Shown here: one piece after another, positions 1-64,000 of the stretch
Layout: the number at the start of each line of letters is the position of its first letter
Position numbering within the stretch: the stretch's first letter is position 1
Origin: Hyphomicrobiales bacterium
GTDB lineage: Bacteria > Pseudomonadota > Alphaproteobacteria > Rhizobiales > Rhizobiaceae
NCBI GenBank assembly: GCA_900469965.1
Contig: UBZP01000024.1
Coordinates: 1-64,000, forward strand
Direction: 5' to 3'
Length of the DNA: 64,000 bases
Notes under the pieces: model-generated
Told to the model about the DNA's origin: nothing
Databases searched by the model: none
Seen by the model: only the letters and a program-made list of their open reading frames with translations
Program-made: the position numbers and the translations under genes

Positions 1-1180
1 CGGCACCTCGCTCTCCGGCGGCGCCATCCCGCAGGAGGACGCCGTCGTGCTCGGCCTCTCCAAGATGTCGCGCATCCTCGAGGTCGACTACGCCAATCGC
101 ACCTCCACGGTGCAGGCCGGCGTGACCAACCTGGCGATCTCCGATGCCGTCTCCGCCGACGGCTATTTCTACGCCCCCGACCCCAGTTCCCAGCTCGCCT
201 GCACCATCGGCGGCAACATCGGCATGAACTCGGGCGGCGCCCACTGTCTGAAATACGGTGTCACGACCAACAACCTTCTGGGCGTGAAGCTCGTGCTGGT
301 CGACGGCACGGTGATCGAACTCGGCGGCAAGGCGCTGGATGCGCCGGGGCTGGACCTGCTCGGCCTCGTCTGCGGCTCGGAAGGCCAGCTCGGCATCGTC
401 ACCGAGGCGACGGTCCGCCTGATCGCCAAGCCGGAGGGCGCACGACCGGTGCTGTTCGGATTCGACAGCTCCGAGGAGGCCGGCGCCTGCGTCGCCGACA
501 TCATCGCAGCCGGCATCATCCCGGTCGCGATCGAGTTCATGGACAAGCCGGCTATCACCATCTGCGAGGCGTTCGCGGGTGCGGGCTACCCGAGCGACGT
601 CGAGGCACTCCTGATCGTCGAGGTCGAGGGTTCCGAGGCCGAGATGGACGACATGCTGCGCGCGATCATCGAGATCGCCAGGCGCCACGGCGTCAAGGTG
701 GTCAAGGAGAGCCAGTCGGCCACCCAGGCGGCGCTGATCTGGAAGGGCCGCAAGTCCGCCTTCGGCGCCACCGGCCGGATCGCCGACTATATCTGCATGG
801 ACGGCACCGTGCCCTTGAGCCAGCTGCCGCATGTGCTGCGCGGCACCGCCGAGATCATCGCGCGCCACGGCCTGCGCGTCGCCAACGTCTTCCATGCCGG
901 CGACGGCAACATGCATCCGCTGATCCTCTTCAACGCCAACGATCCGGACGATGCCGCGCGCGCCGAAGAGGCGGGCAACGAGATCCTCAAGCTCTGCGTC
1001 GACGCCGGCGGCTGCCTGACCGGCGAACATGGCGTCGGCATCGAGAAGCGCGACCTGATGCGCCACCAGTATGCCGAGGCCGACCTCGCCCAGCAGATGG
1101 CCGTGCGCGCCGCCTTCGATCCGCAGTGGATCCTCAACCCGTCCAAGGTGTTCCCGCTGGAAGGGCGACCGGCCGCATGA
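1..1180 (+). CDS. glcD: Glycolate oxidase subunit GlcD (5' truncated by window edge)
   Basis: FAD-binding subunit that oxidises glycolate to glyoxylate with GlcE and GlcF at the membrane. The reading frame is open from base 2, so the true start lies before the window; the GTG at 47 is internal. The first visible residues (GTSLSGGAIP) match the FAD-binding PCMH region. GGNIGMNSGG follows, and the C-terminal oxidase domain shows HAGDGNMHP and GEHGVGIEKRD, both typical of GlcD and D-lactate dehydrogenases. The stop codon overlaps the glcE start by four bases (ATGA). Order and content with glcE and glcF make GlcD the best call over a stand-alone D-lactate dehydrogenase. Confidence 0.95.
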   Translation, partial: GTSLSGGAIPQEDAVVLGLSKMSRILEVDYANRTSTVQAGVTNLAISDAVSADGYFYAPDPSSQLACTIGGNIGMNSGGAHCLKYGVTTNNLLGVKLVLVDGTVIELGGKALDAPGLDLLGLVCGSEGQLGIVTEATVRLIAKPEGARPVLFGFDSSEEAGACVADIIAAGIIPVAIEFMDKPAITICEAFAGAGYPSDVEALLIVEVEGSEAEMDDMLRAIIEIARRHGVKVVKESQSATQAALIWKGRKSAFGATGRIADYICMDGTVPLSQLPHVLRGTAEIIARHGLRVANVFHAGDGNMHPLILFNANDPDDAARAEEAGNEILKLCVDAGGCLTGEHGVGIEKRDLMRHQYAEADLAQQMAVRAAFDPQWILNPSKVFPLEGRPAA

Positions 1181-2367
1181 GCGTCATCCATGATCCCCTC
1201 TCCGAAGAGGCGGCCGCACGGATCATCCTTGCCGCCGCGGCGGCCGGAAGCCCGCTGCAGATCCGCGGCGGCGGCACCCGCACGCTCGTGCCCGCCGGCG
1301 GCCGCGACTACCTGTCCTCGGCGAACCTCTCTGGAATCGTGGCCTACAACCCGGCCGAGATGACGATGACCGCCCGCTCCGGCACGCCGCTGGAGGAGAT
1401 CGCGGCGACCCTTGCGAGACATCGGCAGATGCTGTCCTTCGAACCGCCGGACCTGCGGGCCGTGCTCGGCACCGGCGGCATCCCGACGATCGGCGGCGTC
1501 TTCGCCACCAATGCCTCCGGTCCGCGCCGCTTCGTGGCGGGTGCCGCCCGCGACAGCCTGCTCGGCGTGCGCTTCGTCAACGGCGCCGGCGAGATCGTCA
1601 AGGCCGGCGGGCGGGTGATGAAGAACGTCACCGGCCTCGACCTGACCAAGCTCCTCGCCGGTTCGCGCGGCACGCTCGCCTTCCTGACCGAGGTGACGTT
1701 CCGGCTGCTGCCGGTCCCGGAGGATGCGGTGACGATCGTGGTTTCCGGTCTCAATGACGCCGAGGCCGTGGCCGCCATGGCGACGGCGATGTCGATGACG
1801 GTCGAGGTCTCGGGGGCCGCCCACCTGCCGGAAAGTGTGCGCGGCCGTTTCCTCGGCGGACGCCTGCCGGACGGATCGGCCACCGTGCTGCGCCTGGAGG
1901 GACTTGCGGCCTCGGTCGCCGTCCGCGCGGAAAAGCTGGGGTCGGCGATGGCGCCCTTCGGCGCGGTGTCCGTGCTCGATGCCGGGGCGACCCAGCAGCT
2001 CTGGCGCGAGATCCGCGATGTCCATCCCTTCGCCGACGGCACCGCCCGTCCGCTCTGGCGGGTCTCCGTCGCCCCGACCGTCGGCCACCAGCTCGTCGCC
2101 GGCCTGCGCCTGGAGACGGGCGTCGATGCCTATTACGACTGGCAGGGCGGCCTGGTCTGGCTGCGGATGGAGGCCGATCCCGAGGCCGAGCTCGTCCGGC
2201 GCTACATCAAGGCGCTGGGGGGAGGGCACGCGACGCTGATGCGCGCCTCGGCAGCGGCCCTGGCTTCCACGCCGATCCTGCAGCCGCAGGCCGAGGCGAT
2301 CGAAGCGCTGAGCCTGCGGATCAAGGAGAAGTTCGATCCGGCCGGGCTGTTCCCGGCGGGATGGTGA
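1177..2367 (+). CDS. glcE: Glycolate oxidase subunit GlcE
   Basis: Second FAD-binding subunit of glycolate oxidase, 396 residues, starting MSVIHDPLSEEAA. The ATG overlaps the glcD stop, which favours this start over one 17 codons upstream and implies translational coupling. The N-terminal half holds the PCMH FAD fold (RGGGTRTLVP near residue 29; GGVFATNASGPRR near residue 108). VMKNVTGLDLTKL near residue 148 is characteristic of GlcE. It is required with GlcD and GlcF for activity in E. coli. Nothing unusual is seen. Confidence 0.94.
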   Translation: MSVIHDPLSEEAAARIILAAAAAGSPLQIRGGGTRTLVPAGGRDYLSSANLSGIVAYNPAEMTMTARSGTPLEEIAATLARHRQMLSFEPPDLRAVLGTGGIPTIGGVFATNASGPRRFVAGAARDSLLGVRFVNGAGEIVKAGGRVMKNVTGLDLTKLLAGSRGTLAFLTEVTFRLLPVPEDAVTIVVSGLNDAEAVAAMATAMSMTVEVSGAAHLPESVRGRFLGGRLPDGSATVLRLEGLAASVAVRAEKLGSAMAPFGAVSVLDAGATQQLWREIRDVHPFADGTARPLWRVSVAPTVGHQLVAGLRLETGVDAYYDWQGGLVWLRMEADPEAELVRRYIKALGGGHATLMRASAAALASTPILQPQAEAIEALSLRIKEKFDPAGLFPAGW

Positions 2368-2485
2368 GGGCGATGACGATGGTCCGTTTGTTTTCTTCTT
2401 CGGTCGTGAGCCATGACCTCTCGCCAGGCGCCAAGCCGTGCCCGATCCGCTCCCGCAGCATGACACAGACAGAGGGTTCGGCCTG

Positions 2486-3784
2486 ATGCAGACCAATTTC
2501 ACCGCCGAACAGCTCTCCGATCCGCATGTGGCGACGTCGGAGAAGATCCTGCGCAAATGCGTCCACTGCGGATTCTGCACGGCCACCTGTCCGACCTATG
2601 TCACCCTCGGCAACGAGCTCGACAGTCCACGCGGGCGGATCTACCTGATCAAGGACATGCTGGAGAACGGCCGCCCGGCCGACGAACAGGTGGTCACCCA
2701 CATCGACCGCTGCCTCTCATGCCTCGCCTGCACCACCACCTGTCCGTCCGGCGTCGACTACATGCACCTCGTCGACCATGCGCGCATGCACATCGAGAAC
2801 ACCTACCGCCGGCCGTTCCGCGAACGGCTGTTCCGCAACCTGCTCGCCGCCGTCCTGCCCCATCCCGGCCGTTTCCGGCTGGCGCTGCACGCGGCCACCC
2901 TCGGCCGGCCGTTTTCGGGCCTCCTGAGGCGGATGAGGGGGCTCGAGCCCCTGGGCGCCATGCTGGACCTCGCGCCGCGCCGCGTGCCGAAGCCGTCGCC
3001 GGCGGCGCGTCCGGCCACGCATCCGGCGGCCGGCACGAGGCGGGCGCGTGTCGCGATCCTGACCGGCTGCGCCCAGCCGGTGCTGAAGCCGGAGATCAAC
3101 GAGGCGACGATCAGGCTCCTGACCCGCCTCGGCGTCGAGGTGGTGGCGCCGGCCGGCGAGGTCTGCTGCGGCTCGCTGGTCCATCACATGGGTCGCGAGG
3201 CGCAGGCGCTGGAGGCCGCCCGCCGCAACGTCGACGTCTGGCTGCGCGAGATCGAGAACGGCGGGCTCGACGCCGTCATCATCACCGCCTCCGGCTGCGG
3301 CACGACCATCAAGGACTACGGCTTCATGCTGCGCCTAGATCCGGCCTATGCGGACAAGGCGGCAAGGGTTTCGGCGCTGGCCAAGGATGTCACGGAATAT
3401 CTCGCGACCCTCGACCTGCCGCAGCAGGAGATGAAGCGGGTCACCGTCACCTATCATTCCGCCTGTTCGATGCAGCACGGCCAGAAGATCACCATGCTGC
3501 CGAAGACGCTCCTGAAGACCGCCGGCTTCACCGTCCGCGACCCCGCCGAGGGTCATCTCTGCTGCGGCTCCGCCGGCACCTACAACATCCTGCAGCCGGA
3601 GATTTCCGAGAAGCTGAAGGCGCGCAAGGTGAAGAACCTCGAGGCCACGAAGCCCGACGTCATCGCTACCGGCAACATCGGCTGCATCACCCAGATCGCC
3701 ACCGGGACGGACGTGCCCATCCTGCACACGATCGAGTTGCTCGACTGGGCCTATGGCGGGGAAAAGCCGGCGCTGCTCGGGTAA
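2486..3784 (+). CDS. glcF: Glycolate oxidase iron-sulfur subunit GlcF
   Basis: Iron-sulfur subunit that passes electrons from the GlcD/GlcE flavins to the quinone pool. Two 4Fe-4S motifs are visible: C25-x2-C28-x2-C31-x3-C35-P and C76-x2-C79-x2-C82-x3-C86-P. Two CCG domains follow (LTGCAQPVLKPE...EVCCGS and HSACSMQHG...HLCCGS), as in heterodisulfide-reductase-type proteins. I chose the ATG giving MQTNFTAEQL (432 residues); an in-frame upstream start would add 16 residues not typical of the family. It lies 118 bases after glcE in the same orientation. Confidence 0.94.
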   Translation: MQTNFTAEQLSDPHVATSEKILRKCVHCGFCTATCPTYVTLGNELDSPRGRIYLIKDMLENGRPADEQVVTHIDRCLSCLACTTTCPSGVDYMHLVDHARMHIENTYRRPFRERLFRNLLAAVLPHPGRFRLALHAATLGRPFSGLLRRMRGLEPLGAMLDLAPRRVPKPSPAARPATHPAAGTRRARVAILTGCAQPVLKPEINEATIRLLTRLGVEVVAPAGEVCCGSLVHHMGREAQALEAARRNVDVWLREIENGGLDAVIITASGCGTTIKDYGFMLRLDPAYADKAARVSALAKDVTEYLATLDLPQQEMKRVTVTYHSACSMQHGQKITMLPKTLLKTAGFTVRDPAEGHLCCGSAGTYNILQPEISEKLKARKVKNLEATKPDVIATGNIGCITQIATGTDVPILHTIELLDWAYGGEKPALLG

Positions 3785-3882
3785 CGGCTGCGAGATCCTA
3801 CGGCGGCCCCGGGGTTCCCTGCAAGGCACATTACCGGCTAGAGCACGCAGCCCTCAATCGGCCTTGCCGTGCAACGCCGGGA

Positions 3883-4218
3883 CTATCGTCCCTGGAAGAT
3901 CTTGATCAGCTTGGGGGTGAACTTGCCCTTTTTGATATCGACGGCATCGGCGTAGGTGAGACGGCCGGATCGCATGGCTTCGACGGCCCTTTTGCACGCG
4001 AGCTGGGCCGCGTTCTTTTCCGAACTGTCGATGACGATCGCGGCTGCGCGTCTCTCGCTCGTGGAAAAGCCCCTCACGCATTCACTGACCGCGTATTGCC
4101 GGGCCTGAGCGCTGCCCTGCAGGGTTACGACGATGGCTTCGTACTCCTGCTCCGTGGGCACACAGCCCGCGAGAACTCCGAAGGAGAGCATAAGGGTGAG
4201 GATGCGGACTCGATTCAT
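3883..4218 (-). CDS. Small predicted lipoprotein of unknown function
   Basis: A 111-residue protein with a type II signal peptide: MNRVRIL, a hydrophobic stretch, then the lipobox L16-A-G-C19. The mature part is charged and mostly helical, with two further cysteines (in SECVRGF and LACKRAV) that could form a disulfide. The start is set by a GGAG about nine bases upstream of ATG 4218; an in-frame start six codons earlier would push the signal sequence away from the N terminus. I do not recognise a named family. It faces glcF tail to tail and reads away from the MarC gene. Confidence 0.7.
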   Translation of the reverse strand: MNRVRILTLMLSFGVLAGCVPTEQEYEAIVVTLQGSAQARQYAVSECVRGFSTSERRAAAIVIDSSEKNAAQLACKRAVEAMRSGRLTYADAVDIKKGKFTPKLIKIFQGR

Positions 4219-4346
4219 GGCTATCTCCGATTGCACGGATCGTCCGTATCAACGGCAGGGCCGGTTTGCAATCAGCGGTGGCATGACTCCATAGATATAT
4301 TTCAGAGCAGTCTGCCTTGCGGGCACACCGCCGGATGCCCCGCCGG

Positions 4347-4976
4347 TCAGATGACGAAGGCCGCGCGGGTGCCGTCGACGACGAACTGCACGGCAAGGGC
4401 TGCAAGGATGACGCCCAGCAGCCGGGTCAGGATCGCCCGTCCGGTGACGCCGAGATAGCGGTCGATCCGCTCGGCGATGTAGAGGGTCACGAAGACGGCG
4501 GCGACCGAGAGCGCGATCACGGCGATCAGCGCCGTCCGGCCGATCGGCGACGACATCGATCCGGCGAGAAGGATCGTCGCCGAGATCGCGCCGGGACCGG
4601 CGATCAGCGGCAGCGCCAGCGGGAAGACGGCGATGTTGCGGATGTGATCCTTGGTGATCGCCACCTCCGAGGTCTTCTCCTTGCGCTCCTGCCGGCGCTC
4701 GAACACCATCTCGAAGGCGATGAAGAACAGGAGCAGGCCGCCGGCGATGCGGAAGGCGGCGATCGAAATCCCGAGCAGGCCAAGCACGCCGGCGCCGAAC
4801 AGCGCGAAGGTCGCAAGGATGGCGAAGGCGATGATAGAGCCGCGCAGGGCGACCTGCGTGCGCTCGGAGCGGTTCATGCCGACCGTCAGGCCGAGAAAGA
4901 TCGGTGCGAGTCCCGGCGGATCGAGCGTCACCAGCAGCGTCGCCACCGCGTGGACGACCAGATTCCAATCGTACAT
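4347..4976 (-). CDS. MarC family integral membrane protein
   Basis: A 209-residue polytopic inner-membrane protein with about six hydrophobic helices. DPPGLAPIFLGLT near residue 22 and the second-half FPLALPLIAGPGAIS match the internally repeated MarC/YchE family. The molecular function of the family is unsettled; the name comes from the E. coli mar locus, but MarC is not itself a multidrug exporter. ATG 4976 (MYDWNLVV) is preferred over an upstream start that would add 18 hydrophilic residues. It is divergent from gyrA, with a 239-base gap. Confidence 0.88.
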   Translation of the reverse strand: MYDWNLVVHAVATLLVTLDPPGLAPIFLGLTVGMNRSERTQVALRGSIIAFAILATFALFGAGVLGLLGISIAAFRIAGGLLLFFIAFEMVFERRQERKEKTSEVAITKDHIRNIAVFPLALPLIAGPGAISATILLAGSMSSPIGRTALIAVIALSVAAVFVTLYIAERIDRYLGVTGRAILTRLLGVILAALAVQFVVDGTRAAFVI

Positions 4977-5148
4977 CCGGCCATCCCCCGTGCCGTTTGA
5001 CTGCGTTCTTGCGACGCGTTTTCGCGCCATTGTTAGGGGATTGCCGTGGGGAAGGGAAGGGCGGGTGGCAGACGCCGTCCACAGGCGCCATCAAATTGCG
5101 GCAATTGGCGGATTTCTGGCAAAAGGCTGTTCAAAACCTCCCGCAAAA

Positions 5149-5178
5149 TTGGCGCAGTTCAAGCCGTTAGGCTATAAA
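5149..5178 (+). promoter_or_regulatory. Possible sigma-70-type promoter of gyrA
   Basis: TTGGCG at 5149-5154 and TATAAA at 5173-5178 are separated by 18 bases, 38 bases before the gyrA start codon. The area is AT-rich compared with its surroundings. This is a pattern match only; no transcription start is known. Confidence 0.35.
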
Positions 5179-5215
5179 TTCCGCGACTGATTCCGAACAA
5201 AGATCGTGACAGACA

Positions 5216-8023
5216 TTGACAGAGCAAACCACTCCCGGCGGCAAGAACCCTCCCGGCATTGAGCCGATCTCCATCATCGAGGAAATGCAGCGGTCCTATC
5301 TCGACTACGCGATGAGCGTGATCGTGAGCCGCGCGCTGCCCGATGTGCGCGACGGCATGAAGCCGGTCCACCGGCGCATCCTCTTCAGCATGGGCGAGAT
5401 GGGGATCGACTGGAACAAGAAGTACGTCAAGTGCGCGCGCGTGACCGGCGACGTGATGGGTAAGTATCATCCGCACGGCGATGCCGCGATCTATGACGCG
5501 CTGGCGCGCCTGGCGCAGGACTGGTCGCTGCGGCTGCCCCTGATCGACGGCCAGGGCAATTTCGGCTCCGTCGACGGCGACCCTCCGGCTGCCCAGCGCT
5601 ACACCGAGTGCCGCCTGCAGAAGGCCGCGCATTCGCTGCTGGACGACCTCGACAAGGAGACGGTCAACTTCCGCGACAACTACGACGGCACCCTGCAGGA
5701 GCCGACGGTGCTGCCGGCGAAGTTCCCGAACCTGCTCGTCAACGGTGCGGGCGGCATCGCCGTCGGCATGGCGACGAACATCCCGCCGCACAATCTTTCC
5801 GAAGTGATCAACGGCTGCGTCGCGCTGATCGACAATCCGGCGATCGAGCTGCCGGACCTGATGCAGATCATCCCGGGTCCGGATTTCCCGACCGGCGCCA
5901 TGATCCTCGGTCGCGCCGGCATCCGCCAGGCCTATGAGACCGGCCGCGGTTCGGTCATCATGCGCGGCGTCGCCCGCGTCGAACCGATGCGCGGCGACCG
6001 CGAGCAGATCATCATCACCGAGATCCCCTACCAGGTGAACAAGGCGACGATGATCGAGAAGATGGCCGAGCTCGTGCGCGAGAAGCGCATCGAGGGCATC
6101 TCCGACCTGCGCGACGAATCCGACCGCGAGGGCTACCGCGTCGTGATCGAGCTGAAGCGCGACGCCAATGCCGACGTGATCCTGAACCAGCTCTATCGCT
6201 ACACGCCGCTGCAGACCTCCTTCGGCTGCAACATGGTGGCGCTGAACGGCGGCAAGCCGGAACAGCTGTCGCTGCTCGACATGCTGCGCGCCTTCGTCGC
6301 CTTCCGCGAGGAGGTCGTCTCCCGCCGCACCAAGTACCTGCTGCGCAAGGCGCGCGAGCGGGCGCACGTGCTGGTGGGCCTTGCGATCGCGGTTGCCAAC
6401 ATCGACGAGGTGATCAACCTCATCCGCCGCGCGCCCGACCCGCAGACCGCGCGCGAGCAGCTGATGGAGCGCCGCTGGCCGGCCAAGGACGTCGACGCGC
6501 TGATCCGCCTGATCGACGACCCGCGCCACCGTATCAACGAAGACGGGACCTACAACCTCTCCGAAGAGCAGGCGCGCGCCATCCTCGAGCTCCGTCTGGC
6601 CCGCCTCACCGCGCTCGGCCGCGACGAGATCGACGAGGAACTGAACAAGATCGGCGAGGAGATCCGCGACTATCTCGACATCCTCGGCTCGCGCCTGCGC
6701 ATCCAGGCGATCGTCAAGGACGAGATGATCGCGATCCGCGACGAGTTCGGCACGCCGCGCCGCACCGAGATCGCCGACTTCGGCCCGGACATGGACGACG
6801 AGGACCTGATCGCCCGCGAGGACATGGTCGTCACCGTCTCGCATGCCGGCTACGTCAAGCGGGTGCCGCTTGCGACCTATCGCGCCCAGCGCCGCGGCGG
6901 CAAGGGCCGCTCGGGCATGGCGACGCGCGACGAGGATTTCGTCACGCGCCTGTTCGTGGCCAACACGCACACGCCGGTGCTGTTCTTCTCCTCGCGCGGC
7001 ATCGTCTACAAGGAGAAAGTCTGGCGCCTGCCGATCGGCACGCCGCAGTCTAAGGGCAAGGCGCTGATCAACATGCTGCCGATCGAGCCCGGCGAGCGGA
7101 TCACCACGATCATGCCGCTGCCCGAGGACGAGAGCACCTGGGAGAACCTCGACGTGATGTTCTCCACCACGCGCGGCACGGTCCGGCGCAACAAGCTTTC
7201 GGACTTCGTCCAGGTCAACCGCAACGGTAAGATCGCGATGAAGCTCGAGGACGAGGGCGACGAGATCCTCTCGGTGGAGACCTGCACCGACCAGGACGAC
7301 GTGCTCCTGACGACGGCGCTGGGCCAGTGCATCCGCTTCCCGGTCGACGACGTCCGCGTCTTTGCCGGCCGCAACTCGGTCGGCGTGCGCGGCATCTCGA
7401 TGGGGCAGGGCGACCGCATTATCTCGATGACGATCGTCAGCCACGTGGACGCGGAGCCCTGGGAACGCGCGGCCTACCTGAAGCGGTCCGCAGCCGAGCG
7501 CCGCGCCGCCGGCGGCGAGGTCGAGGAGATCGCGCTGGTGGGCGAGGAGGTCACCGAGGAAGGGCAGCTTTCCGACGAGCGCTACGAGGAACTGAAGGCA
7601 CGCGAGCAGTTCGTGCTGACGGTCTCGGAGAAGGGCTTCGGCAAGCGGTCGTCCTCCTACGACTTCCGCACCTCCGGCCGCGGCGGCAAGGGTATCCGTG
7701 CCACCGACACGGCCAAGACCGCCGAGATCGGCGAGCTCGTCGCAGCCTTCCCCGTCAACGACGGCGACCAGCTGATGCTGGTTTCGGACGGCGGGCAGCT
7801 GATCCGCGTGCCGGTCAACGGCATCCGCATCGCCAGCCGCGCGACGAAGGGCGTCACCATCTTCTCGACCGCCAAGGACGAGAAGGTCGTCTCCGTCGAG
7901 CGCATCAGCGAGCCGGACGGCGAAGACGAGATCGACGGCAACGGCGAGGGCAATGGCGACGAGGGGGCAGAACCCAGTGAGGGGAACGCCCCGCCGGCGG
8001 CAGAGGGCGAGGCGACCGAATAG
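5216..8023 (+). CDS. gyrA: DNA gyrase subunit A
   Basis: Breakage-reunion subunit of DNA gyrase (with GyrB), introducing negative supercoils, 935 residues. The active-site tyrosine is Tyr129 in [11 protein letters not shown]. The GyrA box QRRGGKG at residues 558-564 identifies gyrase rather than topoisomerase IV ParC. The start is a TTG (TTG-ACA-GAG-CAA); no in-frame ATG lies before residue 24, inside conserved sequence. The C-terminal domain carries a charged Glu-rich insertion (around residues 750-790) between pinwheel blades, and the protein ends in an acidic Gly/Glu-rich tail. The residue equivalent to E. coli Ser83 is Ala90 in the quinolone-determining region. A strong terminator follows. 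Confidence 0.98.
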
Positions 8024-8064
8024 GCTCGGTCACCGCCTGCCTTGAAAAGTCTGCGAACAACAGA

Positions 8065-8096
8065 GAAGGGCCGACGCATCAGCGTCGGCCCTTCTT
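8065..8096 (+). terminator. Intrinsic terminator after gyrA
   Basis: A perfect 13-bp stem (8065-8077 with 8082-8094), four-base loop ATCA, starting 42 bases after the gyrA stop and followed by a short T-containing run. Confidence 0.85.
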
Positions 8097-8202
8097 CATG
8101 CAGGTCGCTCGAGGGGAAGGAGCGCCTGCGAGGACGGCGGCAAGGGGATGTGCGGCAGGGACGGATTCCGGTGTTGCCTTCGGTCCGGTCCGGCCCTGCG
8201 CG

Positions 8203-8343
8203 TTACACGTCGAAGCCGCCTGCTTTCCGTCGCATCGCCTTGATCGCGATCCGTTCCTGGCGCAGCGCCTGGATGGTCCGCGAGAAGTCGATGGTGAAGA
8301 TCGTGCTGATCAGGATGGCGAAGAACATCATCAGGGCCGTCAT
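8203..8343 (-). CDS. Small single-span membrane protein, 46 residues (second of a coupled pair)
   Basis: Begins MTALMMFFAILIST, one hydrophobic segment (about residues 3-18), then a basic tail with many Arg and Lys ending AGGFDV. That is an N-out or N-in single-pass layout typical of bacterial micro-membrane proteins. GGAGG lies seven bases before ATG 8343. Its ATG shares one base with the TGA of the preceding small gene (TGATG), so the two are probably translated in a coupled way. No function can be assigned. It lies between the gyrA terminator and coaD, transcribed against both. Confidence 0.6.
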   Translation of the reverse strand: MTALMMFFAILISTIFTIDFSRTIQALRQERIAIKAMRRKAGGFDV

Positions 8344-8471
8344 CACCAGGCCTCCTGCCGGGTACGCCGGCTTTCCGGCATGGCGGCATCGCGTGCCTCG
8401 CGGCGCGTGGCGCGCATGCTGGCGGTGGTCAGAATGACGAACATCGTCATGCAGAGGACTGCGAGTGCCAT
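8343..8471 (-). CDS. Small single-span membrane protein, 42 residues (first of a coupled pair)
   Basis: Begins MALAVLCMTMFVILTT, a hydrophobic segment over about residues 1-17, followed by a strongly charged Arg/Glu tail (MRATRREARDA...). A purine-rich GGAGAAGGAAAA sits just upstream of ATG 8471 and is a convincing ribosome binding site. The stop overlaps the start of the next small gene by one base. The shared architecture (short N-terminal membrane helix plus charged tail) suggests the two work together. I do not recognise the family. Confidence 0.6.
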   Translation of the reverse strand: MALAVLCMTMFVILTTASMRATRREARDAAMPESRRTRQEAW

Positions 8472-8697
8472 GGTGCTTTTCCTTCTCCGGGTCGGAAATG
8501 CTTTCCCGTGTTCAACTTGCCGGCAAAACGCGATGGCTTCGAGATTTGTTCCCGCCGACAACGGCGCGTAACCGGGGTTGGTGTCGAGGGGACCAAAGAT
8601 TTGCCGGGGACATGCCGCGGTGACGCCGGTCTCATCCCTGCTTCCGGCTTGCCTAATGCGCGGCCCCGTGACACAACGCGGCAAACGGGAAAACGCC

Positions 8698-9192
8698 ATG
8701 GCCGTCGCCTTCTATCCGGGGTCCTTCGACCCGATCACCAACGGGCACCTCGACGTGCTGGTCCAGGCGCTGAACATCGCGCCGAAGGTCATCGTCGCGA
8801 TCGGCATACATCCCGGCAAGACCCCGCTGTTTTCCTTCGACGAGCGCGCCGAACTGATCCGGCAGTCGGTCGGCGAGGCGATGCCTTCGCGCGCCGGCGA
8901 CGTCACCGTCGTCTCGTTCGATCGGCTGGTGGTCGACGCGGCCCGCACGCATGGGGCGCGCCTACTGATCCGCGGACTGCGCGACGGCACCGACCTTGAC
9001 TACGAGATGCAGATGGCGGGCATGAACCAGCAGATGGCGCCCGACGTCCAGACGGTTTTCCTGCCTGCGGGGGTTGCATCGCGACCCATAACCGCCACAT
9101 TGGTCCGTCAGATCGCGGGGATGGGCGGTGACGTCAGCGCCTTCGTCCCCAGGGCCGTCGATGCGGCGTTGAAGGCCCGCAGACGCGCCTGA
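8698..9192 (+). CDS. coaD: Phosphopantetheine adenylyltransferase
   Basis: Transfers AMP from ATP to 4'-phosphopantetheine to give dephospho-CoA, the penultimate step of CoA synthesis. The 164-residue length is normal for bacterial CoaD. The nucleotidyltransferase signature [13 protein letters not shown] lies at residues 5-17. [19 protein letters not shown] is the conserved central segment. The usual ISST(L)VR motif reads ITATLVRQI here. ATG 8698 is chosen because the family starts immediately before the FYPGSFDP strand; an upstream in-frame GTG would add 40 unrelated residues. It probably leads the coaD-ppiA-ppiB group. Confidence 0.96.
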
Positions 9193-9216
9193 TCCCTTCA
9201 ACAAAACGGAGTGACC

Positions 9217-9786
9217 ATGAAACTCTTCAAGTACGCCCTTGCCGGCGCTCTCCTTCTTGCCGGCGCCAGCGGCAGCGCCTGGGCCCAGGCGAAGGAATAT
9301 CTGACGATCCAGCTCAAGGATGGTCCGGTCGTCATCGAGTTGCGCCCGGATGTCGCGCCGAAGCACGTCGAGCGCATCAAGGCGCTGGCCGAGAAGGGCG
9401 AATACGACAACGTCGCCTTCCACCGCGTCATCGATGGTTTCATGGCCCAGACCGGCGACGTCCAGTACGGCGACATGGAAAACGGCTTCAACCCGAGCGC
9501 CGCCGGCACTGGCGGCTCCTCCGAGCCGGATCTGCCGGCGGAGTTCTCCGACGTGCCATTCCAGCGCGGCACGGTCGGCATGGCCCGGGCGCAGAATCCC
9601 GATTCCGCCAATTCGCAGTTCTTCATCATGTTTGGGCCGGGCGAGTTCCTGAACGGCCAGTACACGGTCGTCGGCCAGGTGGTCGAGGGCATGGAGAACG
9701 TCGACAAGATCAAGCGCGGTGACGAGGCCAACAACGGTTCCGTCACCGACCCCGACCGGATGATCAAGGTCACCGTCGGAAAATAA
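9217..9786 (+). CDS. ppiA: Periplasmic cyclophilin-type peptidyl-prolyl isomerase
   Basis: A 189-residue protein that isomerises X-Pro bonds in the cell envelope. MKLFKYALAGALLLAGASGSAWAQA is a clear cleavable signal peptide. The cyclophilin core follows: FHRVIDGFMAQTGD, then GTVGMARAQNPDSANSQFFI, with the catalytic Arg in FHRV and the substrate-pocket QFFI. ATG 9217 has GGAG six bases upstream; a GTG two codons earlier is in frame but worse placed. It is followed 24 bases later by a cytosolic paralogue. Confidence 0.93.
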   Translation: MKLFKYALAGALLLAGASGSAWAQAKEYLTIQLKDGPVVIELRPDVAPKHVERIKALAEKGEYDNVAFHRVIDGFMAQTGDVQYGDMENGFNPSAAGTGGSSEPDLPAEFSDVPFQRGTVGMARAQNPDSANSQFFIMFGPGEFLNGQYTVVGQVVEGMENVDKIKRGDEANNGSVTDPDRMIKVTVGK

Positions 9787-9810
9787 GCCTGAGAAACAAG
9801 GAGAAAGACC

Positions 9811-10320
9811 ATGGCCGAGATCAAGGATCCGGAAAACACCATCATCATGGAGACCTCGAAGGGCAAGGTCGTCATCCAGCTCATGCCCGACGTCGCCCCC
9901 GGCCACGTCGCCCGCATCAAGGAACTGACGCGCGAGGGCGCCTATGACGGCGTCGTCTTCCACCGCGTCATCGAGGACTTCATGGCCCAGACCGGCGACG
10001 TCCAGTACGGCAAGACCGGCGGCAAGGACTTCAATCCCGGCCGTGCCGGCATGGGCGGTTCCGAGAAGCCGGACCTGAAGGCCGAATTCTCCAACGTTAG
10101 CCATGTCCGCGGCACCTGCTCGATGGCCCGCAGCCAGATGCCGAACTCGGCCAACTCGCAGTTCTTCATCTGCTTCACCGATGCCCCCTGGCTGAACAAG
10201 CAGTATTCGGTCTGGGGCCAGGTCATCGAGGGCATGGACAACATCGACAAGATCAAGCGCGGCGAGCCCGTGAAGGATCCCGACACGATCGTCTCGATGA
10301 AGGTCGCAGCCGACGCCTGA
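9811..10320 (+). CDS. ppiB: Cytoplasmic cyclophilin-type peptidyl-prolyl isomerase
   Basis: A 169-residue cyclophilin without a signal peptide, so cytoplasmic. It repeats the same core as its upstream neighbour (FHRVIEDFMAQTGDVQYG, then CSMARSQMPNSANSQFFI), consistent with a tandem duplication followed by loss or gain of the export signal. AAGGAGA precedes the ATG. An intrinsic terminator 14 bases after the stop closes the coaD-ppiA-ppiB group. Confidence 0.94.
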   Translation: MAEIKDPENTIIMETSKGKVVIQLMPDVAPGHVARIKELTREGAYDGVVFHRVIEDFMAQTGDVQYGKTGGKDFNPGRAGMGGSEKPDLKAEFSNVSHVRGTCSMARSQMPNSANSQFFICFTDAPWLNKQYSVWGQVIEGMDNIDKIKRGEPVKDPDTIVSMKVAADA

Positions 10321-10334
10321 TCGATCCCGTCTCC

Positions 10335-10382
10335 GGAAACCCGCTCCGTTGCGTCCAGGCGCCGGGGCGGGTTTCCCTTTTC
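10335..10382 (+). terminator. Intrinsic terminator after ppiB
   Basis: A 10-bp stem (10335-10344 with 10367-10376) and CTTTTC directly after it, between ppiB and queA. Confidence 0.75.
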
Positions 10383-10431
10383 TGCCGAAATGGTTTATCG
10401 GCACGTCCGAACCCCAAGACCGTCCAGTCCG

Positions 10432-11517
10432 ATGCGCATTGACCTGTTCGATTTCGAGCTCCCCGAGGAGCGGATCGCCCTACGCCCGGTGACCCCGCGC
10501 GAGTCGGCGCGGCTGCTCCTCGTCCGGCCGGACGAGGAAAACCCGTTCGAGGACCGCCATGTGGGCGACCTGCCGGCGTTCCTGCGGCCCGGCGATGCGC
10601 TGGTGTTCAACGACACCCGCGTGATCCCGGCGCAGCTCGAAGGCATCCGCCACCGCGAAGGGGCGGGCGGCCAGCAGGTTTCGGCGACGCTGCACATGCG
10701 TATCGCCGGCGACCGCTGGAAGGCCTTCGCCAGGCCCGGCAAGCGTATCAAGGTCGGCGACCGCATCGCCTTCGGCCACGGCGGCAACGTCTGCCTGCTC
10801 GGCTCGCTCGACGCGACGGTCGAGGAGAAGGGCGAGGGCGGCGAGGTGACCCTGCGCTTCGACCTCTCCGGCCCCTCCCTCGACGAGGCGATCGCCGGCG
10901 TCGGCCACATTCCGCTGCCGCCCTATATCGCCTCCAAGCGCGATGACGACGAGGCCGACCGCCGCGACTACCAGACGATCTATGCCCGCGAGGAGGGGGC
11001 GGTCGCGGCACCGACGGCCGGACTGCATTTCACGCCCGAGCTCTTTGAGAAGATCGACGCCGCCGGCATCGAGCGCCACTTCGTCACCCTGCATGTGGGG
11101 GCGGGAACCTTCCTGCCGGTCAAGGCGGACGATACCGACGACCACGTCATGCACCAGGAGATCGGCTACGTCTCGAAGCAGACGGCCGATGCGCTGAACG
11201 CGGTGCGGGCAAGGGGCGGCCGGATCATCTGCGTCGGCACGACGTCGCTGCGGCTGCTGGAGAGTGCCGCGCAGGACGACGGCACGATCGCGCCGTGGTC
11301 GGGCGCCACCGGCATCTTCATCACGCCCGGCTATCGCTTCCGCACCGCTGACGTGCTGATGACCAATTTCCACCTGCCGAAGTCGACGCTGTTCATGCTC
11401 GTTTCGGCCTTCGCCGGGCTGAAGACGATGCGGGCGGCCTATGCGCACGCGATCGAGACCGGCTACCGCTTCTATTCCTATGGCGACGCCAGCCTGCTTT
11501 TCCGGAAGAGACCATGA
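10432..11517 (+). CDS. queA: tRNA preQ1(34) S-adenosylmethionine ribosyltransferase-isomerase QueA
   Basis: Transfers and isomerises the ribosyl group of SAM onto preQ1 at tRNA position 34, giving epoxyqueuosine. The 361-residue protein starts [16 protein letters not shown], the family's usual N terminus. [13 protein letters not shown] and [14 protein letters not shown] are the conserved active-site segments, and [19 protein letters not shown] the C-terminal one. No strong Shine-Dalgarno is visible. It overlaps tgt by four bases (ATGA), so the last two shared queuosine steps are translationally coupled. Confidence 0.97.
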
Positions 11518-12653
11518 CCGAACGCTTCGAATTCAAGCTGCTTGCGACCGACGGCAAGGCCCGGCGCGGCGAGGTGTCGATGCCGCGCGGCACGATCCGC
11601 ACGCCCGCCTTCATGCCGGTCGGCACGGTGGGCACGGTCAAGGCGATGTATCTCGACCAGGTGCGCGAGCTCGGCGCCGACATCATTCTCGGCAATACCT
11701 ATCACCTGATGCTGCGCCCCGGCGCCGAGCGGGTCTCCCGCCTCGGCGGCCTGCACGGCCTGATCCGCTGGCCCCATCCGATCCTGACCGATTCCGGCGG
11801 TTTCCAGGTGATGTCGCTCTCCGGCCTGCGCAAGCTCGACGAGCAGGGCGTCACCTTCAAGAGCCATGTCGACGGTTCCCTGCACCACATGTCGCCGGAA
11901 CGCTCGATCGAGATCCAGGGCCTGCTCGACAGTGACATCCAGATGCAACTCGACGAATGCGTGCGGCTGCCGGCCGAGCCGAAGGAGATCGAGCGGGCGA
12001 TGGAGATGTCCTATCGCTGGGCCGAGCGCTGCAAGGCGGCCTTCGGCGACCAGCCGGGCAAGGCCATGTTCGGCATCGTCCAGGGCGGCGATATCGCCAG
12101 CCTGCGCGAGCGCTCGGCGCAGGCGCTGTCCGGCCTCGACCTGAAGGGCTACGCGATCGGCGGACTGGCCGTCGGCGAGCCGCAGGCCGTCATGCTCGAC
12201 ATGATCGACACGACATGCCCGCACCTGCCGTTCGAGAAGCCGCGCTACCTGATGGGCGTCGGCACGCCGGACGATATCCTCAAATCGGTGGCGCACGGCA
12301 TCGACATGTTCGACTGCGTCATGCCGACCCGTTCCGGCCGCCACGGCCTGGCCTTCACGCGCAACGGCCGCATCAACATCCGCAACGCCCGCCACGCCGA
12401 AGACATGCGGCCGCTCGACGAGCAGTCGTCCTGCCCGGCATCGCGCGACTACTCGCGCGCCTACCTGCATCACCTCGTGCGGTCCAACGAATCGCTCGGC
12501 GGGATGCTCCTGACCTGGAGCAACCTGGCCTACTACCAGGATCTGATGGCGGGCATTCGCACAGCCATCGAGCAGGGCCGCTATGCCGAGTTCATGGCGG
12601 AAACGCAGGAAGGCTGGGCCCGCGGCGAGGCGGAAGCGAAGAAGGGCGCCTAG
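11514..12653 (+). CDS. tgt: tRNA-guanine transglycosylase Tgt (zinc site degenerate)
   Basis: Exchanges guanine 34 for preQ1 in tRNAs for Asp, Asn, His and Tyr, 379 residues. The general acid Asp93 ([10 protein letters not shown]) and the nucleophile Asp267 (MFDCVMPTR) are both present, as is the substrate loop GLAVGE. The zinc motif is not: where E. coli Tgt has Cys302, Cys304, Cys307 and His333, this protein has Ser305, Cys307, Ser310 and Ser336, with the surrounding [11 protein letters not shown] well conserved. The reading frame is intact, so this is divergence rather than damage. See findings. Confidence 0.95.
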
Positions 12654-12734
12654 TGCCAGGCATTGAGGAAGATCCGGCCTTTTCTCGACTTTAGCACATT
12701 CTGATAAAGTGACACATGAAGAACCGAGGCCGGT

Positions 12735-13187
12735 TCAGATGTCCGATCCGACGGCGGAGCGCATCATGTGGACGCCGTTGATCTTGTAGCTCCCGTCGGG
12801 CTGCCGGACCACCTGGTAGACGGCGGTCCAGTCCTTGCCGTCGGTCCCCCTGACCAGCACCTCCTGCAGGACGGTATCGCCCGAGACCCTGGCGCGGCCG
12901 AAGCCGAAATTGCCGGGGCGATAGACCGGCGCATAGCCGCGCTTGACCATCTCGAAGAAGGACGTCTCGTCCGGAAACTTCTGCCGGATCGTCGGCGAGG
13001 CGAAGGCATAGGCCGCCGCGGCATCGTCGGCCAGGAAGGCTTCGATCTGCGCCGTGATCACGGCCTGCGCGGTCTGGACGACATCCTCTGCCATCGCCGG
13101 CCGGGCCGCCGGCGGCAAGAGAAGCATGCAGAGAAAGACGGCTGCTGTGACGATCCTCATGACGCGCAATCCCGTCGACCGGATCAT
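12735..13187 (-). CDS. Secreted DUF4864-type protein
   Basis: A protein of up to 150 residues with a signal peptide (VTAAVFLCMLLLPPAARPAMA) and a mature domain of about 120 residues. QIEAFLADDAAAAYAFASPTIR and the end YKINGVHMM look like the SnoaL/NTF2-like DUF4864 family, small periplasmic proteins of unknown role. The start is uncertain: ATG 13187 or ATG 13160 (MRIVTAAVF) would both give an exported protein. It converges with tgt, 81 bases apart. Confidence 0.75.
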   Translation of the reverse strand: MIRSTGLRVMRIVTAAVFLCMLLLPPAARPAMAEDVVQTAQAVITAQIEAFLADDAAAAYAFASPTIRQKFPDETSFFEMVKRGYAPVYRPGNFGFGRARVSGDTVLQEVLVRGTDGKDWTAVYQVVRQPDGSYKINGVHMMRSAVGSDI

Positions 13188-13408
13188 GTTAGCGCAGATG
13201 CCGGGATTGGAAAGGGGCCGTCATCCGGGCAGCGGAACGATTTGAGGAGAGGCAGGGGGACGACGACCCTTAGCCGAAAGTATTCAACGACATGTGATGG
13301 AAATTCGATGTGAAAGGTGAGCAATCGGCCGGCCCGGGGGCGCGGCCCATTGCGACCCGCTCCGGCATCGGGACGCACCGCAAGCCTGCCGGCATCGGCC
13401 GCGCCGGA

Positions 13409-15367
13409 TCATTGCCCGTGCGCCGCCTGCTGTCCGTGCGCCGTGACGATCGCGTCCGCCTCCTTGCCGTAGACTTCCTCGAAATGATCGAAAGCCTTCG
13501 AGAAGTAACCGATGCCCTGCGTGGCCGAGCGCAGCGAGCGGGCGAGGTCCTCCAGCATGCTGGCCGGAACGAGGGCGCGGAAGGTATCCCAGCCCTTGGC
13601 GGCCTCGTCGCGATCGAACCCCAGCACCTGGCCCTTCAGCGCCGAGACGATCTGGACCAGCCCGCCGGTATAGACGGAGGGAATGTGGATCTCGACGCGG
13701 GCGATCGGCTGCATCAGGACCGGTGCCGCCTGCGCCATGGCCTGCCGCGCCCCCATCTTGGCGGCGGTCCGGAAGGCGTATTCCGAGCTGTCGACGGTAT
13801 GGTGCTGGCCATCCGTGAGCGTCACGCCGACGTCGATGACGCCGAAGCCGAGCGGGCCCTTGTCCATCGCCTCGCGGGCGCCGGCCTCGACCGCCGGGAT
13901 GAAGTTCCGCGGCACCGCGCCGCCCTTGACGACCTCGGCAAAGGAGAAGCCGTCGCCGCGGCCGTTCGGATGGACGCTGAGCTTGACGTCGGCGAACTGG
14001 CCGGCGCCGCCCGTCTGCTTGCGGTGGCGATAGTGGACCTCGGAGGGCCGCGACACGGTCTCCCTATAGACCGGGCTGGGCGGCTGGTCCTCCACGACGA
14101 TATGGAAGACGTCGGCGAGCGTCCTTGTCACCTCGCGTAGGTGCAGCGGGCCCTGGATGCTGATGAGGTAGGCGCCGGTGCCTTCCTCCTGCGACAGGCG
14201 CAGCCCGCGGTCGGTCTCGGCGATCTTGGCCAGCGCCGAAGAGAGCTTGGTCTCGTCGCGCTCGTTGCTTGGAATGAGGATCCGCTCGAGCATGGGCGAG
14301 GGCGGTGCCGTCCAGTCCGGTGGCGGGAAGGCCGTGCCGACCGCAAGCAGGGCAGGGACCGGCAGGCGGTCCGACTTGACCGAGGCAAAGACCTCGCCCG
14401 ACGCGAGCGGGCCGTTGGCGATCGGGCGGGACGAAATCGGATCCTGCAGCGTGCCGAGCCCGCCTTCGCCGAGGGCCGCGGCCTGCTTGATCTCGCCGAG
14501 CGCGCGCCCCAGCACCGTCTTGCCGATGTTCGCGCGGTGGAAGGCGTGGAAGCTCACGGCGGCAATGTCGGCTCCGGCTGCTGCTGCCAGCCGGTCGCGC
14601 AGCGCATCGACCGGCGGCGCCTCGTGGCGGAGCGCTTTCATCAGCCGCTGCATGCCGTTGCCGTGACCGGCCGAGCCGATGAAGACGGGGGTGATGCGGT
14701 TTTCCTTCAGGATCCGCGTGGCGATGGAATAGAGAGCGGCGCCGTCCGGCTCGCGATCCTCGATCAGTTCCTCCAGCAGCCAGTCGTCGAACTCCGAAAG
14801 ATGCTCGAGCAGCTCGGTGCGCGCCTCCTGTTCGCGCTCGGCGACGTCCTGAGGCAGGGCGACGAGATTGGAGGGTTGGCCCTCGCGGTAGCGCCAGGCG
14901 CGCTCGGAGATCAGGTCGACGCTGCCAACGATCGCCTCGCCTTCGCGGATGGGGACCTGCCGCAGCACGAGCGTGTGGCGGGCATAGTCCTGGAGTGCTG
15001 CGATCACGTCGCGGATGCGCCCGCGCGGTTCGTCGATCCGGTTGACGAAGATGATGCAGGGGGTTCCCGACGCCTCGATCACCCGCAGGTAGGGGGCTGC
15101 CAGCACGGCTTCCTCCGGCGCCGGCGAAACGCACAGGATGCAGGCGTCGCTGGTCAGAAGCGCGTTCTGCGCATGGGCGATGGCCTCGACCGAGCCGGGC
15201 GTGTCGAGCGCGCACCAGGATTCGCCGCCGTAGTCGAAGGTGCCGAGGTTCAGTCCGGATGGCGAGGCGCTCTTCTTCGCGCCGCCCGCGAGCGCGCCCA
15301 GTTTCTCCACAAGCGTCGATTTGCCCGTCTGCGACGGGCCGACCACGGCAAAGCAGCGCATCGGCAT
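13409..15367 (-). CDS. EF-G-like translational GTPase paralogue with atypical G domain
   Basis: A 652-residue protein with the EF-G domain order: a GTPase domain, domain II, and C-terminal domains IV/V (VHYRHRKQTGGAGQFADVKL, GSGF-like segments, PSVYTGGLVQIVSALKGQ). It is not the main fusA. The P-loop is G10-PSQTGK-S17, G3 is D55-TPG-S59, and G4 is N109-RID-112. Only 37 residues separate P-loop and G3, and the RGITI switch I motif is absent. A GGGAGGA Shine-Dalgarno precedes ATG 15367, which supports this start over one 43 codons upstream. Its role in translation is unknown; a ribosome-associated stress function is possible but inferred. Confidence 0.85.
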   Translation of the reverse strand: MPMRCFAVVGPSQTGKSTLVEKLGALAGGAKKSASPSGLNLGTFDYGGESWCALDTPGSVEAIAHAQNALLTSDACILCVSPAPEEAVLAAPYLRVIEASGTPCIIFVNRIDEPRGRIRDVIAALQDYARHTLVLRQVPIREGEAIVGSVDLISERAWRYREGQPSNLVALPQDVAEREQEARTELLEHLSEFDDWLLEELIEDREPDGAALYSIATRILKENRITPVFIGSAGHGNGMQRLMKALRHEAPPVDALRDRLAAAAGADIAAVSFHAFHRANIGKTVLGRALGEIKQAAALGEGGLGTLQDPISSRPIANGPLASGEVFASVKSDRLPVPALLAVGTAFPPPDWTAPPSPMLERILIPSNERDETKLSSALAKIAETDRGLRLSQEEGTGAYLISIQGPLHLREVTRTLADVFHIVVEDQPPSPVYRETVSRPSEVHYRHRKQTGGAGQFADVKLSVHPNGRGDGFSFAEVVKGGAVPRNFIPAVEAGAREAMDKGPLGFGVIDVGVTLTDGQHHTVDSSEYAFRTAAKMGARQAMAQAAPVLMQPIARVEIHIPSVYTGGLVQIVSALKGQVLGFDRDEAAKGWDTFRALVPASMLEDLARSLRSATQGIGYFSKAFDHFEEVYGKEADAIVTAHGQQAAHGQ

Positions 15368-15514
15368 TCCTCCCTCTGCCAGCATCGCAACTCTCTCCGT
15401 CGAGCAGGATGACGCGAAGCGGGCGGAAGCGCCAGAGAGGAAATCGCATTTTCTTTCAAGGAGCCAACCGCGCTGCGCGCCACGCCTTCCGATCAAGGCG
15501 ATCGGCGGCCGGCG

Positions 15515-16699
15515 TCAGGATCGGGAGCGGCGGGGACCGTGCCATTTCACCGCCGCGGCCTCGCCGATGGCGACGCCGAGGAGGATGGCCGCAGCGGTCA
15601 GCTGGATAAGAAAATTGGTGGTGTTCGAAACGAACAGGTAGGCGGCGCAGAGCAGGGCGATGCCGGCGACATGCGCGTAGGGGACGATGCGCGACGAGGC
15701 GGCCCGCATCCAGCCGAGGCCGGCGAGATAGAGGGCAGGGCCGCCGAGCAGCGCCACGGCACTGCTGCCGGCCCCGCTCTCGTACGGGTGGGAGAGGCTG
15801 AAATCCTCGCCGACGGCGGTCAGGATGATGCCGGCGATGATCGGCAGATGGCAGTAGGTGAAGAGATGCTGGGCGGTCTCCTGCGGCCTGCTCGTCCGTT
15901 CGGCCTTCTCCGCCGCCTTCTCCTGCCCGTGATGGAAATAGAGCCACCACATCAGGACGGTGGTGACGAAGGCGAGGACGAGAACCGGCATCGTCGCGGC
16001 ATTCTCGAGATGCGACGAGGCGTTCTTTCCCGTCGTCAGGATGGTCTCGCCGAGCGCGATGATGACGAACAGCGCGCAGCGTTCGGCCAGGTGTTCGCCA
16101 TCGACATCGAGGGTCTCGGGCGGCGAAGCGCCGATCGACGGCAGCCAGTAGCGCAGGACGGGGCCGGTATACTCGACCGCGAGCGCGGCCACCCAGAAGA
16201 GGATGCGCAGATGCGGCTCCGACAGGCCGCCTGCAATCCACAGCGAACCGGAGATCATGAGCCAGCCCGTGATCCGCAGGAACGTCATGAACGCTGCGCG
16301 ATCGCCGCTGCGGAACGCGTAGAGCGCAAGGAGCGAACGGGAGAGCTGCATCGCGCAATAGGCGAGCGCGAAGACGAGCCCCATGTCCGAAAACGCCTTT
16401 GGCAGCGCGATCGCAAGGATGATTCCGAGGAACATCAGCGCGAACAGGAACAGCCGGACCGGGACGATCTCGGAATCGAGCAGGTTGGTGACCCACGTCG
16501 TATGGATCCACACCCACCAGAGCGCGAAGATGAAAAGGAGGGTCTCGCTCGCGATACCGAAGGTGAAGTCCTTCGCAAGCGTCTCCGACAGCTGGATCAG
16601 CGCGAAGACGAAGACGAGATCGAAAAAGAGTTCGGGAAAGCTCGCTCGGGAAGCCTCCGCATCGTCCTTCCGCAGCCAATACCGCCCGTCGCCCGCCAT
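15515..16699 (-). CDS. Low temperature requirement protein A (LtrA) family membrane protein
   Basis: A 394-residue integral membrane protein with about ten to twelve hydrophobic helices. ASFPELFFDLVFVFALIQLSETL at the N terminus is the LtrA family hallmark; ALGETILTTGKNASS in the middle is also typical. The family is named from a Listeria cold-growth locus and its activity is unknown. GGGAGG lies six bases before ATG 16699. The gene stands alone between the EF-G-like gene and the purC upstream region. Confidence 0.88.
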   Translation of the reverse strand: MAGDGRYWLRKDDAEASRASFPELFFDLVFVFALIQLSETLAKDFTFGIASETLLFIFALWWVWIHTTWVTNLLDSEIVPVRLFLFALMFLGIILAIALPKAFSDMGLVFALAYCAMQLSRSLLALYAFRSGDRAAFMTFLRITGWLMISGSLWIAGGLSEPHLRILFWVAALAVEYTGPVLRYWLPSIGASPPETLDVDGEHLAERCALFVIIALGETILTTGKNASSHLENAATMPVLVLAFVTTVLMWWLYFHHGQEKAAEKAERTSRPQETAQHLFTYCHLPIIAGIILTAVGEDFSLSHPYESGAGSSAVALLGGPALYLAGLGWMRAASSRIVPYAHVAGIALLCAAYLFVSNTTNFLIQLTAAAILLGVAIGEAAAVKWHGPRRSRS

Positions 16700-16817
16700 G
16701 ATGCCTCCCGCTCGCTGCCGGTATGCTATCCTGTCGAGTGCCCGGAACGGAAGGCCGAGCGATGTCCAGAGCCGACGCGTGAGCGAGGCAAGGCAGGGAG
16801 CAAACCCGGGGAGAGTA

Positions 16818-16856
16818 ACATTCCAACTTTGCAGGATCAGGACATTCTAACTTTGC
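16818..16856. repeat. Two 15-bp direct repeats, 24 bp period
   Basis: ACATTCCAACTTTGC at 16818-16832 and ACATTCTAACTTTGC at 16842-16856 differ at one base and are spaced 24 bases start to start. They sit in the 305-base gap between the LtrA gene and purC. They could be an operator pair for purC or the remnant of a mobile-element end; no transposase is present. Confidence 0.7.
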
Positions 16857-16882
16857 GGCTACATCCAAGCATCGCATAAGAT
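16853..16882 (+). promoter_or_regulatory. Possible purC promoter
   Basis: TTGCGG (16853-16858) and TAAGAT (16877-16882) are 18 bases apart. The -35 box overlaps the second direct repeat. This is a pattern match in the gap 16700-17004, which otherwise holds no gene. Confidence 0.3.
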
Positions 16883-17004
16883 AGATTATGGAACTATTGG
16901 ATGTGGATTTCCGCTATCGGCGGCCGGCACGCCCCCTTTGCCTTGACCTTCCGGTCCGCGCCTGCTTTAGCCCTGTCATCACTCCTGCATGCGAGGCCCG
17001 GCCG

Positions 17005-17958
17005 ATGAGCGAACTGCGCGTACTTTCAGATGCCTTCATTCCCGAACTGCCGGGCCGTTACAAGGGCAAGGTTCGCGAGAACTACGATCTTGCCGACGGC
17101 AGCCGCATCATCATCGCCACCGATCGCCTCAGCGCCTTCGACATCATCCTGACGTCGATCCCGTTCAAGGGCCAGGTCCTGACGCAGACGGCGCGCTACT
17201 GGTTCGAGGAAACCGCCGACATCTGCCCGAACCATGTGCTGGCCTATCCGGATCCGAACGTGGTCGTCGGTACGCGGCTCGACATCCTGCCGGTCGAGGT
17301 CGTCGTCCGCGGCTATCTGGCCGGCACCACCAGCACCTCGGTTCTGACCAAGTACAGAAACGGCGAACGCGAGATGTACGGCATCCGCCTGCCGGACGGC
17401 CTGCGCGACAACGAGAAACTGCCGCAGCCGATCATCACGCCGACCAGCAAGGCCTTCGACGGCGGCCATGACGAGCCGCTCTCCGGCGACGAGATCCTGG
17501 CCAAGGGACTGCTTTCGGCCGAGCAATGGGAGACGGTCTCTGCCTATGCGCTGTCGCTCTTCGCCCGCGGCCAAGCGCGCGCCGCCGAGCGCGGCCTGAT
17601 CCTCGTCGACACCAAGTACGAGTTCGGCACCGACAAGGACGGCAGGATCGTGCTTGCCGATGAGATCCACACGCCGGACAGCAGCCGCTACTGGATTGCC
17701 GACAGCTATGAGGCGGCGTTTGCCGCCGGCACGCGGCCGCAGAGCTTCGACAAGGATTTCGTCCGCGCCTGGGTCACCGAGCGCTGCGATCCCTACAAGG
17801 ATCCGATCCCAGCGATCCCGGCCGAGCTCATCGAGCAGACCTCCAGGGTCTATATCCAGGCCTACGAGACGATCACCGGCCAGACCTTCGTGCCGGACCT
17901 CTCGGGCACCACGGTGCTGGAGCGGATCCGCAAGAACCTCACGCCGTACTTCGAATAA
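17005..17958 (+). CDS. purC: Phosphoribosylaminoimidazole-succinocarboxamide synthase
   Basis: Condenses CAIR with aspartate (SAICAR synthase), step eight of purine synthesis. At 317 residues it belongs to the longer PurC form rather than the approximately 240-residue form; rhizobia often have both. [34 protein letters not shown] and [14 protein letters not shown] are family signatures. ATG 17005 ([11 protein letters not shown]) fits the family start; an upstream start would add 39 unrelated residues. It is monocistronic, converging with the metallo-hydrolase gene. Confidence 0.96.
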
Positions 17959-18034
17959 CCTATTGCATATCAACGGTATGCGCAACTCTGTGGAAGTCGT
18001 GCCTGAACGGCGACCGTGGCCACGGATCGTTATA

Positions 18035-18062
18035 TTCAATATTTAATATGCATAATATTGAA
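18035..18062. repeat. AT-rich perfect inverted repeat in a convergent intergenic region
   Basis: TTCAATATT (18035-18043) and AATATTGAA (18054-18062) are perfect 9-bp arms around TAATATGCAT. The 28 bases are almost entirely A and T within GC-rich DNA, between the 3' ends of purC and the metallo-hydrolase gene. It has no G+C stem, so it is not a typical terminator. Confidence 0.7.
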
Positions 18063-18134
18063 TGACCAGCCGCCGACTTTGGGCCCGCGCAGGCAGCCGG
18101 CGCAAGCAACCGGCGGCCGCCCATTCGGGGCGGC

Positions 18135-18968
18135 CTAAGCCGGCGCCCTCACCTCGTCGGTGACGTCGAGTTCGATCACCATCTGGTCATGGGCCGGCTC
18201 CACATTTTCCGGCGTCTCCCGCATCACCGCCGCGTAGTCGAGCGGCACGTGCATGTGCGTCAGCGCGGCGCGCTGCGGCTTCAGCCGCTCGATCCAGTCG
18301 AGCGCCTGGCCGAGCGACAGGTGGCTGACATGCGGGCGGTACTGCAGCGCGTCGATCACCAGGAAATCGAGCCCCGCAAGGCGGGCCACGGTTTCTTCGG
18401 GAAAATCGCTGACGTCGGTGCAATAGGCGAAGCCGCCGACCCTGAAACCGAGCGAATGGATCGCGCCGTGCACCTGCATCAGAGGCTGGAAGCTGATGTC
18501 GCCCCCTGCTCCGCCGATCACCACCGGCCGGTCGGCCGGCTCGATCAGGTTGGCGCGGACGATCGGCGGGTAGAAGCCGCCCTCCGGCGTCTCGAGGCAA
18601 TAGGAAAAGCCCTCGCGGATGCGCGCCATCGTCGGCGGGTCCGCCCAGATCGGCACCTGCCCGCCACGGATGACGAAGCCGCGGATGTCGTCGATGCCGT
18701 GGATGTGGTCGGCATGGGGATGGGTGTAGAGCACCGCATCGATATGGGAGACCTTCGCCGCGATCATCTGCTCTCGGAAATCCGGGCCGGTGTCGACGAC
18801 GACGGTCGTCGTCCCCTCGGGCCCGATCTGCTCGACGAGAAGGGCGGCACGCGTGCGGCGGTTCTTCGGGTTTTCCGGGTCGCAGGCGCCCCAGTCCCCG
18901 GTGATCCGCGGCGTTCCCGGCGAGGAACCGCAGCCGAGGATGGTGAAGCGCCGCCGGTAGCCCGCCAT
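18135..18968 (-). CDS. MBL-fold metallo-hydrolase (PhnP/LipB-associated type)
   Basis: A 277-residue metallo-beta-lactamase-fold hydrolase. The metal motif is THPHADHIHGID near residue 80, with further ligands in DTGPDF and AYCTDVSDF and a terminal LTHMHVPLDY. The N terminus TILGCGSSPGTPRI and general layout resemble PhnP-type phosphoribosyl cyclic phosphodiesterases, but no phn genes are nearby, so the substrate is unknown. ATG 18968 lies one base downstream of the tatD stop, implying coupled expression with tatD and metG. Confidence 0.88.
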   Translation of the reverse strand: MAGYRRRFTILGCGSSPGTPRITGDWGACDPENPKNRRTRAALLVEQIGPEGTTTVVVDTGPDFREQMIAAKVSHIDAVLYTHPHADHIHGIDDIRGFVIRGGQVPIWADPPTMARIREGFSYCLETPEGGFYPPIVRANLIEPADRPVVIGGAGGDISFQPLMQVHGAIHSLGFRVGGFAYCTDVSDFPEETVARLAGLDFLVIDALQYRPHVSHLSLGQALDWIERLKPQRAALTHMHVPLDYAAVMRETPENVEPAHDQMVIELDVTDEVRAPA

Positions 18969-18969
18969 T

Positions 18970-19749
18970 TCAGAGCCTCGGCATCTTGGAGAAGATGCGC
19001 AATGCATTCTCGGTGGTGATGGCGGCGATCTCGGCCTCGCTCATTCCCAGCGTCTCGGCAAGCACCGCGGCCGTGTGGGCGACATAGGCCGGCTCGTTGC
19101 GCTTTCCCCGGAACGGCTTCGGCGCGAGATACGGTGCGTCGGTCTCGACCAGCATGCGCTCGGTCGGCACCGTCCTTGCGATCTGGCGCAGGTCCTCCGA
19201 CTTCGGGAAGGTCAGGATGCCCGAGAACGACACGTAGCCGCCGAGCTCCACGCCGATCCGGGCAAGCTCGGCGCCTGAGGAAAAGCAGTGGAGCAGGAAG
19301 GGGAAGGCCCCCTTCCCCGTCTCCTCGGACAGGATCGCCGCCATGTCCTCGTCGGCCGAGCGGCTGTGGATGACGAGCGGCAGGCCGGTGATGCGGGCTG
19401 CGGCGATGTGGTTGCGCAGGCCCTGTGCCTGCGCCTCGCGCGGGGCGTTGTCGTAGAAATAGTCGAGCCCCGCCTCGCCGATCGCGACCACCCGCGGATG
19501 CCCGGACAGGCGAACCAGGTCGTCGACCGTGACGTCGAGTTCCTCGTCGGCATTGTGCGGATGGGTGCCGACCGAGCAGAACACGCTCGGGTATTTTTCC
19601 GCAATCGCAAGGATTTGCGGAAATTTCTTCACCCGTGTCGAGATCGTCACCATCTGGGCGACGCCGGCCGCATGCGCGCGCGCCACGATCGCATCGCGCT
19701 CCGCCTCGAAATCGGGGAAATCCAGATGGCAATGCGTATCGATCAGCAT
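18970..19749 (-). CDS. tatD: TatD family metal-dependent deoxyribonuclease
   Basis: A 259-residue TIM-barrel hydrolase of the TatD/YcfH family, generally a 3'-5' DNase involved in DNA repair and turnover. All expected metal-site motifs are visible: DTHCHLD at residues 4-10, GEAGLDYFY, VIHSRSADED, LHCFSSG and VETDAPYLAP. It follows metG by 18 bases and precedes the MBL hydrolase by one, a conserved trio in many Gram-negative bacteria. YcfH-type is as likely as TatD proper. Confidence 0.94.
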   Translation of the reverse strand: MLIDTHCHLDFPDFEAERDAIVARAHAAGVAQMVTISTRVKKFPQILAIAEKYPSVFCSVGTHPHNADEELDVTVDDLVRLSGHPRVVAIGEAGLDYFYDNAPREAQAQGLRNHIAAARITGLPLVIHSRSADEDMAAILSEETGKGAFPFLLHCFSSGAELARIGVELGGYVSFSGILTFPKSEDLRQIARTVPTERMLVETDAPYLAPKPFRGKRNEPAYVAHTAAVLAETLGMSEAEIAAITTENALRIFSKMPRL

Positions 19750-19767
19750 GTCGGCATCCAGTTTCTG

Positions 19768-21318
19768 TCAGGCTTCCGGCGCGACGTAGCGCGGGAACAC
19801 CGGTGTCGGCGCCTCGAGCGGGGTGCCGCTTTTGAGCCGGCCGGCCTCGCCGAGGGCTGCGAAATTGCGCCCGTCCTGCGGCGCGGCCACGAGATCGAGC
19901 AGCTTGGCGGCGGACGCCGGCATGAACGGCTGCAGCAGGATCGCAATCTGGCGGACCACCTCGGCGGTGACGTAGAGCACGGTCCCCATCCGCTCCGGAT
20001 CGGTCTTCTTCAGCGCCCAGGGCGCCTCGCCGGCGAAATAGCGGTCCGCCTCCGAGACGACGGCAATGATCGCCGACAGCGCCCGGTGGATCATCAGCCT
20101 GCCCATCTCCTCGCGGGTGATCGCGTGCAAGGCGTCTGCGGAGGCGAGCATCGTCCGGTCAGCCTCCGTCAGCGGCCCGCAGGCGGGGATCTTGCCGTCG
20201 CAGTTCTTGACGATCATCGACAGCGAGCGGCTGGCGAGGTTGCCGATGCCGTTGGCGAGGTCGGAATTAATGCGGGTGGCGATCCCCTCCTCGCTGTAGC
20301 TGCCGTCCTGGCCGAAGGAGACCTCGCGCAGCAGGAAGTAGCGGATCTGGTCGAGGCCGAAATGCTCGACGAGATTGGTCGGGTCGACGACGTTGCCAAG
20401 CGACTTCGACATCTTCTCGCCCTTGTTGAGCAGGAAGCCGTGCGCGAAGACGCGCCTGGGCAGCGGCAGCCCGGCCGACATCAGGAAGGCCGGCCAGTAG
20501 ACGGCGTGAAAGCGGATGATGTCCTTGCCGATCATGTGGATGTCGGCGGGCCAGTACTTCGCGCGCGGCCCCTCCGGGTCCGTCAGGTAGCCGGTCGCGG
20601 TGATGTAGTTGGTCAGCGCATCGACCCAGACATACATGACGTGCGCCGGATCGTTCGGCACCTTGATGCCCCAGTCGAACGTGGTGCGCGAGACCGACAG
20701 GTCCTTCAGCCCGGACTTGACGAAGGAAACGACCTCGTTGCGGCGCTCCGAGGGGCCGACGAAGTCGGGCTGCGCCTCGTAGAGCGCCAGCAGCTTGTCC
20801 TGGTAGTTGGACAGGCGGAAGAAGTAGCTCTCCTCCTCCACCCACTCGACCGGCGTGCCCTGCGGCCCGTAGCGCACGCCGTCGTCGCGCAGCTCCGTCT
20901 CGTTCTCCTGGTAGTAGGCCTCGTCGCGCACAGAGTACCAGCCGGAATAGCTGTCCTTGTAGATGTCGCCCGCATCAGCCATGCGGTTCCAGATCACCCG
21001 GCTGGCCTCGTGGTGCCGCTCTTCGGTGGTGCGGATGAAATCGTCGTTGGAGGCGTTCAACAGCACGGCCATCTTCTGGAATTCCGCCGTGTTGCGGTCG
21101 GCGAGCTCCTGGGCGGTGATGCCCTCCCTGCGCGCCGTCTGCTGCATCTTCTGGCCGTGCTCGTCGGTGCCGGTCAGGAAGAACACGTCGCGTCCGTCCA
21201 GCCTCTGGTAGCGGGCCACGGCATCGGTCGCGATCAGCTCGTAGGCATGGCCGATATGCGGCTTGCCGTTCGGATAGGAGATTGCCGTGGTGATGTAGAA
21301 GGGCGACGTGTCTGTCAT
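19768..21318 (-). CDS. metG: Methionyl-tRNA synthetase (zinc knuckle absent)
   Basis: Charges tRNA-Met, 516 residues, class I. HIGH is exact at residues 21-24 ([10 protein letters not shown]), and KMSKSLGN is the second ATP-binding motif. It ends after the anticodon-binding domain and lacks the C-terminal EMAP-like tRNA-binding domain of longer MetRS proteins. In the connective region the usual Y-C-x2-C knuckle reads Y-S129-VR-D132-EAYY, so the zinc-binding cysteines are lost. It heads the metG-tatD-MBL operon. A divergent TauE gene starts 226 bases upstream. Confidence 0.97.
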
Positions 21319-21543
21319 GGGCGAGGCCTGGCCTGTCTATTCCTGTGATCGTGGCAGCTATTAGCGCATGCGTCCTTGAAGGGAAACAGCAAGTTTGCGC
21401 GTCAGCCCTGCCGCGATCGCAGGCCCGTCCTTGCTTGACAGCTTTTCGACCCGCCAGTAACCATGCCGCCCAACTGACCCGTTTCGTAAGGTTTCGATAC
21501 CGACGATCAAGGTGTTCGGTACGAAAACCGAAGGAAACGCTGT

Positions 21544-22344
21544 TTGGACTTCTTCAGCACGTTCAATCCCCTGTACTCCGTCTCGGGCTTTTTCGTCGGC
21601 ATGCTCGTCGGCGTGACCGGGGTCGGCGGCGGATCGCTGATGACGCCCCTTCTCGTCCTTCTCTTCGGTGTCCATCCGGTCACCGCGGTCGGAACCGACC
21701 TTCTCTACGCCGCGGTCACCAAGAGTGCCGGCACGCTGGTTCACGGCCGCAACAAGACGATCGACTGGAAGGTCGTGGCGCGGCTTGCCGCCGGCAGCCT
21801 GCCGGCCGCAGCGGTCACGCTGTGGTTCGTCTCCGGCATCGACCGCCACGACATCACCGCGGTCGCGACGATCACCATCGCGCTCGGCTACATGCTGATC
21901 CTGACAGCGGTGCTGCTGATCTTCCGCCGTCGCATCATCGAGAAGATCCGCCATCTGATGCGCGACCGGCGGCCGGTGCAACCTTCGACGGTCGCGACCA
22001 TGACGATCGTCCTGGGTCTGACCCTCGGCGTCCTCGTGACGCTGACGTCGGTCGGCGCCGGCGCCCTCGGCGTCACCGTGCTGCTGGCGCTCTACCCGAG
22101 CCTGCATGTGCGCGAGATCGTCGGCTCCGACATCGTGCATGCGGTCCCCCTCACCCTCGCCGCCGGCATGGGCTACTGGGTCATCGGCGAGGTCGACTGG
22201 AGCATGCTCGTGACGCTGCTGGTCGGCTCGATCCCCGGGATCGTGATCGGAAGCCATCTTTCGCCACGCATGCCCGACCGGCTCGTCAGCGTGATGCTGG
22301 CCGTCACCCTCGCCTTAGTCGGCACCAAGCTCGTCTTCGCCTGA
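21544..22344 (+). CDS. TauE/SafE family sulfite or organosulfonate exporter
   Basis: A 266-residue membrane protein with seven to eight hydrophobic helices. VGVTGVGGGSLMTPLL near residue 21 and the mirrored VTLTSVGAGALGVTVLL in the second half are the two TauE repeats. The start is a TTG at 21544 (MDFFSTFNPLYS) with AAGGAA about seven bases before it. The family exports sulfite, sulfonates or related anions. It runs opposite to holB and metG, which flank it and belong to the same minus-strand run. Confidence 0.9.
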   Translation: MDFFSTFNPLYSVSGFFVGMLVGVTGVGGGSLMTPLLVLLFGVHPVTAVGTDLLYAAVTKSAGTLVHGRNKTIDWKVVARLAAGSLPAAAVTLWFVSGIDRHDITAVATITIALGYMLILTAVLLIFRRRIIEKIRHLMRDRRPVQPSTVATMTIVLGLTLGVLVTLTSVGAGALGVTVLLALYPSLHVREIVGSDIVHAVPLTLAAGMGYWVIGEVDWSMLVTLLVGSIPGIVIGSHLSPRMPDRLVSVMLAVTLALVGTKLVFA

Positions 22345-22383
22345 GGGCGCCGCCGGGAGACCGGCGACGGCCCCCTTCGGTTG

Positions 22384-23421
22384 TCAGCGGCCGCCCTGCG
22401 TCGCCACGGCGTCGAGGATCTCGATGACGGTCTGCTTGCGGTCGAGATTGTAGCCGGCGGCAATGCCGATCTTTTCCGCAAGCGCGGACGAAAGCCGCGC
22501 CAGGCGTTCGGCAGCCGCGATGTCGCCGACTAGCGCCGCTGCCCGGGCGGCCGCCACGACGTGATCGCTCACCTGCCCGCAGAAAAAGTCGTAGAGCGTG
22601 TCGCTATCCTTGGCCGCCAGGACGTCGGCGAGCTTGTGCACATCCTTGCGCGGCGCCTCCCCGGCTTGCGCGACGATGGCGTGGAAGGCCTCCAGGATGT
22701 CGAAGCCGCCGTAGTTGATCAGCTTCAGCGCCGTGGCCACGCTCCCGCCCGCCGCCTGCAGCAGCCGCTCCGCCTGCGCCGCCGGCAGGGAAACGCCGAG
22801 GCTGCCGAGCGCCTTCGAAAGATCCGGCTCGGAAAGCGGAGCGAGGCTCAGCGGCAGGCATCGCGAGCGGATCGTCGGCAAGAGCTTGCCCGGCGCGTGG
22901 GTCAGCACCAGGAACATCGCGTTCCTCGGCGGCTCCTCGAGGATCTTGAGGATCGCATTGGCCGCATTCCGGTTCAGGTCGTCTGCCGGATCGACGATGA
23001 CGATGCGCCAGTTCCCCGTGCCCGAGGTCTGAGCGAAGAACTTGCCGGCGCGGCGCACCTCGTCGATCGTGATCGCCTGGCGCATCTTGCCCGTCTTCTC
23101 GTCAACAGGCCGGCTGAGATGCAGGAGATTGTGGGAGGCGCCGGACGCGATCTGGCGCCCGAGCGGCGAGGCCGGGTCGGGATCGGCCATCGTCTCCGGT
23201 GCGGTCTGCGGATCGGGATGCAACAGGATGTGATGGGCGAAGCGGAAGGCGAGCGTTGCCTTGCCGATGCCTTCGGGGCCTTCGATCAGGATGGCATGGT
23301 GGCCCTTGCCCGACCGGTAGGACTGGGCAAGGAAAGCCTCCGCCGCCGCATGGCCGAAAAGGCGCGTCTGCTCCGACGGGGCGACCGCGCCGTCGAGCAG
23401 GCCGGGCTGCTCGGTGCTCAC
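22384..23421 (-). CDS. holB: DNA polymerase III delta' subunit
   Basis: Clamp-loader subunit, 345 residues, AAA+ fold. [18 protein letters not shown] near residue 43 is the P-loop region, [19 protein letters not shown] the conserved SRC-adjacent segment, and IRSRCLPL the arginine-bearing SRC motif. The start is a GTG (VSTEQPGLL) overlapping the tmk stop by four bases, the classic tmk-holB coupling. The paired-Cys zinc module often found in clamp-loader AAA+ domains is not evident here. It converges with the TauE gene. Confidence 0.93.
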
Positions 23422-24122
23422 GTCGCATCCTCCGGATGGGCCAGGCGGCTGCGCCGCGCGATCGGCAGCAGCGGCTCGACGATGGAAAGGATCTGGCGGG
23501 CGATCGCGTCCCTGGGCTGCGTGGCATCGATGACGCGGCAGCGCAGCGGCTCCCGCTCGGCGAGCTCCAGAAAGGCCTCGCGCCGCTTCTCGTGCGTCTG
23601 CAGTTCCTCCTTCTCGAACCGGTCCGGCTCGCCCTCCGAGGTGCTGCCCTGTCGCTGGCGCGCCCGCTCGAGGCCGACTGAGGCCGGCAGATCGAGGATC
23701 AGCGTGCAATCCGGCATGACGCCGTTTACGGCAACCTGCTGCAGCCGCTCGATGAAATCCGGCTCGAGATTGCCGGTGATCCCCTGGTAGACGCGGGACG
23801 AATCGACGAATCGGTCGCACAGAACGACCCTGCCCGCGGCGAGCGCCGGGCGGATCAGTTCCTCGACGTGATCACTGCGGGCGGCGGCGAAGAGAAGCGC
23901 CTCCATCCGCGTGCCGAAATGCTCCGCCGCCCCGGACAGGATGACGTGGCGCACGGCCTCCGCGCCGGCCGAACCGCCCGGCTCGCGCGTCATCAGCACG
24001 TCCTGACCGCGTTCCTGCAGCGCCTGCGCCAGCAGCCGGATCTGGGTCGACTTCCCGGCCCCTTCGCCGCCCTCGAACGTGATGAACAATCCGGCCAACC
24101 CGACCAACCCGACCTTTTCCAA
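23418..24122 (-). CDS. tmk: Thymidylate kinase
   Basis: Phosphorylates dTMP to dTDP. The P-loop is [22 protein letters not shown] is the DRY-type motif, and the LID region [18 protein letters not shown] carries the bacterial-type arginines. The start is uncertain because the N terminus holds several TTG codons within a 9-base repeat: the longest form starts at TTG 24122 ([16 protein letters not shown], 234 residues), but AAAAGG inside it is well placed for the TTG five codons later. Its stop overlaps the holB start. Confidence 0.94.
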
Positions 24123-24283
24123 TCCGGCGTACCGGCGTTTGCCCTGCCCTTTCGGGCCGATTCGGCTCAGTACTAGCGCATATCCGTGAAAACCGAAAAT
24201 TCATTCGCGCGGGAAACGCGGGGCCGAGGGCCGGTTCGCATCCCGTCGCCGTGCGATCCTGTGAAAGGCGGCGACCGCCGGCA

Positions 24284-25438
24284 TCAGAGCCAGAAAAACA
24301 GCAGTTCCTGGAGCGCATCGAGCGCGCGGCTGGAAAGCGTGCCGACCTCGACCGCTCCGGCCGTCTGGAGCGGCACTTCGCGGAGGAACTGATCGCCGTT
24401 CCAGATCCGCAGCACGCCGACCTGCTGGCCCGGCACGATCGGCGCCTGCAGCGGCCAGGCATAGACGACGCGCGCCGAAAGCCGCTCCTTGTTGTCGACC
24501 GGCAGCAGCACCTCGACATCGCCGGGCGTCACCAGCGCGACCTTGTGGACACTCCCGCCGTAGACGCTCGCCTCCGCGATCGTGTCGCCGGCCTTGAAGA
24601 GCCTCTTCGAGCCGAAGGCGGTCATGCCCCAGTCGATTATCCGCCGTGCTTCGTCGATCCGTTCCTTCTCGTTCGCAAGCCCGCTCATCGCGAGATAGAG
24701 CCGCCGCCCCTCGCGCTCGACCGACGCGAGCAGGCCGTAGCCGCTGTCCTCCGCAAAGCCGAACACCAGCCCGTCGACGCCGATGTTCATTCCGACCAGC
24801 GGGTTGCGGTTTCGCTGCTTGATCCTGTTCCACTCGAATTCTGGCTCGGCATAGTACCGGTAATACTCCGGGTAGGTCTCCCGCAGGTGGCGCGCCAGCC
24901 CGACGAGATCGCGCATGCTGGTCTTGTTGCCGGGGTCCGGCAGGCCGGTGGCATTGGCGAAACGCGACTGTGAAAGTCCGAGCGCCTGGGCCTCCGCGTT
25001 CATCCGGGCGGCGAAGGCGGCCTCCGATCCGGCCATGCCTTCGGCGAGAATGATGCAGGCATCGTTGGCGGCCTGGACCGCGATACCCCGGATCAGGCTT
25101 TCGACCGGAACCTGTGACTTCAGCGCGGCAAACATCGTCGCCGTGCGCGACGGCGCCCCGCCGGTCCGCCAGGCATGTTCCGAAACGGGATAGCTCGTCT
25201 GCAGGCTCACCTCCCCCGCCTTCAGCGCCTTGAACGCCACGGCAAGGGTCATCGCCTTGGCGAGCGACGCCGCGGTGACCGGCTCGGTTTCCTTGCGGGC
25301 GAACAGCACCGTCCCCGTGCCGGAATCGACCAGGTAGACCTGCTTGGCCTTGCTGTCGAAGGCATCGGGGGTCTGGGCGCCGGCGGGCGAACCCAGGACC
25401 AGCGAGAGGAGGAGAATGGCGAGCGATCGGAAGGACAT
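24284..25438 (-). CDS. D-alanyl-D-alanine carboxypeptidase family protein with degenerate motifs
   Basis: A secreted 384-residue protein of the PBP5/6 (DacA/DacC) family, which trims the terminal D-Ala from peptidoglycan pentapeptides. It has a signal peptide (to about residue 21) and an SxxK motif S58-LAK-61, with AGSEAAFAARMNAEA and RFANATGLPDPGN as expected. Two catalytic motifs are altered: SxN reads A123-A-N125 and KTG reads V225-F-G227 (in GVDGLVFGFAEDSGYGL). The carboxy-terminal domain that anchors PBP5 ends FFWL. It lies between rlpA and tmk, as in rhizobia. Activity is doubtful; see findings. Confidence 0.88.
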   Translation of the reverse strand: MSFRSLAILLLSLVLGSPAGAQTPDAFDSKAKQVYLVDSGTGTVLFARKETEPVTAASLAKAMTLAVAFKALKAGEVSLQTSYPVSEHAWRTGGAPSRTATMFAALKSQVPVESLIRGIAVQAANDACIILAEGMAGSEAAFAARMNAEAQALGLSQSRFANATGLPDPGNKTSMRDLVGLARHLRETYPEYYRYYAEPEFEWNRIKQRNRNPLVGMNIGVDGLVFGFAEDSGYGLLASVEREGRRLYLAMSGLANEKERIDEARRIIDWGMTAFGSKRLFKAGDTIAEASVYGGSVHKVALVTPGDVEVLLPVDNKERLSARVVYAWPLQAPIVPGQQVGVLRIWNGDQFLREVPLQTAGAVEVGTLSSRALDALQELLFFWL

Positions 25439-25505
25439 GGGGACTCCGGCAATTGTCCTAAAGTCCTACACATCCATGCGTTCGGCAAGGCGCTCGCGAA
25501 GCGTT

Positions 25506-26552
25506 TTACCCGTTGTCTTCCGGCTTGTCGGTCGCGCCGGAGAGCACCAGCAGCGAGCCGTCCTGCCGCAGCACCGCATCGAACGCTTCGACCGAACCGG
25601 CGTCCGTTCCAGGCTCTGCGTAGGCCGCGGCGTAGCTGGCACCGTCACCCGGCACCGGTACGAAATCCGGCCGTTCGCGCGGGATCGGCCCGATTTCGGG
25701 CAACAGCGCGAACGCCCCGATGGCTGTCAGCGCAGGGCTTTCCGGCGCCGGCGCCGCGAGCGCCGTCATCGCCGTCATCGCCGAGCCGGACCCGGAGGCG
25801 ACGTCGCTCTCCCGTTCGGCGAAGGTCGGGATCGCCGCCGGCAGGCTCTCGGTCATCGGCGCGGCCGAGGCGACCATCACGCCGGTTGCGATCTGGCCGC
25901 CCGGATCGGCGGCGGGCACGCGCGAGCCCTTCGGCACGTAGGACGCCATCAGGTAGGGCATGTCGTGGCCGTCGAGCGGCGCCTTGCCGACATACTGGAC
26001 GCGAACCTTGGCCGTTCCCTTGCCCTTCACATCGAGCATTTCGGCGGTCTTGGAGGACAGGTCGATGATCCGGCCGTCCGAATAGGGGCCGCGATCGTTC
26101 ACCCGCACGATGACCGAGGTGCCGTTCTCCAGGTTGGTGACGCGGGCATAGCTCGGCAGCGGGAAGGTCGGATGGGCGGCGGAGAGATGGTACTTGTCAT
26201 AGACCTCGCCATTGGCCGTATAGCGGCCATGGAAGGCGGAGCCGTACCATGAGGCGAGACCGACCTTGTCGTAGCCGGGGTCTTCCTTCGGCTTGTACCA
26301 CTTGCCGCGGACCTGGTAGGGCTGGCCGACCTGGTAGCGTCCGCCACCCTTGGGCACCGCCTGCCCTTCGCGGACGACCCGCGGGCTCGCCTTCACGCCG
26401 TATTCGGACTCGGCAAAATACTCCTTGCTCCGTCCCGCCTTTCTCGCCGTCTCGCCCGTGGTGTTGCAGGCCGCCAGGCCGGCGCACACCACCGGAATGG
26501 CGACGAGACGGAAATAGGTGCGCGCTCCCGCCGAGAAGTTACCGAAATTCAT
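25506..26552 (-). CDS. rlpA: RlpA-like septal ring lytic transglycosylase / lipoprotein
   Basis: A 348-residue envelope protein. The N terminus has a lipobox-like CAGLAAC (Cys at about residue 28), so it is probably an outer-membrane lipoprotein. The double-psi beta-barrel domain is clear: GLASWYGSAFHGRYTANGE, then VRVNDRGPYSDGRIIDLS, with the catalytic Glu and Asp positions retained. The C-terminal 130 residues are Ala/Pro-rich and lack a recognisable SPOR repeat. In E. coli and Pseudomonas, RlpA cleaves denuded glycan strands at the septum. ATG 26552 fits the lipoprotein signal; upstream extension would bury it. Confidence 0.88.
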   Translation of the reverse strand: MNFGNFSAGARTYFRLVAIPVVCAGLAACNTTGETARKAGRSKEYFAESEYGVKASPRVVREGQAVPKGGGRYQVGQPYQVRGKWYKPKEDPGYDKVGLASWYGSAFHGRYTANGEVYDKYHLSAAHPTFPLPSYARVTNLENGTSVIVRVNDRGPYSDGRIIDLSSKTAEMLDVKGKGTAKVRVQYVGKAPLDGHDMPYLMASYVPKGSRVPAADPGGQIATGVMVASAAPMTESLPAAIPTFAERESDVASGSGSAMTAMTALAAPAPESPALTAIGAFALLPEIGPIPRERPDFVPVPGDGASYAAAYAEPGTDAGSVEAFDAVLRQDGSLLVLSGATDKPEDNG

Positions 26553-27069
26553 GTGTCCCACGCCGCATCTGTTTCGGAGGCTATCCGCTTGCGATCGCCT
26601 GTCCTGCGATCGCCCCCTCGATAGCGCCCTGCTCAAAACAATATATTAATCATGACGTCAAAATGGCGAAATTACGTTTCCGCCGGCGCTGAAACGGCGC
26701 CACAGAAGAACTAAATTTCTGCATGGTTAATGAATGTATAATTCTGCACGCATTGCGCGCGGTGGACTGCCTCTACTTCGCGCACAATTGCCTGAGCCGT
26801 CCATGACCACCCGATGCACTTGCGAAACCGTCTGGCTGAGACGGTCCGCTACATGCCGTTGCCTGTTCGCTCGGGGCGGATCAAGGATTGTTGATCGCGG
26901 CCGCACGGGCTGCCTATGCCGTTGAATTGCCTCAATGAAGGCCGACGCCAGCGGACGACGGATTCGCCGTTGTGGAACCTCGATCGCGGCCAGGCGTTCC
27001 TGATCGCCGGTTGAGTGACCTCGATAAGCAAGGCGCGCCGCAGGGCGCGGCCGAAACAGGAGAAAATTT
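26553..27069. other. 517-base intergenic region without a convincing gene
   Basis: No ORF here has a plausible start, ribosome site and composition. There are AT-rich patches at 26640-26735, likely promoter DNA for rlpA. Hairpin-forming stretches follow: a 7-bp stem at 26827-26833/26839-26845 and the 6-bp GATCAA/TTGATC pair near 26878-26895. AGGAG at 27058-27062 is the ribosome site for the next gene. Confidence 0.6.
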
Positions 27070-27603
27070 ATGAAAAAGGCTTTTGCCATCGCAGTGATGA
27101 CCACTTCGCTTGCTGCATCCGGCCTGACGGCCGTCCGCGCCGCCGACACGGTGGTCGTACCGGCGGCGCCGGTCGCCCCCCGATCGGACGCGCGCGACGG
27201 CGTGCGCATCGGCTACCTGGATTGCAGGATCGGCGGCGGCGCCGGCTATGTGCTGGGCTCGGCCAAGGAGGTCGACTGCGCCTTCGTCACGACGATGGGG
27301 AGCGAGCCGGTCGACCACTACCAGGGCGAGATCCGCAAGCTCGGCGTCGACCTGGGCTTCACCACGCAAGGCCGCCTCGTCTGGGCGGTGCTGGCCCCCA
27401 CTGCCGGCTATCACGAAGGCTCGCTCGGCGGCATCTACCAGGGCGCCACGGCCGAGGCGACGGTGGGCGCCGGCGTCGGCGCCAACATCCTCGTCGGCGG
27501 CACGTCAGGCTCCATCCACCTGCAGACCGTCAGCCTGACCGGCCAGATCGGCCTCAACATCGCCGCCACCGGCACCTCGATGACGCTGACCTCGGTCAAC
27601 TGA
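27070..27603 (+). CDS. DUF992 domain secreted protein
   Basis: A 177-residue protein with a signal peptide (MKKAFAIAVMTTSLAASGLTAVRA). The mature domain contains IGYLDCRIGGGAGYVLGSAKEVDCAF with two cysteines, then a repeated Gly/Ala-rich pattern (GGIYQGATAEATVGAGVGANILVGG), the layout of the DUF992 family of alphaproteobacterial periplasmic or outer-surface proteins of unknown function. AGGAG lies upstream of the ATG and a terminator follows, so it is monocistronic. Confidence 0.85.
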   Translation: MKKAFAIAVMTTSLAASGLTAVRAADTVVVPAAPVAPRSDARDGVRIGYLDCRIGGGAGYVLGSAKEVDCAFVTTMGSEPVDHYQGEIRKLGVDLGFTTQGRLVWAVLAPTAGYHEGSLGGIYQGATAEATVGAGVGANILVGGTSGSIHLQTVSLTGQIGLNIAATGTSMTLTSVN

Positions 27604-27618
27604 CGAGAACAGAGCAAG

Positions 27619-27645
27619 ACCCCTGCCCTCCCGGCAGGGGTTTCC
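27619..27645 (+). terminator. Intrinsic terminator after the DUF992 gene
   Basis: An 8-bp GC stem (27620-27627 with 27633-27640), five-base loop, then TTT, 16 bases after the stop. Confidence 0.75.
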
Positions 27646-28063
27646 CCGAACTGTCCCGACATCCCGCCGGGTCGGCAGCAGCCGACGGCGTTCACCTGGT
27701 TCCCCCTTCCGGCGATCGCTGGCCGAGCCCCACAGCCTTTCCTCGCTCTCCCGTGAAAATCATGGCAGCCAAGCTGGCGGGCGGTCAGGACGAACACTGC
27801 ATCGCAGAGCCGGGTTCTCTTTATCGCGCGTGGTCCGTCCCCTTTCGTCATCCCGGACGAATTTGGCAACGCTGCATCACCCGGCGGCGCCCGGCATTCG
27901 CCGCGCCCTCGCCGGCGAACCTGCGAGGCGACGGGAACATTTTTGTTCCTTATAAACAGCTAAAGCATTTCGAACGGCTCGCGAACATCTGCGACCGTTT
28001 GAGGAACCAGTCTGAAACTGCAGCGAAAGCTCTAACCCAAATGGGTGAGACAACACCCCTGCC
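27646..28063. other. 418-base stretch with no supported gene
   Basis: Between the DUF992 terminator and the 3' end of the 70-residue gene. Open frames exist but none has a ribosome site or recognisable sequence. A short palindrome ACCCAAATGGGT lies near 28036-28047. Confidence 0.55.
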
Positions 28064-28276
28064 CTAGACTTCGCTGATGGAAGGCAACAGCGTGATCACT
28101 TCCCGCTGATGACGTTCGTCCAGTGGTTCGATGTTCTTTGCCCAGAATGCCTCTGCTTCCGGCGTCTCGCGCTCCCAGATGCGGGTGGTGACATGATTGT
28201 CATCCACCTTCGAGAGCCGTCGTCCACCGAGGCGGAGATACTCTTTCGCCAGTTCGGCCGCATGCGTCTGTTCCAT
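28064..28276 (-). CDS. Hypothetical protein, 70 residues
   Basis: A small soluble, charged protein starting MEQTHAAELAKEYLRLGG and ending HQREVITLLPSISEV. Composition is that of a real protein (mixed helical, no low complexity). GGAGG lies ten bases before ATG 28276; an in-frame ATG three codons upstream is too close to that site. No family is recognised. It lies between the DUF992 gene and tRNA-Ser. Confidence 0.6.
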   Translation of the reverse strand: MEQTHAAELAKEYLRLGGRRLSKVDDNHVTTRIWERETPEAEAFWAKNIEPLDERHQREVITLLPSISEV

Positions 28277-28473
28277 GACCGCCATCCCTCCGATCGGAAA
28301 GATCAGCAGCATCGCATTCTATCGGGACGAGTGCCACTAACGGCAAATGGCAAGACAATCGCCGGGAGGATGCCACGGCAAAACGGATGGCGAGGTCCAC
28401 CCCTCCATCCGCATGCGCCATTCAGGGCGCAGGTCGATGACTGTCAAGAAATACCAAATAAAATCAAGGCTTG

Positions 28474-28563
28474 TGGCGGAAGAGGTGGGATTCGAACCCA
28501 CGGTACGGTTTCCCGCACGCCGGTTTTCAAGACCGGTTCCTTAAACCACTCGGACACTCTTCC
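28474..28563 (-). tRNA. tRNA-Ser (anticodon UGA)
   Basis: A 90-base class II tRNA on the minus strand. The acceptor stem pairs GGAAGAG (28563-28557) with CTCTTCC (28484-28478), discriminator G, and CCA is encoded at 28476-28474. The T arm reads GGTTCGAATCC and the long variable arm is present. The anticodon TGA is at 28529-28527 in CTTGAAA, reading UCN serine codons. Confidence 0.97.
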
Positions 28564-28581
28564 ATTGCGTTGAAAAGGTTT

Positions 28582-28605
28582 GACGTTCTCCGCTTCGAGA
28601 ACGTC
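28582..28605 (-). terminator. Hairpin between the SGNH/GSCFA pair and tRNA-Ser
   Basis: A perfect 9-bp stem (28582-28590 with 28597-28605). On the minus strand it is followed by AAACCTTTTC and lies 150 bases past the stop of the SGNH-like gene and 18 bases before the tRNA 5' end. It could end the two-gene transcript; the T run is weak. Confidence 0.5.
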
Positions 28606-28755
28606 TGCACCAAGGTGTTGGCCACCCTCATGCTACCAACTCGTTCAACGGCAGGCTTTGTAGCAGCTTTGATTGCCGCGTCAACGTGCGTGCCCCTTCA
28701 CCGACGGACATCGCCGTCCCGCGAAATCGCTCCCAGCCTTGAACGGTAAATCCGC

Positions 28756-29559
28756 CTAAAGGAGCGCGAGCACCTGACGAAGGACCGTCTGGCCAAACTC
28801 GGCATTCATATGCCATGGATCGCGGGCGCGCGCCTCCCTGTGCCATTTCCCTTTAGCCATAGCTCTTTCGGCATCCTGCGGCAGGCCTACCGCACCAACT
28901 GAGTACCGCTCTGCGGTGAAGCCGGGAAAAGCGAAGGTGTCGTTGGATTGCAGCGTCGTGGCATATCCCCGCTCGGCGGCATATTTCTGTGCGAGCACGC
29001 CGTAGCGCGACCAGATGCGTGCCACGAACTCCGTCTCTGCCAGTGGCTTGAAACTGCCGAACTGTGGCTCGTCCAGAACAATTTCGGAAGGGCCCGGAGC
29101 CGGAACGATCGATACGGGCGCCGTCGTGGCACTGGAAATGTCGGATGCGATCCTGAAACCTGGCCGCAAGTCCTTCAGGTCCAGCGCCGCACGATCGAGG
29201 CATGCGTTAGAAAGAAGGTGACGGTCAGGCGCCAGGTCCAGATCCTCGATCAGCGCATGTGTACGGAAAATGCGGAGGAAATCGCGGTATTCGAAGGAAA
29301 CGCCGTAGACGATGAAGTGGTCGAAGCGATCGAGCTCGATCTCGCGGCTGCCGCCGGACGTCATCGCGAACTGGGCGCCGACCTTCTCTTCGGTCGGAAC
29401 GAGGCGACCGTCGGCCAATCGAAGACAATCGACCGTGTACTGGGATGAGCCGAAAAAGGTCATCGTCGTCCCAGGGGCGACCGCGACCGACGCTTGATCC
29501 CAGGCGAGCTTGATGCAGGCGAGCGCCGAATTTCCGATGATGCAAACACGACGGGTCAT
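28756..29559 (-). CDS. SGNH-hydrolase-like protein, partner of the GSCFA protein
   Basis: A 267-residue cytoplasmic-looking protein without a signal peptide. RRVCIIGNSALACIKLAW at the N terminus has a G9-N-S11 in the block I position of SGNH hydrolases, and D247-PWH250-MN near the C terminus fits the block V Asp-x-x-His. The middle is not recognisable. Its ATG overlaps the stop of the GSCFA gene by four bases, so the two are coupled. The likely chemistry is acyl or ester hydrolysis or transfer, possibly on a polysaccharide; that is inference. It could be annotated as hypothetical. Confidence 0.7.
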   Translation of the reverse strand: MTRRVCIIGNSALACIKLAWDQASVAVAPGTTMTFFGSSQYTVDCLRLADGRLVPTEEKVGAQFAMTSGGSREIELDRFDHFIVYGVSFEYRDFLRIFRTHALIEDLDLAPDRHLLSNACLDRAALDLKDLRPGFRIASDISSATTAPVSIVPAPGPSEIVLDEPQFGSFKPLAETEFVARIWSRYGVLAQKYAAERGYATTLQSNDTFAFPGFTAERYSVGAVGLPQDAERAMAKGKWHREARARDPWHMNAEFGQTVLRQVLALL

Positions 29560-30581
29560 CGGCTGAAAGCCTCCAGCAGCACTTCTTCGCAAACGACCTC
29601 CTCCAGCGAGGGGGGCGGCAGTTCCTCGGCCTGCGCGGTCGGGCGATGCTCGAGGAAGAACGCCCGCATGACGGTGGCGACGCCCTCATCCGTCACCGAT
29701 CTCAGATCGGGCGCAAAGAATGCCCCCTTCGACCAGGGCGACGAGATGATCTCGTAGGACGGGAAATAGTCGATGTCCTCGAAATCTTCATAGAGCTGGC
29801 TGGCCACGGCCCTGAGCGCTGATTTGGAATACGTTGTGGCCGGAAGGACGTGGGAATGTGTGGCGGTAGCCATGAGTGGAACGGGAGATACCGTAACGAT
29901 GAACTTCACTGATGGGTTGATTGTCTTCAAGAGCGCGCGGAAGGCAACGAAATCCTCGTAGATCTCGGAGACACGGAAGTTCTTGAAGATGTGCACCTCG
30001 GGGTCAAATTGCGTGAAGCTGCCGGGGAACGAGGGGAAGATGACGCCGGTGCCTGCGTCCATCCATGCTTCCGTCAGTCCCATGGTGAACACAAAGACGT
30101 TGGTCTTCCGGAACATCGCCAGCACGCATTTCAGGTGTTGTTGCCGATGCGCCAGGACCTCGGTCGCAGTTTCAAGTCCGTCCGGCTCCACCCCGGGACG
30201 CAGCGCGTCGAAGAAGCGGTTCTTGCGTTCCCAGACGATCCCGTCCCTCGGGCGGCCGGTGACCGCTTCCTCGAGAAGCTGCCGCAACTGTCGGACATGA
30301 TAGATGTTTCCATACCGGCAGGAGTAGATCCCGTATCCAAACTCGGGCTTTGCCTTTTCGCTCAATCCGAAGGGAGCCGGCTCACTGTCGAGGACGTTGT
30401 AACCGTTCGACCGAAGATACCTTGCGATATGCTGTGCGAAACAACTGCCGGCGGTGGCGATGCGGGAATCGGCATCGAGAGCGAAGCGCTTGCTGTAGAG
30501 CCCGGTGGCTTCCTGCGGCGTACTACGCGCCACCGCCCTGCTCCACCAAATCTCGGGACTGTCTTTTGGATAGGGATGCAT
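29556..30581 (-). CDS. GSCFA domain-containing protein
   Basis: A 341-residue protein carrying the family-naming motif G45-SCFA-49 (RIATAGSCFAQHIARYLRS), followed by FGYGIYSCRYGNIYHVRQL and FVFTMGLTEAWMD, all typical of GSCFA (Pfam PF08885). The family belongs to the SGNH clan, with Ser46 the probable nucleophile; several members sit in polysaccharide gene clusters. GGAG six bases upstream supports ATG 30581. It is the first gene of the pair and is divergent from lexA. Confidence 0.85.
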   Translation of the reverse strand: MHPYPKDSPEIWWSRAVARSTPQEATGLYSKRFALDADSRIATAGSCFAQHIARYLRSNGYNVLDSEPAPFGLSEKAKPEFGYGIYSCRYGNIYHVRQLRQLLEEAVTGRPRDGIVWERKNRFFDALRPGVEPDGLETATEVLAHRQQHLKCVLAMFRKTNVFVFTMGLTEAWMDAGTGVIFPSFPGSFTQFDPEVHIFKNFRVSEIYEDFVAFRALLKTINPSVKFIVTVSPVPLMATATHSHVLPATTYSKSALRAVASQLYEDFEDIDYFPSYEIISSPWSKGAFFAPDLRSVTDEGVATVMRAFFLEHRPTAQAEELPPPSLEEVVCEEVLLEAFSR

Positions 30582-30836
30582 TGCGCACTCCGCATTTCAA
30601 GTAATCGATCAAGGCCAGGACGACAGGCACAGCACCGGCCGACATTGTACTGTCGTTTGAAGCGGCCATTGTCAATTCATGGTCCTGAAATGGCGGCCGC
30701 GCAATTGTGGCCATCCTCGTGTGTGCTCTGGGCGAAGGCCGGCATGCGGGAGCGCGACAACGGACATTACAAGGCAACTCTGCTGAGCCTGTCGCTTCCG
30801 CCAGACCTCCCATTCACTGAATTTTAGCCACTTGCG

Positions 30837-30877
30837 GAACACAAATGGAACAGATAGTGTTTGTTCCGTATTTGTTT
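30837..30877 (+). promoter_or_regulatory. Two SOS boxes (LexA operators) upstream of lexA
   Basis: GAAC-N7-GAAC at 30837-30851 is an exact alphaproteobacterial SOS box (GTTC-N7-GTTC) on the minus strand. GTTC-N7-GTTT at 30863-30877 is a second copy on the plus strand with one mismatch. They lie 22-62 bases before the lexA start, as expected for autorepression. Confidence 0.85.
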
Positions 30878-30898
30878 CACGATTCTGGGTGATGAGCC

Positions 30899-31609
30899 AT
30901 GCTGACCCGCAAGCAACAGGAACTGCTTCTCTTCATCCACGAGCGGATGAAGGAAACGGGGATTCCGCCGTCGTTCGACGAGATGAAGGATGCGCTCGAC
31001 CTGGCGTCGAAGTCCGGCATCCATCGGCTCATCACCGCACTCGAGGAGCGCGGCTTCATCCGCAGGTTGCCCAATCGCGCCCGCGCGCTGGAGGTCATCA
31101 AGTTGCCGGAAGCCTATTCGCCGAGCCTGAAGGCGCGGCGCGGCTTCTCGCCCTCCGTCATCGAAGGCAGCCTCGGCAAGGAAAAGCCGGCGCCGGAACG
31201 GCCGCAGGCTCCGGCATCGGAGAACTCCGTTGCCGTGCCGGTGATGGGCCGGATCGCCGCCGGCGTGCCGATCTCCGCCATCCAGAACAACACCCACGAT
31301 ATCTCCGTGCCGGCGGAAATGCTGGGCGGCGGCGAGCACTACGCGCTGGAGGTTCGGGGTGACTCGATGATCGAGGCAGGCATCCTCGACGGCGATACGG
31401 TGATCATCCGCAATGCCGGGACGGCCAATCCCGGCGATATCGTGGTGGCGCTCGTCGACGACGAGGAGGCGACCCTCAAGCGCTTTCGCCGCAAGGGTGC
31501 CTCGATCGCGCTGGAGGCTGCCAACCCGGCCTACGAGACGCGGATTTTCGGCCCCGATCGCGTCAAGATCCAGGGCAAGCTGGTCGGTCTCATTCGTCGC
31601 TATCATTGA
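30899..31609 (+). CDS. lexA: SOS response repressor LexA
   Basis: A 236-residue repressor with self-cleaving S24 protease. The N-terminal winged helix-turn-helix (residues 1-65: [40 protein letters not shown]) binds SOS boxes. The cleavage site is Ala121-Gly122 (GRIAAGVP). The catalytic dyad is Ser156 ([10 protein letters not shown]) and Lys194 (EATLKRF). The linker is longer than in E. coli LexA, as in other alphaproteobacteria. Two SOS boxes precede it. Its last 20 bases overlap the 3' end of comEC on the other strand. Confidence 0.98.
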
Positions 31610-34235
31610 CGCCGTAGGCCCGGTCCGGATCCCGGAAGCTGTCGGAGCGCCAGTCGTAGAGGCGATGGCGGTTCCAGGGGCGGTGGATATGGACGACGGC
31701 CGGCCTGATGGAAATGTCGCGCCCTGCCCCGCCACCAGCGCCCGTCGATGCGATTTCCAGGGCGCCGGTCAGGCGCAGGTTTGGCCCGCCGATCAACAGC
31801 GTTCCGTTGCCGCAGGCGCGTCCGCTGCGATGGCGCGGGGCGATCACGATGTCGGCGCTGTCGCATGCCGCGGCCAGGTGGATCGGATCCTCCAGCCAGA
31901 TCACCCGCCAGCCGGCGGCAGCGACGCCGGCACACCACGCCTGCCGACGGCAGACGAATCGCTTCTGCGCGACCGCCAGGAAGAAGGCCGCGTCGAACGC
32001 GCCGCCCGCCGCGCCGGCCCCGGCCGGAGACCGCCCGGAGCCCCCGGGGCCGGATGCCGCAGCGAGAAGGGACGGCGCCTCGGGCGGCGATATGGAGTTG
32101 TCCTCGCCTAGTTGCCCGTCAGGTAATCTACGGTTACCCGATTGCCTGTCAGGCGATTGCCCACCGACCGATCGCCCGTCGCCCTGTCGACCGGTTGGCC
32201 CCGTGCCTCGGCCGCCCGCTGTTGAGCTTGCAACACCCCCACGCTCGCGTTCCCCGCTTTCGAGTGTCGCAGGCGCCCTGTGTTCCTTAAGCCGAAGCGC
32301 ATACCGCCATTGATCGTAGAGGAAGCCCGGAGGCTGCCGGCGATTGGTCGCAGCCTCACGGTCGTGGACGAGCGCCACCAGCGCCCCGTCCTCGGACACC
32401 AGCACTTGCGGCGCCGGCTGGGCGGGCGGGAAGAAAGCCAGGCCGGCGCCTATGGCGAGCGGCAGGAGGGCGAGCGCTGCGATCTGTGTCCGGAACAGGC
32501 AGGCGATCGCCCCACCCGCGGCCAGGAGTGCAAAGGAAAGCGGCGGCAGGCGTCCGGTGACGATCTCGCCGCCCCATCCGGACACGAGATGCGCCAGGGC
32601 GATGATGGCTTCGATGCCCATTCCCATCACCTCGAGCGGAATGCCTTCGAGACCGAACGGCATCAGCAGCATGGCGACGACCCCCATCGGCATCACCACG
32701 AGGGAGATGATCGGCATGGCGAGCAGATTGCCGGCAAGCCCATAGGCGGGAATCCGATGGAAGTGACCGACGGAATAGGCGAGCGTGGCAAGGCCGCCGA
32801 TGACGGAAGTGAGCAGCAGGCCGGCGACGAATCCGCTCGCGTGCCGCGTCAGCCGCCGACCGCGTGCGGCCGGTCGGTCGCCGGTGGCAGCCCGATCCCG
32901 CCAGGCGGCATAGCCGGCCACGAGCCCGAGGGTCGCGGCATAGGACATCTGGAAGCCGGGACCGGTGACGGCCGAGGGCGTGACCGACAGGATCACGATC
33001 GCCGACAGGGCGATGTTCCTCAGGCTGATGGCGGAGCGATCGACGAGGACGGCGAGCAACATGATGACGATCATCAGCCAGGAACGGACGGCCGAGACGG
33101 CGCCCCCGGAGATCAGGATGTAGAGGGTGACGGTGACGAGACCGCCTGCCGCGGCGACCTTCTTGATCGGGTACCGCTCGGCCGCGCCGGGCAGAAGAGC
33201 CAGCGCCAGGCGCGCCCCGACCAGGAAGGTGCCGGCCGCCAGCACCATGTTCAACCCGGAGATCGCCAGCACATGTGCAAGGCCCGCCTGGCGCAGCGCT
33301 TCGACCGTCGCCGGGCTGATCCCCCGCTGCTCGGCGGTGACGAGGGCGGCGGCGATGGCGCCTGCGTCGCCGCCGATCCGGTCGCGGATCCGCGTCGTCA
33401 GCGCCCCGCGCCAGCTCGCCATCGTCTCCTGTGCGCCGGCAAGCCAGGAACGCCCCCGGTCCTCGTCGGCCAAGGATGTCGCGGTTGGCTTCCCGTAGAA
33501 GTAGCCGATCGCGCCGGTCCCGGCGAAGTATGCATCGAAGGCGAAGTCGTTCAATCCCGGCAAGGCTGCGCCCGACGGCGGGCCGAGGCGGACCCGCCCT
33601 GAGATGCCCTCCCCGACCGAGATCGGCGCGTGCCGGCTGCGCGCCACGAGATTGACGATGGCCGGCGGCCGGCGCAGCGTCGGCTTCTCGGTGGAGAGCA
33701 CAGCGATGCGATAGCGCATCCGCCCGCGGTCGTCCGCCTCGCCGGCCAGCACGCGTCCGGCAAGGGTGGTCGTCACCGGCTGATCGAGCAGCACGGTCGA
33801 AAGCCGCGCCGTCTCGATGGCCGCGAGCGTCAGCCCGGCAACGAACAGAAAGCCGGTGCGCGCCGCAACGGAATGGACGCCGCCACGATGCCACCAGCGG
33901 ACGGCCAGGATGGCGGTTGCCACCAGCATGGCTGCGAGCAGCAGCGGCGGCAGGTCACGGGGAAGTGCGTACCATGTCCAGGCCCCCGCCCCGATCGCGA
34001 CGGGCACGAACAGGAAAGGCGTGCCGTAGTCGCATTCCCGCTGCCAGGCCGCGGCGAAGGACGATTTTGCGCCTGCGCCCGTCGATGCCAGCCGGAGCAC
34101 CATCGCACGCCCGGAAACCGGCCGGGAAAGGCTCTGAAAAGGCCGGGCGACGAGGGTCGCGGCCAGCGTCGTCGCCGAAGCAGCCTCCGGCGCTGCGGCC
34201 CGTTGTGCGACCTCGCTGGCAGTCCGCTCCCCCAT
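31590..34235 (-). CDS. comEC: ComEC/Rec2 family DNA-uptake channel protein
   Basis: An 881-residue inner-membrane protein. The N-terminal part holds DUF4131-like sequence with an OB-like domain ([18 protein letters not shown]). The central competence domain has about ten helices and the signature [16 protein letters not shown], then SAVRSWLMI and [15 protein letters not shown]. The C-terminal domain lacks the HxHxDH metal motif of the Bacillus protein and carries a low-complexity insertion (residues 680-720) encoded by a degenerate DNA repeat. Whether it serves transformation here is unknown. The start (ATG 34235) is uncertain; Met45 is an alternative. Confidence 0.9.
32111..32192. repeat. 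Degenerate short tandem-type repeat inside comEC
   Basis: Imperfect copies of GATTGCCTGTCAGG recur at about 32111, 32140, 32154 and 32170 (forms GTTGCCCGTCAGG, GATTGCCTGTCAGG, GATTGCCC, GATCGCCCGTCG). They encode the low-complexity Gly/Asp/Gln/Arg stretch of ComEC. Confidence 0.5.
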
Positions 34236-34537
34236 CCCGAAGATCCCGGCATCAGACCATCGGATAATGCAACTTCAGATTTTGTCAGGCAATCCCGATT
34301 TTGCGACCGATTGGCCGGCATTCCGCGAAAGAATGCCCCCTCCCTAATTTCACGGCCTCGCCCACAAGTTGCTTGCAACTGGCGCGGAAGAGTAGATATT
34401 GCCATCCGGAATGTCCGATTTTGCATCGCACAACTATGCCTTTCGTCCTGCTTGGCAGGGCGTCGCAAATGGGTTAGCAAAGCGGCACCGCCAAGTTCGG
34501 GCACGCTCCGTGCCCTCTTAATTCAATGGAGGTCCTC
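34236..34537. other. 302-base divergent gap between comEC and gltA
   Basis: Holds the upstream regions of both genes. A hairpin AGTTGC-TT-GCAACT lies near 34367-34380. GGAGG at 34530-34534 is the gltA ribosome site. No gene is seen, and no glutamyl-tRNA synthetase gene is present here. Confidence 0.6.
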
Positions 34538-35827
34538 ATGACGGGAAAGAGCGCGGACGTCACAATCGGTGACAAGACGGTGGAGTTGCCACTGCGAACC
34601 GGGAGTATCGGGCCCTCGGTCATGGATATCGGCACGCTCTACAAGCAGACCGGCGCGTTCACCTACGATCCCGGCTTCACGTCCACGGCCTCCTGCGAAT
34701 CCAAGATCACTTACATCGACGGTGACGAAGGCGTGCTGCTGCACCGCGGCTACCCGATCGAACAACTGGCCGAGCACGGCGATTTCCTGGAAGTCTGCTA
34801 TCTGCTTCTGTACGGCGAACTGCCGACGAAGGCGCAGAAGGACGACTTCGACTATCGCGTCACCCATCATACGATGGTGCATGAGCAGATGTCGCGGTTC
34901 TTCACCGGCTTCCGTCGCGACGCGCATCCGATGGCCGTGATGTGCGGCTGCGTCGGCGCGCTGTCGGCGTTCTACCACGACTCCACCGACATCACCGATC
35001 CGCACCAGCGCATGGTCGCCTCGCTGCGGATGATCGCCAAGATGCCGACGATCGCGGCGATGGCCTACAAGTACCACATCGGCCAGCCCTTCGTTTATCC
35101 GAAGAACGATCTCGACTACGCCTCGAACTTCCTGCGCATGTGCTTCGCGGTGCCTTGCGAGGAATATGTGGTCAATCCGGTGCTGGCGCGCGCCATGGAC
35201 CGCATCTTCATCCTGCACGCCGATCACGAGCAGAACGCCTCGACCTCGACGGTGCGCCTGGCCGGCTCCTCCGGCGCCAATCCGTTCGCCTGCATCGCCG
35301 CCGGCATCGCCTGCCTCTGGGGCCCGGCCCATGGCGGCGCCAACGAGGCTGCGCTCAACATGCTGGCCGAGATCGGAACCGTCGACCGGATCCCGGAATA
35401 CGTCGCCCGCGCCAAGGACAAGAACGATCCGTTCCGTCTGATGGGCTTCGGTCACCGCGTCTACAAGAACTACGACCCGCGTGCGCGCATCATGCAGAAG
35501 ACCACGCACGAGGTCCTGGGCGAGCTCGGCATCAAGGACGATCCGATGCTCGAGGTCGCCATCGAGCTGGAGCGCATCGCGCTCACCGACGAGTACTTCA
35601 TCGAGAAGAAGCTCTATCCGAACATCGACTTCTACTCGGGCATCACGCTGAAGGCGCTCGGCTTCCCCACGACCATGTTCACCGTGCTGTTCGCGCTGGC
35701 GCGGACCGTCGGCTGGATCGCGCAGTGGAACGAAATGATCGAGGATCCGGAACAGCGCATCGGCCGCCCGCGCCAGCTCTATGTCGGCGAACCGAAGCGG
35801 GACTACGTGCCGGTCTCCAAGCGCTGA
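34538..35827 (+). CDS. gltA: Citrate synthase (type II)
   Basis: Condenses acetyl-CoA with oxaloacetate, entry to the TCA cycle. The 429-residue length and N-terminal beta-rich domain ([22 protein letters not shown]) mark the hexameric, NADH-regulated Gram-negative type. Catalytic His residues lie in [13 protein letters not shown] and [14 protein letters not shown], and the catalytic Asp in [18 protein letters not shown] is five bases before the ATG at 34538, which beats the ATG four codons earlier that lies on the Shine-Dalgarno itself. A strong terminator follows. Confidence 0.98.
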
Positions 35828-35846
35828 GACGAGGTCGACAAAGCAG

Positions 35847-35881
35847 AAAAAGCCCGGTCAGAACAGACCGGGCTTTTTTTC
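35847..35881. terminator. Bidirectional intrinsic terminator shared by gltA and lpxB
   Basis: A perfect 13-bp stem (35847-35859 with 35866-35878), loop AGAACA, with T runs on both strands. The stem and the T run also encode the last residues of LpxB, so the minus-strand signal lies within that reading frame. Confidence 0.88.
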
Positions 35882-37042
35882 TTTCAGCAGGGTGACGATC
35901 ACCTCTGCCGCCTTGTCGCCAGGCGCGCGCACGTCCTGCATGCGGTCATGGACGAGATCGAACCCCTCCAGCATCGACTGGCGTTGCAGCGTCGCATGCG
36001 AGAGCCGGACCGCCCAGCGGGCAAGGCTGCCGGGGCGGGCCATCTCGTTCAGGTATTCCGGGATCACGGCATAGTCGGCGATCAGATTGGGCAGTGCCCC
36101 CGTCCAGGTCTTGATCTTGCTTGCCATCAGCTTGGCGATCCAGTCGACCTTGTAGCAGGACACGACCGGCACCCGAGCCAGTGCCAGTTCGAGGAGGACC
36201 GTTCCGGAGGCGGCAATCGCGACGTCGGCCTCGCCAAAGGCCTGCCATTTCTCGGCACTGGAGACCGTCACGGCCGGCTTCACCGGCCAGTCGGCCACCA
36301 GTGTGCGAACCAGGTCCGTCTGTCGTGGAACGGTCGGCAGGCGGAACGCGAACGGCACGGGCCCGGCGGAAAGCTCGGCCACCATGTCCTTGAAGACCGG
36401 CAAAAGCCGCGTGATCTCGCCGGACCGCGAGCCCGGCAGAAGCAGGCAGGTCCGCCCCTCGCCGCTGCCGAGCGCCGGCGCGGTCTTTTGCAACTGGATC
36501 GCCCGCACCGCCTGCACATCCGGATCACCGGCCAGCCTGTGCCCGACATAGGTGGTCGGCGGCCCGCCCAGACGCGCCATCACCGCCGGCTCGAACGGCA
36601 GCACCGCGAGCACGTGGTCGACATAGGCGCGCATGCGCGGCGCGCGCTCCTCCTTCCACGCCCAGACGCTGGGGCAGACATAGTTGACCACCGGAAGATC
36701 CGGCAGGTGCTTGCGGACCTTGCGGGCAACGCGGTGGGTGAAATCCGGGCTGTCGATGATGATGAGCATATCCGGCTTTTCGGCAACGATCGCAGCCGCA
36801 GTCTCCCGGATCCGCCGGATCAGCCTCGGCAGTTTCGCCAGGACCTGCGAGAACCCCATGATCGAGAGTTCGGAATAGTCGAACAGGGACTTCAGGCCCT
36901 CCGCCTGCAGCGCCTCGCCGCCGACGCCGCAGAGCGCGATTTCGCCTGGCCATTGCCGGCGGAGCGCTGCAACCAGATCGCCGCCCAGAAGATCGCCGGA
37001 AACCTCGCCGGCGATGACGGCCAGTTTCAGCGGAGGGCTCAT
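35858..37042 (-). CDS. lpxB: Lipid-A-disaccharide synthase
   Basis: GT-B glycosyltransferase joining UDP-diacylglucosamine and lipid X into the lipid A disaccharide at the inner membrane, 394 residues. AGEVSGDLLGGDLVAAL at the N terminus, YSELSIMGFSQVL, YVCPSVWAWKEERA and LLPGSRSGEI are family signatures. The ATG overlaps the lpxI stop by four bases, so it is translated as the last gene of the lpxD-fabZ-lpxA-lpxI-lpxB series. The final codons (KKPGLF) are inside the gltA terminator. Confidence 0.97.
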   Translation of the reverse strand: MSPPLKLAVIAGEVSGDLLGGDLVAALRRQWPGEIALCGVGGEALQAEGLKSLFDYSELSIMGFSQVLAKLPRLIRRIRETAAAIVAEKPDMLIIIDSPDFTHRVARKVRKHLPDLPVVNYVCPSVWAWKEERAPRMRAYVDHVLAVLPFEPAVMARLGGPPTTYVGHRLAGDPDVQAVRAIQLQKTAPALGSGEGRTCLLLPGSRSGEITRLLPVFKDMVAELSAGPVPFAFRLPTVPRQTDLVRTLVADWPVKPAVTVSSAEKWQAFGEADVAIAASGTVLLELALARVPVVSCYKVDWIAKLMASKIKTWTGALPNLIADYAVIPEYLNEMARPGSLARWAVRLSHATLQRQSMLEGFDLVHDRMQDVRAPGDKAAEVIVTLLKEKKPGLF

Positions 37043-37917
37043 CGGTGCCCTCCTGCAGCGCGCGGCAGGATGCCGGTCACGAAGAGACCGGCACGGTCGG
37101 CCTCTTCGACGAGCGCCGCTCGGTCGAGCACCAGCGAGCGACCCGCCTCGCAGGCGATGCCCGCAAGCCCGGCCTCGGCCGCCCGCCGCACGGTGTCGAG
37201 CCCGATCGACGGCAGGTCGGCCCGGCGGTCCTGGTCGGGCTTGCACAGCTTGACCAGCACGCCCTTGCGGCGGCGTGAGATGCGGCCGTCACGCCGGAGG
37301 CTTGTCACCCGCTCCAGCATCAGATCGGTACCCTCCGCGCCCTCGAGCGCGACCACCCTGCCCCCCACGGCAACGGCACCCTGTCCGACGTCCAGCGAAC
37401 CGAGGGCCAGCGCTGCGGCAGAAGCCGCCGCGATGTCGCGCAGTGCCTCCTCGTCCGGCCTGACCGCGCCGACCGGTCCTTCCGCTGCCAGAAGCTCGGG
37501 GGCGATCTCGTCAGCGCCGACGACGCGCACGCCGTTCGCCTCGATCAGCCGGATCACCATCTTCAACACGGTGTCGTCGCCGCCGGTCAACAGCGTCCGC
37601 ACGATGCCCGGTACCTGCATCAAGGTTCTGACGGTGGGGCGGATGTCACGCCACTCCGGCCGTCGCCGGACCGAACCGGACAGCACGGCGCGATCGATGC
37701 CTTTACTGGAAAAGATGCGGCTGATGCCGGCATAGTCGCCGACGCCGACGCCGGCATGGTCGAACTCCGACCAGTCCTGCTCGGCTTCGTTGGAAAGCGC
37801 GAGAATGAAGGGATCTTCGCCATGCACCCTGGCGGCGCGGGCGACATGCACCGGCAGCAGTCCGCCGCCGGCGATGATGGCCAGCCGCCCTGCGCCTTCG
37901 GGGCGGCGCTCCGCCAT
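37039..37917 (-). CDS. lpxI: UDP-2,3-diacylglucosamine diphosphatase LpxI
   Basis: Hydrolyses UDP-2,3-diacylglucosamine to lipid X, the step done by LpxH in E. coli; LpxI is the alphaproteobacterial replacement (formerly DUF1009). The 292-residue protein shows AIIAGGGLLPVHVARAA at the N terminus, the TGGDDTVLKMVIRLIE segment, and the C-terminal LVKLCKPDQDRRADLPSIGLDTV. It sits exactly between lpxA and lpxB, which supports the assignment. Confidence 0.95.
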   Translation of the reverse strand: MAERRPEGAGRLAIIAGGGLLPVHVARAARVHGEDPFILALSNEAEQDWSEFDHAGVGVGDYAGISRIFSSKGIDRAVLSGSVRRRPEWRDIRPTVRTLMQVPGIVRTLLTGGDDTVLKMVIRLIEANGVRVVGADEIAPELLAAEGPVGAVRPDEEALRDIAAASAAALALGSLDVGQGAVAVGGRVVALEGAEGTDLMLERVTSLRRDGRISRRRKGVLVKLCKPDQDRRADLPSIGLDTVRRAAEAGLAGIACEAGRSLVLDRAALVEEADRAGLFVTGILPRAAGGHR

Positions 37918-37922
37918 GCCGT

Positions 37923-38732
37923 TCAGGCCTTGCCGCGGTTCGGCGAGGAAAGCGCGCGATCGCTGTCCGCGCCGATGAAGTCGAGGATGTGCATGACCGG
38001 AACGCAGTCCGCATACTCCTCGCGAATGGCTGCCGCATTGTTGCGGATCGATCCCTCGCCCTCGAAGATCGCCTTGAAGGCGCGGCGGACGCGATGGATC
38101 GTCGCCTTGTCCATCCCCGACCGCGACATGCCGACGACATTGATGCCGCCGAGGATGCCTGGATTGCCGTTGAGCATGCCGTAGGGAATGACGTCGTAGG
38201 CCACGGCCGAGAGGCCGCCGACGAAGGCATGTCGCCCGACGCGCGCAAACTGGTGCACGGCAGAGCCGCCGCCCAGGATGGCGCGGTCCTCGACCGTCAC
38301 GTGACCGGCCAGCATGACGTTGTTGGACAGGATGATGTTGTTGCCGAGGATGCAGTCGTGGGCGATGTGCGAATAGGCGAGGAACAGGTTGCCGTCGCCG
38401 ACCACGGTCTTGCCGCCGCCGCCGGCGGTGCCGGTGTTCATCGTCACGCCTTCGCGGATGGTATTGCGCTCGCCCACCGTCAGCGTGGTGTCCTCGCCGC
38501 CGTGATGGATGCTCTGCGGGTCACCACCGATAACGGCCGACGGGAAGATGCGCGTGCCGCGGCCAATGGTCGTGCGCCCGGTGACCACGACATGGGTCAG
38601 GAGCTCGACGTCGTCGCCGAGAACGACATGCGGCCCCACATGACAGAAGGGGCCGACAACGACGTTCTCCCCGATCACCGCCCCGTCTTCGACGACGGAC
38701 AGCGGATGGATCCTGGCACTGGCTGCAATCAT
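37923..38732 (-). CDS. lpxA: UDP-N-acetylglucosamine acyltransferase
   Basis: First step of lipid A synthesis: 3-O-acylation of UDP-GlcNAc from hydroxyacyl-ACP. A 269-residue left-handed beta-helix of hexapeptide repeats ([21 protein letters not shown] and onwards). [18 protein letters not shown] contains the catalytic His (AHDC). The C-terminal helical domain follows. It is two bases after fabZ and five before lpxI, a tightly packed operon. Confidence 0.97.
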
Positions 38733-38734
38733 GT

Positions 38735-39202
38735 TCAGGCGTCTTCCTTGTTGACGATCATCGCGCCGATATCAGCTTCGGCGACAAGTTGCCCATCAAC
38801 TTTTGCGTCGCAGTGAAACTTCCAGATATTCCCGCGCTGCTTCTGCTTGACGACATGGTACTCGACCCGGTCGCCGGGGATGACCGGCTTGCGGAAACGG
38901 GCGTTGTCGATCGTCATGAAATAGACGAGGTTGGAACCGGAGCCGGTCTTGCGCGCGCAGATCGCGCCCGCGGTCTGGGCCATGCCCTCGATCAGGAGCA
39001 CGCCCGGCATGATCGGCTGTTCCGGAAAATGCCCGGTGAATTGCGGCTCGTTGACCGTCACGTTCTTGATGCCGATCGCCGAATTGTCGCCGTCGATCTC
39101 GATGATCTTGTCCACCAGCAAGAACGGATAGCGGTGCGGCAGGAGCGTCAGGATCTCCTTCAGCTCGGCGATGCCCAGGGCCTCCCTCTTTTCCTCGCTC
39201 AT
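38735..39202 (-). CDS. fabZ: 3-hydroxyacyl-ACP dehydratase FabZ
   Basis: Hot-dog fold dehydratase of fatty acid elongation, 155 residues. [11 protein letters not shown] and [19 protein letters not shown] carry the catalytic His and Glu. Its ATG overlaps the lpxD stop by four bases. Placement between lpxD and lpxA ties hydroxyacyl-ACP supply for lipid A to its competing use in fatty acid synthesis. Confidence 0.97.
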
Positions 39203-40260
39203 TCCTTGTCACCCGTCTTCTTTCGATTGTTTATCCGCATCGTCATTTCGGCCACGTCGCGCAGGAAGTCGCGCATCGGCCGCGCCGGTATCCCGCCATA
39301 GCGCTGGCCGGGGGGAATGTCGGCGACCACGCCGCTCATGGCGGCGATCTGGACGCCGTCGCCGATGGTGATATGGCCGTTCACGCCGGTGGCGCCGCCG
39401 ATCATCACACCGTCGCCGATCGTCGTGCTGCCGGCGATGCCGACCTTGCTGACGATGCCGCAATGGCGGCCGATTCGGACGTTGTGCCCGACCTGCACCT
39501 GGTTGTCGATCTTGGTCCCCTCGCCGATCACGGTATCGTCCATCGTGCCCCGGTCGATCGTCGTATTGGCGCCGATCTCGACGTCGTCCTGGATGATGAC
39601 GCGCCCGATCTGCACGATCTTGATCATCCCGCCCTTCGGCCCCGGGCCATAGCCGAAGCCGTCCTGCCCGATGCAGGCGCCTGGATGAAGGATGACCCGG
39701 TTGCCGATCAGCGCGCACTGGATCCTGGCACCGGCCGAAATCGTACAGTCACGTCCGATCTGCACGCCTGCGGCGATCGTCACGCCCGGGCCGATCCGCG
39801 TACCCTCGCCGATTTCGACATTCGCGCCGATCACCGTCATCGGCTCGACTACGACGCCGGCCTCCAGCCGCGCGGTCGGATCGACATAGGCGAGCGGCGA
39901 GATCCCGGCAGGCTCAGACGTGGTCAGGGCGGGGCGCATCGCACCCGGCTGCAGGATTTCGCCCGCAAGCGCGAAGGCCATGTGTGCCCGCTTCGTCTGC
40001 AGGACGGTGACATGTGCCGGAACGAGCGAAACGAGCGAGGGATCGCAAAGGATGGCGCTGGCCTGGCAGGTCTCGAGCTCGGCCTTCGTCTTGCGCGACA
40101 GGAGGTAGCACAGGTCGCCCTCCTTCGCCCGGTAGACGGGCGATACATTGCGCACCAGCCGCGACCCGGCCGCCGGATCGAGAAGTTCCGCCCCAAGGCG
40201 ATTCGCCAGGTCATCCAGGCGAACGCCCTCGTGAGGCGGAAAGAACCAGTTGTGTTCCAT
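39199..40260 (-). CDS. lpxD: UDP-3-O-(3-hydroxyacyl)glucosamine N-acyltransferase
   Basis: Third step of lipid A synthesis, adding the N-linked hydroxyacyl chain. The 353-residue protein has an N-terminal uridine-binding domain ([19 protein letters not shown]) and a long left-handed beta-helix ([15 protein letters not shown] repeats). [18 protein letters not shown] holds the catalytic His. GGAG upstream serves either ATG 40266 or ATG 40260; the second is chosen for its nine-base spacing and family start. Confidence 0.96.
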
Positions 40261-40310
40261 CAGCATAGACTCCAGAACAGTCCGTTGTCAGCAGTTCTGG
40301 ACTGCGTGGA

Positions 40311-42677
40311 TCAGAAGGTCGACGAGATGCCGAACTTGAACCGCTGCGTTTCGTCGAAGTCTTCCTTCACGACCGGAATCGCGTAGTCGACACGCAGCGG
40401 ACCGAACGGCGAAGACCAGATCAGGCTGGCGCCGACCGATGCACGCCAGGACATGCTCGTACCCTCGACCTCGTCGTCGCCGATGTCGACGTCGTTGCCA
40501 TAGAGCGTGCCGGCGTCGGCGAAGAAGGCGCCGCGGAAGCCGGCGTCACGCGCGACGAAGGGAAGCGGGAAGCTCGTCTCCGCCGAGACCGTGAAATAGG
40601 TCGTACCGCCGATTTCGTCGCCGTTCGCCATGCGCGGACCGATACCGCCGCTCTCGAAGCCGCGAAGGTCGTTCGCGTTGAGCTGGAACTGGTCGAAAAC
40701 GTTCAGCTCGCCGCTGGTCGGGGTCATGTAGCCGGCACCTGCCGACAGCGACCCGATCACGTCGGCATCTTCGAGCAGCGTCTGGAAATAGCGTGCCTTG
40801 CCGTAGATCTTGTAGAAATCGGAGTCGCCGCCGATCCCTGCAAACTCCTGGGTGAAGGTCGCGTAGATGCCTTCACGCGGCAGCTTGCGGTCATCCAGCG
40901 TATCGTAGGTCATCGAATGCGAGATCGACGAACGCACCCAGGGGCTGCCGTCGACAGCATCCCAGTAGGGACGCGACAGCTTGCGGTCTTCCGGATCACG
41001 CGCCAGGTCTTCTTCCTCGTCGACGCCGGTGCTGTAGTCCAACTTGGTGTAGTTGTAGCGCAGCGTCGTCGAGAGGTCCTCGGTGATCGGCGCGGTGACG
41101 CGCAGCGTGAAGCCCTTGTTATCGACGTCGTAGAAGTCTTCGGAATCATCCTGGTTGCTGAAGATGTCGAAGCCCGCAGCCAGACGGTAGCCGAGGAAAT
41201 ACGGCTCGGTGAAGTTGAGGCTGTAGTTTCGCGAATCCGAACCGCCGCCGGCGGCGATGCGGATGTACTGGCCGCGCCCGAGGAAGTTCTTTTCCTCGAT
41301 CGATGCCTCGAGCTTGAAGCCGCCGTCGCTGCCGGTCGTGTAGCCGGCGCCGACGCCGAAGGTACCCGTCGACTGATCCTGCACATCCACGACGAGCACG
41401 ACACGGTCGGGCGCGCTGCCCGGAGCAGTCGTAATGTTGACGGACGAGAAGAAGCCGAGAGCGTCCAGCCGCCGCTTGGCGCTGTTGATGACTTCCTGGT
41501 TGAAGGCGTCGCCTTCGCTGATGTCGAACTCGCGGCGGATGACGAAGTCACGCGTACGGGTGTTGCCGCGGATCTCGATGCGCTCGACATAGGCGCGCTC
41601 GCCCTGGTCGACGAGGTAGTCGACCGCGATCGTGTGGTTTGCGAAGTCGCGGTTGCCGCGCGGAGTGACGCGGGCAAAGGGATAGCCGCGCGCTGCGACG
41701 ACACGCGAGATCTGCGACATCGAGTCCTGAACGTCGTTGGCGCGATAGACGTCGCCGGCGCGCGATTCGACGAGACCCTTCAGCTGCTCGGCATCGACGC
41801 CTTCGACGGTCGATTCGACCGTGACGTCGCCGAACTTGTAGCGCTCGCCTTCCTCGATCGTGAAGGTGATCGTGTACTCGTTCGTGCTCTCGTCGAGAAC
41901 GGCTTCCGAGGAGACGATCTGGAAGTCGGCATAACCGTGGTTGAAGTAGAACTGGCGCAGCGCCTCTTCGTCGGCGCGCAGCTTCATTTCGTCATAGACG
42001 TCCTTGCGCGACAGGAACGACAGCGGGCCGGACTTCTTGGTGTTGACGACCGAGCGCAGGCGACCGTCGCTGTAGGCATTGTTGCCGACGAAGTTGATCG
42101 CGGAGATCTTGGTGCGATCGCCTTCGTTGATGACGAAGGCGAGGTTCACGCGGCCATTGCCGACGTCATAGGTCTGCGTCGTCACGGTCGCATCGCTGCG
42201 GCCGATCGCGGCATAGGCATCCTTGATGGCCTGAATGTCGCTTTCGACGGTCGTCTCGCTGAACGGGCCGAGCGACTGCGAGCGGACGACGCCCGCAAGC
42301 TTCTCGTCCTTGATCTTGCGGTTGCCGTTGAAGACGACCTGATTGATCAGGCGGTTCTCGTCGACGACGACGACGAGCGTGCTGCCGGAAACGCTGATGC
42401 GGACATCGGAGAAATAGCCGGTCGAAAAGAGCCGGCGCACGGAAGCGTCGATATCGGAATTGCTGAAGGTCTTGCCCGGCTGGATCGTGATATTGGAGCG
42501 AACGGTCTCAGCGCTCACACGATCGGCACCACGAACATCGATGCGCTGGATGACAGCGGCTTCTGCGGCACTTACGGCAACGAGCGAGACGGCTGCTCCA
42601 CCAGCCACCACCATGCTCGTGGAAAGGGCAACGGCAGACACCGCGTTCAAAAATCTTGAACCAGCTTTCATTTTCAC
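40311..42677 (-). CDS. bamA: Outer membrane protein assembly factor BamA
   Basis: Central component of the BAM complex that inserts beta-barrels into the outer membrane, 788 residues. A signal peptide is followed by five POTRA domains (about residues 37-420: VIQRIDVRGADRVSAETVRSNI and later YVERIEIRGNTRTRDFVIRREF) and an Omp85 barrel ending in Phe. The first codon is GTG 42677, six bases after AAAGG; ATG 42671 is an alternative. rseP lies 227 bases upstream and lpxD 50 bases downstream. Confidence 0.97.
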   Translation of the reverse strand: MKMKAGSRFLNAVSAVALSTSMVVAGGAAVSLVAVSAAEAAVIQRIDVRGADRVSAETVRSNITIQPGKTFSNSDIDASVRRLFSTGYFSDVRISVSGSTLVVVVDENRLINQVVFNGNRKIKDEKLAGVVRSQSLGPFSETTVESDIQAIKDAYAAIGRSDATVTTQTYDVGNGRVNLAFVINEGDRTKISAINFVGNNAYSDGRLRSVVNTKKSGPLSFLSRKDVYDEMKLRADEEALRQFYFNHGYADFQIVSSEAVLDESTNEYTITFTIEEGERYKFGDVTVESTVEGVDAEQLKGLVESRAGDVYRANDVQDSMSQISRVVAARGYPFARVTPRGNRDFANHTIAVDYLVDQGERAYVERIEIRGNTRTRDFVIRREFDISEGDAFNQEVINSAKRRLDALGFFSSVNITTAPGSAPDRVVLVVDVQDQSTGTFGVGAGYTTGSDGGFKLEASIEEKNFLGRGQYIRIAAGGGSDSRNYSLNFTEPYFLGYRLAAGFDIFSNQDDSEDFYDVDNKGFTLRVTAPITEDLSTTLRYNYTKLDYSTGVDEEEDLARDPEDRKLSRPYWDAVDGSPWVRSSISHSMTYDTLDDRKLPREGIYATFTQEFAGIGGDSDFYKIYGKARYFQTLLEDADVIGSLSAGAGYMTPTSGELNVFDQFQLNANDLRGFESGGIGPRMANGDEIGGTTYFTVSAETSFPLPFVARDAGFRGAFFADAGTLYGNDVDIGDDEVEGTSMSWRASVGASLIWSSPFGPLRVDYAIPVVKEDFDETQRFKFGISSTF

Positions 42678-42903
42678 AACTTACCTTTGTTTCAATGTCC
42701 CGCGGCGAACTCGAAAACCCGACTCCGGTCACGATGCCGTTTTAACCGCTTTTGCCATACAAGCAAGCACGCCCGTTAATTTCTGTTTACTTCGATTCGA
42801 ACCGTGGCCCTAAGGTCACTAAAGCCTTCAAATACAGTAAACAGGACCTTAGCGGCGCCCCTGCCCCGCCCCTGCTTCCGGCACCTGCAATACCCCCGCA
42901 GAC

Positions 42904-44037
42904 TTACCCGAGCCTACCGAAAGTGTCGTTCCAGGTTGCAAACACCGTCAGCATCAGGATCAGCGCCATACCGATACGAAAGGCGATCTCCTGCGTCCTC
43001 GGGCCGACGGGCCGTCCGCGAAGGGCTTCAACCGCATAGAACATCAAGTGCCCCCCATCAAGTACCGGAACGGGCATTAGGTTCAAAAGTCCAATGGAAA
43101 CAGACAGAACGGCCGCAAGTTGCAGCAGTGCGGCAACACCGAGGGTCGCCATCTGCCCCGAGGCCTGCGCCACCCGGATCGGTCCGCCGATCTGATCGGC
43201 CTTCATGCGGCCGGTGACGACGTTCGCCAGATAGTCGAACGTGCCGGTGACGATGTACCAGCTCTGCAGCGCACCCTGCCCGATCGCCTGCAGCGGGCTG
43301 TATTCCACCACGCGGAAATTGCCGATCGCCTCGGTCGTCACGATCCCGATGACGCCGACCTCCATCTTGTTGCCGAACTGGTCGGACAGTTCCGTCCGCT
43401 GCGGCACCATGCGCAGGTCGCGCTCCTCGCCGTTGCGCCGGATCGTGACGACGATCGGCACTTCCGGGCGCACACTCACATAGCGGCGGACGTCGTCGAA
43501 GGTACGCACCGCAGTCCCGTCGATGGAGACGAGCAGGTCTCCCGGCAGGATGCCGGCGGCCGCAGCCGCGCTCGATTCGCGAACCTCGGCGACCACCGGA
43601 TCGGCCACCTGCCGGCCGTAGATCGCAAACGTCACGCTGAAGATCGCAATCGCCAGCACGAAGTTGGCGATCGGTCCGGCGGCAACCGTGACCGCACGCT
43701 TCCACAGCGCAGCCCCCAGGAACGTCCGCGAGCGCTCCTCCTCGCTCAGGTTCCCCAGCTTGCCGTAGTCCGGCGTAGAGGCGGCATCCTCGTCGCCGTG
43801 GAACTTGACGTAGCCGCCGAGCGGAATCGCGCAGAGTTTCCAGCGCGTCCCGTGACGGTCGTTGAAGCCGGCGATCTCGGGCCCGAACCCGACGGAAAAG
43901 GCGGTGATCCCGATGCCGCACCAGCGCCCGGCGAGATAGTGGCCCATTTCGTGGATGAAGACGATCAGGGTCAGGACGACCAGGAAGGGAATAATCGTCC
44001 CGGTGACGAGGCCGAACGCTTGCTGCAACAGTTCCAT
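42904..44037 (-). CDS. rseP: RIP metalloprotease RseP (site-2 protease)
   Basis: Intramembrane zinc protease that cleaves membrane-bound regulators such as anti-sigma factors, 377 residues. H-E-M-G-H lies in IVFIHEMGHYLAGR near residue 29, and the third ligand in LLNLMPVPVLDGGHL near residue 330. One PDZ domain is visible (ESSAAAAAGILPGDLLVSIDG), against two in E. coli RseP. The Caulobacter orthologue MmpA has the same layout. It lies between cdsA and bamA. Confidence 0.96.
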   Translation of the reverse strand: MELLQQAFGLVTGTIIPFLVVLTLIVFIHEMGHYLAGRWCGIGITAFSVGFGPEIAGFNDRHGTRWKLCAIPLGGYVKFHGDEDAASTPDYGKLGNLSEEERSRTFLGAALWKRAVTVAAGPIANFVLAIAIFSVTFAIYGRQVADPVVAEVRESSAAAAAGILPGDLLVSIDGTAVRTFDDVRRYVSVRPEVPIVVTIRRNGEERDLRMVPQRTELSDQFGNKMEVGVIGIVTTEAIGNFRVVEYSPLQAIGQGALQSWYIVTGTFDYLANVVTGRMKADQIGGPIRVAQASGQMATLGVAALLQLAAVLSVSIGLLNLMPVPVLDGGHLMFYAVEALRGRPVGPRTQEIAFRIGMALILMLTVFATWNDTFGRLG

Positions 44038-44067
44038 ATCTGCGATGGACTCCCTGGAAGGCTGGCG

Positions 44068-44901
44068 TCAAAGGCCAAGAAGAAACGCGCCCGTCGATGC
44101 GGACTGCTGCCCCGACAACATTGCCGCCAGACTCAGCAGAAACGCCGCGAAACAGGCGAAAACAAGACCGTCGACCCGATCCATGACACCACCGTGACCG
44201 GGGATCAGGTGGCTGGAATCCTTGACGCCGAAGCGGCGCTTGATGAAGGATTCGAACAGGTCCCCCACCTGGCTGAAGACCGACAGGATGAAGGCGATCA
44301 GCGGGATCCACACCCCGACCTTCGGGAAGAAGCAGAGATAGAGCACGCTGCCCGCGATGACGGCCGAAATGGTTCCTCCGATCGCACCGGACCAGGTCTT
44401 GCCCGGCGAGATCGGCGGGGCGAGCTTCGGACCGCCGATCGCCCGGCCGACGAAATAGGCCAGGATGTCGGTCGCCCAGACGACCGCAAAGACGAACAGC
44501 ATCGCGATCAGGCCGGTCGCGTCGTCGGCGCGGATGGCGGCGAGCGAAAGGGCGGTCAGCCCCGCATAGGCGATGCCGCCTGCAAGCCAGAGGCTCCGCT
44601 TGAACGCCATCGCATGGATGGCCGACAGCACCACCGCGCCGGCAAGGGTCACGAGCGCCAGTTCCTCCTCGACGAACACCACCATGGCGGCGACCGCTAC
44701 CGTTGCGGCCCAGCCGAACGCGTTGCCCCGCACGTCGACCTCGCCGAGGCGGGTGATCGTCGACCACTCATAATAGACCAGGAGGGCGATCAGGGCCGCC
44801 AACAGCCGGAACGGCAGGCCGCCTGCCCAGGTGGCGGCGAGAACGACGGCAGCGAGGACCAGGCCTGAGACGATGCGAAGCCGCAGCTCGGTGCTCATCA
44901 C
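44068..44901 (-). CDS. cdsA: Phosphatidate cytidylyltransferase
   Basis: Makes CDP-diacylglycerol from phosphatidate and CTP, the branch point of phospholipid synthesis. A 277-residue membrane protein with about seven to eight helices; the signature is near the C terminus ([29 protein letters not shown]). The start is GTG 44901 or ATG 44898; both overlap the uppS stop. Confidence 0.96.
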
Positions 44902-45641
44902 GAGCCCACTGCCAGTGTCGGCGCCGGCACGCCGCCGAAGCGACGCTCACGACCGGCATAGTTCGCCAGCGCCTGCAGGAATGTCGCCCGCGAAAAGTCC
45001 GGCCAGAACTCGGGCACGAACATGAGCTCGGCATAAGCCGCCTGCCAGAGCAGGAAGTTCGACAGGCGCTCCTCCCCGCTGGTGCGGATGATCAGGTCCG
45101 GATCGGGAATGCCGGCGGTGTCGAGCCGCGCACTGATCATCTCCGGCGTGACCTGCCCGGGGTGGACAAGCCCGATCGAGACGTCAGCCGCAATCGAGCG
45201 CATCGCCCGGGCGATCTCGTCGCGGGCGCCGTAGTTGAAGGCGATCACCAGCGTGATCGCCGTATTGTCCCGCGTCTTCTCCTCCGCCTCCAGCAACAGC
45301 GGCAGGATGTCGTCGCGCAGGTTGGAGCGGTCGCCGATGACCCGGATCCGCACGTTTTCCTTGTGCAGCGTCGCAAGGTCGCGGCGGATGAAAGTCTTCA
45401 GGAGCCCCATGAGGTCGGAGACCTCGCTCTCCGGCCGGCTCCAGTTCTCGGACGAAAAGGCAAAGAGCGTGAGGTAGGCCACGCCCGCATCGGCGGCGGT
45501 GCGGACCGCCTCGCGGACGGCCTCCACCCCCTTGCGATGTCCCATGCTGCGCGGCAGGCCGCGAACATTGGCCCAGCGCCCGTTGCCGTCCATGATGATG
45601 GCAACGTGGTGGGGAATGTTCTTCAAAGCGTGATGGGTCAT
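44898..45641 (-). CDS. uppS: Undecaprenyl diphosphate synthase (cis-prenyltransferase)
   Basis: Elongates farnesyl diphosphate to the C55 carrier for peptidoglycan and O-antigen, 247 residues. [20 protein letters not shown] near residue 12 carries the catalytic Asp and phosphate-binding Arg. [28 protein letters not shown] and [14 protein letters not shown] are the other conserved regions. ATG 45641 ([12 protein letters not shown]) matches family starts. Coupled to cdsA. Confidence 0.97.
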
Positions 45642-45684
45642 CGACGATCCGTGTAAGAGGACGGGAAACCGGACAGGGCTGCGC

Positions 45685-46245
45685 TCAGACCTGCATGATT
45701 TCCTTTTCCTTCTCGGCAAGCAAGCGATCGACTTCGGAAATCATGTCGTCCGTCATCTTTTGAACTTTTTCGGACTGGCTGCGGCTGATGTCCTGGCCGA
45801 TATCGCCATCCTTCTCGGCTTTTTTCAGGTCGTCCATGCCGTCGCGGCGCACGTGCCGGATCGCCACCTTGCCCTTCTCGGCATAGTCGTGGGCGATCTT
45901 GACGAGCGAACGGCGGCGCTCCTCGTTCAGTTCCGGCAGAGGAATGCGCAGGTTCTGGCCATCGACGATGGGGTTCAACCCGAGATTGGATTCGCGGATC
46001 GCGCGATCGACCGCGCCGACCATCTGCTTGTCCCAGACCGAGACAGCCAGCATGCGCGGCTCGGGCACGGTGATGTTGGCAACCTGGTTCAGCGGCATCC
46101 GCGATCCATAGGCCTCCACCGTCACCGGGTCGAGGACGTTGGCCGAGGCGCGGCCGGTGCGCAGCGAAGCGATATCGTGCTTGAACGCGGAAACGGCACC
46201 ATCCATGCGGCGCTTCAGTTCCTTCAGATCAACACCTTCACTCAT
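45685..46245 (-). CDS. frr: Ribosome recycling factor
   Basis: Splits post-termination ribosomes together with EF-G, 186 residues, the family length. [21 protein letters not shown] and the C-terminal helix [16 protein letters not shown] are diagnostic. GGGAG precedes the ATG. It lies between pyrH and uppS in the standard order. Confidence 0.98.
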
Positions 46246-46298
46246 AGCTTGGAACTCCCGTTATAGGAAAACGGCGGGTCTTGTGCGCCGCTTCGGAA

Positions 46299-47021
46299 TC
46301 AATTGTCGGATACGATGGTCCCGCGGCCGCCGCCGGTCAATATTTGTGCAAAACCGCCCTTCTCGTGAATGGAGAAGACGACGATCGGAATCGCGTTCTC
46401 GCGGGCGAGCGCCACGGCGGCGATGTCCATCACGGCCAGCCCCCGCTCCAGCACTTCCTTGTGCGTCAGGCGGTCGAAGCGGGTCGCATCGGGGAACTTC
46501 TTCGGGTCCGCCGAATAGATGCCGTCTACCTGCGTGCCCTTGAAGATCGCCTCGGCCCCGATTTCGGCGGCACGGAGGGCTGCGGCGGAATCGGTGGTGA
46601 AGAACGGATTGCCGGTGCCGCCGGCGAAGATCACCACGCGGCCGGCCGCGAGGTGGGCGAGCGTGGCGCGCTGCGAGAAGCTCTCGCAGATTTCCGGCAT
46701 GGCGATGGCGGAGAGGACGACGGTGTCGATGTCGAGCTTGCGCAGCGAGGTGGCGAGCGCCAGCGCGTTGATGACGGTCGCGAGCATGCCCATGTGGTCG
46801 CCGGTGACGCGATCACCGCCCTTGGAGGCGACTGCGACGCCGCGGAAGATGTTGCCGCCGCCGACGACGACACCCACCTCGACCCCCAGCGACCGCGCCT
46901 CGGCGATATCCGAGGCAATGCGGTCGGCGACGGCAACGTCGATGCCGAAGCCCTGCGACCCCATCAATGCCTCGCCCGAGGCCTTCAGCAGAACGCGTTT
47001 GTAGATCGGATTGGCGGACAT
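46299..47021 (-). CDS. pyrH: UMP kinase
   Basis: Hexameric bacterial UMP kinase of the amino acid kinase family, 240 residues. KRVLLKASGEALMG at the N terminus, VGVVVGGGNIFRG, and GTGNPFFTTDSAAALRA are signatures; the last binds the nucleotides. Usually activated by GTP and inhibited by UTP. In the tsf-pyrH-frr order. Confidence 0.98.
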   Translation of the reverse strand: MSANPIYKRVLLKASGEALMGSQGFGIDVAVADRIASDIAEARSLGVEVGVVVGGGNIFRGVAVASKGGDRVTGDHMGMLATVINALALATSLRKLDIDTVVLSAIAMPEICESFSQRATLAHLAAGRVVIFAGGTGNPFFTTDSAAALRAAEIGAEAIFKGTQVDGIYSADPKKFPDATRFDRLTHKEVLERGLAVMDIAAVALARENAIPIVVFSIHEKGGFAQILTGGGRGTIVSDN

Positions 47022-47209
47022 TGGCGCTCCTGGTGGTTGGACTGGACGTCGCGGCGAGACGAATGCGGCATTACCGGCGCTCGCGCGGCAGCGCGCGAGA
47101 CAGCTTGGGCCTCGCCGTGAGCCGGATACACGAAGGGCACCGCGTTGTCACGCGATGCCCTGTTTCTTTTCCAAAGTCCGTGGTCTTTTCCCAAATCGGG
47201 TAAAGAAAA

Positions 47210-48133
47210 TCAGCCCTTGGCGACGGCAGCCACTTCGGCTGCGAAATCGCTCTCTTCCTTCTCGACGCCTTCACCGAGCAGGAGGCGGGCCATGCCGGTG
47301 ACTTCGATCGGCGCGCCGGCGAGCTTCTCGGCATCCTTGATGGCCTGGCCGACCGTGATCTCCGGGTTCATGACGAAGGCCTGCGACAGCAGGGCGACTT
47401 CCTCGAAGAACTTGCGCATGCGGCCTTCGACCATCTTCTCGATGATGTTGTCCGGCTTGCCGGAAGCGCGCGACTGCTCGATGAAGACGTTGCGTTCGCG
47501 CTCGGCGACAGCCGGATCGACTTCCTCGGCGCGAATGGCGAGCGGGTTGGTGGCAGCGATGTGCATGGCGACCTGGCGGCCGACCGAATAGAGCACTTCC
47601 TTGTCGCCGATCGACTTCAGCGCGACGAGAACGCCGAGCTTGCCGATGCCGTCGCCGGCCGCGTTGTGGATGTAGGTGGCAACGACGCCGTCCTCGACCT
47701 TCAGCAGAGCGGAGCGACGCAGCGTCATGTTCTCGCCGATCGTCGCGATCGCGTCCTTGATCGAGTCTTCGACGCTCTTGCCGGTCGCCGGATAGGTCGC
47801 CTTGGAGATCGCCTCGACGCTGCCGTCGGTGGTCAACGCGACGTTGGCGACGCCGCGGACGAGTTCCTGGAAGGCCTCGTTGCGGGCGACGAAGTCGGTT
47901 TCGGAGTTGATCTCGACGGCAACGGCCTTGACGCCGCCGCTGACGATGCCGATCAGGCCTTCAGCTGCGGTGCGGCCGGACTTCTTGTCGGCCTTGGCGA
48001 TGCCCTTGGCGCGCAGCCAGTCGATCGCGGCCTCCATGTCGCCATTGGTCTCGTTGAGAGCCTTCTTGCAATCCATCATGCCTGCGCCGGACTTTTCGCG
48101 CAGTTCCTTCACCATTGCTGCAGTGATTTCCAT
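47210..48133 (-). CDS. tsf: Elongation factor Ts
   Basis: Guanine nucleotide exchange factor for EF-Tu, 307 residues. The N-terminal UBA-like domain ([19 protein letters not shown]) and [17 protein letters not shown] of the core are clear. ATG 48133 has GAGGCGAG upstream; an in-frame upstream start would add 26 residues. It is 309 bases after rpsB, with hairpins between them. Confidence 0.98.
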
Positions 48134-48344
48134 CGTCTCGCCTCTTTGCGGGTTCTGCGCCTCGCCTGGCGGAAACCGGAGGGCTCCCGCACGGCTGTTG
48201 CGCGATTTCATTTGTTCGGCAGCACTCTCGCGGCGCCCTTGGGACGCGCAGCGCGTGCGGCAGCCAATCCACCGTGCGCATGACAGGGTGATGACGGATC
48301 AAGACCCTCGCGCCTCATGATCGCGCGCATTGCGCGCTGATCTG

Positions 48345-48435
48345 TGGCAAAACGGACAAGGCCGCTCGGTCCCCCTTGGAGGCAAACGGCCTTGTCCAGA
48401 TCCTTCAACGGGCGCGGTCCTTACGAGCCGCGCCC
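48345..48435 (-). terminator. Hairpins between rpsB and tsf (partial terminator or attenuator)
   Basis: Two stems downstream of rpsB on the minus strand: an 8-bp GC stem (48435-48428 with 48417-48410) directly after the stop, and an 11-bp stem (48397-48387 with 48364-48354) followed by GTTTTG. They fill part of the 309-base gap 48134-48442, which has no gene. They may reduce read-through into tsf. Confidence 0.65.
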
Positions 48436-48442
48436 TGCCTTA

Positions 48443-49207
48443 TCAGGCCTGGGCGTCGTCCAGGGTCGGCTCGGCCGGAGCTTCCACGGCTGCGCCGAGG
48501 TCACGACCGGAAGAGCTCTGCTGGCGGGCGATGCCGTCGATGGCGGCGCGTGCAACCAGGTCGCAGTACAGCGCGATCGCGCGCGAAGCGTCGTCGTTGC
48601 CCGGGATCGGGAAGTCGATCGGATCCGGATCGCAGTTCGAATCGATGATGGCGACGACCGGGATGCCGAGACGCTTGGCTTCCTGGATGGCGATCGACTC
48701 CTTGTTGGTGTCGATGATGAACATCAGGTCCGGCGTGCCGCCCATGTCCTTGATGCCGCCGAGCGCCTTGTCGAGCTTCTCGCGTTCGCGCTCGAGGTTC
48801 AGGCGCTCCTTCTTGGTGAAGCCGGAGGCTTCGGAGGCCAGGATCTCGTCGAGCTTGCGCAGGCGCTGGATCGAGTTGGAGATCGTCTTCCAGTTCGTCA
48901 GCATGCCGCCGAGCCAGCGGGCGTTGACGTAGTACTGGGCCGAACGCTTGGCGGCGTCGGCGATGATTTCCGAAGCCTGGCGCTTGGTGCCGACGAAGAG
49001 AACGCGGCCACCGCCGGCGACGGTGTCGCTGACGACCTGCAGCGCGCGGTGCAACAGCGGCACGGTCTGCGCGAGGTCGATGATGTGGACGTTGCTACGA
49101 TCGCCGAAGATGTACGGCTTCATCTTCGGGTTCCAGCGATGGGTCTGGTGGCCGAAGTGAACACCAGCTTCCAGAAGCTGGCGCATGCTGAAATCAGGCA
49201 ATGCCAT
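48443..49207 (-). CDS. rpsB: 30S ribosomal protein S2
   Basis: Small-subunit protein S2, 254 residues. [20 protein letters not shown] near residue 9 and [25 protein letters not shown] near residue 158 are universal signatures. ATG 49207 ([10 protein letters not shown]) is preceded by a purine run (GGAGAAAAA); a longer frame upstream is spurious. It heads the minus-strand supercluster, so the supercluster promoter should lie in 49208-49398. Confidence 0.98.
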
Positions 49208-49398
49208 GCCTTTTTCTCCTTTTCCGGTTGAACCTCCGCAAGGCGAACAGCAGGACCCGTTGGCCCTGCCACCGGCGGAACCGTCCGGATTTCTCCCGGA
49301 AAGCCCCATGCCTCACGTGTGGAATGCGCTGCCCTTAACCGCAGTCGGCCCCGAAATCAACCCCGAAGCCGCGAAAAACGCGGGCGCAGCCCGGAATG

Positions 49399-50217
49399 CT
49401 ACTTGCATTCGCCCGGCTGGAAGAGCTCCAGGTTGGCGAGTTTGCCGGAGAGGACGAAGTCGCCGTAGTCCATGGTCAGGTCCCGGGTGATGCCGTTCTC
49501 GTAGAGCTTGAACGACATCCGGTAGATCGGCAGGGCGTCGCCGGTCGCGTCGTCGTTGTAGTAGGCGATCGTCACGGGCCAGAAGGACTGCTTGGCGAAG
49601 GAACCCGCCTTCGCGGCGTCGGGATCGTCGCCGGCCGGCATTTCCTCCTTGCCGAGGACCGTGGTGGTCATCAGCGTCTTGTCGCCGGAATCCGAGCCGT
49701 CGAAGATGCGCGCCTCGAAGAAGCGCTCGCCCTTCTTCGCCCGGTCGATCAGTTCCAGCATGTGTTCGGTCGGAAAGATGCTGTCGGCCAGTTCCACCGC
49801 GCGCGCGTCCGGCGACGTCAGTTCGACGTTGACCCCGTCCTTTTCGTCCTTGGCGTTGCCGCGCACTTCCTTGTCCAGCTTCTCGTCGGTGAACGAGCGG
49901 GTGAGGAAGCGGAAGCTCCGGTTCTTCAGGTCTTCGTAGGTGGTCGTCTGCTGGTCGGTCAGCCGCGTCTCCTCACCCGTGTTGATCTGGGTGACGAAGC
50001 GGAAGCTGACGGTATAGCCGTCGCAGGCGTTGCCGTTGAACTCATAGACCATGCGGCCGTACATGCCGGCGATCCCGGAGCGCTCGGACGCATCCTTGAG
50101 CTGCAGGTCGTAGACGGCGCGGTGCGGCGCCAGTCCTGCTGCCGAGACGGAAGCAGCCGGCATGGCTGCAAGGAACGCCGCCGTACAGAATGCCGGGACA
50201 AAGGTTGAGCGAAACAT
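49399..50217 (-). CDS. eipB: EipB family periplasmic envelope integrity protein
   Basis: A 272-residue secreted protein of the former DUF1849 family. Brucella EipB is a periplasmic beta-spiral protein needed for envelope stability. The signal peptide ends near residue 27 (MPAASVSA). APHRAVYDLQL, YEFNGNACDGYTV and the C-terminal DFVLSGKLANLELFQPGECK match. The conserved disulfide pair is probably Cys65 and Cys271. AGGAGG six bases before ATG 50217 fixes the start. A longer frame covering 51120 is an artefact of high GC. Confidence 0.92.
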   Translation of the reverse strand: MFRSTFVPAFCTAAFLAAMPAASVSAAGLAPHRAVYDLQLKDASERSGIAGMYGRMVYEFNGNACDGYTVSFRFVTQINTGEETRLTDQQTTTYEDLKNRSFRFLTRSFTDEKLDKEVRGNAKDEKDGVNVELTSPDARAVELADSIFPTEHMLELIDRAKKGERFFEARIFDGSDSGDKTLMTTTVLGKEEMPAGDDPDAAKAGSFAKQSFWPVTIAYYNDDATGDALPIYRMSFKLYENGITRDLTMDYGDFVLSGKLANLELFQPGECK

Positions 50218-50427
50218 CCGTTTCCTCCTGTTGAACTCGGCCGCGATGTTATAAGTACACATTCGGCAAGAGCGGGGCGCAAGGCATTGCATGCCGCATT
50301 GTAACAGAAAACGCAATCTTGGCGGCACGCCTGCGCACAGTTCGCACGGGCCGGCCGAAGAGACACAGCTACATGCGGCGGGCCGCGGGTTGCGCCGCCG
50401 TCGCGCGATCGCAGGATGGAGAACAGC

Positions 50428-50892
50428 ATGTCCGCCGAAATCGAAAACAGGGTCAAGGAACTGGGCTACGTCATCCCGACGGCCGCAGCACCGGCCGCAA
50501 ACTACGTTCCCTATGTGATCAGCGGTCAGGTCCTGCACATTTCCGGCCAGCTGCCGATGGCCGACGGCAAGATCGCCGTCACCGGCCACCTCGGCAGGAA
50601 CGTCGACGTCGCGACCGGCCAGAAGGCGGCGGAGCTCTGCGCCGTCAACATCCTGGCCCAGGCCAAGGCCGCGCTCGGCGACCTCTCGCGAATCAGGCGG
50701 ATCATCAAGATCAACGGCTTCGTCGCCTCCGCACCCGACTTCGTCGAGCAGCACCTCGTCATCAACGGCGCCTCGAACCTCCTGGTCGCAGCGCTTGGCG
50801 AGGCGGGCAAGCATGCGCGTGCCGCCGTCGGCATGGCCGCCTTGCCGCTGAACGCCGCCGTCGAGATCGACGCGATCGTGGAAATCGCCTGA
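50428..50892 (+). CDS. RidA family enamine/imine deaminase
   Basis: A 154-residue YjgF/YER057c/UK114-fold protein with the layout of the longer subgroup (VKELGYVIPTAAAPAANYVPYVISG, HISGQLPMADG, RIIKINGFVASAPDF, ARAAVGMAALPLNAAVEIDAIV). RidA hydrolyses reactive enamines from PLP enzymes; this subgroup may have another substrate. ATG 50428 has GGAG six bases upstream. Its TGA shares a base with the next ATG. Confidence 0.92.
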   Translation: MSAEIENRVKELGYVIPTAAAPAANYVPYVISGQVLHISGQLPMADGKIAVTGHLGRNVDVATGQKAAELCAVNILAQAKAALGDLSRIRRIIKINGFVASAPDFVEQHLVINGASNLLVAALGEAGKHARAAVGMAALPLNAAVEIDAIVEIA

Positions 50893-51623
50893 TGCCGTCT
50901 GCAGAGCTTTCCTGGCTGACCGCGCAGCCGATCGCCCATCGCGGCTATCACGACATGAACCGCACCGTCTGGGAGAACACGCTTTCGGCGTTCTCCCGCG
51001 CCGTCGAGGCGGGCTTTGCCATCGAGTGCGACCTGCAATATGCCGCCGACGGCGTGCCGGTCGTCTTCCATGATGACAAGCTCGACAGGCTCTGCGCCAT
51101 TCCCGGCGACGTCCGCGCAAAGACGTCGGTGGAGCTCGGCATGCTGTCGATCGGCGGCACGAAGGACAAGGTGCCCACGCTTGCGCAGCTCCTGAAGCTC
51201 GTCGCCGGCCGCGTCCCGCTCGTCATCGAACTGAAGGGTCGCAAGGACGACGACGAGGGTTTCGTCGCGAGCGTCCTGGAGATCATCGAGGACTACGACG
51301 GACCGATCGCCCTGATGAGCTTCGACCACTGGCTGCTGAAGGAACTGAAGGAGCTCGGCGCCCCGCGTCCGGTCGGGCTGACGGCCGGCGGCATCGAGCC
51401 TGAGACCTTCTTCGTGCACGAGGAGGCGATGCAGCTCGGGCTCGACTTCATCTCCTATTTCTACGGTGACCTGCCCAACCCGTTCATCACCAAGGAGCGC
51501 AAGGCCGGGATCCCGATCATCACCTGGACGGTGCGCGATCGTCAGGCCGTCGAGAAGACCTTCGCGGAGGCCGACCAGATGACCTTCGAGGGCTTCGATC
51601 CGCGCGAGACGCTGGTCGCCTGA
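50892..51623 (+). CDS. Glycerophosphodiester phosphodiesterase family protein
   Basis: A 243-residue TIM-barrel GDPD-type phosphodiesterase, probably cytoplasmic, releasing glycerol-3-phosphate and alcohols. IAHRGYHDMNRTVWENTLSAF and ECDLQYAADGVPVVFHD hold the catalytic His and metal ligands. The start codon overlaps the ridA stop (TGATG). Two bases after its stop and one spacer the next gene begins, so a four-gene unit is likely. Confidence 0.92.
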   Translation: MPSAELSWLTAQPIAHRGYHDMNRTVWENTLSAFSRAVEAGFAIECDLQYAADGVPVVFHDDKLDRLCAIPGDVRAKTSVELGMLSIGGTKDKVPTLAQLLKLVAGRVPLVIELKGRKDDDEGFVASVLEIIEDYDGPIALMSFDHWLLKELKELGAPRPVGLTAGGIEPETFFVHEEAMQLGLDFISYFYGDLPNPFITKERKAGIPIITWTVRDRQAVEKTFAEADQMTFEGFDPRETLVA

Positions 51624-51625
51624 CG

Positions 51626-52822
51626 ATGGCCGACACCTACCGGATCCGCATCGCCCAGAGCTTCGCTGATATTCCGGCCGAGCGTTGGGCGCAGCTTTCC
51701 GGCGCGGCGCGCGGGCTTGCGGGCGCCGCCCACAACCCCTTCGTCGGCCATGCGTATCTGTCGGCGCTGGAGGAGTCCGGATCGGCCACGGCGGACACCG
51801 GCTGGCTCGGCCAGCACCTCCTCCTCGAGCAGGAGGACGGCACGCTGCTCGGCGCGCTGCCCGCCTACCTGAAGAACCACAGCCAGGGCGAATACGTCTT
51901 CGACCACGGCTGGGCAGACGCCTTCGAGCGGGCCGGCGGACACTATTATCCGAAGCTCCAGGCCTCGGTGCCGTTTACGCCGGCCACCGGGCCGCGCCTG
52001 CTCCACCGCGCCGACCTCGATCCCGCGCCCATCCGCCAGGCGCTTGCCGCGGGGCTGAAGGAACTGACGCGGCGGCACGGCGTCTCCTCGGCGCACGTCA
52101 CCTTCGTCCCCGTCGACGAGATACCGACGCTCGAGGACGCCGGCTTCCTGCACCGGACCGACCAGCAGTTCCACTTCCAGAACTGCGGCTACGGCTCGCA
52201 CGACGACTTCCTGCAGACGCTGGCGTCGCGCAAGCGCAAGGCATTGAAGAAGGAACGACGCTCCGCCCTGGAGAACGGCATCGAGATCGACTGGCTGACC
52301 GGCAGGGACCTGACCGAGGACATCTGGGACCAGTTCTTCGCCTTCTACATGGACACCGGCGGGCGCAAATGGGGACGTCCCTACCTGACGCGCAGGTTCT
52401 ATTCGCTGATCGGCGAGCGGATGGCGGATGACGTGCTGCTCGTCATGGCGCGGCGCGGCGGCCGTTACGTCGCCGGCGCCATCAACTTCATCGGCGGCGA
52501 CGCCCTGTTCGGCCGCCACTGGGGCTGCATCGAGGATCACCCCTACCTGCATTTCGAGGTCTGCTATCATCAGGCGATCGATTTCGCGATTGCCCGCGGT
52601 CTCGCCCGCGTCGAGGCGGGCGCGCAGGGAGAGCACAAGCTGGCGCGCGGCTACATGCCGGTGACGACCCATTCGGCGCACTACATCAGCCATGCCGGCC
52701 TGCGCCGCGCCGTGGCCGACTATCTGGAGCGGGAACGCCGGGACGTCGCCGAGACGGGCGAATGGCTCGCCGAACACGGCCCCTTCCGCAAGGGCGGCGA
52801 ACGCCCGCCGGACGAGGACTGA
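51626..52822 (+). CDS. FemAB/GNAT-like N-acyltransferase (DUF482 family)
   Basis: A 398-residue protein of the DUF482 family (Pfam FemAB_like), with two GNAT-type domains. Family marks are HNPFVGHAYLSALEESG near the N terminus, FVFDH-like YVFDHGWADAFERAGG, RKRKALKKERR, and the late EAGAQGEHKLARGYMPV. The substrate is unknown; aminoacyl transfer to peptidoglycan or lipids is inferred from FemAB resemblance. It starts two bases after the GDPD stop. Confidence 0.88.
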   Translation: MADTYRIRIAQSFADIPAERWAQLSGAARGLAGAAHNPFVGHAYLSALEESGSATADTGWLGQHLLLEQEDGTLLGALPAYLKNHSQGEYVFDHGWADAFERAGGHYYPKLQASVPFTPATGPRLLHRADLDPAPIRQALAAGLKELTRRHGVSSAHVTFVPVDEIPTLEDAGFLHRTDQQFHFQNCGYGSHDDFLQTLASRKRKALKKERRSALENGIEIDWLTGRDLTEDIWDQFFAFYMDTGGRKWGRPYLTRRFYSLIGERMADDVLLVMARRGGRYVAGAINFIGGDALFGRHWGCIEDHPYLHFEVCYHQAIDFAIARGLARVEAGAQGEHKLARGYMPVTTHSAHYISHAGLRRAVADYLERERRDVAETGEWLAEHGPFRKGGERPPDED

Positions 52823-52890
52823 CTGACGCGGCCGCCGTGCCGCTGCAATCGATTCCGGCCCGACGGGCCGCACCTTTGAAGGAGACCATC

Positions 52891-53316
52891 ATGAGCGCCT
52901 ACGATCCGGGCAACATCTTCGCCAAGATCCTCCGGGGAGAGATCCCCTCCCACAAGATCTACGAGGACGAGCACACGCTGGCCTTCATGGACGTGATGCC
53001 GCAGGGACCGGGCCATACGCTCGTCATTCCGAAGGCGCCCTCGCGCAACATCCTCGATGCCGACCCGCAAACGCTGTCGCGGGTGATGCCCGTCGTCCAG
53101 AAGGTGGCGATCGCCGCGAAGGAAGCCTTCGCAGCCGACGGCGTCACCGTTATCCAGTTCAACGAACCGGCCTCCGGCCAGACGATCTACCACCTGCACT
53201 TCCACATCATTCCGCGCTTCGACGGCGTGCCGCTCAAGCCGCATTCGGGCACGATGGAGGACCAGGGCGTTCTTGCCGCGAACGCGCAGAAGATGCGTGA
53301 GGCCCTGGCCGGATAA
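52891..53316 (+). CDS. HIT family nucleotide-binding hydrolase
   Basis: A 141-residue HIT protein of the HinT type, hydrolysing nucleoside phosphoramidates. NIFAKILRGEIPSHKIYEDE at the start and the histidine triad HLHFHIIPRF near the C terminus are diagnostic. AAGGAG is nine bases before the ATG at 52891. It follows the FemAB-like gene by 68 bases and converges with azlD. Confidence 0.94.
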   Translation: MSAYDPGNIFAKILRGEIPSHKIYEDEHTLAFMDVMPQGPGHTLVIPKAPSRNILDADPQTLSRVMPVVQKVAIAAKEAFAADGVTVIQFNEPASGQTIYHLHFHIIPRFDGVPLKPHSGTMEDQGVLAANAQKMREALAG

Positions 53317-53352
53317 GGCCAACGTCGTCGGCGGGGCCGGTTCGCCGGCCCC

Positions 53353-53697
53353 TCAGGTGCCGAGGACATAGAGCCCCGCAGCGAGCGTGCCGATCGCCAC
53401 GACGATGCCGAGCAACTGGTGGCGCCTGAAGGCGAAGAAGGCGACGGCCCCCGCCGCGACCGCGCCCACCCGCAGCCAGATCGGCGAACCTTCCAGCTCC
53501 CCGGTCGGATAGACGATCAGCTTGGCGATGACCGCCGCCACGAGCGCGGTGGCAACCGCCCTCACCCAGTTCATCGTCTCCGAATTCTCGTCGATCCGGT
53601 TGCCGGCGACAACGCCGAGCCAGCGCCAGATGTCGGTCGCAAGCCAGCCGGCGACGACGATGAAGACATAGGGCCAGAGCGCGTCGGCCATCGTCAC
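53353..53697 (-). CDS. azlD: AzlD family branched-chain amino acid exporter subunit
   Basis: A 114-residue membrane protein with three to four helices and the typical FAFRRHQLLGIVVAIG pattern of AzlD. It pairs with AzlC to export branched-chain amino acids or analogues. The start is GTG 53697 (overlapping the azlC stop by four bases) or ATG 53691. Confidence 0.88.
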   Translation of the reverse strand: MTMADALWPYVFIVVAGWLATDIWRWLGVVAGNRIDENSETMNWVRAVATALVAAVIAKLIVYPTGELEGSPIWLRVGAVAAGAVAFFAFRRHQLLGIVVAIGTLAAGLYVLGT

Positions 53698-54437
53698 ACC
53701 CCGCCCTTCTGCCGCAGCCGCAGGCGCCGCTCGCCGAACCAGGCGAGCGTGCCGCCGACCAGGCCCGCAAGCAGGATGTCGAAGTCGGGTGCTATTTCAT
53801 GGAAGACGACGCCGAGGACCAGGCCGATCCCCAGCGCCCAGTAGATCACCCGATGGCGCGCGGACACCCAGATCGAGGTCAGGAAGTAGACCGGCGTCAG
53901 GAAGAACAGGCACGCGCCGATCAGCGGCGGAAACTGCGTCACCAGGAAATAGGCGACGCCGACGAGGACGATGTTGGCCGAAGTCAGCGTGATGCTGAAG
54001 CCGGCGAAGTAGGCGACCCGCCCGTCGCGCGGGATCTTGTGCGCCCGCTCCATCGCGAAGACCCAGGCGGTGATCGCAACGAAATGCGATAGGACGAGCA
54101 TCAGCCAGGTCGGGGTCTTCCGGTTGCGGATTTCCGGCACGAGCGCGGCCACCATCGGCATCATGCGGACGGACGACAGCGTGACGGCGATGAAGGCGGT
54201 GACGATGTTGGCGCCCGACAGCATGCTGCCGACGAGGATCACCTTGGCCGGGAGCGCCCAGACCATGCCGGTCATGAACATGACCTGCTCCACCGGAATG
54301 CCGCCCTCGGCCGTGAACGCGGCAAAGCCGACGAACGACAGCATCAGCATGATCGCCGGAATGCTCCAGATCCCGCGCATGCCCTGAACGAACCAGTGCC
54401 GCTTCGTCTGCCCTTCGGATATCGCCTCGGCGTCCAT
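53694..54437 (-). CDS. azlC: AzlC family branched-chain amino acid exporter subunit
   Basis: A 247-residue membrane protein with about seven helices. FTAEGGIPVEQVMFMTGMVWALPAKV and VTLSSVRMMPMVAALVPEIR fit AzlC (large subunit of the AzlCD exporter). The gene lies 73 bases after the clpA 3' end in the same orientation, with its own upstream hairpin-free gap; coupling with azlD is by overlap. Confidence 0.9.
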   Translation of the reverse strand: MDAEAISEGQTKRHWFVQGMRGIWSIPAIMLMLSFVGFAAFTAEGGIPVEQVMFMTGMVWALPAKVILVGSMLSGANIVTAFIAVTLSSVRMMPMVAALVPEIRNRKTPTWLMLVLSHFVAITAWVFAMERAHKIPRDGRVAYFAGFSITLTSANIVLVGVAYFLVTQFPPLIGACLFFLTPVYFLTSIWVSARHRVIYWALGIGLVLGVVFHEIAPDFDILLAGLVGGTLAWFGERRLRLRQKGGV

Positions 54438-54510
54438 ACGTCATTCCCGGCATGCCACATGAAAATGCCGGGCAGTCGCCTGCCCGGCACGGAACCTGCT
54501 GTCGCAGGCC

Positions 54511-57003
54511 TTATTTCTTGCGCGGGACCTTCGGCACGCCGCTGCCCTTGCGGGCCGGTGCGGCCGCCTTGTCGGCCTCTGCCTTGGCGGCCCTGGACTT
54601 CGACGCACTGGCGGCGACGGTCTCCTTGGCCTTCCGCGGCTTCGCGGCCTTGCGGGCGGGGGTGGCGATCTCCGCCTTCGGCCTGATCGGCGCGGTCTCC
54701 GGCACGGCATCGAGCACGATGCCCTTGGTACCGTCCTCCTTGGTGCCCACGGAGACGCGGACGACGCCGCCCTTCTTCAGCTTGCCGAACAGGATCTCGT
54801 CGGCGAGCTTCTTCTTGATGTTCTCCTGGATAACGCGCGCCAGCGGGCGGGCACCCATCTTCTCGTCGTAACCCTTCTCGGCCAGCCAGGCGATCGCCTC
54901 GGGCTGCAGTTCGAAGGTGACGTTGCGCTCCGACAGCTGGGTTTCCAGCTGCATGACGAACTTCTGCACGACCTGGTGGATCACCGGCGTCGGCAGCGAG
55001 CCGAACGGGATGATGGCATCCAGACGGTTGCGGAACTCCGGCGTGAACAGGCGGTTGATCGCCTCCATGTCCTCGCCCTCCCGCTTGGACGAGCCGAAGC
55101 CGATCGCGGCCCGCGCCATGTCGGAAGCGCCCGCATTCGTCGTCATGATCAGGATGACGTTGCGGAAGTCGATCTTCTTGCCGTTGTGGTCGGTCAGCGA
55201 ACCGTGGTCCATGACCTGCAGCAGGATGTTGTAGAGGTCCGGATGCGCCTTCTCGATCTCGTCGAGCAGCAGCACGCAATGCGGATGCTGATCGACGCCG
55301 TCGGTCAAGAGGCCGCCCTGGTCGAAGCCGACATAGCCGGGAGGGGCGCCGAGCAGCCGCGAGACCGTGTGCCGCTCCATATATTCCGACATGTCGAAGC
55401 GCAGGAGTTCGACGCCCAGCGACGACGCCAGCTGCTTGGCCACCTCGGTCTTGCCGACGCCGGTCGGGCCGGAGAACAGGTAGCAGCCGATCGGCTTGTT
55501 CGGCTCGCGCAGGCCGGCCCGGGCCAGCTTGATCGCCGACGCCAGCGCCTCGATCGCCAGGTCCTGGCCGTAGACGACCGAACGAAGCTCCTTCTCGAGG
55601 TTGGCGAGAACGGTCTCGTCGTCCTTGGAGACGGTCTTCGGCGGAATGCGGGCCATCGTCGCGATCGTCGCCTCGATCTCCTTCTCGGTGATCAGCTTGC
55701 GCCGCTTGCCGGCCGGCAGCAACATCTGTGCGGCCCCCGTCTCGTCGATCACGTCGATCGCCTTGTCGGGCAGCTTGCGGTCGGAGATGTAGCGGGCCGA
55801 AAGCTCGACCGCCGACTTGATCGCCTCGTTCGAGTACTTCAGCTTGTGGTAGTCCTCGAAATAGGGCTTCAGCCCCTTCATGATCTCGATCGTGTCGTCG
55901 ATGGTCGGCTCGTTGACGTCGATCTTCTGGAAGCGGCGGACCAGCGCCCGGTCCTTCTCGAAGAACTGGCGGTATTCCTTGTAGGTGGTCGAACCGATGC
56001 AGCGGATCGCCCCGGACGACAGCGCCGGCTTGAGAAGGTTCGAGGCATCCATCGCGCCGCCGGAGGTGGCGCCGGCGCCGATCACGGTGTGGATCTCGTC
56101 GATGAAGAGCACCGCGCCCGGATACTCCTCGAGCTCCTTGACGACCTGCTTCAGCCGTTCCTCGAAGTCGCCGCGATAGCGGGTGCCGGCGAGCAGCGTG
56201 CCCATGTCGAGCGAGAAGATCGTGGCATCCTGCAGCGCCTCGGGCACCTTTTTCTCGACGATGCGCTTGGCCAGCCCCTCGGCGATCGCCGTCTTGCCGA
56301 CGCCCGGATCACCGACATAGAGCGGATTGTTCTTGGAGCGGCGGCACAGCACCTGGATCGTGCGGTTGACCTCGGCATGGCGGCCGATCAGCGGGTCGAT
56401 CTTGCCGACCTTGGCCTTTTCGTTGAGGTTGACGCAGTAGGCGGTGAGTGCGTCCTGCTTCTTGCCGGCGTCCTCCTGCTCGCCCTGGGAGCGGGTCTGC
56501 TTCTGTTCGTTCTCGGTCTCCTCGGACCCGCGCACGGTCCGGGCCTCGGACGATCCCGGCCGCTTGCCGATCCCGTGCGAGATGAAGTTGACGGCGTCGT
56601 AGCGCGTCATCTCCTGTTCCTGCAGGAAGTAGGCGGCATGGCTCTCCCGTTCGGCGAAGATCGCGACGAGGACGTTTGCCCCGGTCACCTCTTCCCGGCC
56701 GGAAGACTGGACGTGGATGACGGCGCGCTGGATGACGCGCTGGAAGCCGGAGGTCGGCTTGGAATCCTCCTCGTAGCCCGTGACCAGGTTGGCAAGGTCG
56801 TTGTCGACGTAGTCGGAGACCGTCTTGCGCAGGGTTTCGAGATTGACGTTGCAGGCGCCCATCACCGCCGCCGCGTCGGCGTCGTCGATCAGCGCCAGAA
56901 GCAGGTGCTCCAGCGTGGCATATTCATGGTGGCGCTCATTGGCGTAGGTCAGTGCCTGGTGAAGCGCTTTCTCAAGACTGGTCGAAAAAGTTGGCACGTT
57001 CAT
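54511..57003 (-). CDS. clpA: ATP-dependent Clp protease ATP-binding subunit ClpA
   Basis: An 830-residue AAA+ unfoldase that feeds ClpP. The N-domain (residues 1-140) takes ClpS. The first AAA+ module has Walker A in GDPGVGKTAIAEGLA, and the second in FSGPTGVGKTEVAKQLA, with arginine fingers in both. The family usually ends near residue 760; here about 60 to 70 extra residues, rich in Lys and Ala (KPRKAKETVAASASK and onwards), form a basic tail. It follows clpS by three bases. Confidence 0.97.
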   Translation of the reverse strand: MNVPTFSTSLEKALHQALTYANERHHEYATLEHLLLALIDDADAAAVMGACNVNLETLRKTVSDYVDNDLANLVTGYEEDSKPTSGFQRVIQRAVIHVQSSGREEVTGANVLVAIFAERESHAAYFLQEQEMTRYDAVNFISHGIGKRPGSSEARTVRGSEETENEQKQTRSQGEQEDAGKKQDALTAYCVNLNEKAKVGKIDPLIGRHAEVNRTIQVLCRRSKNNPLYVGDPGVGKTAIAEGLAKRIVEKKVPEALQDATIFSLDMGTLLAGTRYRGDFEERLKQVVKELEEYPGAVLFIDEIHTVIGAGATSGGAMDASNLLKPALSSGAIRCIGSTTYKEYRQFFEKDRALVRRFQKIDVNEPTIDDTIEIMKGLKPYFEDYHKLKYSNEAIKSAVELSARYISDRKLPDKAIDVIDETGAAQMLLPAGKRRKLITEKEIEATIATMARIPPKTVSKDDETVLANLEKELRSVVYGQDLAIEALASAIKLARAGLREPNKPIGCYLFSGPTGVGKTEVAKQLASSLGVELLRFDMSEYMERHTVSRLLGAPPGYVGFDQGGLLTDGVDQHPHCVLLLDEIEKAHPDLYNILLQVMDHGSLTDHNGKKIDFRNVILIMTTNAGASDMARAAIGFGSSKREGEDMEAINRLFTPEFRNRLDAIIPFGSLPTPVIHQVVQKFVMQLETQLSERNVTFELQPEAIAWLAEKGYDEKMGARPLARVIQENIKKKLADEILFGKLKKGGVVRVSVGTKEDGTKGIVLDAVPETAPIRPKAEIATPARKAAKPRKAKETVAASASKSRAAKAEADKAAAPARKGSGVPKVPRKK

Positions 57004-57006
57004 TCC

Positions 57007-57357
57007 TCATTTCTTTTCCATGACACACTGGAGCGGATGCTGGTGCTGGCGGGAGAAATCCATCACCTGTGTCACTTTGGTTTCGGCAACCTCGTAGGTA
57101 AAAACGCCACACTCACCCACGCCGTGATTATGCACATGCAGCATGATCCGGGTTGCAGCCTCGCGGTCCTTCTGGAAGAACCGCTCGAGGATATGGATCA
57201 CGAATTCCATTGGCGTGTAATCGTCATTGAGAAGCAGCACCCGGTAAAGGCTCGGCTTCTTGGTCTTCGGCTTCGTGCGGGTAATGACGGAAGTGCTGCG
57301 ACCGGGAGTGTCGCCGCTTCCTTCATTGCCCTGCAACCGGCCCGGTATCGCATTCAT
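57007..57357 (-). CDS. clpS: ClpS adaptor protein
   Basis: N-end rule adaptor for ClpAP, 116 residues. [21 protein letters not shown] carries the N-degron pocket Asn-Asp, and [21 protein letters not shown] the conserved loop. The N-terminal 35 residues are a flexible extension that inserts into ClpA. It is immediately upstream of clpA, the usual pair. Confidence 0.96.
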
Positions 57358-57539
57358 TCCAGTTCATTCCTCGTGAGTGCGGCTCTCGCATGAAGGGAAA
57401 GCCGCGGCGGCCGACGGTTGCCGTCATCATGCCTACGTAATCTAGTGGTTCCTTTCGGGATTTTAAGGCCCCTGCTTCGTCCTGCAAGGATAATCCAGCG
57501 GTGCGGGATTGAAAGCCTGAATTTTAGCGGCGTGCGCCA

Positions 57540-57580
57540 AAACGGCGAAGGCCGGCGACACTTCCGCGCCGCCGGCCTTC
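57540..57580 (-). terminator. Intrinsic terminator after the phasin gene
   Basis: A perfect 11-bp stem (57580-57570 with 57557-57547) read on the minus strand, followed by GTTTTGG, 21 bases past the phasin stop. Confidence 0.75.
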
Positions 57581-57601
57581 TGAAACAATCGCTTGCGGTG
57601 A

Positions 57602-57955
57602 TCAGGCCGCGACGGCTGCCTTGGCCGCTGCGGTCGCCTTGGCCACCGGCGCCTCGTAGGGCTTGTAGGCGGTCTTGGCGAGGTCGGAATACATTTCCCC
57701 GATCTTCGTCGCCTCGGCGATGTAGGACTCGTAGGACTTCTTCAGGAAGGAGGTCTGCAGTTCGAAGGCGGCTTCGAAGCTCTTCACGGTCGACAGCTTC
57801 TCGAAGTGCGCAACGCCCTCCTCGAACGACTTCTTGGAGTAGTCGGCAGCTTCGGTCGCGATGGCCTGCATGCCCTTGGCCACCGACGAGTAGCTCTTCA
57901 GGATTGTGTCCATCGCTTCCTTGCCCGTCTTGTTGGCCTCATCGAAATTGAACAT
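57602..57955 (-). CDS. Phasin family protein
   Basis: A 117-residue helical protein of the phasin_2 family, which coats polyhydroxyalkanoate granules. MFNFDEANKTGKEAMDTILKSY and the repeated amphipathic helices (SYESYIAEATKIGEMYSDLAK) fit; the C terminus is Ala/Lys-rich. AGGAGG precedes ATG 57955; an upstream in-frame start lacks a site. It is monocistronic, ended by a terminator, with TGC-rich palindromes upstream. Confidence 0.9.
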   Translation of the reverse strand: MFNFDEANKTGKEAMDTILKSYSSVAKGMQAIATEAADYSKKSFEEGVAHFEKLSTVKSFEAAFELQTSFLKKSYESYIAEATKIGEMYSDLAKTAYKPYEAPVAKATAAAKAAVAA

Positions 57956-57998
57956 GTATTTCCTCCTATTTGTCCCACCCGGACAGGCAAAAACTATA

Positions 57999-58055
57999 TG
58001 CAATGCACAATAAAGTCAATTTGTTTGCCGCAGTGCAATATTAGTCAGCAATTGC
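57999..58055 (-). promoter_or_regulatory. Phasin promoter with three TGC/GCA palindromes
   Basis: Minus-strand TTGACT (58019-58014) with a possible -10 TATAGT (57998-57993, spacing 15) or TAGTTT (spacing 17). Palindromes TGCAATGCA (57999-58007), TTGC-N6-GCAA (58025-58038) and GCAATTGC (58048-58055) surround it. TGC/GCA motifs recall sites of PhaR-type phasin repressors; the match is by eye. Confidence 0.45.
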
Positions 58056-58085
58056 AAATGCTTGGTCGGCGGAACCTGACAGGAC

Positions 58086-58120
58086 ACAAAAAAGCCCGGC
58101 CGCCTCTTGGCGCCGGGCTT
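58086..58120 (-). terminator. Intrinsic terminator after the DUF3126 gene
   Basis: A 9-bp GC stem (58120-58112 with 58100-58092), 11-base loop, then TTTTTT on the minus strand, 26 bases past the stop. Confidence 0.85.
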
Positions 58121-58146
58121 GATCGGATCGCCGTCGGGCGGCGGGA

Positions 58147-58350
58147 TCAGAGATCGATGTCGAGGATCGCCATCGAGAAGTTGTAGGACAGTTCGCCGTC
58201 CTCCTCGTCCCGGAAAACGACGCCCAAAAACTCGTCGGCCAGATAGACTTCCGCCGACTCGTCCTTCTTCGGGCGTGCCTTGATGACCATGTCCTTGTTG
58301 AAGTTCCGCTTGAAGTAGGCCTCAAGCTTCCTGATCTCTTCGGGCTTCAC
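58147..58350 (-). CDS. DUF3126 family small protein
   Basis: A 67-residue protein starting with GTG (VKPEEIRKLEAYFKRNF) and ending SYNFSMAILDIDL, typical of the DUF3126 family of alphaproteobacteria, function unknown. GGAG eight bases before GTG 58350 favours it over an ATG 14 codons upstream. It has its own terminator and follows cysE by 94 bases. Confidence 0.85.
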   Translation of the reverse strand: MKPEEIRKLEAYFKRNFNKDMVIKARPKKDESAEVYLADEFLGVVFRDEEDGELSYNFSMAILDIDL

Positions 58351-58444
58351 GATTGCGTCTCCGTATCGGTTCGTTCGCGCCGCTTCTCGCACCTGCGCCG
58401 GACGCTGTAAACCCTGAAAGAGGCCAGTCTCCAGCGTTTTGCGT

Positions 58445-59278
58445 TCAGATGTCGAAGCCTGCGCCGTGCAGGATCTGGTCCATGGCGCGCGACGGTTCCG
58501 AACAGCCCGCCTCCCCCACGACCTTGGCAGGGACGCCTGCGACGGTCGACTTCGGCGGCATGTCCTTCAGCACGACCGAACCCGCGGCGATCCGCGAGCA
58601 GTGGCCGATGTGGATGTTGCCGAGGATCTTGGCGCCGGCGCCGATGAGCACGCCGTTGTCGATCTTCGGATGGCGGTCGCCGCCCTCCTTGCCGGTGCCG
58701 CCGAGCGTGACGTTGTGCAGGATCGAGACGTTGTCGCCGATCACCGCCGTCTCGCCGACGACGAGGCCGGTGGCGTGATCGAGGAAGATGCCCTTGCCGA
58801 TCCGGGCCGCCGGGTTGATGTCCGTCTGGAACACGCTGGAGGAGCGGCTCTGCAGGTAGAGGGCGAAATCGCGCCGGCCGTTGAGGTGCAGCCAGTGGGC
58901 CAGCCGATGCGTCTGGATCGCGTGGAATCCCTTGAAATAGAGCACCGGCTCGATGAACCGCGTGCAGGCCGGGTCGCGGTCATAGACCGCCTGGATGTCG
59001 ACCCTGAGGATCGCGCCCCATTCCGGCCAGGCCGCCTGCATCTCCTCGAAGGTCTGGCGCAGAAGGTTCGCCTGCAGGTCGGGATGGTCGAGCCGCTCGC
59101 AGACGCGGTGGATCACGCTCGCCTCCAGCGAGGCCTGGTTGATCACCGTCGAGTAGAGAAACGCCGCCAGCAGCGGGTCCTCCTGTGCAGCGACACGCGC
59201 CTCCTGCTGCAGGCTGTCCCAGATCGGGTCCATCACCTTCAGCTTGTCGTCGGCGCGCTTCTCATTGCTGGCGACCAT
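58445..59278 (-). CDS. cysE: Serine O-acetyltransferase
   Basis: Acetylates serine from acetyl-CoA, the first step of cysteine synthesis, feedback-inhibited by cysteine. The 277-residue protein has the N-terminal helical domain (DPIWDSLQQEARVAAQEDPLLAAFL) and the hexapeptide beta-helix (DINPAARIGKGIFLDHATGLVVG), with catalytic Asp/His in the FLDHATG region. The tail ends GAGFDI. Confidence 0.96.
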   Translation of the reverse strand: MVASNEKRADDKLKVMDPIWDSLQQEARVAAQEDPLLAAFLYSTVINQASLEASVIHRVCERLDHPDLQANLLRQTFEEMQAAWPEWGAILRVDIQAVYDRDPACTRFIEPVLYFKGFHAIQTHRLAHWLHLNGRRDFALYLQSRSSSVFQTDINPAARIGKGIFLDHATGLVVGETAVIGDNVSILHNVTLGGTGKEGGDRHPKIDNGVLIGAGAKILGNIHIGHCSRIAAGSVVLKDMPPKSTVAGVPAKVVGEAGCSEPSRAMDQILHGAGFDI

Positions 59279-59358
59279 CGCCGTACTCCTTCTTGCGTCT
59301 GGCTCAATATATAGAGCAAACGGCCGCGGGGCGGAATGCCCCGGCGGTCACGGAGGCG

Positions 59359-60144
59359 CTATCGACCGTCGATTTCCGCATAGAAGGCCAGCACCGCCGT
59401 CTTGAACACGCGATCGCCCACCGCCAGCATGTGGTCGCGCCCGGGGATGTCGACGGCGCGCCCGTCCGGCATCAGCCTGGCCAGCGCTTCGGGGGAGCCG
59501 GCGATGTCGTCCTTCGTGCCGACCGCGACGAGCGCGGGCACGTCGATCCGCGCCATGTCGGCGGGCGTCAACAGGTCGCGCGAGGTGGCGATGCAGGCCG
59601 CCAGCGCCTTGCGGTCCGATTTCGTCTGTTCGGCAAAGGCGCGGAACATCCGCCCGCGCTCGTGGCTGACGTCCTCCAGAGACGGCGCCAGCAGCGCGTC
59701 GGCGATCGGATCCCAGTCGCCCACCCCGTCGACCATGCCGATGCCGAGACCGCCGAAGACGACGGAACGGACGCGGTGCGGATGGCCGATCGCCATGAAG
59801 GCGGTGATGCGCGCGCCCATCGAATAGCCCATGACATGGGCCTCGGGGATGCCGAGATGATCGAGCAATGCGGCCGCGTCGCCAGCCATGGCGGGGGGAT
59901 GGTAGAGGGCCGGATCGTGCGGCTTGTCGCTCCTGCCGTGGCCGCGATTGTCGATGCCGATCACCCGGTAGCCGGCGTCGCCGAGCGTCTTCATCCAGCC
60001 GGGATAGACCCAGTTGACGCTGGCGCTCGAGGCGAAGCCGTGGATCAGCAGCACCGGCGCACCGGACGGGTCGCCCTCGTCGAAAAACGCCAGCTCGAGC
60101 CCGTCGTGGTGGAAACGGGAAAAGGTCGGGGGATCGAGATTCAT
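59359..60144 (-). CDS. Alpha/beta hydrolase
   Basis: A 261-residue alpha/beta hydrolase. VLLIHGFASSASVNW is the oxyanion region, GYSMGARI the nucleophile elbow (Gly-Tyr-Ser-Met-Gly), and PGRDHMLAVGD the catalytic His. The substrate is unknown. AGAGG is eight bases before ATG 60144 (MNLDPPTFSRF); ATG 60150 is closer to the site. A longer frame to 60441 is spurious. It is divergent from the zinc-finger gene. Confidence 0.9.
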   Translation of the reverse strand: MNLDPPTFSRFHHDGLELAFFDEGDPSGAPVLLIHGFASSASVNWVYPGWMKTLGDAGYRVIGIDNRGHGRSDKPHDPALYHPPAMAGDAAALLDHLGIPEAHVMGYSMGARITAFMAIGHPHRVRSVVFGGLGIGMVDGVGDWDPIADALLAPSLEDVSHERGRMFRAFAEQTKSDRKALAACIATSRDLLTPADMARIDVPALVAVGTKDDIAGSPEALARLMPDGRAVDIPGRDHMLAVGDRVFKTAVLAFYAEIDGR

Positions 60145-60327
60145 GTCCATTGCCTCTGGGTGTGCGCAAGTCCTGTCCGCGGTCGCTCCGCTCTTAGGAC
60201 GCTTTGCCGCAGGATGGAACGCTTCACCCTGTTTTTTCTCCGCCGCGACTTGACGTTTGCCGCTACACATTTGCGTGCAACGGCTATATGGTCCGCCGAA
60301 ATTTCGACATACCACCCGGAGCATCCC

Positions 60328-60573
60328 ATGGCTGGCCACAGCATTCCCCATTTCCAGAACGACGGCGGGCACGCGGTGATCGAGATCGGCGTCAAGGAAT
60401 TCATGTGCGTCGGCGCCTCGGTCCCCTTCGATCATCCCCATATCTTCATCGACATGGGCGACGACAACGAGAAGGTCTGCGGCTACTGCTCCACGCTCTA
60501 TCGCTACAACCCCTCACTCAAGGCGACGCAGACCAGCCCCGTCGGTTGCACCTTCGCAAACCAGGCCGCCTGA
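60328..60573 (+). CDS. Zinc-finger domain protein (NDUFS6-like)
   Basis: An 81-residue protein ending with a CHCC-type zinc finger: FMCVGASVPFDHPHIFIDMG, then VCGYCSTLYRYNP. This is the Pfam zf-CHCC family, related to the mitochondrial complex I accessory subunit NDUFS6, common in alphaproteobacteria. GGAG is seven bases before ATG 60328. A longer frame from 59185 is spurious. It precedes the FAD monooxygenase by 26 bases. Confidence 0.88.
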   Translation: MAGHSIPHFQNDGGHAVIEIGVKEFMCVGASVPFDHPHIFIDMGDDNEKVCGYCSTLYRYNPSLKATQTSPVGCTFANQAA

Positions 60574-60599
60574 TCGATGTCATCTGAGGAGTCGCGCGG

Positions 60600-61772
60600 A
60601 TGACCGTGCGAACGGTCGCGATCGTCGGCGCCGGCATGGCCGGGCTGACCGCGGCACTCTGCCTTGCCCGAAAGGGCATCGCCAGCCACCTGATCGAACA
60701 GGCCGAGCGGCTCGAGGAGGTCGGCGCCGGCCTGCAGATCTCGCCGAACGCGTCGCGCGTCCTTGCCACGCTCGGCCTCCTCCCTGCCCTGGAAAAACGC
60801 TGGACCGAGCCGGAGCGGATCGTGATCGCCTCCGGCCGCAGCCTGAAGCCGCTCGCCCATGTACCCGTCGGTGCCGACGCCCGCCGTCGCTGGCACGCCC
60901 CCTACGGCGTCCTTCATCGCGCCACGCTGCAGCAGGTGCTGTTCGAGGCGGCAAGCGGGAACCCGCTCATCGGCATGACGCTCGGCGTACGGATGGAAGG
61001 ATATGACCGCGCCGCCGAGATCGCCGACCTGATCGGCGTCCGTCCGGATCTGACGATCGCCGCCGACGGCGTCTGGTCGACCATGCGGGCGGGCGTCCCG
61101 GGTGCGGCCAATGCCCGCTTCAGCGGCAACATCGCCTGGCGCTTCACGATCCCCTTCGCAACGGCGCCGCGTTTTCTCGATCCGCGCGCGGTCACCGCCT
61201 TCGTCGGGCCTTCGGCGCATCTCGTCGCCTACCCGCTCACCGAGGCGGACGCCTTCAACATCGTCGCGATCCACAAGGGCCCGGCCTTCATCAGTCACAG
61301 CTGGGACGTGCACGCCGGCGAGGCCGGCACCGCCTTCGGGCTCGACGCCTTCTCCGGCTGGAACAAGGACATCGCCGCCCTCCTGGCCCTCGCCGAGAAG
61401 CCCCTTGCCTGGCCGCTCTACGAATGCGGCGACGGGCGCTGGTTCGACGGCAAGGATCTTCTTCTGATCGGCGACGCCGCGCATGCGACGACCCCTTTTG
61501 CCGCGCAGGGTGCGGCCATGGCGATCGAGGACGCGGCCGAACTGGCGCAAGCCCTTGCCGGCGGAGCGGACGCCAGGACCGCCCTTGCCGGCTTCGAGGC
61601 GCGGCGCCGGCAGCGCATCGGCCGCGTTCGCGCACGGGCCGATTTCAACCGCTTCGCCTACCACGCCCGCGGGCCGGTGGCCCTTGTGCGCGATATCGTG
61701 CTGGGCCTGCGGAGCGCCGAGAGCCTGGCGGCCGATCTCGACTGGCTCTACGGCTACCGGCCGGACATCTGA
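60600..61772 (+). CDS. FAD-dependent monooxygenase (salicylate-hydroxylase-like)
   Basis: A 390-residue class A flavoprotein hydroxylase. VAIVGAGMAGLTAALCLARKG is the FAD Rossmann motif, IAADGVWSTMR the DG motif, and LLIGDAAHATTPFAAQGAAMAIEDA the second FAD motif. The physiological substrate is not known; aromatic compounds such as salicylate are inferred from family. It follows the zinc-finger gene closely. Not UbiH by context. Confidence 0.9.
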   Translation: MTVRTVAIVGAGMAGLTAALCLARKGIASHLIEQAERLEEVGAGLQISPNASRVLATLGLLPALEKRWTEPERIVIASGRSLKPLAHVPVGADARRRWHAPYGVLHRATLQQVLFEAASGNPLIGMTLGVRMEGYDRAAEIADLIGVRPDLTIAADGVWSTMRAGVPGAANARFSGNIAWRFTIPFATAPRFLDPRAVTAFVGPSAHLVAYPLTEADAFNIVAIHKGPAFISHSWDVHAGEAGTAFGLDAFSGWNKDIAALLALAEKPLAWPLYECGDGRWFDGKDLLLIGDAAHATTPFAAQGAAMAIEDAAELAQALAGGADARTALAGFEARRRQRIGRVRARADFNRFAYHARGPVALVRDIVLGLRSAESLAADLDWLYGYRPDI

Positions 61773-61860
61773 GCGCCCTCGCCGGCTGGCCGCACCGTGA
61801 CCGCCCCCGAAGGAGCGGGCACCGGAAAGCGTTCGCCAGGCGGCGCAGCGCCGGCCGGTT

Positions 61861-63051
61861 CTAGACGGCCCGGGCGGCCGCCAAGCCGCGCTCGATGTCG
61901 GCGCGCAGATCGGCGATGTCCTCCAGGCCGATCTGCAGCCGCACCAGCGGCCCCGCCGTCGGCCCCTTGCAGATCGTCCGGTCGTTCAGGTTGACGTGGA
62001 CGGCAAGGCTCTCGAAGCCGCCCCAGGAATAGCCGAGACCGAAGATGCGCAGCGCATCGAGGAAGGCATGCGCCTTGGCCTTGAAGCGTTCCGGACTGCC
62101 GCCGTCGAGCACGATCGTGAAGATGCCGCTGGCGCCCTTGAAATCGCGCTTCCACAGCGCATGCCCCGGAAAGCTCGGCAGGCCGGGGTGAAGCACGGCG
62201 GCGACGTCGTCCCTGCCCTCCAGCCATTCGGCAAGCCTCAGGGCACTGTCCTGATGCCGCTCCAGCCTGACGCCCATCGTCCTCAGGCCACGCAGGATCT
62301 GGTAGGCATCATCCGGGGAGCCGCAGATGCCGAGCGCGAAATTCCCCTCCCAGAGCCTGTTCCAGTGGGCCGCATTGGCCGAGACCGTCCCCATCAGGAT
62401 GTCGGAATGGCCGGAGGGATATTTCGTCGCCGCATGGATCGAAATGTCGACGCCGTGGTCGAGCGGCCGGAAATAGAGCGGCGTCGCCCAGGTGTTGTCC
62501 ATGGTGACGACGGCGCCGCCCTTGTGCGCGGCATCCGCAATGGCACGCACGTCCTGCATCTCGAAGGTGTTCGAGCCCGGCGCCTCGAGATGCACGAGCT
62601 TCGTATTCGGCTTCATCAGCGCGGCGATCCCCGCACCGACGGCGGGGTCGTAGTATTCGACGGTGACGCCGAGGCGGGTCAGCATCGTGTCGCAGAAATA
62701 TCGCGTCGGGCTGTAGACCGAATCGACGATGAGCGCGTGGTCGCCCGCCGACAGGAACGCGAGGAACGGCACGGTGACGGCAGCGAGCCCCGAGGGAACG
62801 AGAATCGTGCCGGCAGAGCCCTCGAGCTCGTCGATCGCCGCACAGAGTGCATCCGTGGTCGGCGTGCCGCGCGTGCCGTAGGTGTATTTCTGCGCCCGCT
62901 TCTCCATCGTCGCCGCATTCGGGAAGAGCACGGTGGAGGCATGGACGACCGGCGGATTGACGAAGCCGTGGAATTCGGCGGGGTCGTTGCCGACATGGGT
63001 CAGCCGGGTATTCGGGCCGGCGGCGGCCAGCACGTCTTTCTTGTCATTCAT
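61861..63051 (-). CDS. metC: Cystathionine beta-lyase
   Basis: PLP enzyme converting cystathionine to homocysteine, pyruvate and ammonia, 396 residues. TYGTRGTPTTDALCAAIDELEG, VDSVYSPTRYFCD and SIHAATKYPSGHSDILMG (PLP-Lys) are Cys/Met-metabolism PLP enzyme signatures; the sequence fits MetC better than MetB. It is divergent from aapJ with a 369-base gap, the arrangement known in Rhizobium leguminosarum. Confidence 0.93.
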   Translation of the reverse strand: MNDKKDVLAAAGPNTRLTHVGNDPAEFHGFVNPPVVHASTVLFPNAATMEKRAQKYTYGTRGTPTTDALCAAIDELEGSAGTILVPSGLAAVTVPFLAFLSAGDHALIVDSVYSPTRYFCDTMLTRLGVTVEYYDPAVGAGIAALMKPNTKLVHLEAPGSNTFEMQDVRAIADAAHKGGAVVTMDNTWATPLYFRPLDHGVDISIHAATKYPSGHSDILMGTVSANAAHWNRLWEGNFALGICGSPDDAYQILRGLRTMGVRLERHQDSALRLAEWLEGRDDVAAVLHPGLPSFPGHALWKRDFKGASGIFTIVLDGGSPERFKAKAHAFLDALRIFGLGYSWGGFESLAVHVNLNDRTICKGPTAGPLVRLQIGLEDIADLRADIERGLAAARAV

Positions 63052-63420
63052 GAAACGGGATCCGCAGGGTTGCTTGATGGGAAACTTTGCACTTTCCAGA
63101 GGGTGATTTGCGCGGTCAAGCCAATTTTGCTGAAGGACCCATCACGCGGATGTGACGGTTCGGTCGCGCAAGGGCCTCCGCAGCAGCGGTTATTTTGAGC
63201 TAATGATGCACTTTTCCAGCTGATTTTGCATATTTTTTTGTCAATGGCAGTGAGATTCACCAGCTTGCTTGGAAATCGGGCGGCCACTCTTGACCCTGCG
63301 TCATTTTGAGCATGAGATAGGTCAACTCGCGCCGGGAGGGTGACGAGTGCCGCCAGCGCTCCCGCACCTTGGCAGCGCCGGGCGGACAAAGAAAGACAAA
63401 TAGAACAAGGGTATTTGGAC
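63052..63420. other. 369-base divergent intergenic region, metC and aapJ promoters
   Basis: No gene. AT-rich stretches occur at 63190-63245. TTGACC (63290-63295) and TGAGAT (63313-63318), 17 bases apart, are a weak plus-strand promoter candidate for aapJ. On the minus strand TTGACA with following A-rich DNA lies near 63238-63243. I saw no SAM-II-like motif and no convincing sigma-54 promoter. Confidence 0.5.
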
Positions 63421-64000
63421 ATGGCAAAGAAGATCGTGACGGCACTCGTTGGCGCTGCCGTATTGGGGATGGGCGCCCAGGCTGCCCAGGCGGACACGCT
63501 TTCCGACGTGAAGGCAAAGGGTTTCGTACAGTGCGGCGTCAACGGCTCGAACCTCGCAGGCTTCGGCGCGCAGGATTCGGCCGGCAACTGGTCGGGCCTT
63601 GATGTGGATCTCTGCAAGGCCGTGGCCGCTGCCATCTTTGGTGACGCCACCAAGGTGAAGTACACGCCCCTTTCCGCCAAGGATCGCTTCCCCGCCCTGC
63701 AGTCGGGCGAAATCGACATGCTCGCCCGCAACACCACCTGGAGCACCAGCCGCGATTCGCAGCTCGGCTTCGACTTCCGCGCCGTCACCTACTATGACGG
63801 CCAGGGCTTCATGGTGAAGAAGGAGCTCGGCGTGAAGTCGGCGCTCGAACTGAGCGGCGCCTCGGTCTGCGTACAGTCCGGCACCACGACCGAACTGAAC
63901 CTCGCCGACTACTTCCGCTCCAACAACATGGACTTCAAGCCCGTCGTGTTCGAGTCCCAGGACGAAGCCGACGCCGCCTACAATGCCGGCCGTTGCGACG
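63421..64000 (+). CDS. aapJ: General L-amino acid ABC transporter substrate-binding protein AapJ (3' truncated by window edge)
   Basis: Periplasmic binding protein of the Aap broad-specificity amino acid uptake system (AapJQMP). MAKKIVTALVGAAVLGMGAQAAQA is a signal peptide. GFVQCGVNGSNLAGFGAQDSAGNWSGLDVDLCKAVAAAIFG and ARNTTWSTSRDSQLGFDFRAVTYYDGQGF fit AapJ closely; SGASVCVQSGTTTELNL continues the fold. 193 residues are visible before the window ends. The permease and ATPase genes would follow outside the window. The adjacent divergent metC supports the assignment. Confidence 0.95.
   Translation, partial: MAKKIVTALVGAAVLGMGAQAAQADTLSDVKAKGFVQCGVNGSNLAGFGAQDSAGNWSGLDVDLCKAVAAAIFGDATKVKYTPLSAKDRFPALQSGEIDMLARNTTWSTSRDSQLGFDFRAVTYYDGQGFMVKKELGVKSALELSGASVCVQSGTTTELNLADYFRSNNMDFKPVVFESQDEADAAYNAGRCD

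Follow-up and report, generated by a model that had tools for sequence, protein, structure and literature searches.

The tgt gene carried by the window (the whole stretch of 64,000 nucleotides that was analysed, positions 1 to 64,000 of contig UBZP01000024.1 of a Hyphomicrobiales bacterium, assembly GCA_900469965.1) very probably encodes a functional bacterial Tgt in which the structural zinc site disappeared long ago and a core without metal took its place, a reading that we hold with a probability of about 0.85. Zinc can probably be dispensed with in the Tgt of Hyphomicrobiales. The loss would have occurred in an ancestor shared by Hyphomicrobiales and Parvularculales, and independently in a small number of further lineages of Alphaproteobacteria. 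Small residues at positions 305 and 310, Cys307 and a variable residue 336 would pack at the former position of the metal, and the re-packed subdomain would still carry the dimer interface and the tRNA contacts.

The gene (11514..12653, forward strand) encodes a queuine/preQ1 tRNA-ribosyltransferase whose structural zinc site is incomplete (protein P0001, 379 amino acids followed by a stop codon). The protein was identified with TIGR00430, the equivalog model of bacterial Tgt (467.9 bits for a cut-off of 306.75, residues 7–366), and with PF01702 (508.4 bits). The catalytic residues Asp93 (11790..11792, forward strand) and Asp267 (12312..12314, forward strand) lie in the columns of Asp102 and Asp280, the active residues of Z. 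mobilis TGT (PMC6165067). Both were invariant in an alignment of 91 sequences, which agrees with the statement of the sequence-only reading that the two catalytic Asp remain. The preQ1-type pocket GGLAVGE is present at residues 216–222. Among the nearest named Tgt relatives (83–89%) are Shinella, Ferranicluibacter, Sinorhizobium, Rhizobium and Agrobacterium, which places the window in or near Rhizobiaceae. The Z. mobilis TGT (1ozm, 1pud and 1q2r) shares with the window Tgt 54–56% identity, the catalytic Asp pair and the GGLAVGE pocket.

The solved Z. mobilis TGT 1ozm was aligned to the window Tgt and used as the reference for the ligand columns; its single zinc is held by what we take to be Cys318, Cys320, Cys323 and His349. 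In the window Tgt, these columns are occupied by Ser305 (tcg, 12426..12428), Cys307 (tgc, 12432..12434), Ser310 (tcg, 12441..12443) and Ser336 (agc, 12519..12521), respectively, all on the forward strand. These columns lie in a gapless stretch with conserved flanks. Only Cys307 is retained as a ligand, and the claim that three of the four zinc ligands had been lost, with spacing kept and flanks conserved, was confirmed. The CxCx2C...H zinc site of the solved TGT structures is thus absent from the window Tgt. The zinc site is counted among the two hallmarks of TGT, and in the human enzyme it is made of three Cys and one His (PMC6165067). One read error cannot account for Ser305 or Ser310, because tcg is two base changes away from both Cys codons. 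A relative of the same genus (L242) has S, C, S and N at the four columns and, since it carries Asn at the last of them, Ser336 looks like a recent Asn-to-Ser step.

Tgt loci were then aligned and the four columns were read. The order set was made of named records, of sample genomes from the order, family and genus, and of the window. For the order Hyphomicrobiales 186 Tgt rows were read, and none had the full site C,C,C,H (one genome was counted twice, as L216 and L226, and named and sample genomes may overlap). Chance or a read error was rejected on the basis of this count and of the two-base codon differences at 305 and 310. The full site was found in 0/62 named records of the order and, for the sample genomes, in 0/1 from the genus, 0/50 from the family and 0/71 from the rest of the order. 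For the order sample, 71 of the 95 genomes with a match were read (own genome apart), and for the family sample 47 of 60. L097 was dropped from the named records and from most other counts because it is out of frame ahead of the zinc region. This locus is the tgt of Rhizobium sp. RCAM05350 (L097:3001–4117), which has either a frameshift or an assembly error. In a genome of the same family as the window, the tgt match (G326:C1:2952090–2953210, L307) consists of two overlapping pieces, a possible frameshift.

By contrast, among the genomes read outside the order, 56 of 71 from the remainder of the class and all 27 from elsewhere in the phylum had the full site (in this last sample, 27 of 66 genomes with a match were read). 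For the sample of other orders, 67 of 83 were read and the remaining 16 were low-scoring, divergent or partial. The 15 class genomes without CCCH include L177 (CGCH, with a C-x4-C-C-like stretch), which may keep a shifted site. The zinc state of L161 (FECH) is ambiguous. That the missing ligands might be a lineage trait was therefore borne out by the four columns (0/186 order rows against 56/71 genomes of other orders). The initial observation is correct and was understated: the loss is order-wide and is repeated elsewhere in the class.

Within the order, one ligand was retained in place in 162 rows, two in 10 and none in 14. The commonest states were SCAN (58 rows), SCTN (20), SCSN (18), SCAA (16), SCAV (15) and SCSH (10). 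Cys and His are still paired in the ten SCSH rows, which include Agrobacterium tumefaciens L044. Five named Bradyrhizobium records have SWTI or SWAI, so that neither Cys nor His is left in any of the four columns. The full site is missing in all the records read under the names Rhizobium, Agrobacterium, Brucella, Bartonella, Bradyrhizobium and Methylobacterium.

Residues at the former ligand positions were then counted. Position 305 is Ser in 176/186 order rows and, by definition, Cys in the 96 full-site rows. Position 307 is Cys in 171/186 order rows; the 15 others have W (eight rows, including the five named Bradyrhizobium), S (three), V (two), N (one) or H (one). Position 310 is A in 112, S in 35 and T in 27 of the 186 order rows (174 together). 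The residue at position 336 is variable, with N in 101 rows, A in 30, I in 20, V in 17, H in 10 and S in 7. Compared with the column median, entropy was lower at 305 and 307 and higher at 310 and 336. Since three of the four positions are mainly limited to small residues or Cys, this pattern points to re-packing of the core and not to unconstrained decay. Tyr317 and His320, kept in all 186 order rows, match Tyr330 and His333, which are dimer hot-spot residues (PMC5395182).

The fold of the window Tgt was predicted with AlphaFold. The mean pLDDT was 92.5, with 96–99 per ten-residue block over residues 291–370; as AlphaFold ignores metals, these values show sequence and fold to be compatible, and as evidence for stability in the absence of zinc they are weak. 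The weakest inner stretch (residues 91–110, pLDDT 72–75) includes the catalytic Asp93. A full-site control, the Tgt of Roseomonas L108, gave a mean pLDDT of 93.4. The best structural match of the predicted model was the Z. mobilis TGT 1q2r (VIA-align, Z 55.5, rmsd 1.2, 371 residues) and, among the 50 matches listed, the Z. mobilis TGT structures had the same fold as the model (Z 54.1–55.5, rmsd 1.2–1.4). The sequence-only reading had proposed that the enzyme folds without zinc. The part of this proposal that concerns the fold stands, the former zinc subdomain being predicted with high confidence. As to the metal, we infer from the missing ligands that the window Tgt binds no zinc.

Another set of ligands might still bind a metal nearby, for instance Cys307 with a new His277 and a further residue, which we regard as very improbable. 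His277 (cac, 12342..12344, forward strand) aligns with Asn290 of Z. mobilis TGT, a residue of the SGR-N-G loop, and distinguishes the window Tgt from that enzyme. Such a site could be supported by the invariance of His277 in the order (186/186 rows, against 2/96 full-site rows) and by the retention of Cys307 in the 171 rows counted above. However, all 15 order rows without Cys307 keep His277, so the two residues are not kept together as a pair. When the columns with Cys or His in more than 30% of rows were inspected, only His277 combined invariance in the order with rarity in full-site rows, and no set of substitute ligands was found to be conserved. An alternative set of nearby Cys or His, which had been named as the finding that would contradict a zinc-free Tgt, was thus not conserved in the alignment.

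Column 277 was also used to follow the history of the loss. His was found there in 18 of the 24 zinc-less rows outside the order (these 24 include five named records without an order in their NCBI lineage, and one genome twice), and T or N in 91 of the 96 full-site rows. A careful tree was built from 53 chosen rows, 28 of them zinc-less, with the zinc columns and column 277 left out. In this tree, His277 changes once and the zinc state four times. The His277 group unites Hyphomicrobiales with Parvularculales and a small number of further lineages (24 rows at 83/0, or 23 rows at 95/91 when L003 is removed). A single origin of all 28 zinc-less rows was rejected (p-AU 0.012), as was a clade joining the His277 group to the Geminicoccaceae MAG L096 (0.019) or to L027 (0.029); these p-values are optimistic, since the 53 rows were picked after the earlier quick trees, themselves poorly resolved, were known. 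The careful tree supports one large loss, in an ancestor of Hyphomicrobiales, Parvularculales and the few lineages grouped with them, and two or more further losses within the row set. L005, which is zinc-less and has Asn277, adjoins the His277 group with weak support (60/37). Its placement hints that zinc was lost before His277 arose.

In the quick trees, 21/148 and 15/92 inner branches were starred, and each tree had nine zinc changes. Long-branch and duplicate rows were removed from the 95-row quick tree, in which His277 changes eight times and the full-site rows L007, L008 and L162 are placed inside the zinc-less group. The order rows L181, L182, L189, L190, L194 and L197 were away from most of the order in a quick tree; only L197 among them was entered in the careful tree. 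L164, L167, L171, L172, L174 and L177–L180 are outside the 53-row tree. The coupling of His277 to zinc loss was submitted to an independent-pairs test, which found three pairs on starred branches and hence had no power. Outside the large clade, His277 is absent from the zinc-less rows L005, L027, L096, L161, L167 and L172 and present in the zinc-less rows L164, L171, L177, L178 and L180. It is also present in the full-site rows L174 and L179. His277 is therefore neither needed for zinc loss nor unique to it. L177–L180 form a divergent Tgt group of the class (39–44% identity). They carry RHG at column 277 and differ in zinc state.

A more specific scenario, which we put forward tentatively and at clearly less than even odds, is that the zinc of TGT is replaceable, that a metal-free enzyme became fixed in the order and its kin through a defined change, His277 in the SGR-x-G loop, combined with a core of small residues, and that the zinc site was given up independently at least two further times. 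If this is true, the clade would be a natural experiment on the role of zinc in folding as opposed to tRNA binding.

The loss had also been linked to saving zinc, as an adaptation comparable to that of zinc-free ribosomal proteins. This explanation appears unlikely. For L31 and L36, the genes found in the window genome (L313 and L314) do encode proteins without Cys and, like Tgt, these are translation proteins that lack the usual zinc Cys and are present as the only copy found. A Zur-like regulator (NF008646, 80.7 bits, under the cut-off of 167) adjoins znuC/znuB-like genes (assigned to znu by eye), which also speaks for zinc sparing. However, L36 does not track Tgt. L36 was read at 30 loci of the class (those with the highest scores among the 91 genomes that gave a match) and has one or two Cys and no CxxC in 30/30. 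The Tgt of these 30 genomes is full-site in 19 and zinc-less in two, and nine are without a Tgt read. L36 without Cys pairs is thus found in all the class loci read, including the 19 with a full-site Tgt, whereas the Tgt loss is limited to some orders. A zinc-free paralogue switched by Zur is accompanied by a second, zinc-bearing copy in the genome. The genome-wide profile search gave a single PF01702 match, the window tgt, so there is no zinc-bearing Tgt copy with which to alternate. No site resembling the Zur box consensus was detected in the window when as many as three mismatches were allowed. The single tgt gene, the lack of such a site in the window and the distribution of L36 all argue against the link to saving zinc.

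The rest of the queuosine pathway was searched for in the window genome, which is rated 100% complete. QueC was not found; there were two weak partial matches only (23.2 bits for a cut-off of 22, and 21.9 bits), which were rejected because, on inspection by eye, their frames look like MnmA and NAD synthetase. The missing QueC could be taken to mean that Tgt has decayed and is no longer functional, an explanation that we find scarcely credible in view of its intact catalytic residues and pocket and of the presence of Tgt in 96 of 101 order genomes. The genome does encode QueA, QueG (443.4 bits) and a YhhQ-type transporter, a set that fits precursor salvage, in which preQ0 or preQ1 would be imported. 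Published effects of Tgt in two relatives, S. meliloti and B. henselae, also speak against decay and for a working enzyme.

In S. meliloti 1021, a tgt insertion mutant lost the effect on HeLa cells, was not rescued by preQ1 and fixed nitrogen poorly; in the portion of the article available to us, genetic complementation is reported for the queF mutant only (PMC3568095). The B. henselae Tgt, from the same order as the window, exchanges guanine 34 for preQ1 in tRNA, and in an E. coli queDF tgt mutant it gave a partial return of Q-tRNA at preQ1 concentrations as low as 10 nM (PMC11570991). Like the window Tgt, it has GGLAVGE at 216–222. B. henselae is described as devoid of QueA and QueG/H (PMC11570991), whereas the window genome has QueA and QueG. 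S. meliloti has queCDE (PMC3568095), whereas QueC was not found in the window genome. Congeners of these two species (S. kostiense, B. koehlerae and B. elizabethae) have SCAN and His277. Taken together, these reports point to Tgt enzymes that are active in cells in two Hyphomicrobiales relatives, whose zinc columns are known from congeners only. The word 'zinc' is absent from the main texts of PMC3568095 and PMC11570991.

The introduction of a 2022 article refers to studies of the E. coli enzyme for the statement that TGT activity depends on zinc, and the article places Tgt with the zinc-requiring enzymes of queuosine synthesis (PMC9508795). If the order runs Tgt without zinc, this statement would not be general and predictions of the metal requirement of the pathway would change. 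The role of zinc would become testable by comparing natural zinc-holding and zinc-free Tgt enzymes. Zinc-less Tgt was named in no title or abstract opening found by a literature search that left subscription journals mostly uncovered, and it may already be published.

The gene located just upstream of tgt is queA (10435..11517, forward strand), which encodes the next enzyme of the queuosine pathway (NF001140, 480.6 bits for a cut-off of 324). Its start codon was chosen by us within the open reading frame 10390–11517. The queA stop and the tgt start overlap by four bases. In S. meliloti, tgt (SMc01206) and queA (SMc01207) likewise have consecutive gene numbers (PMC3568095). Downstream of tgt, on the opposite strand, a gene at 13409–15496 codes for a member of the elongation factor G family (NF009379, 830.8 bits for a cut-off of 513).
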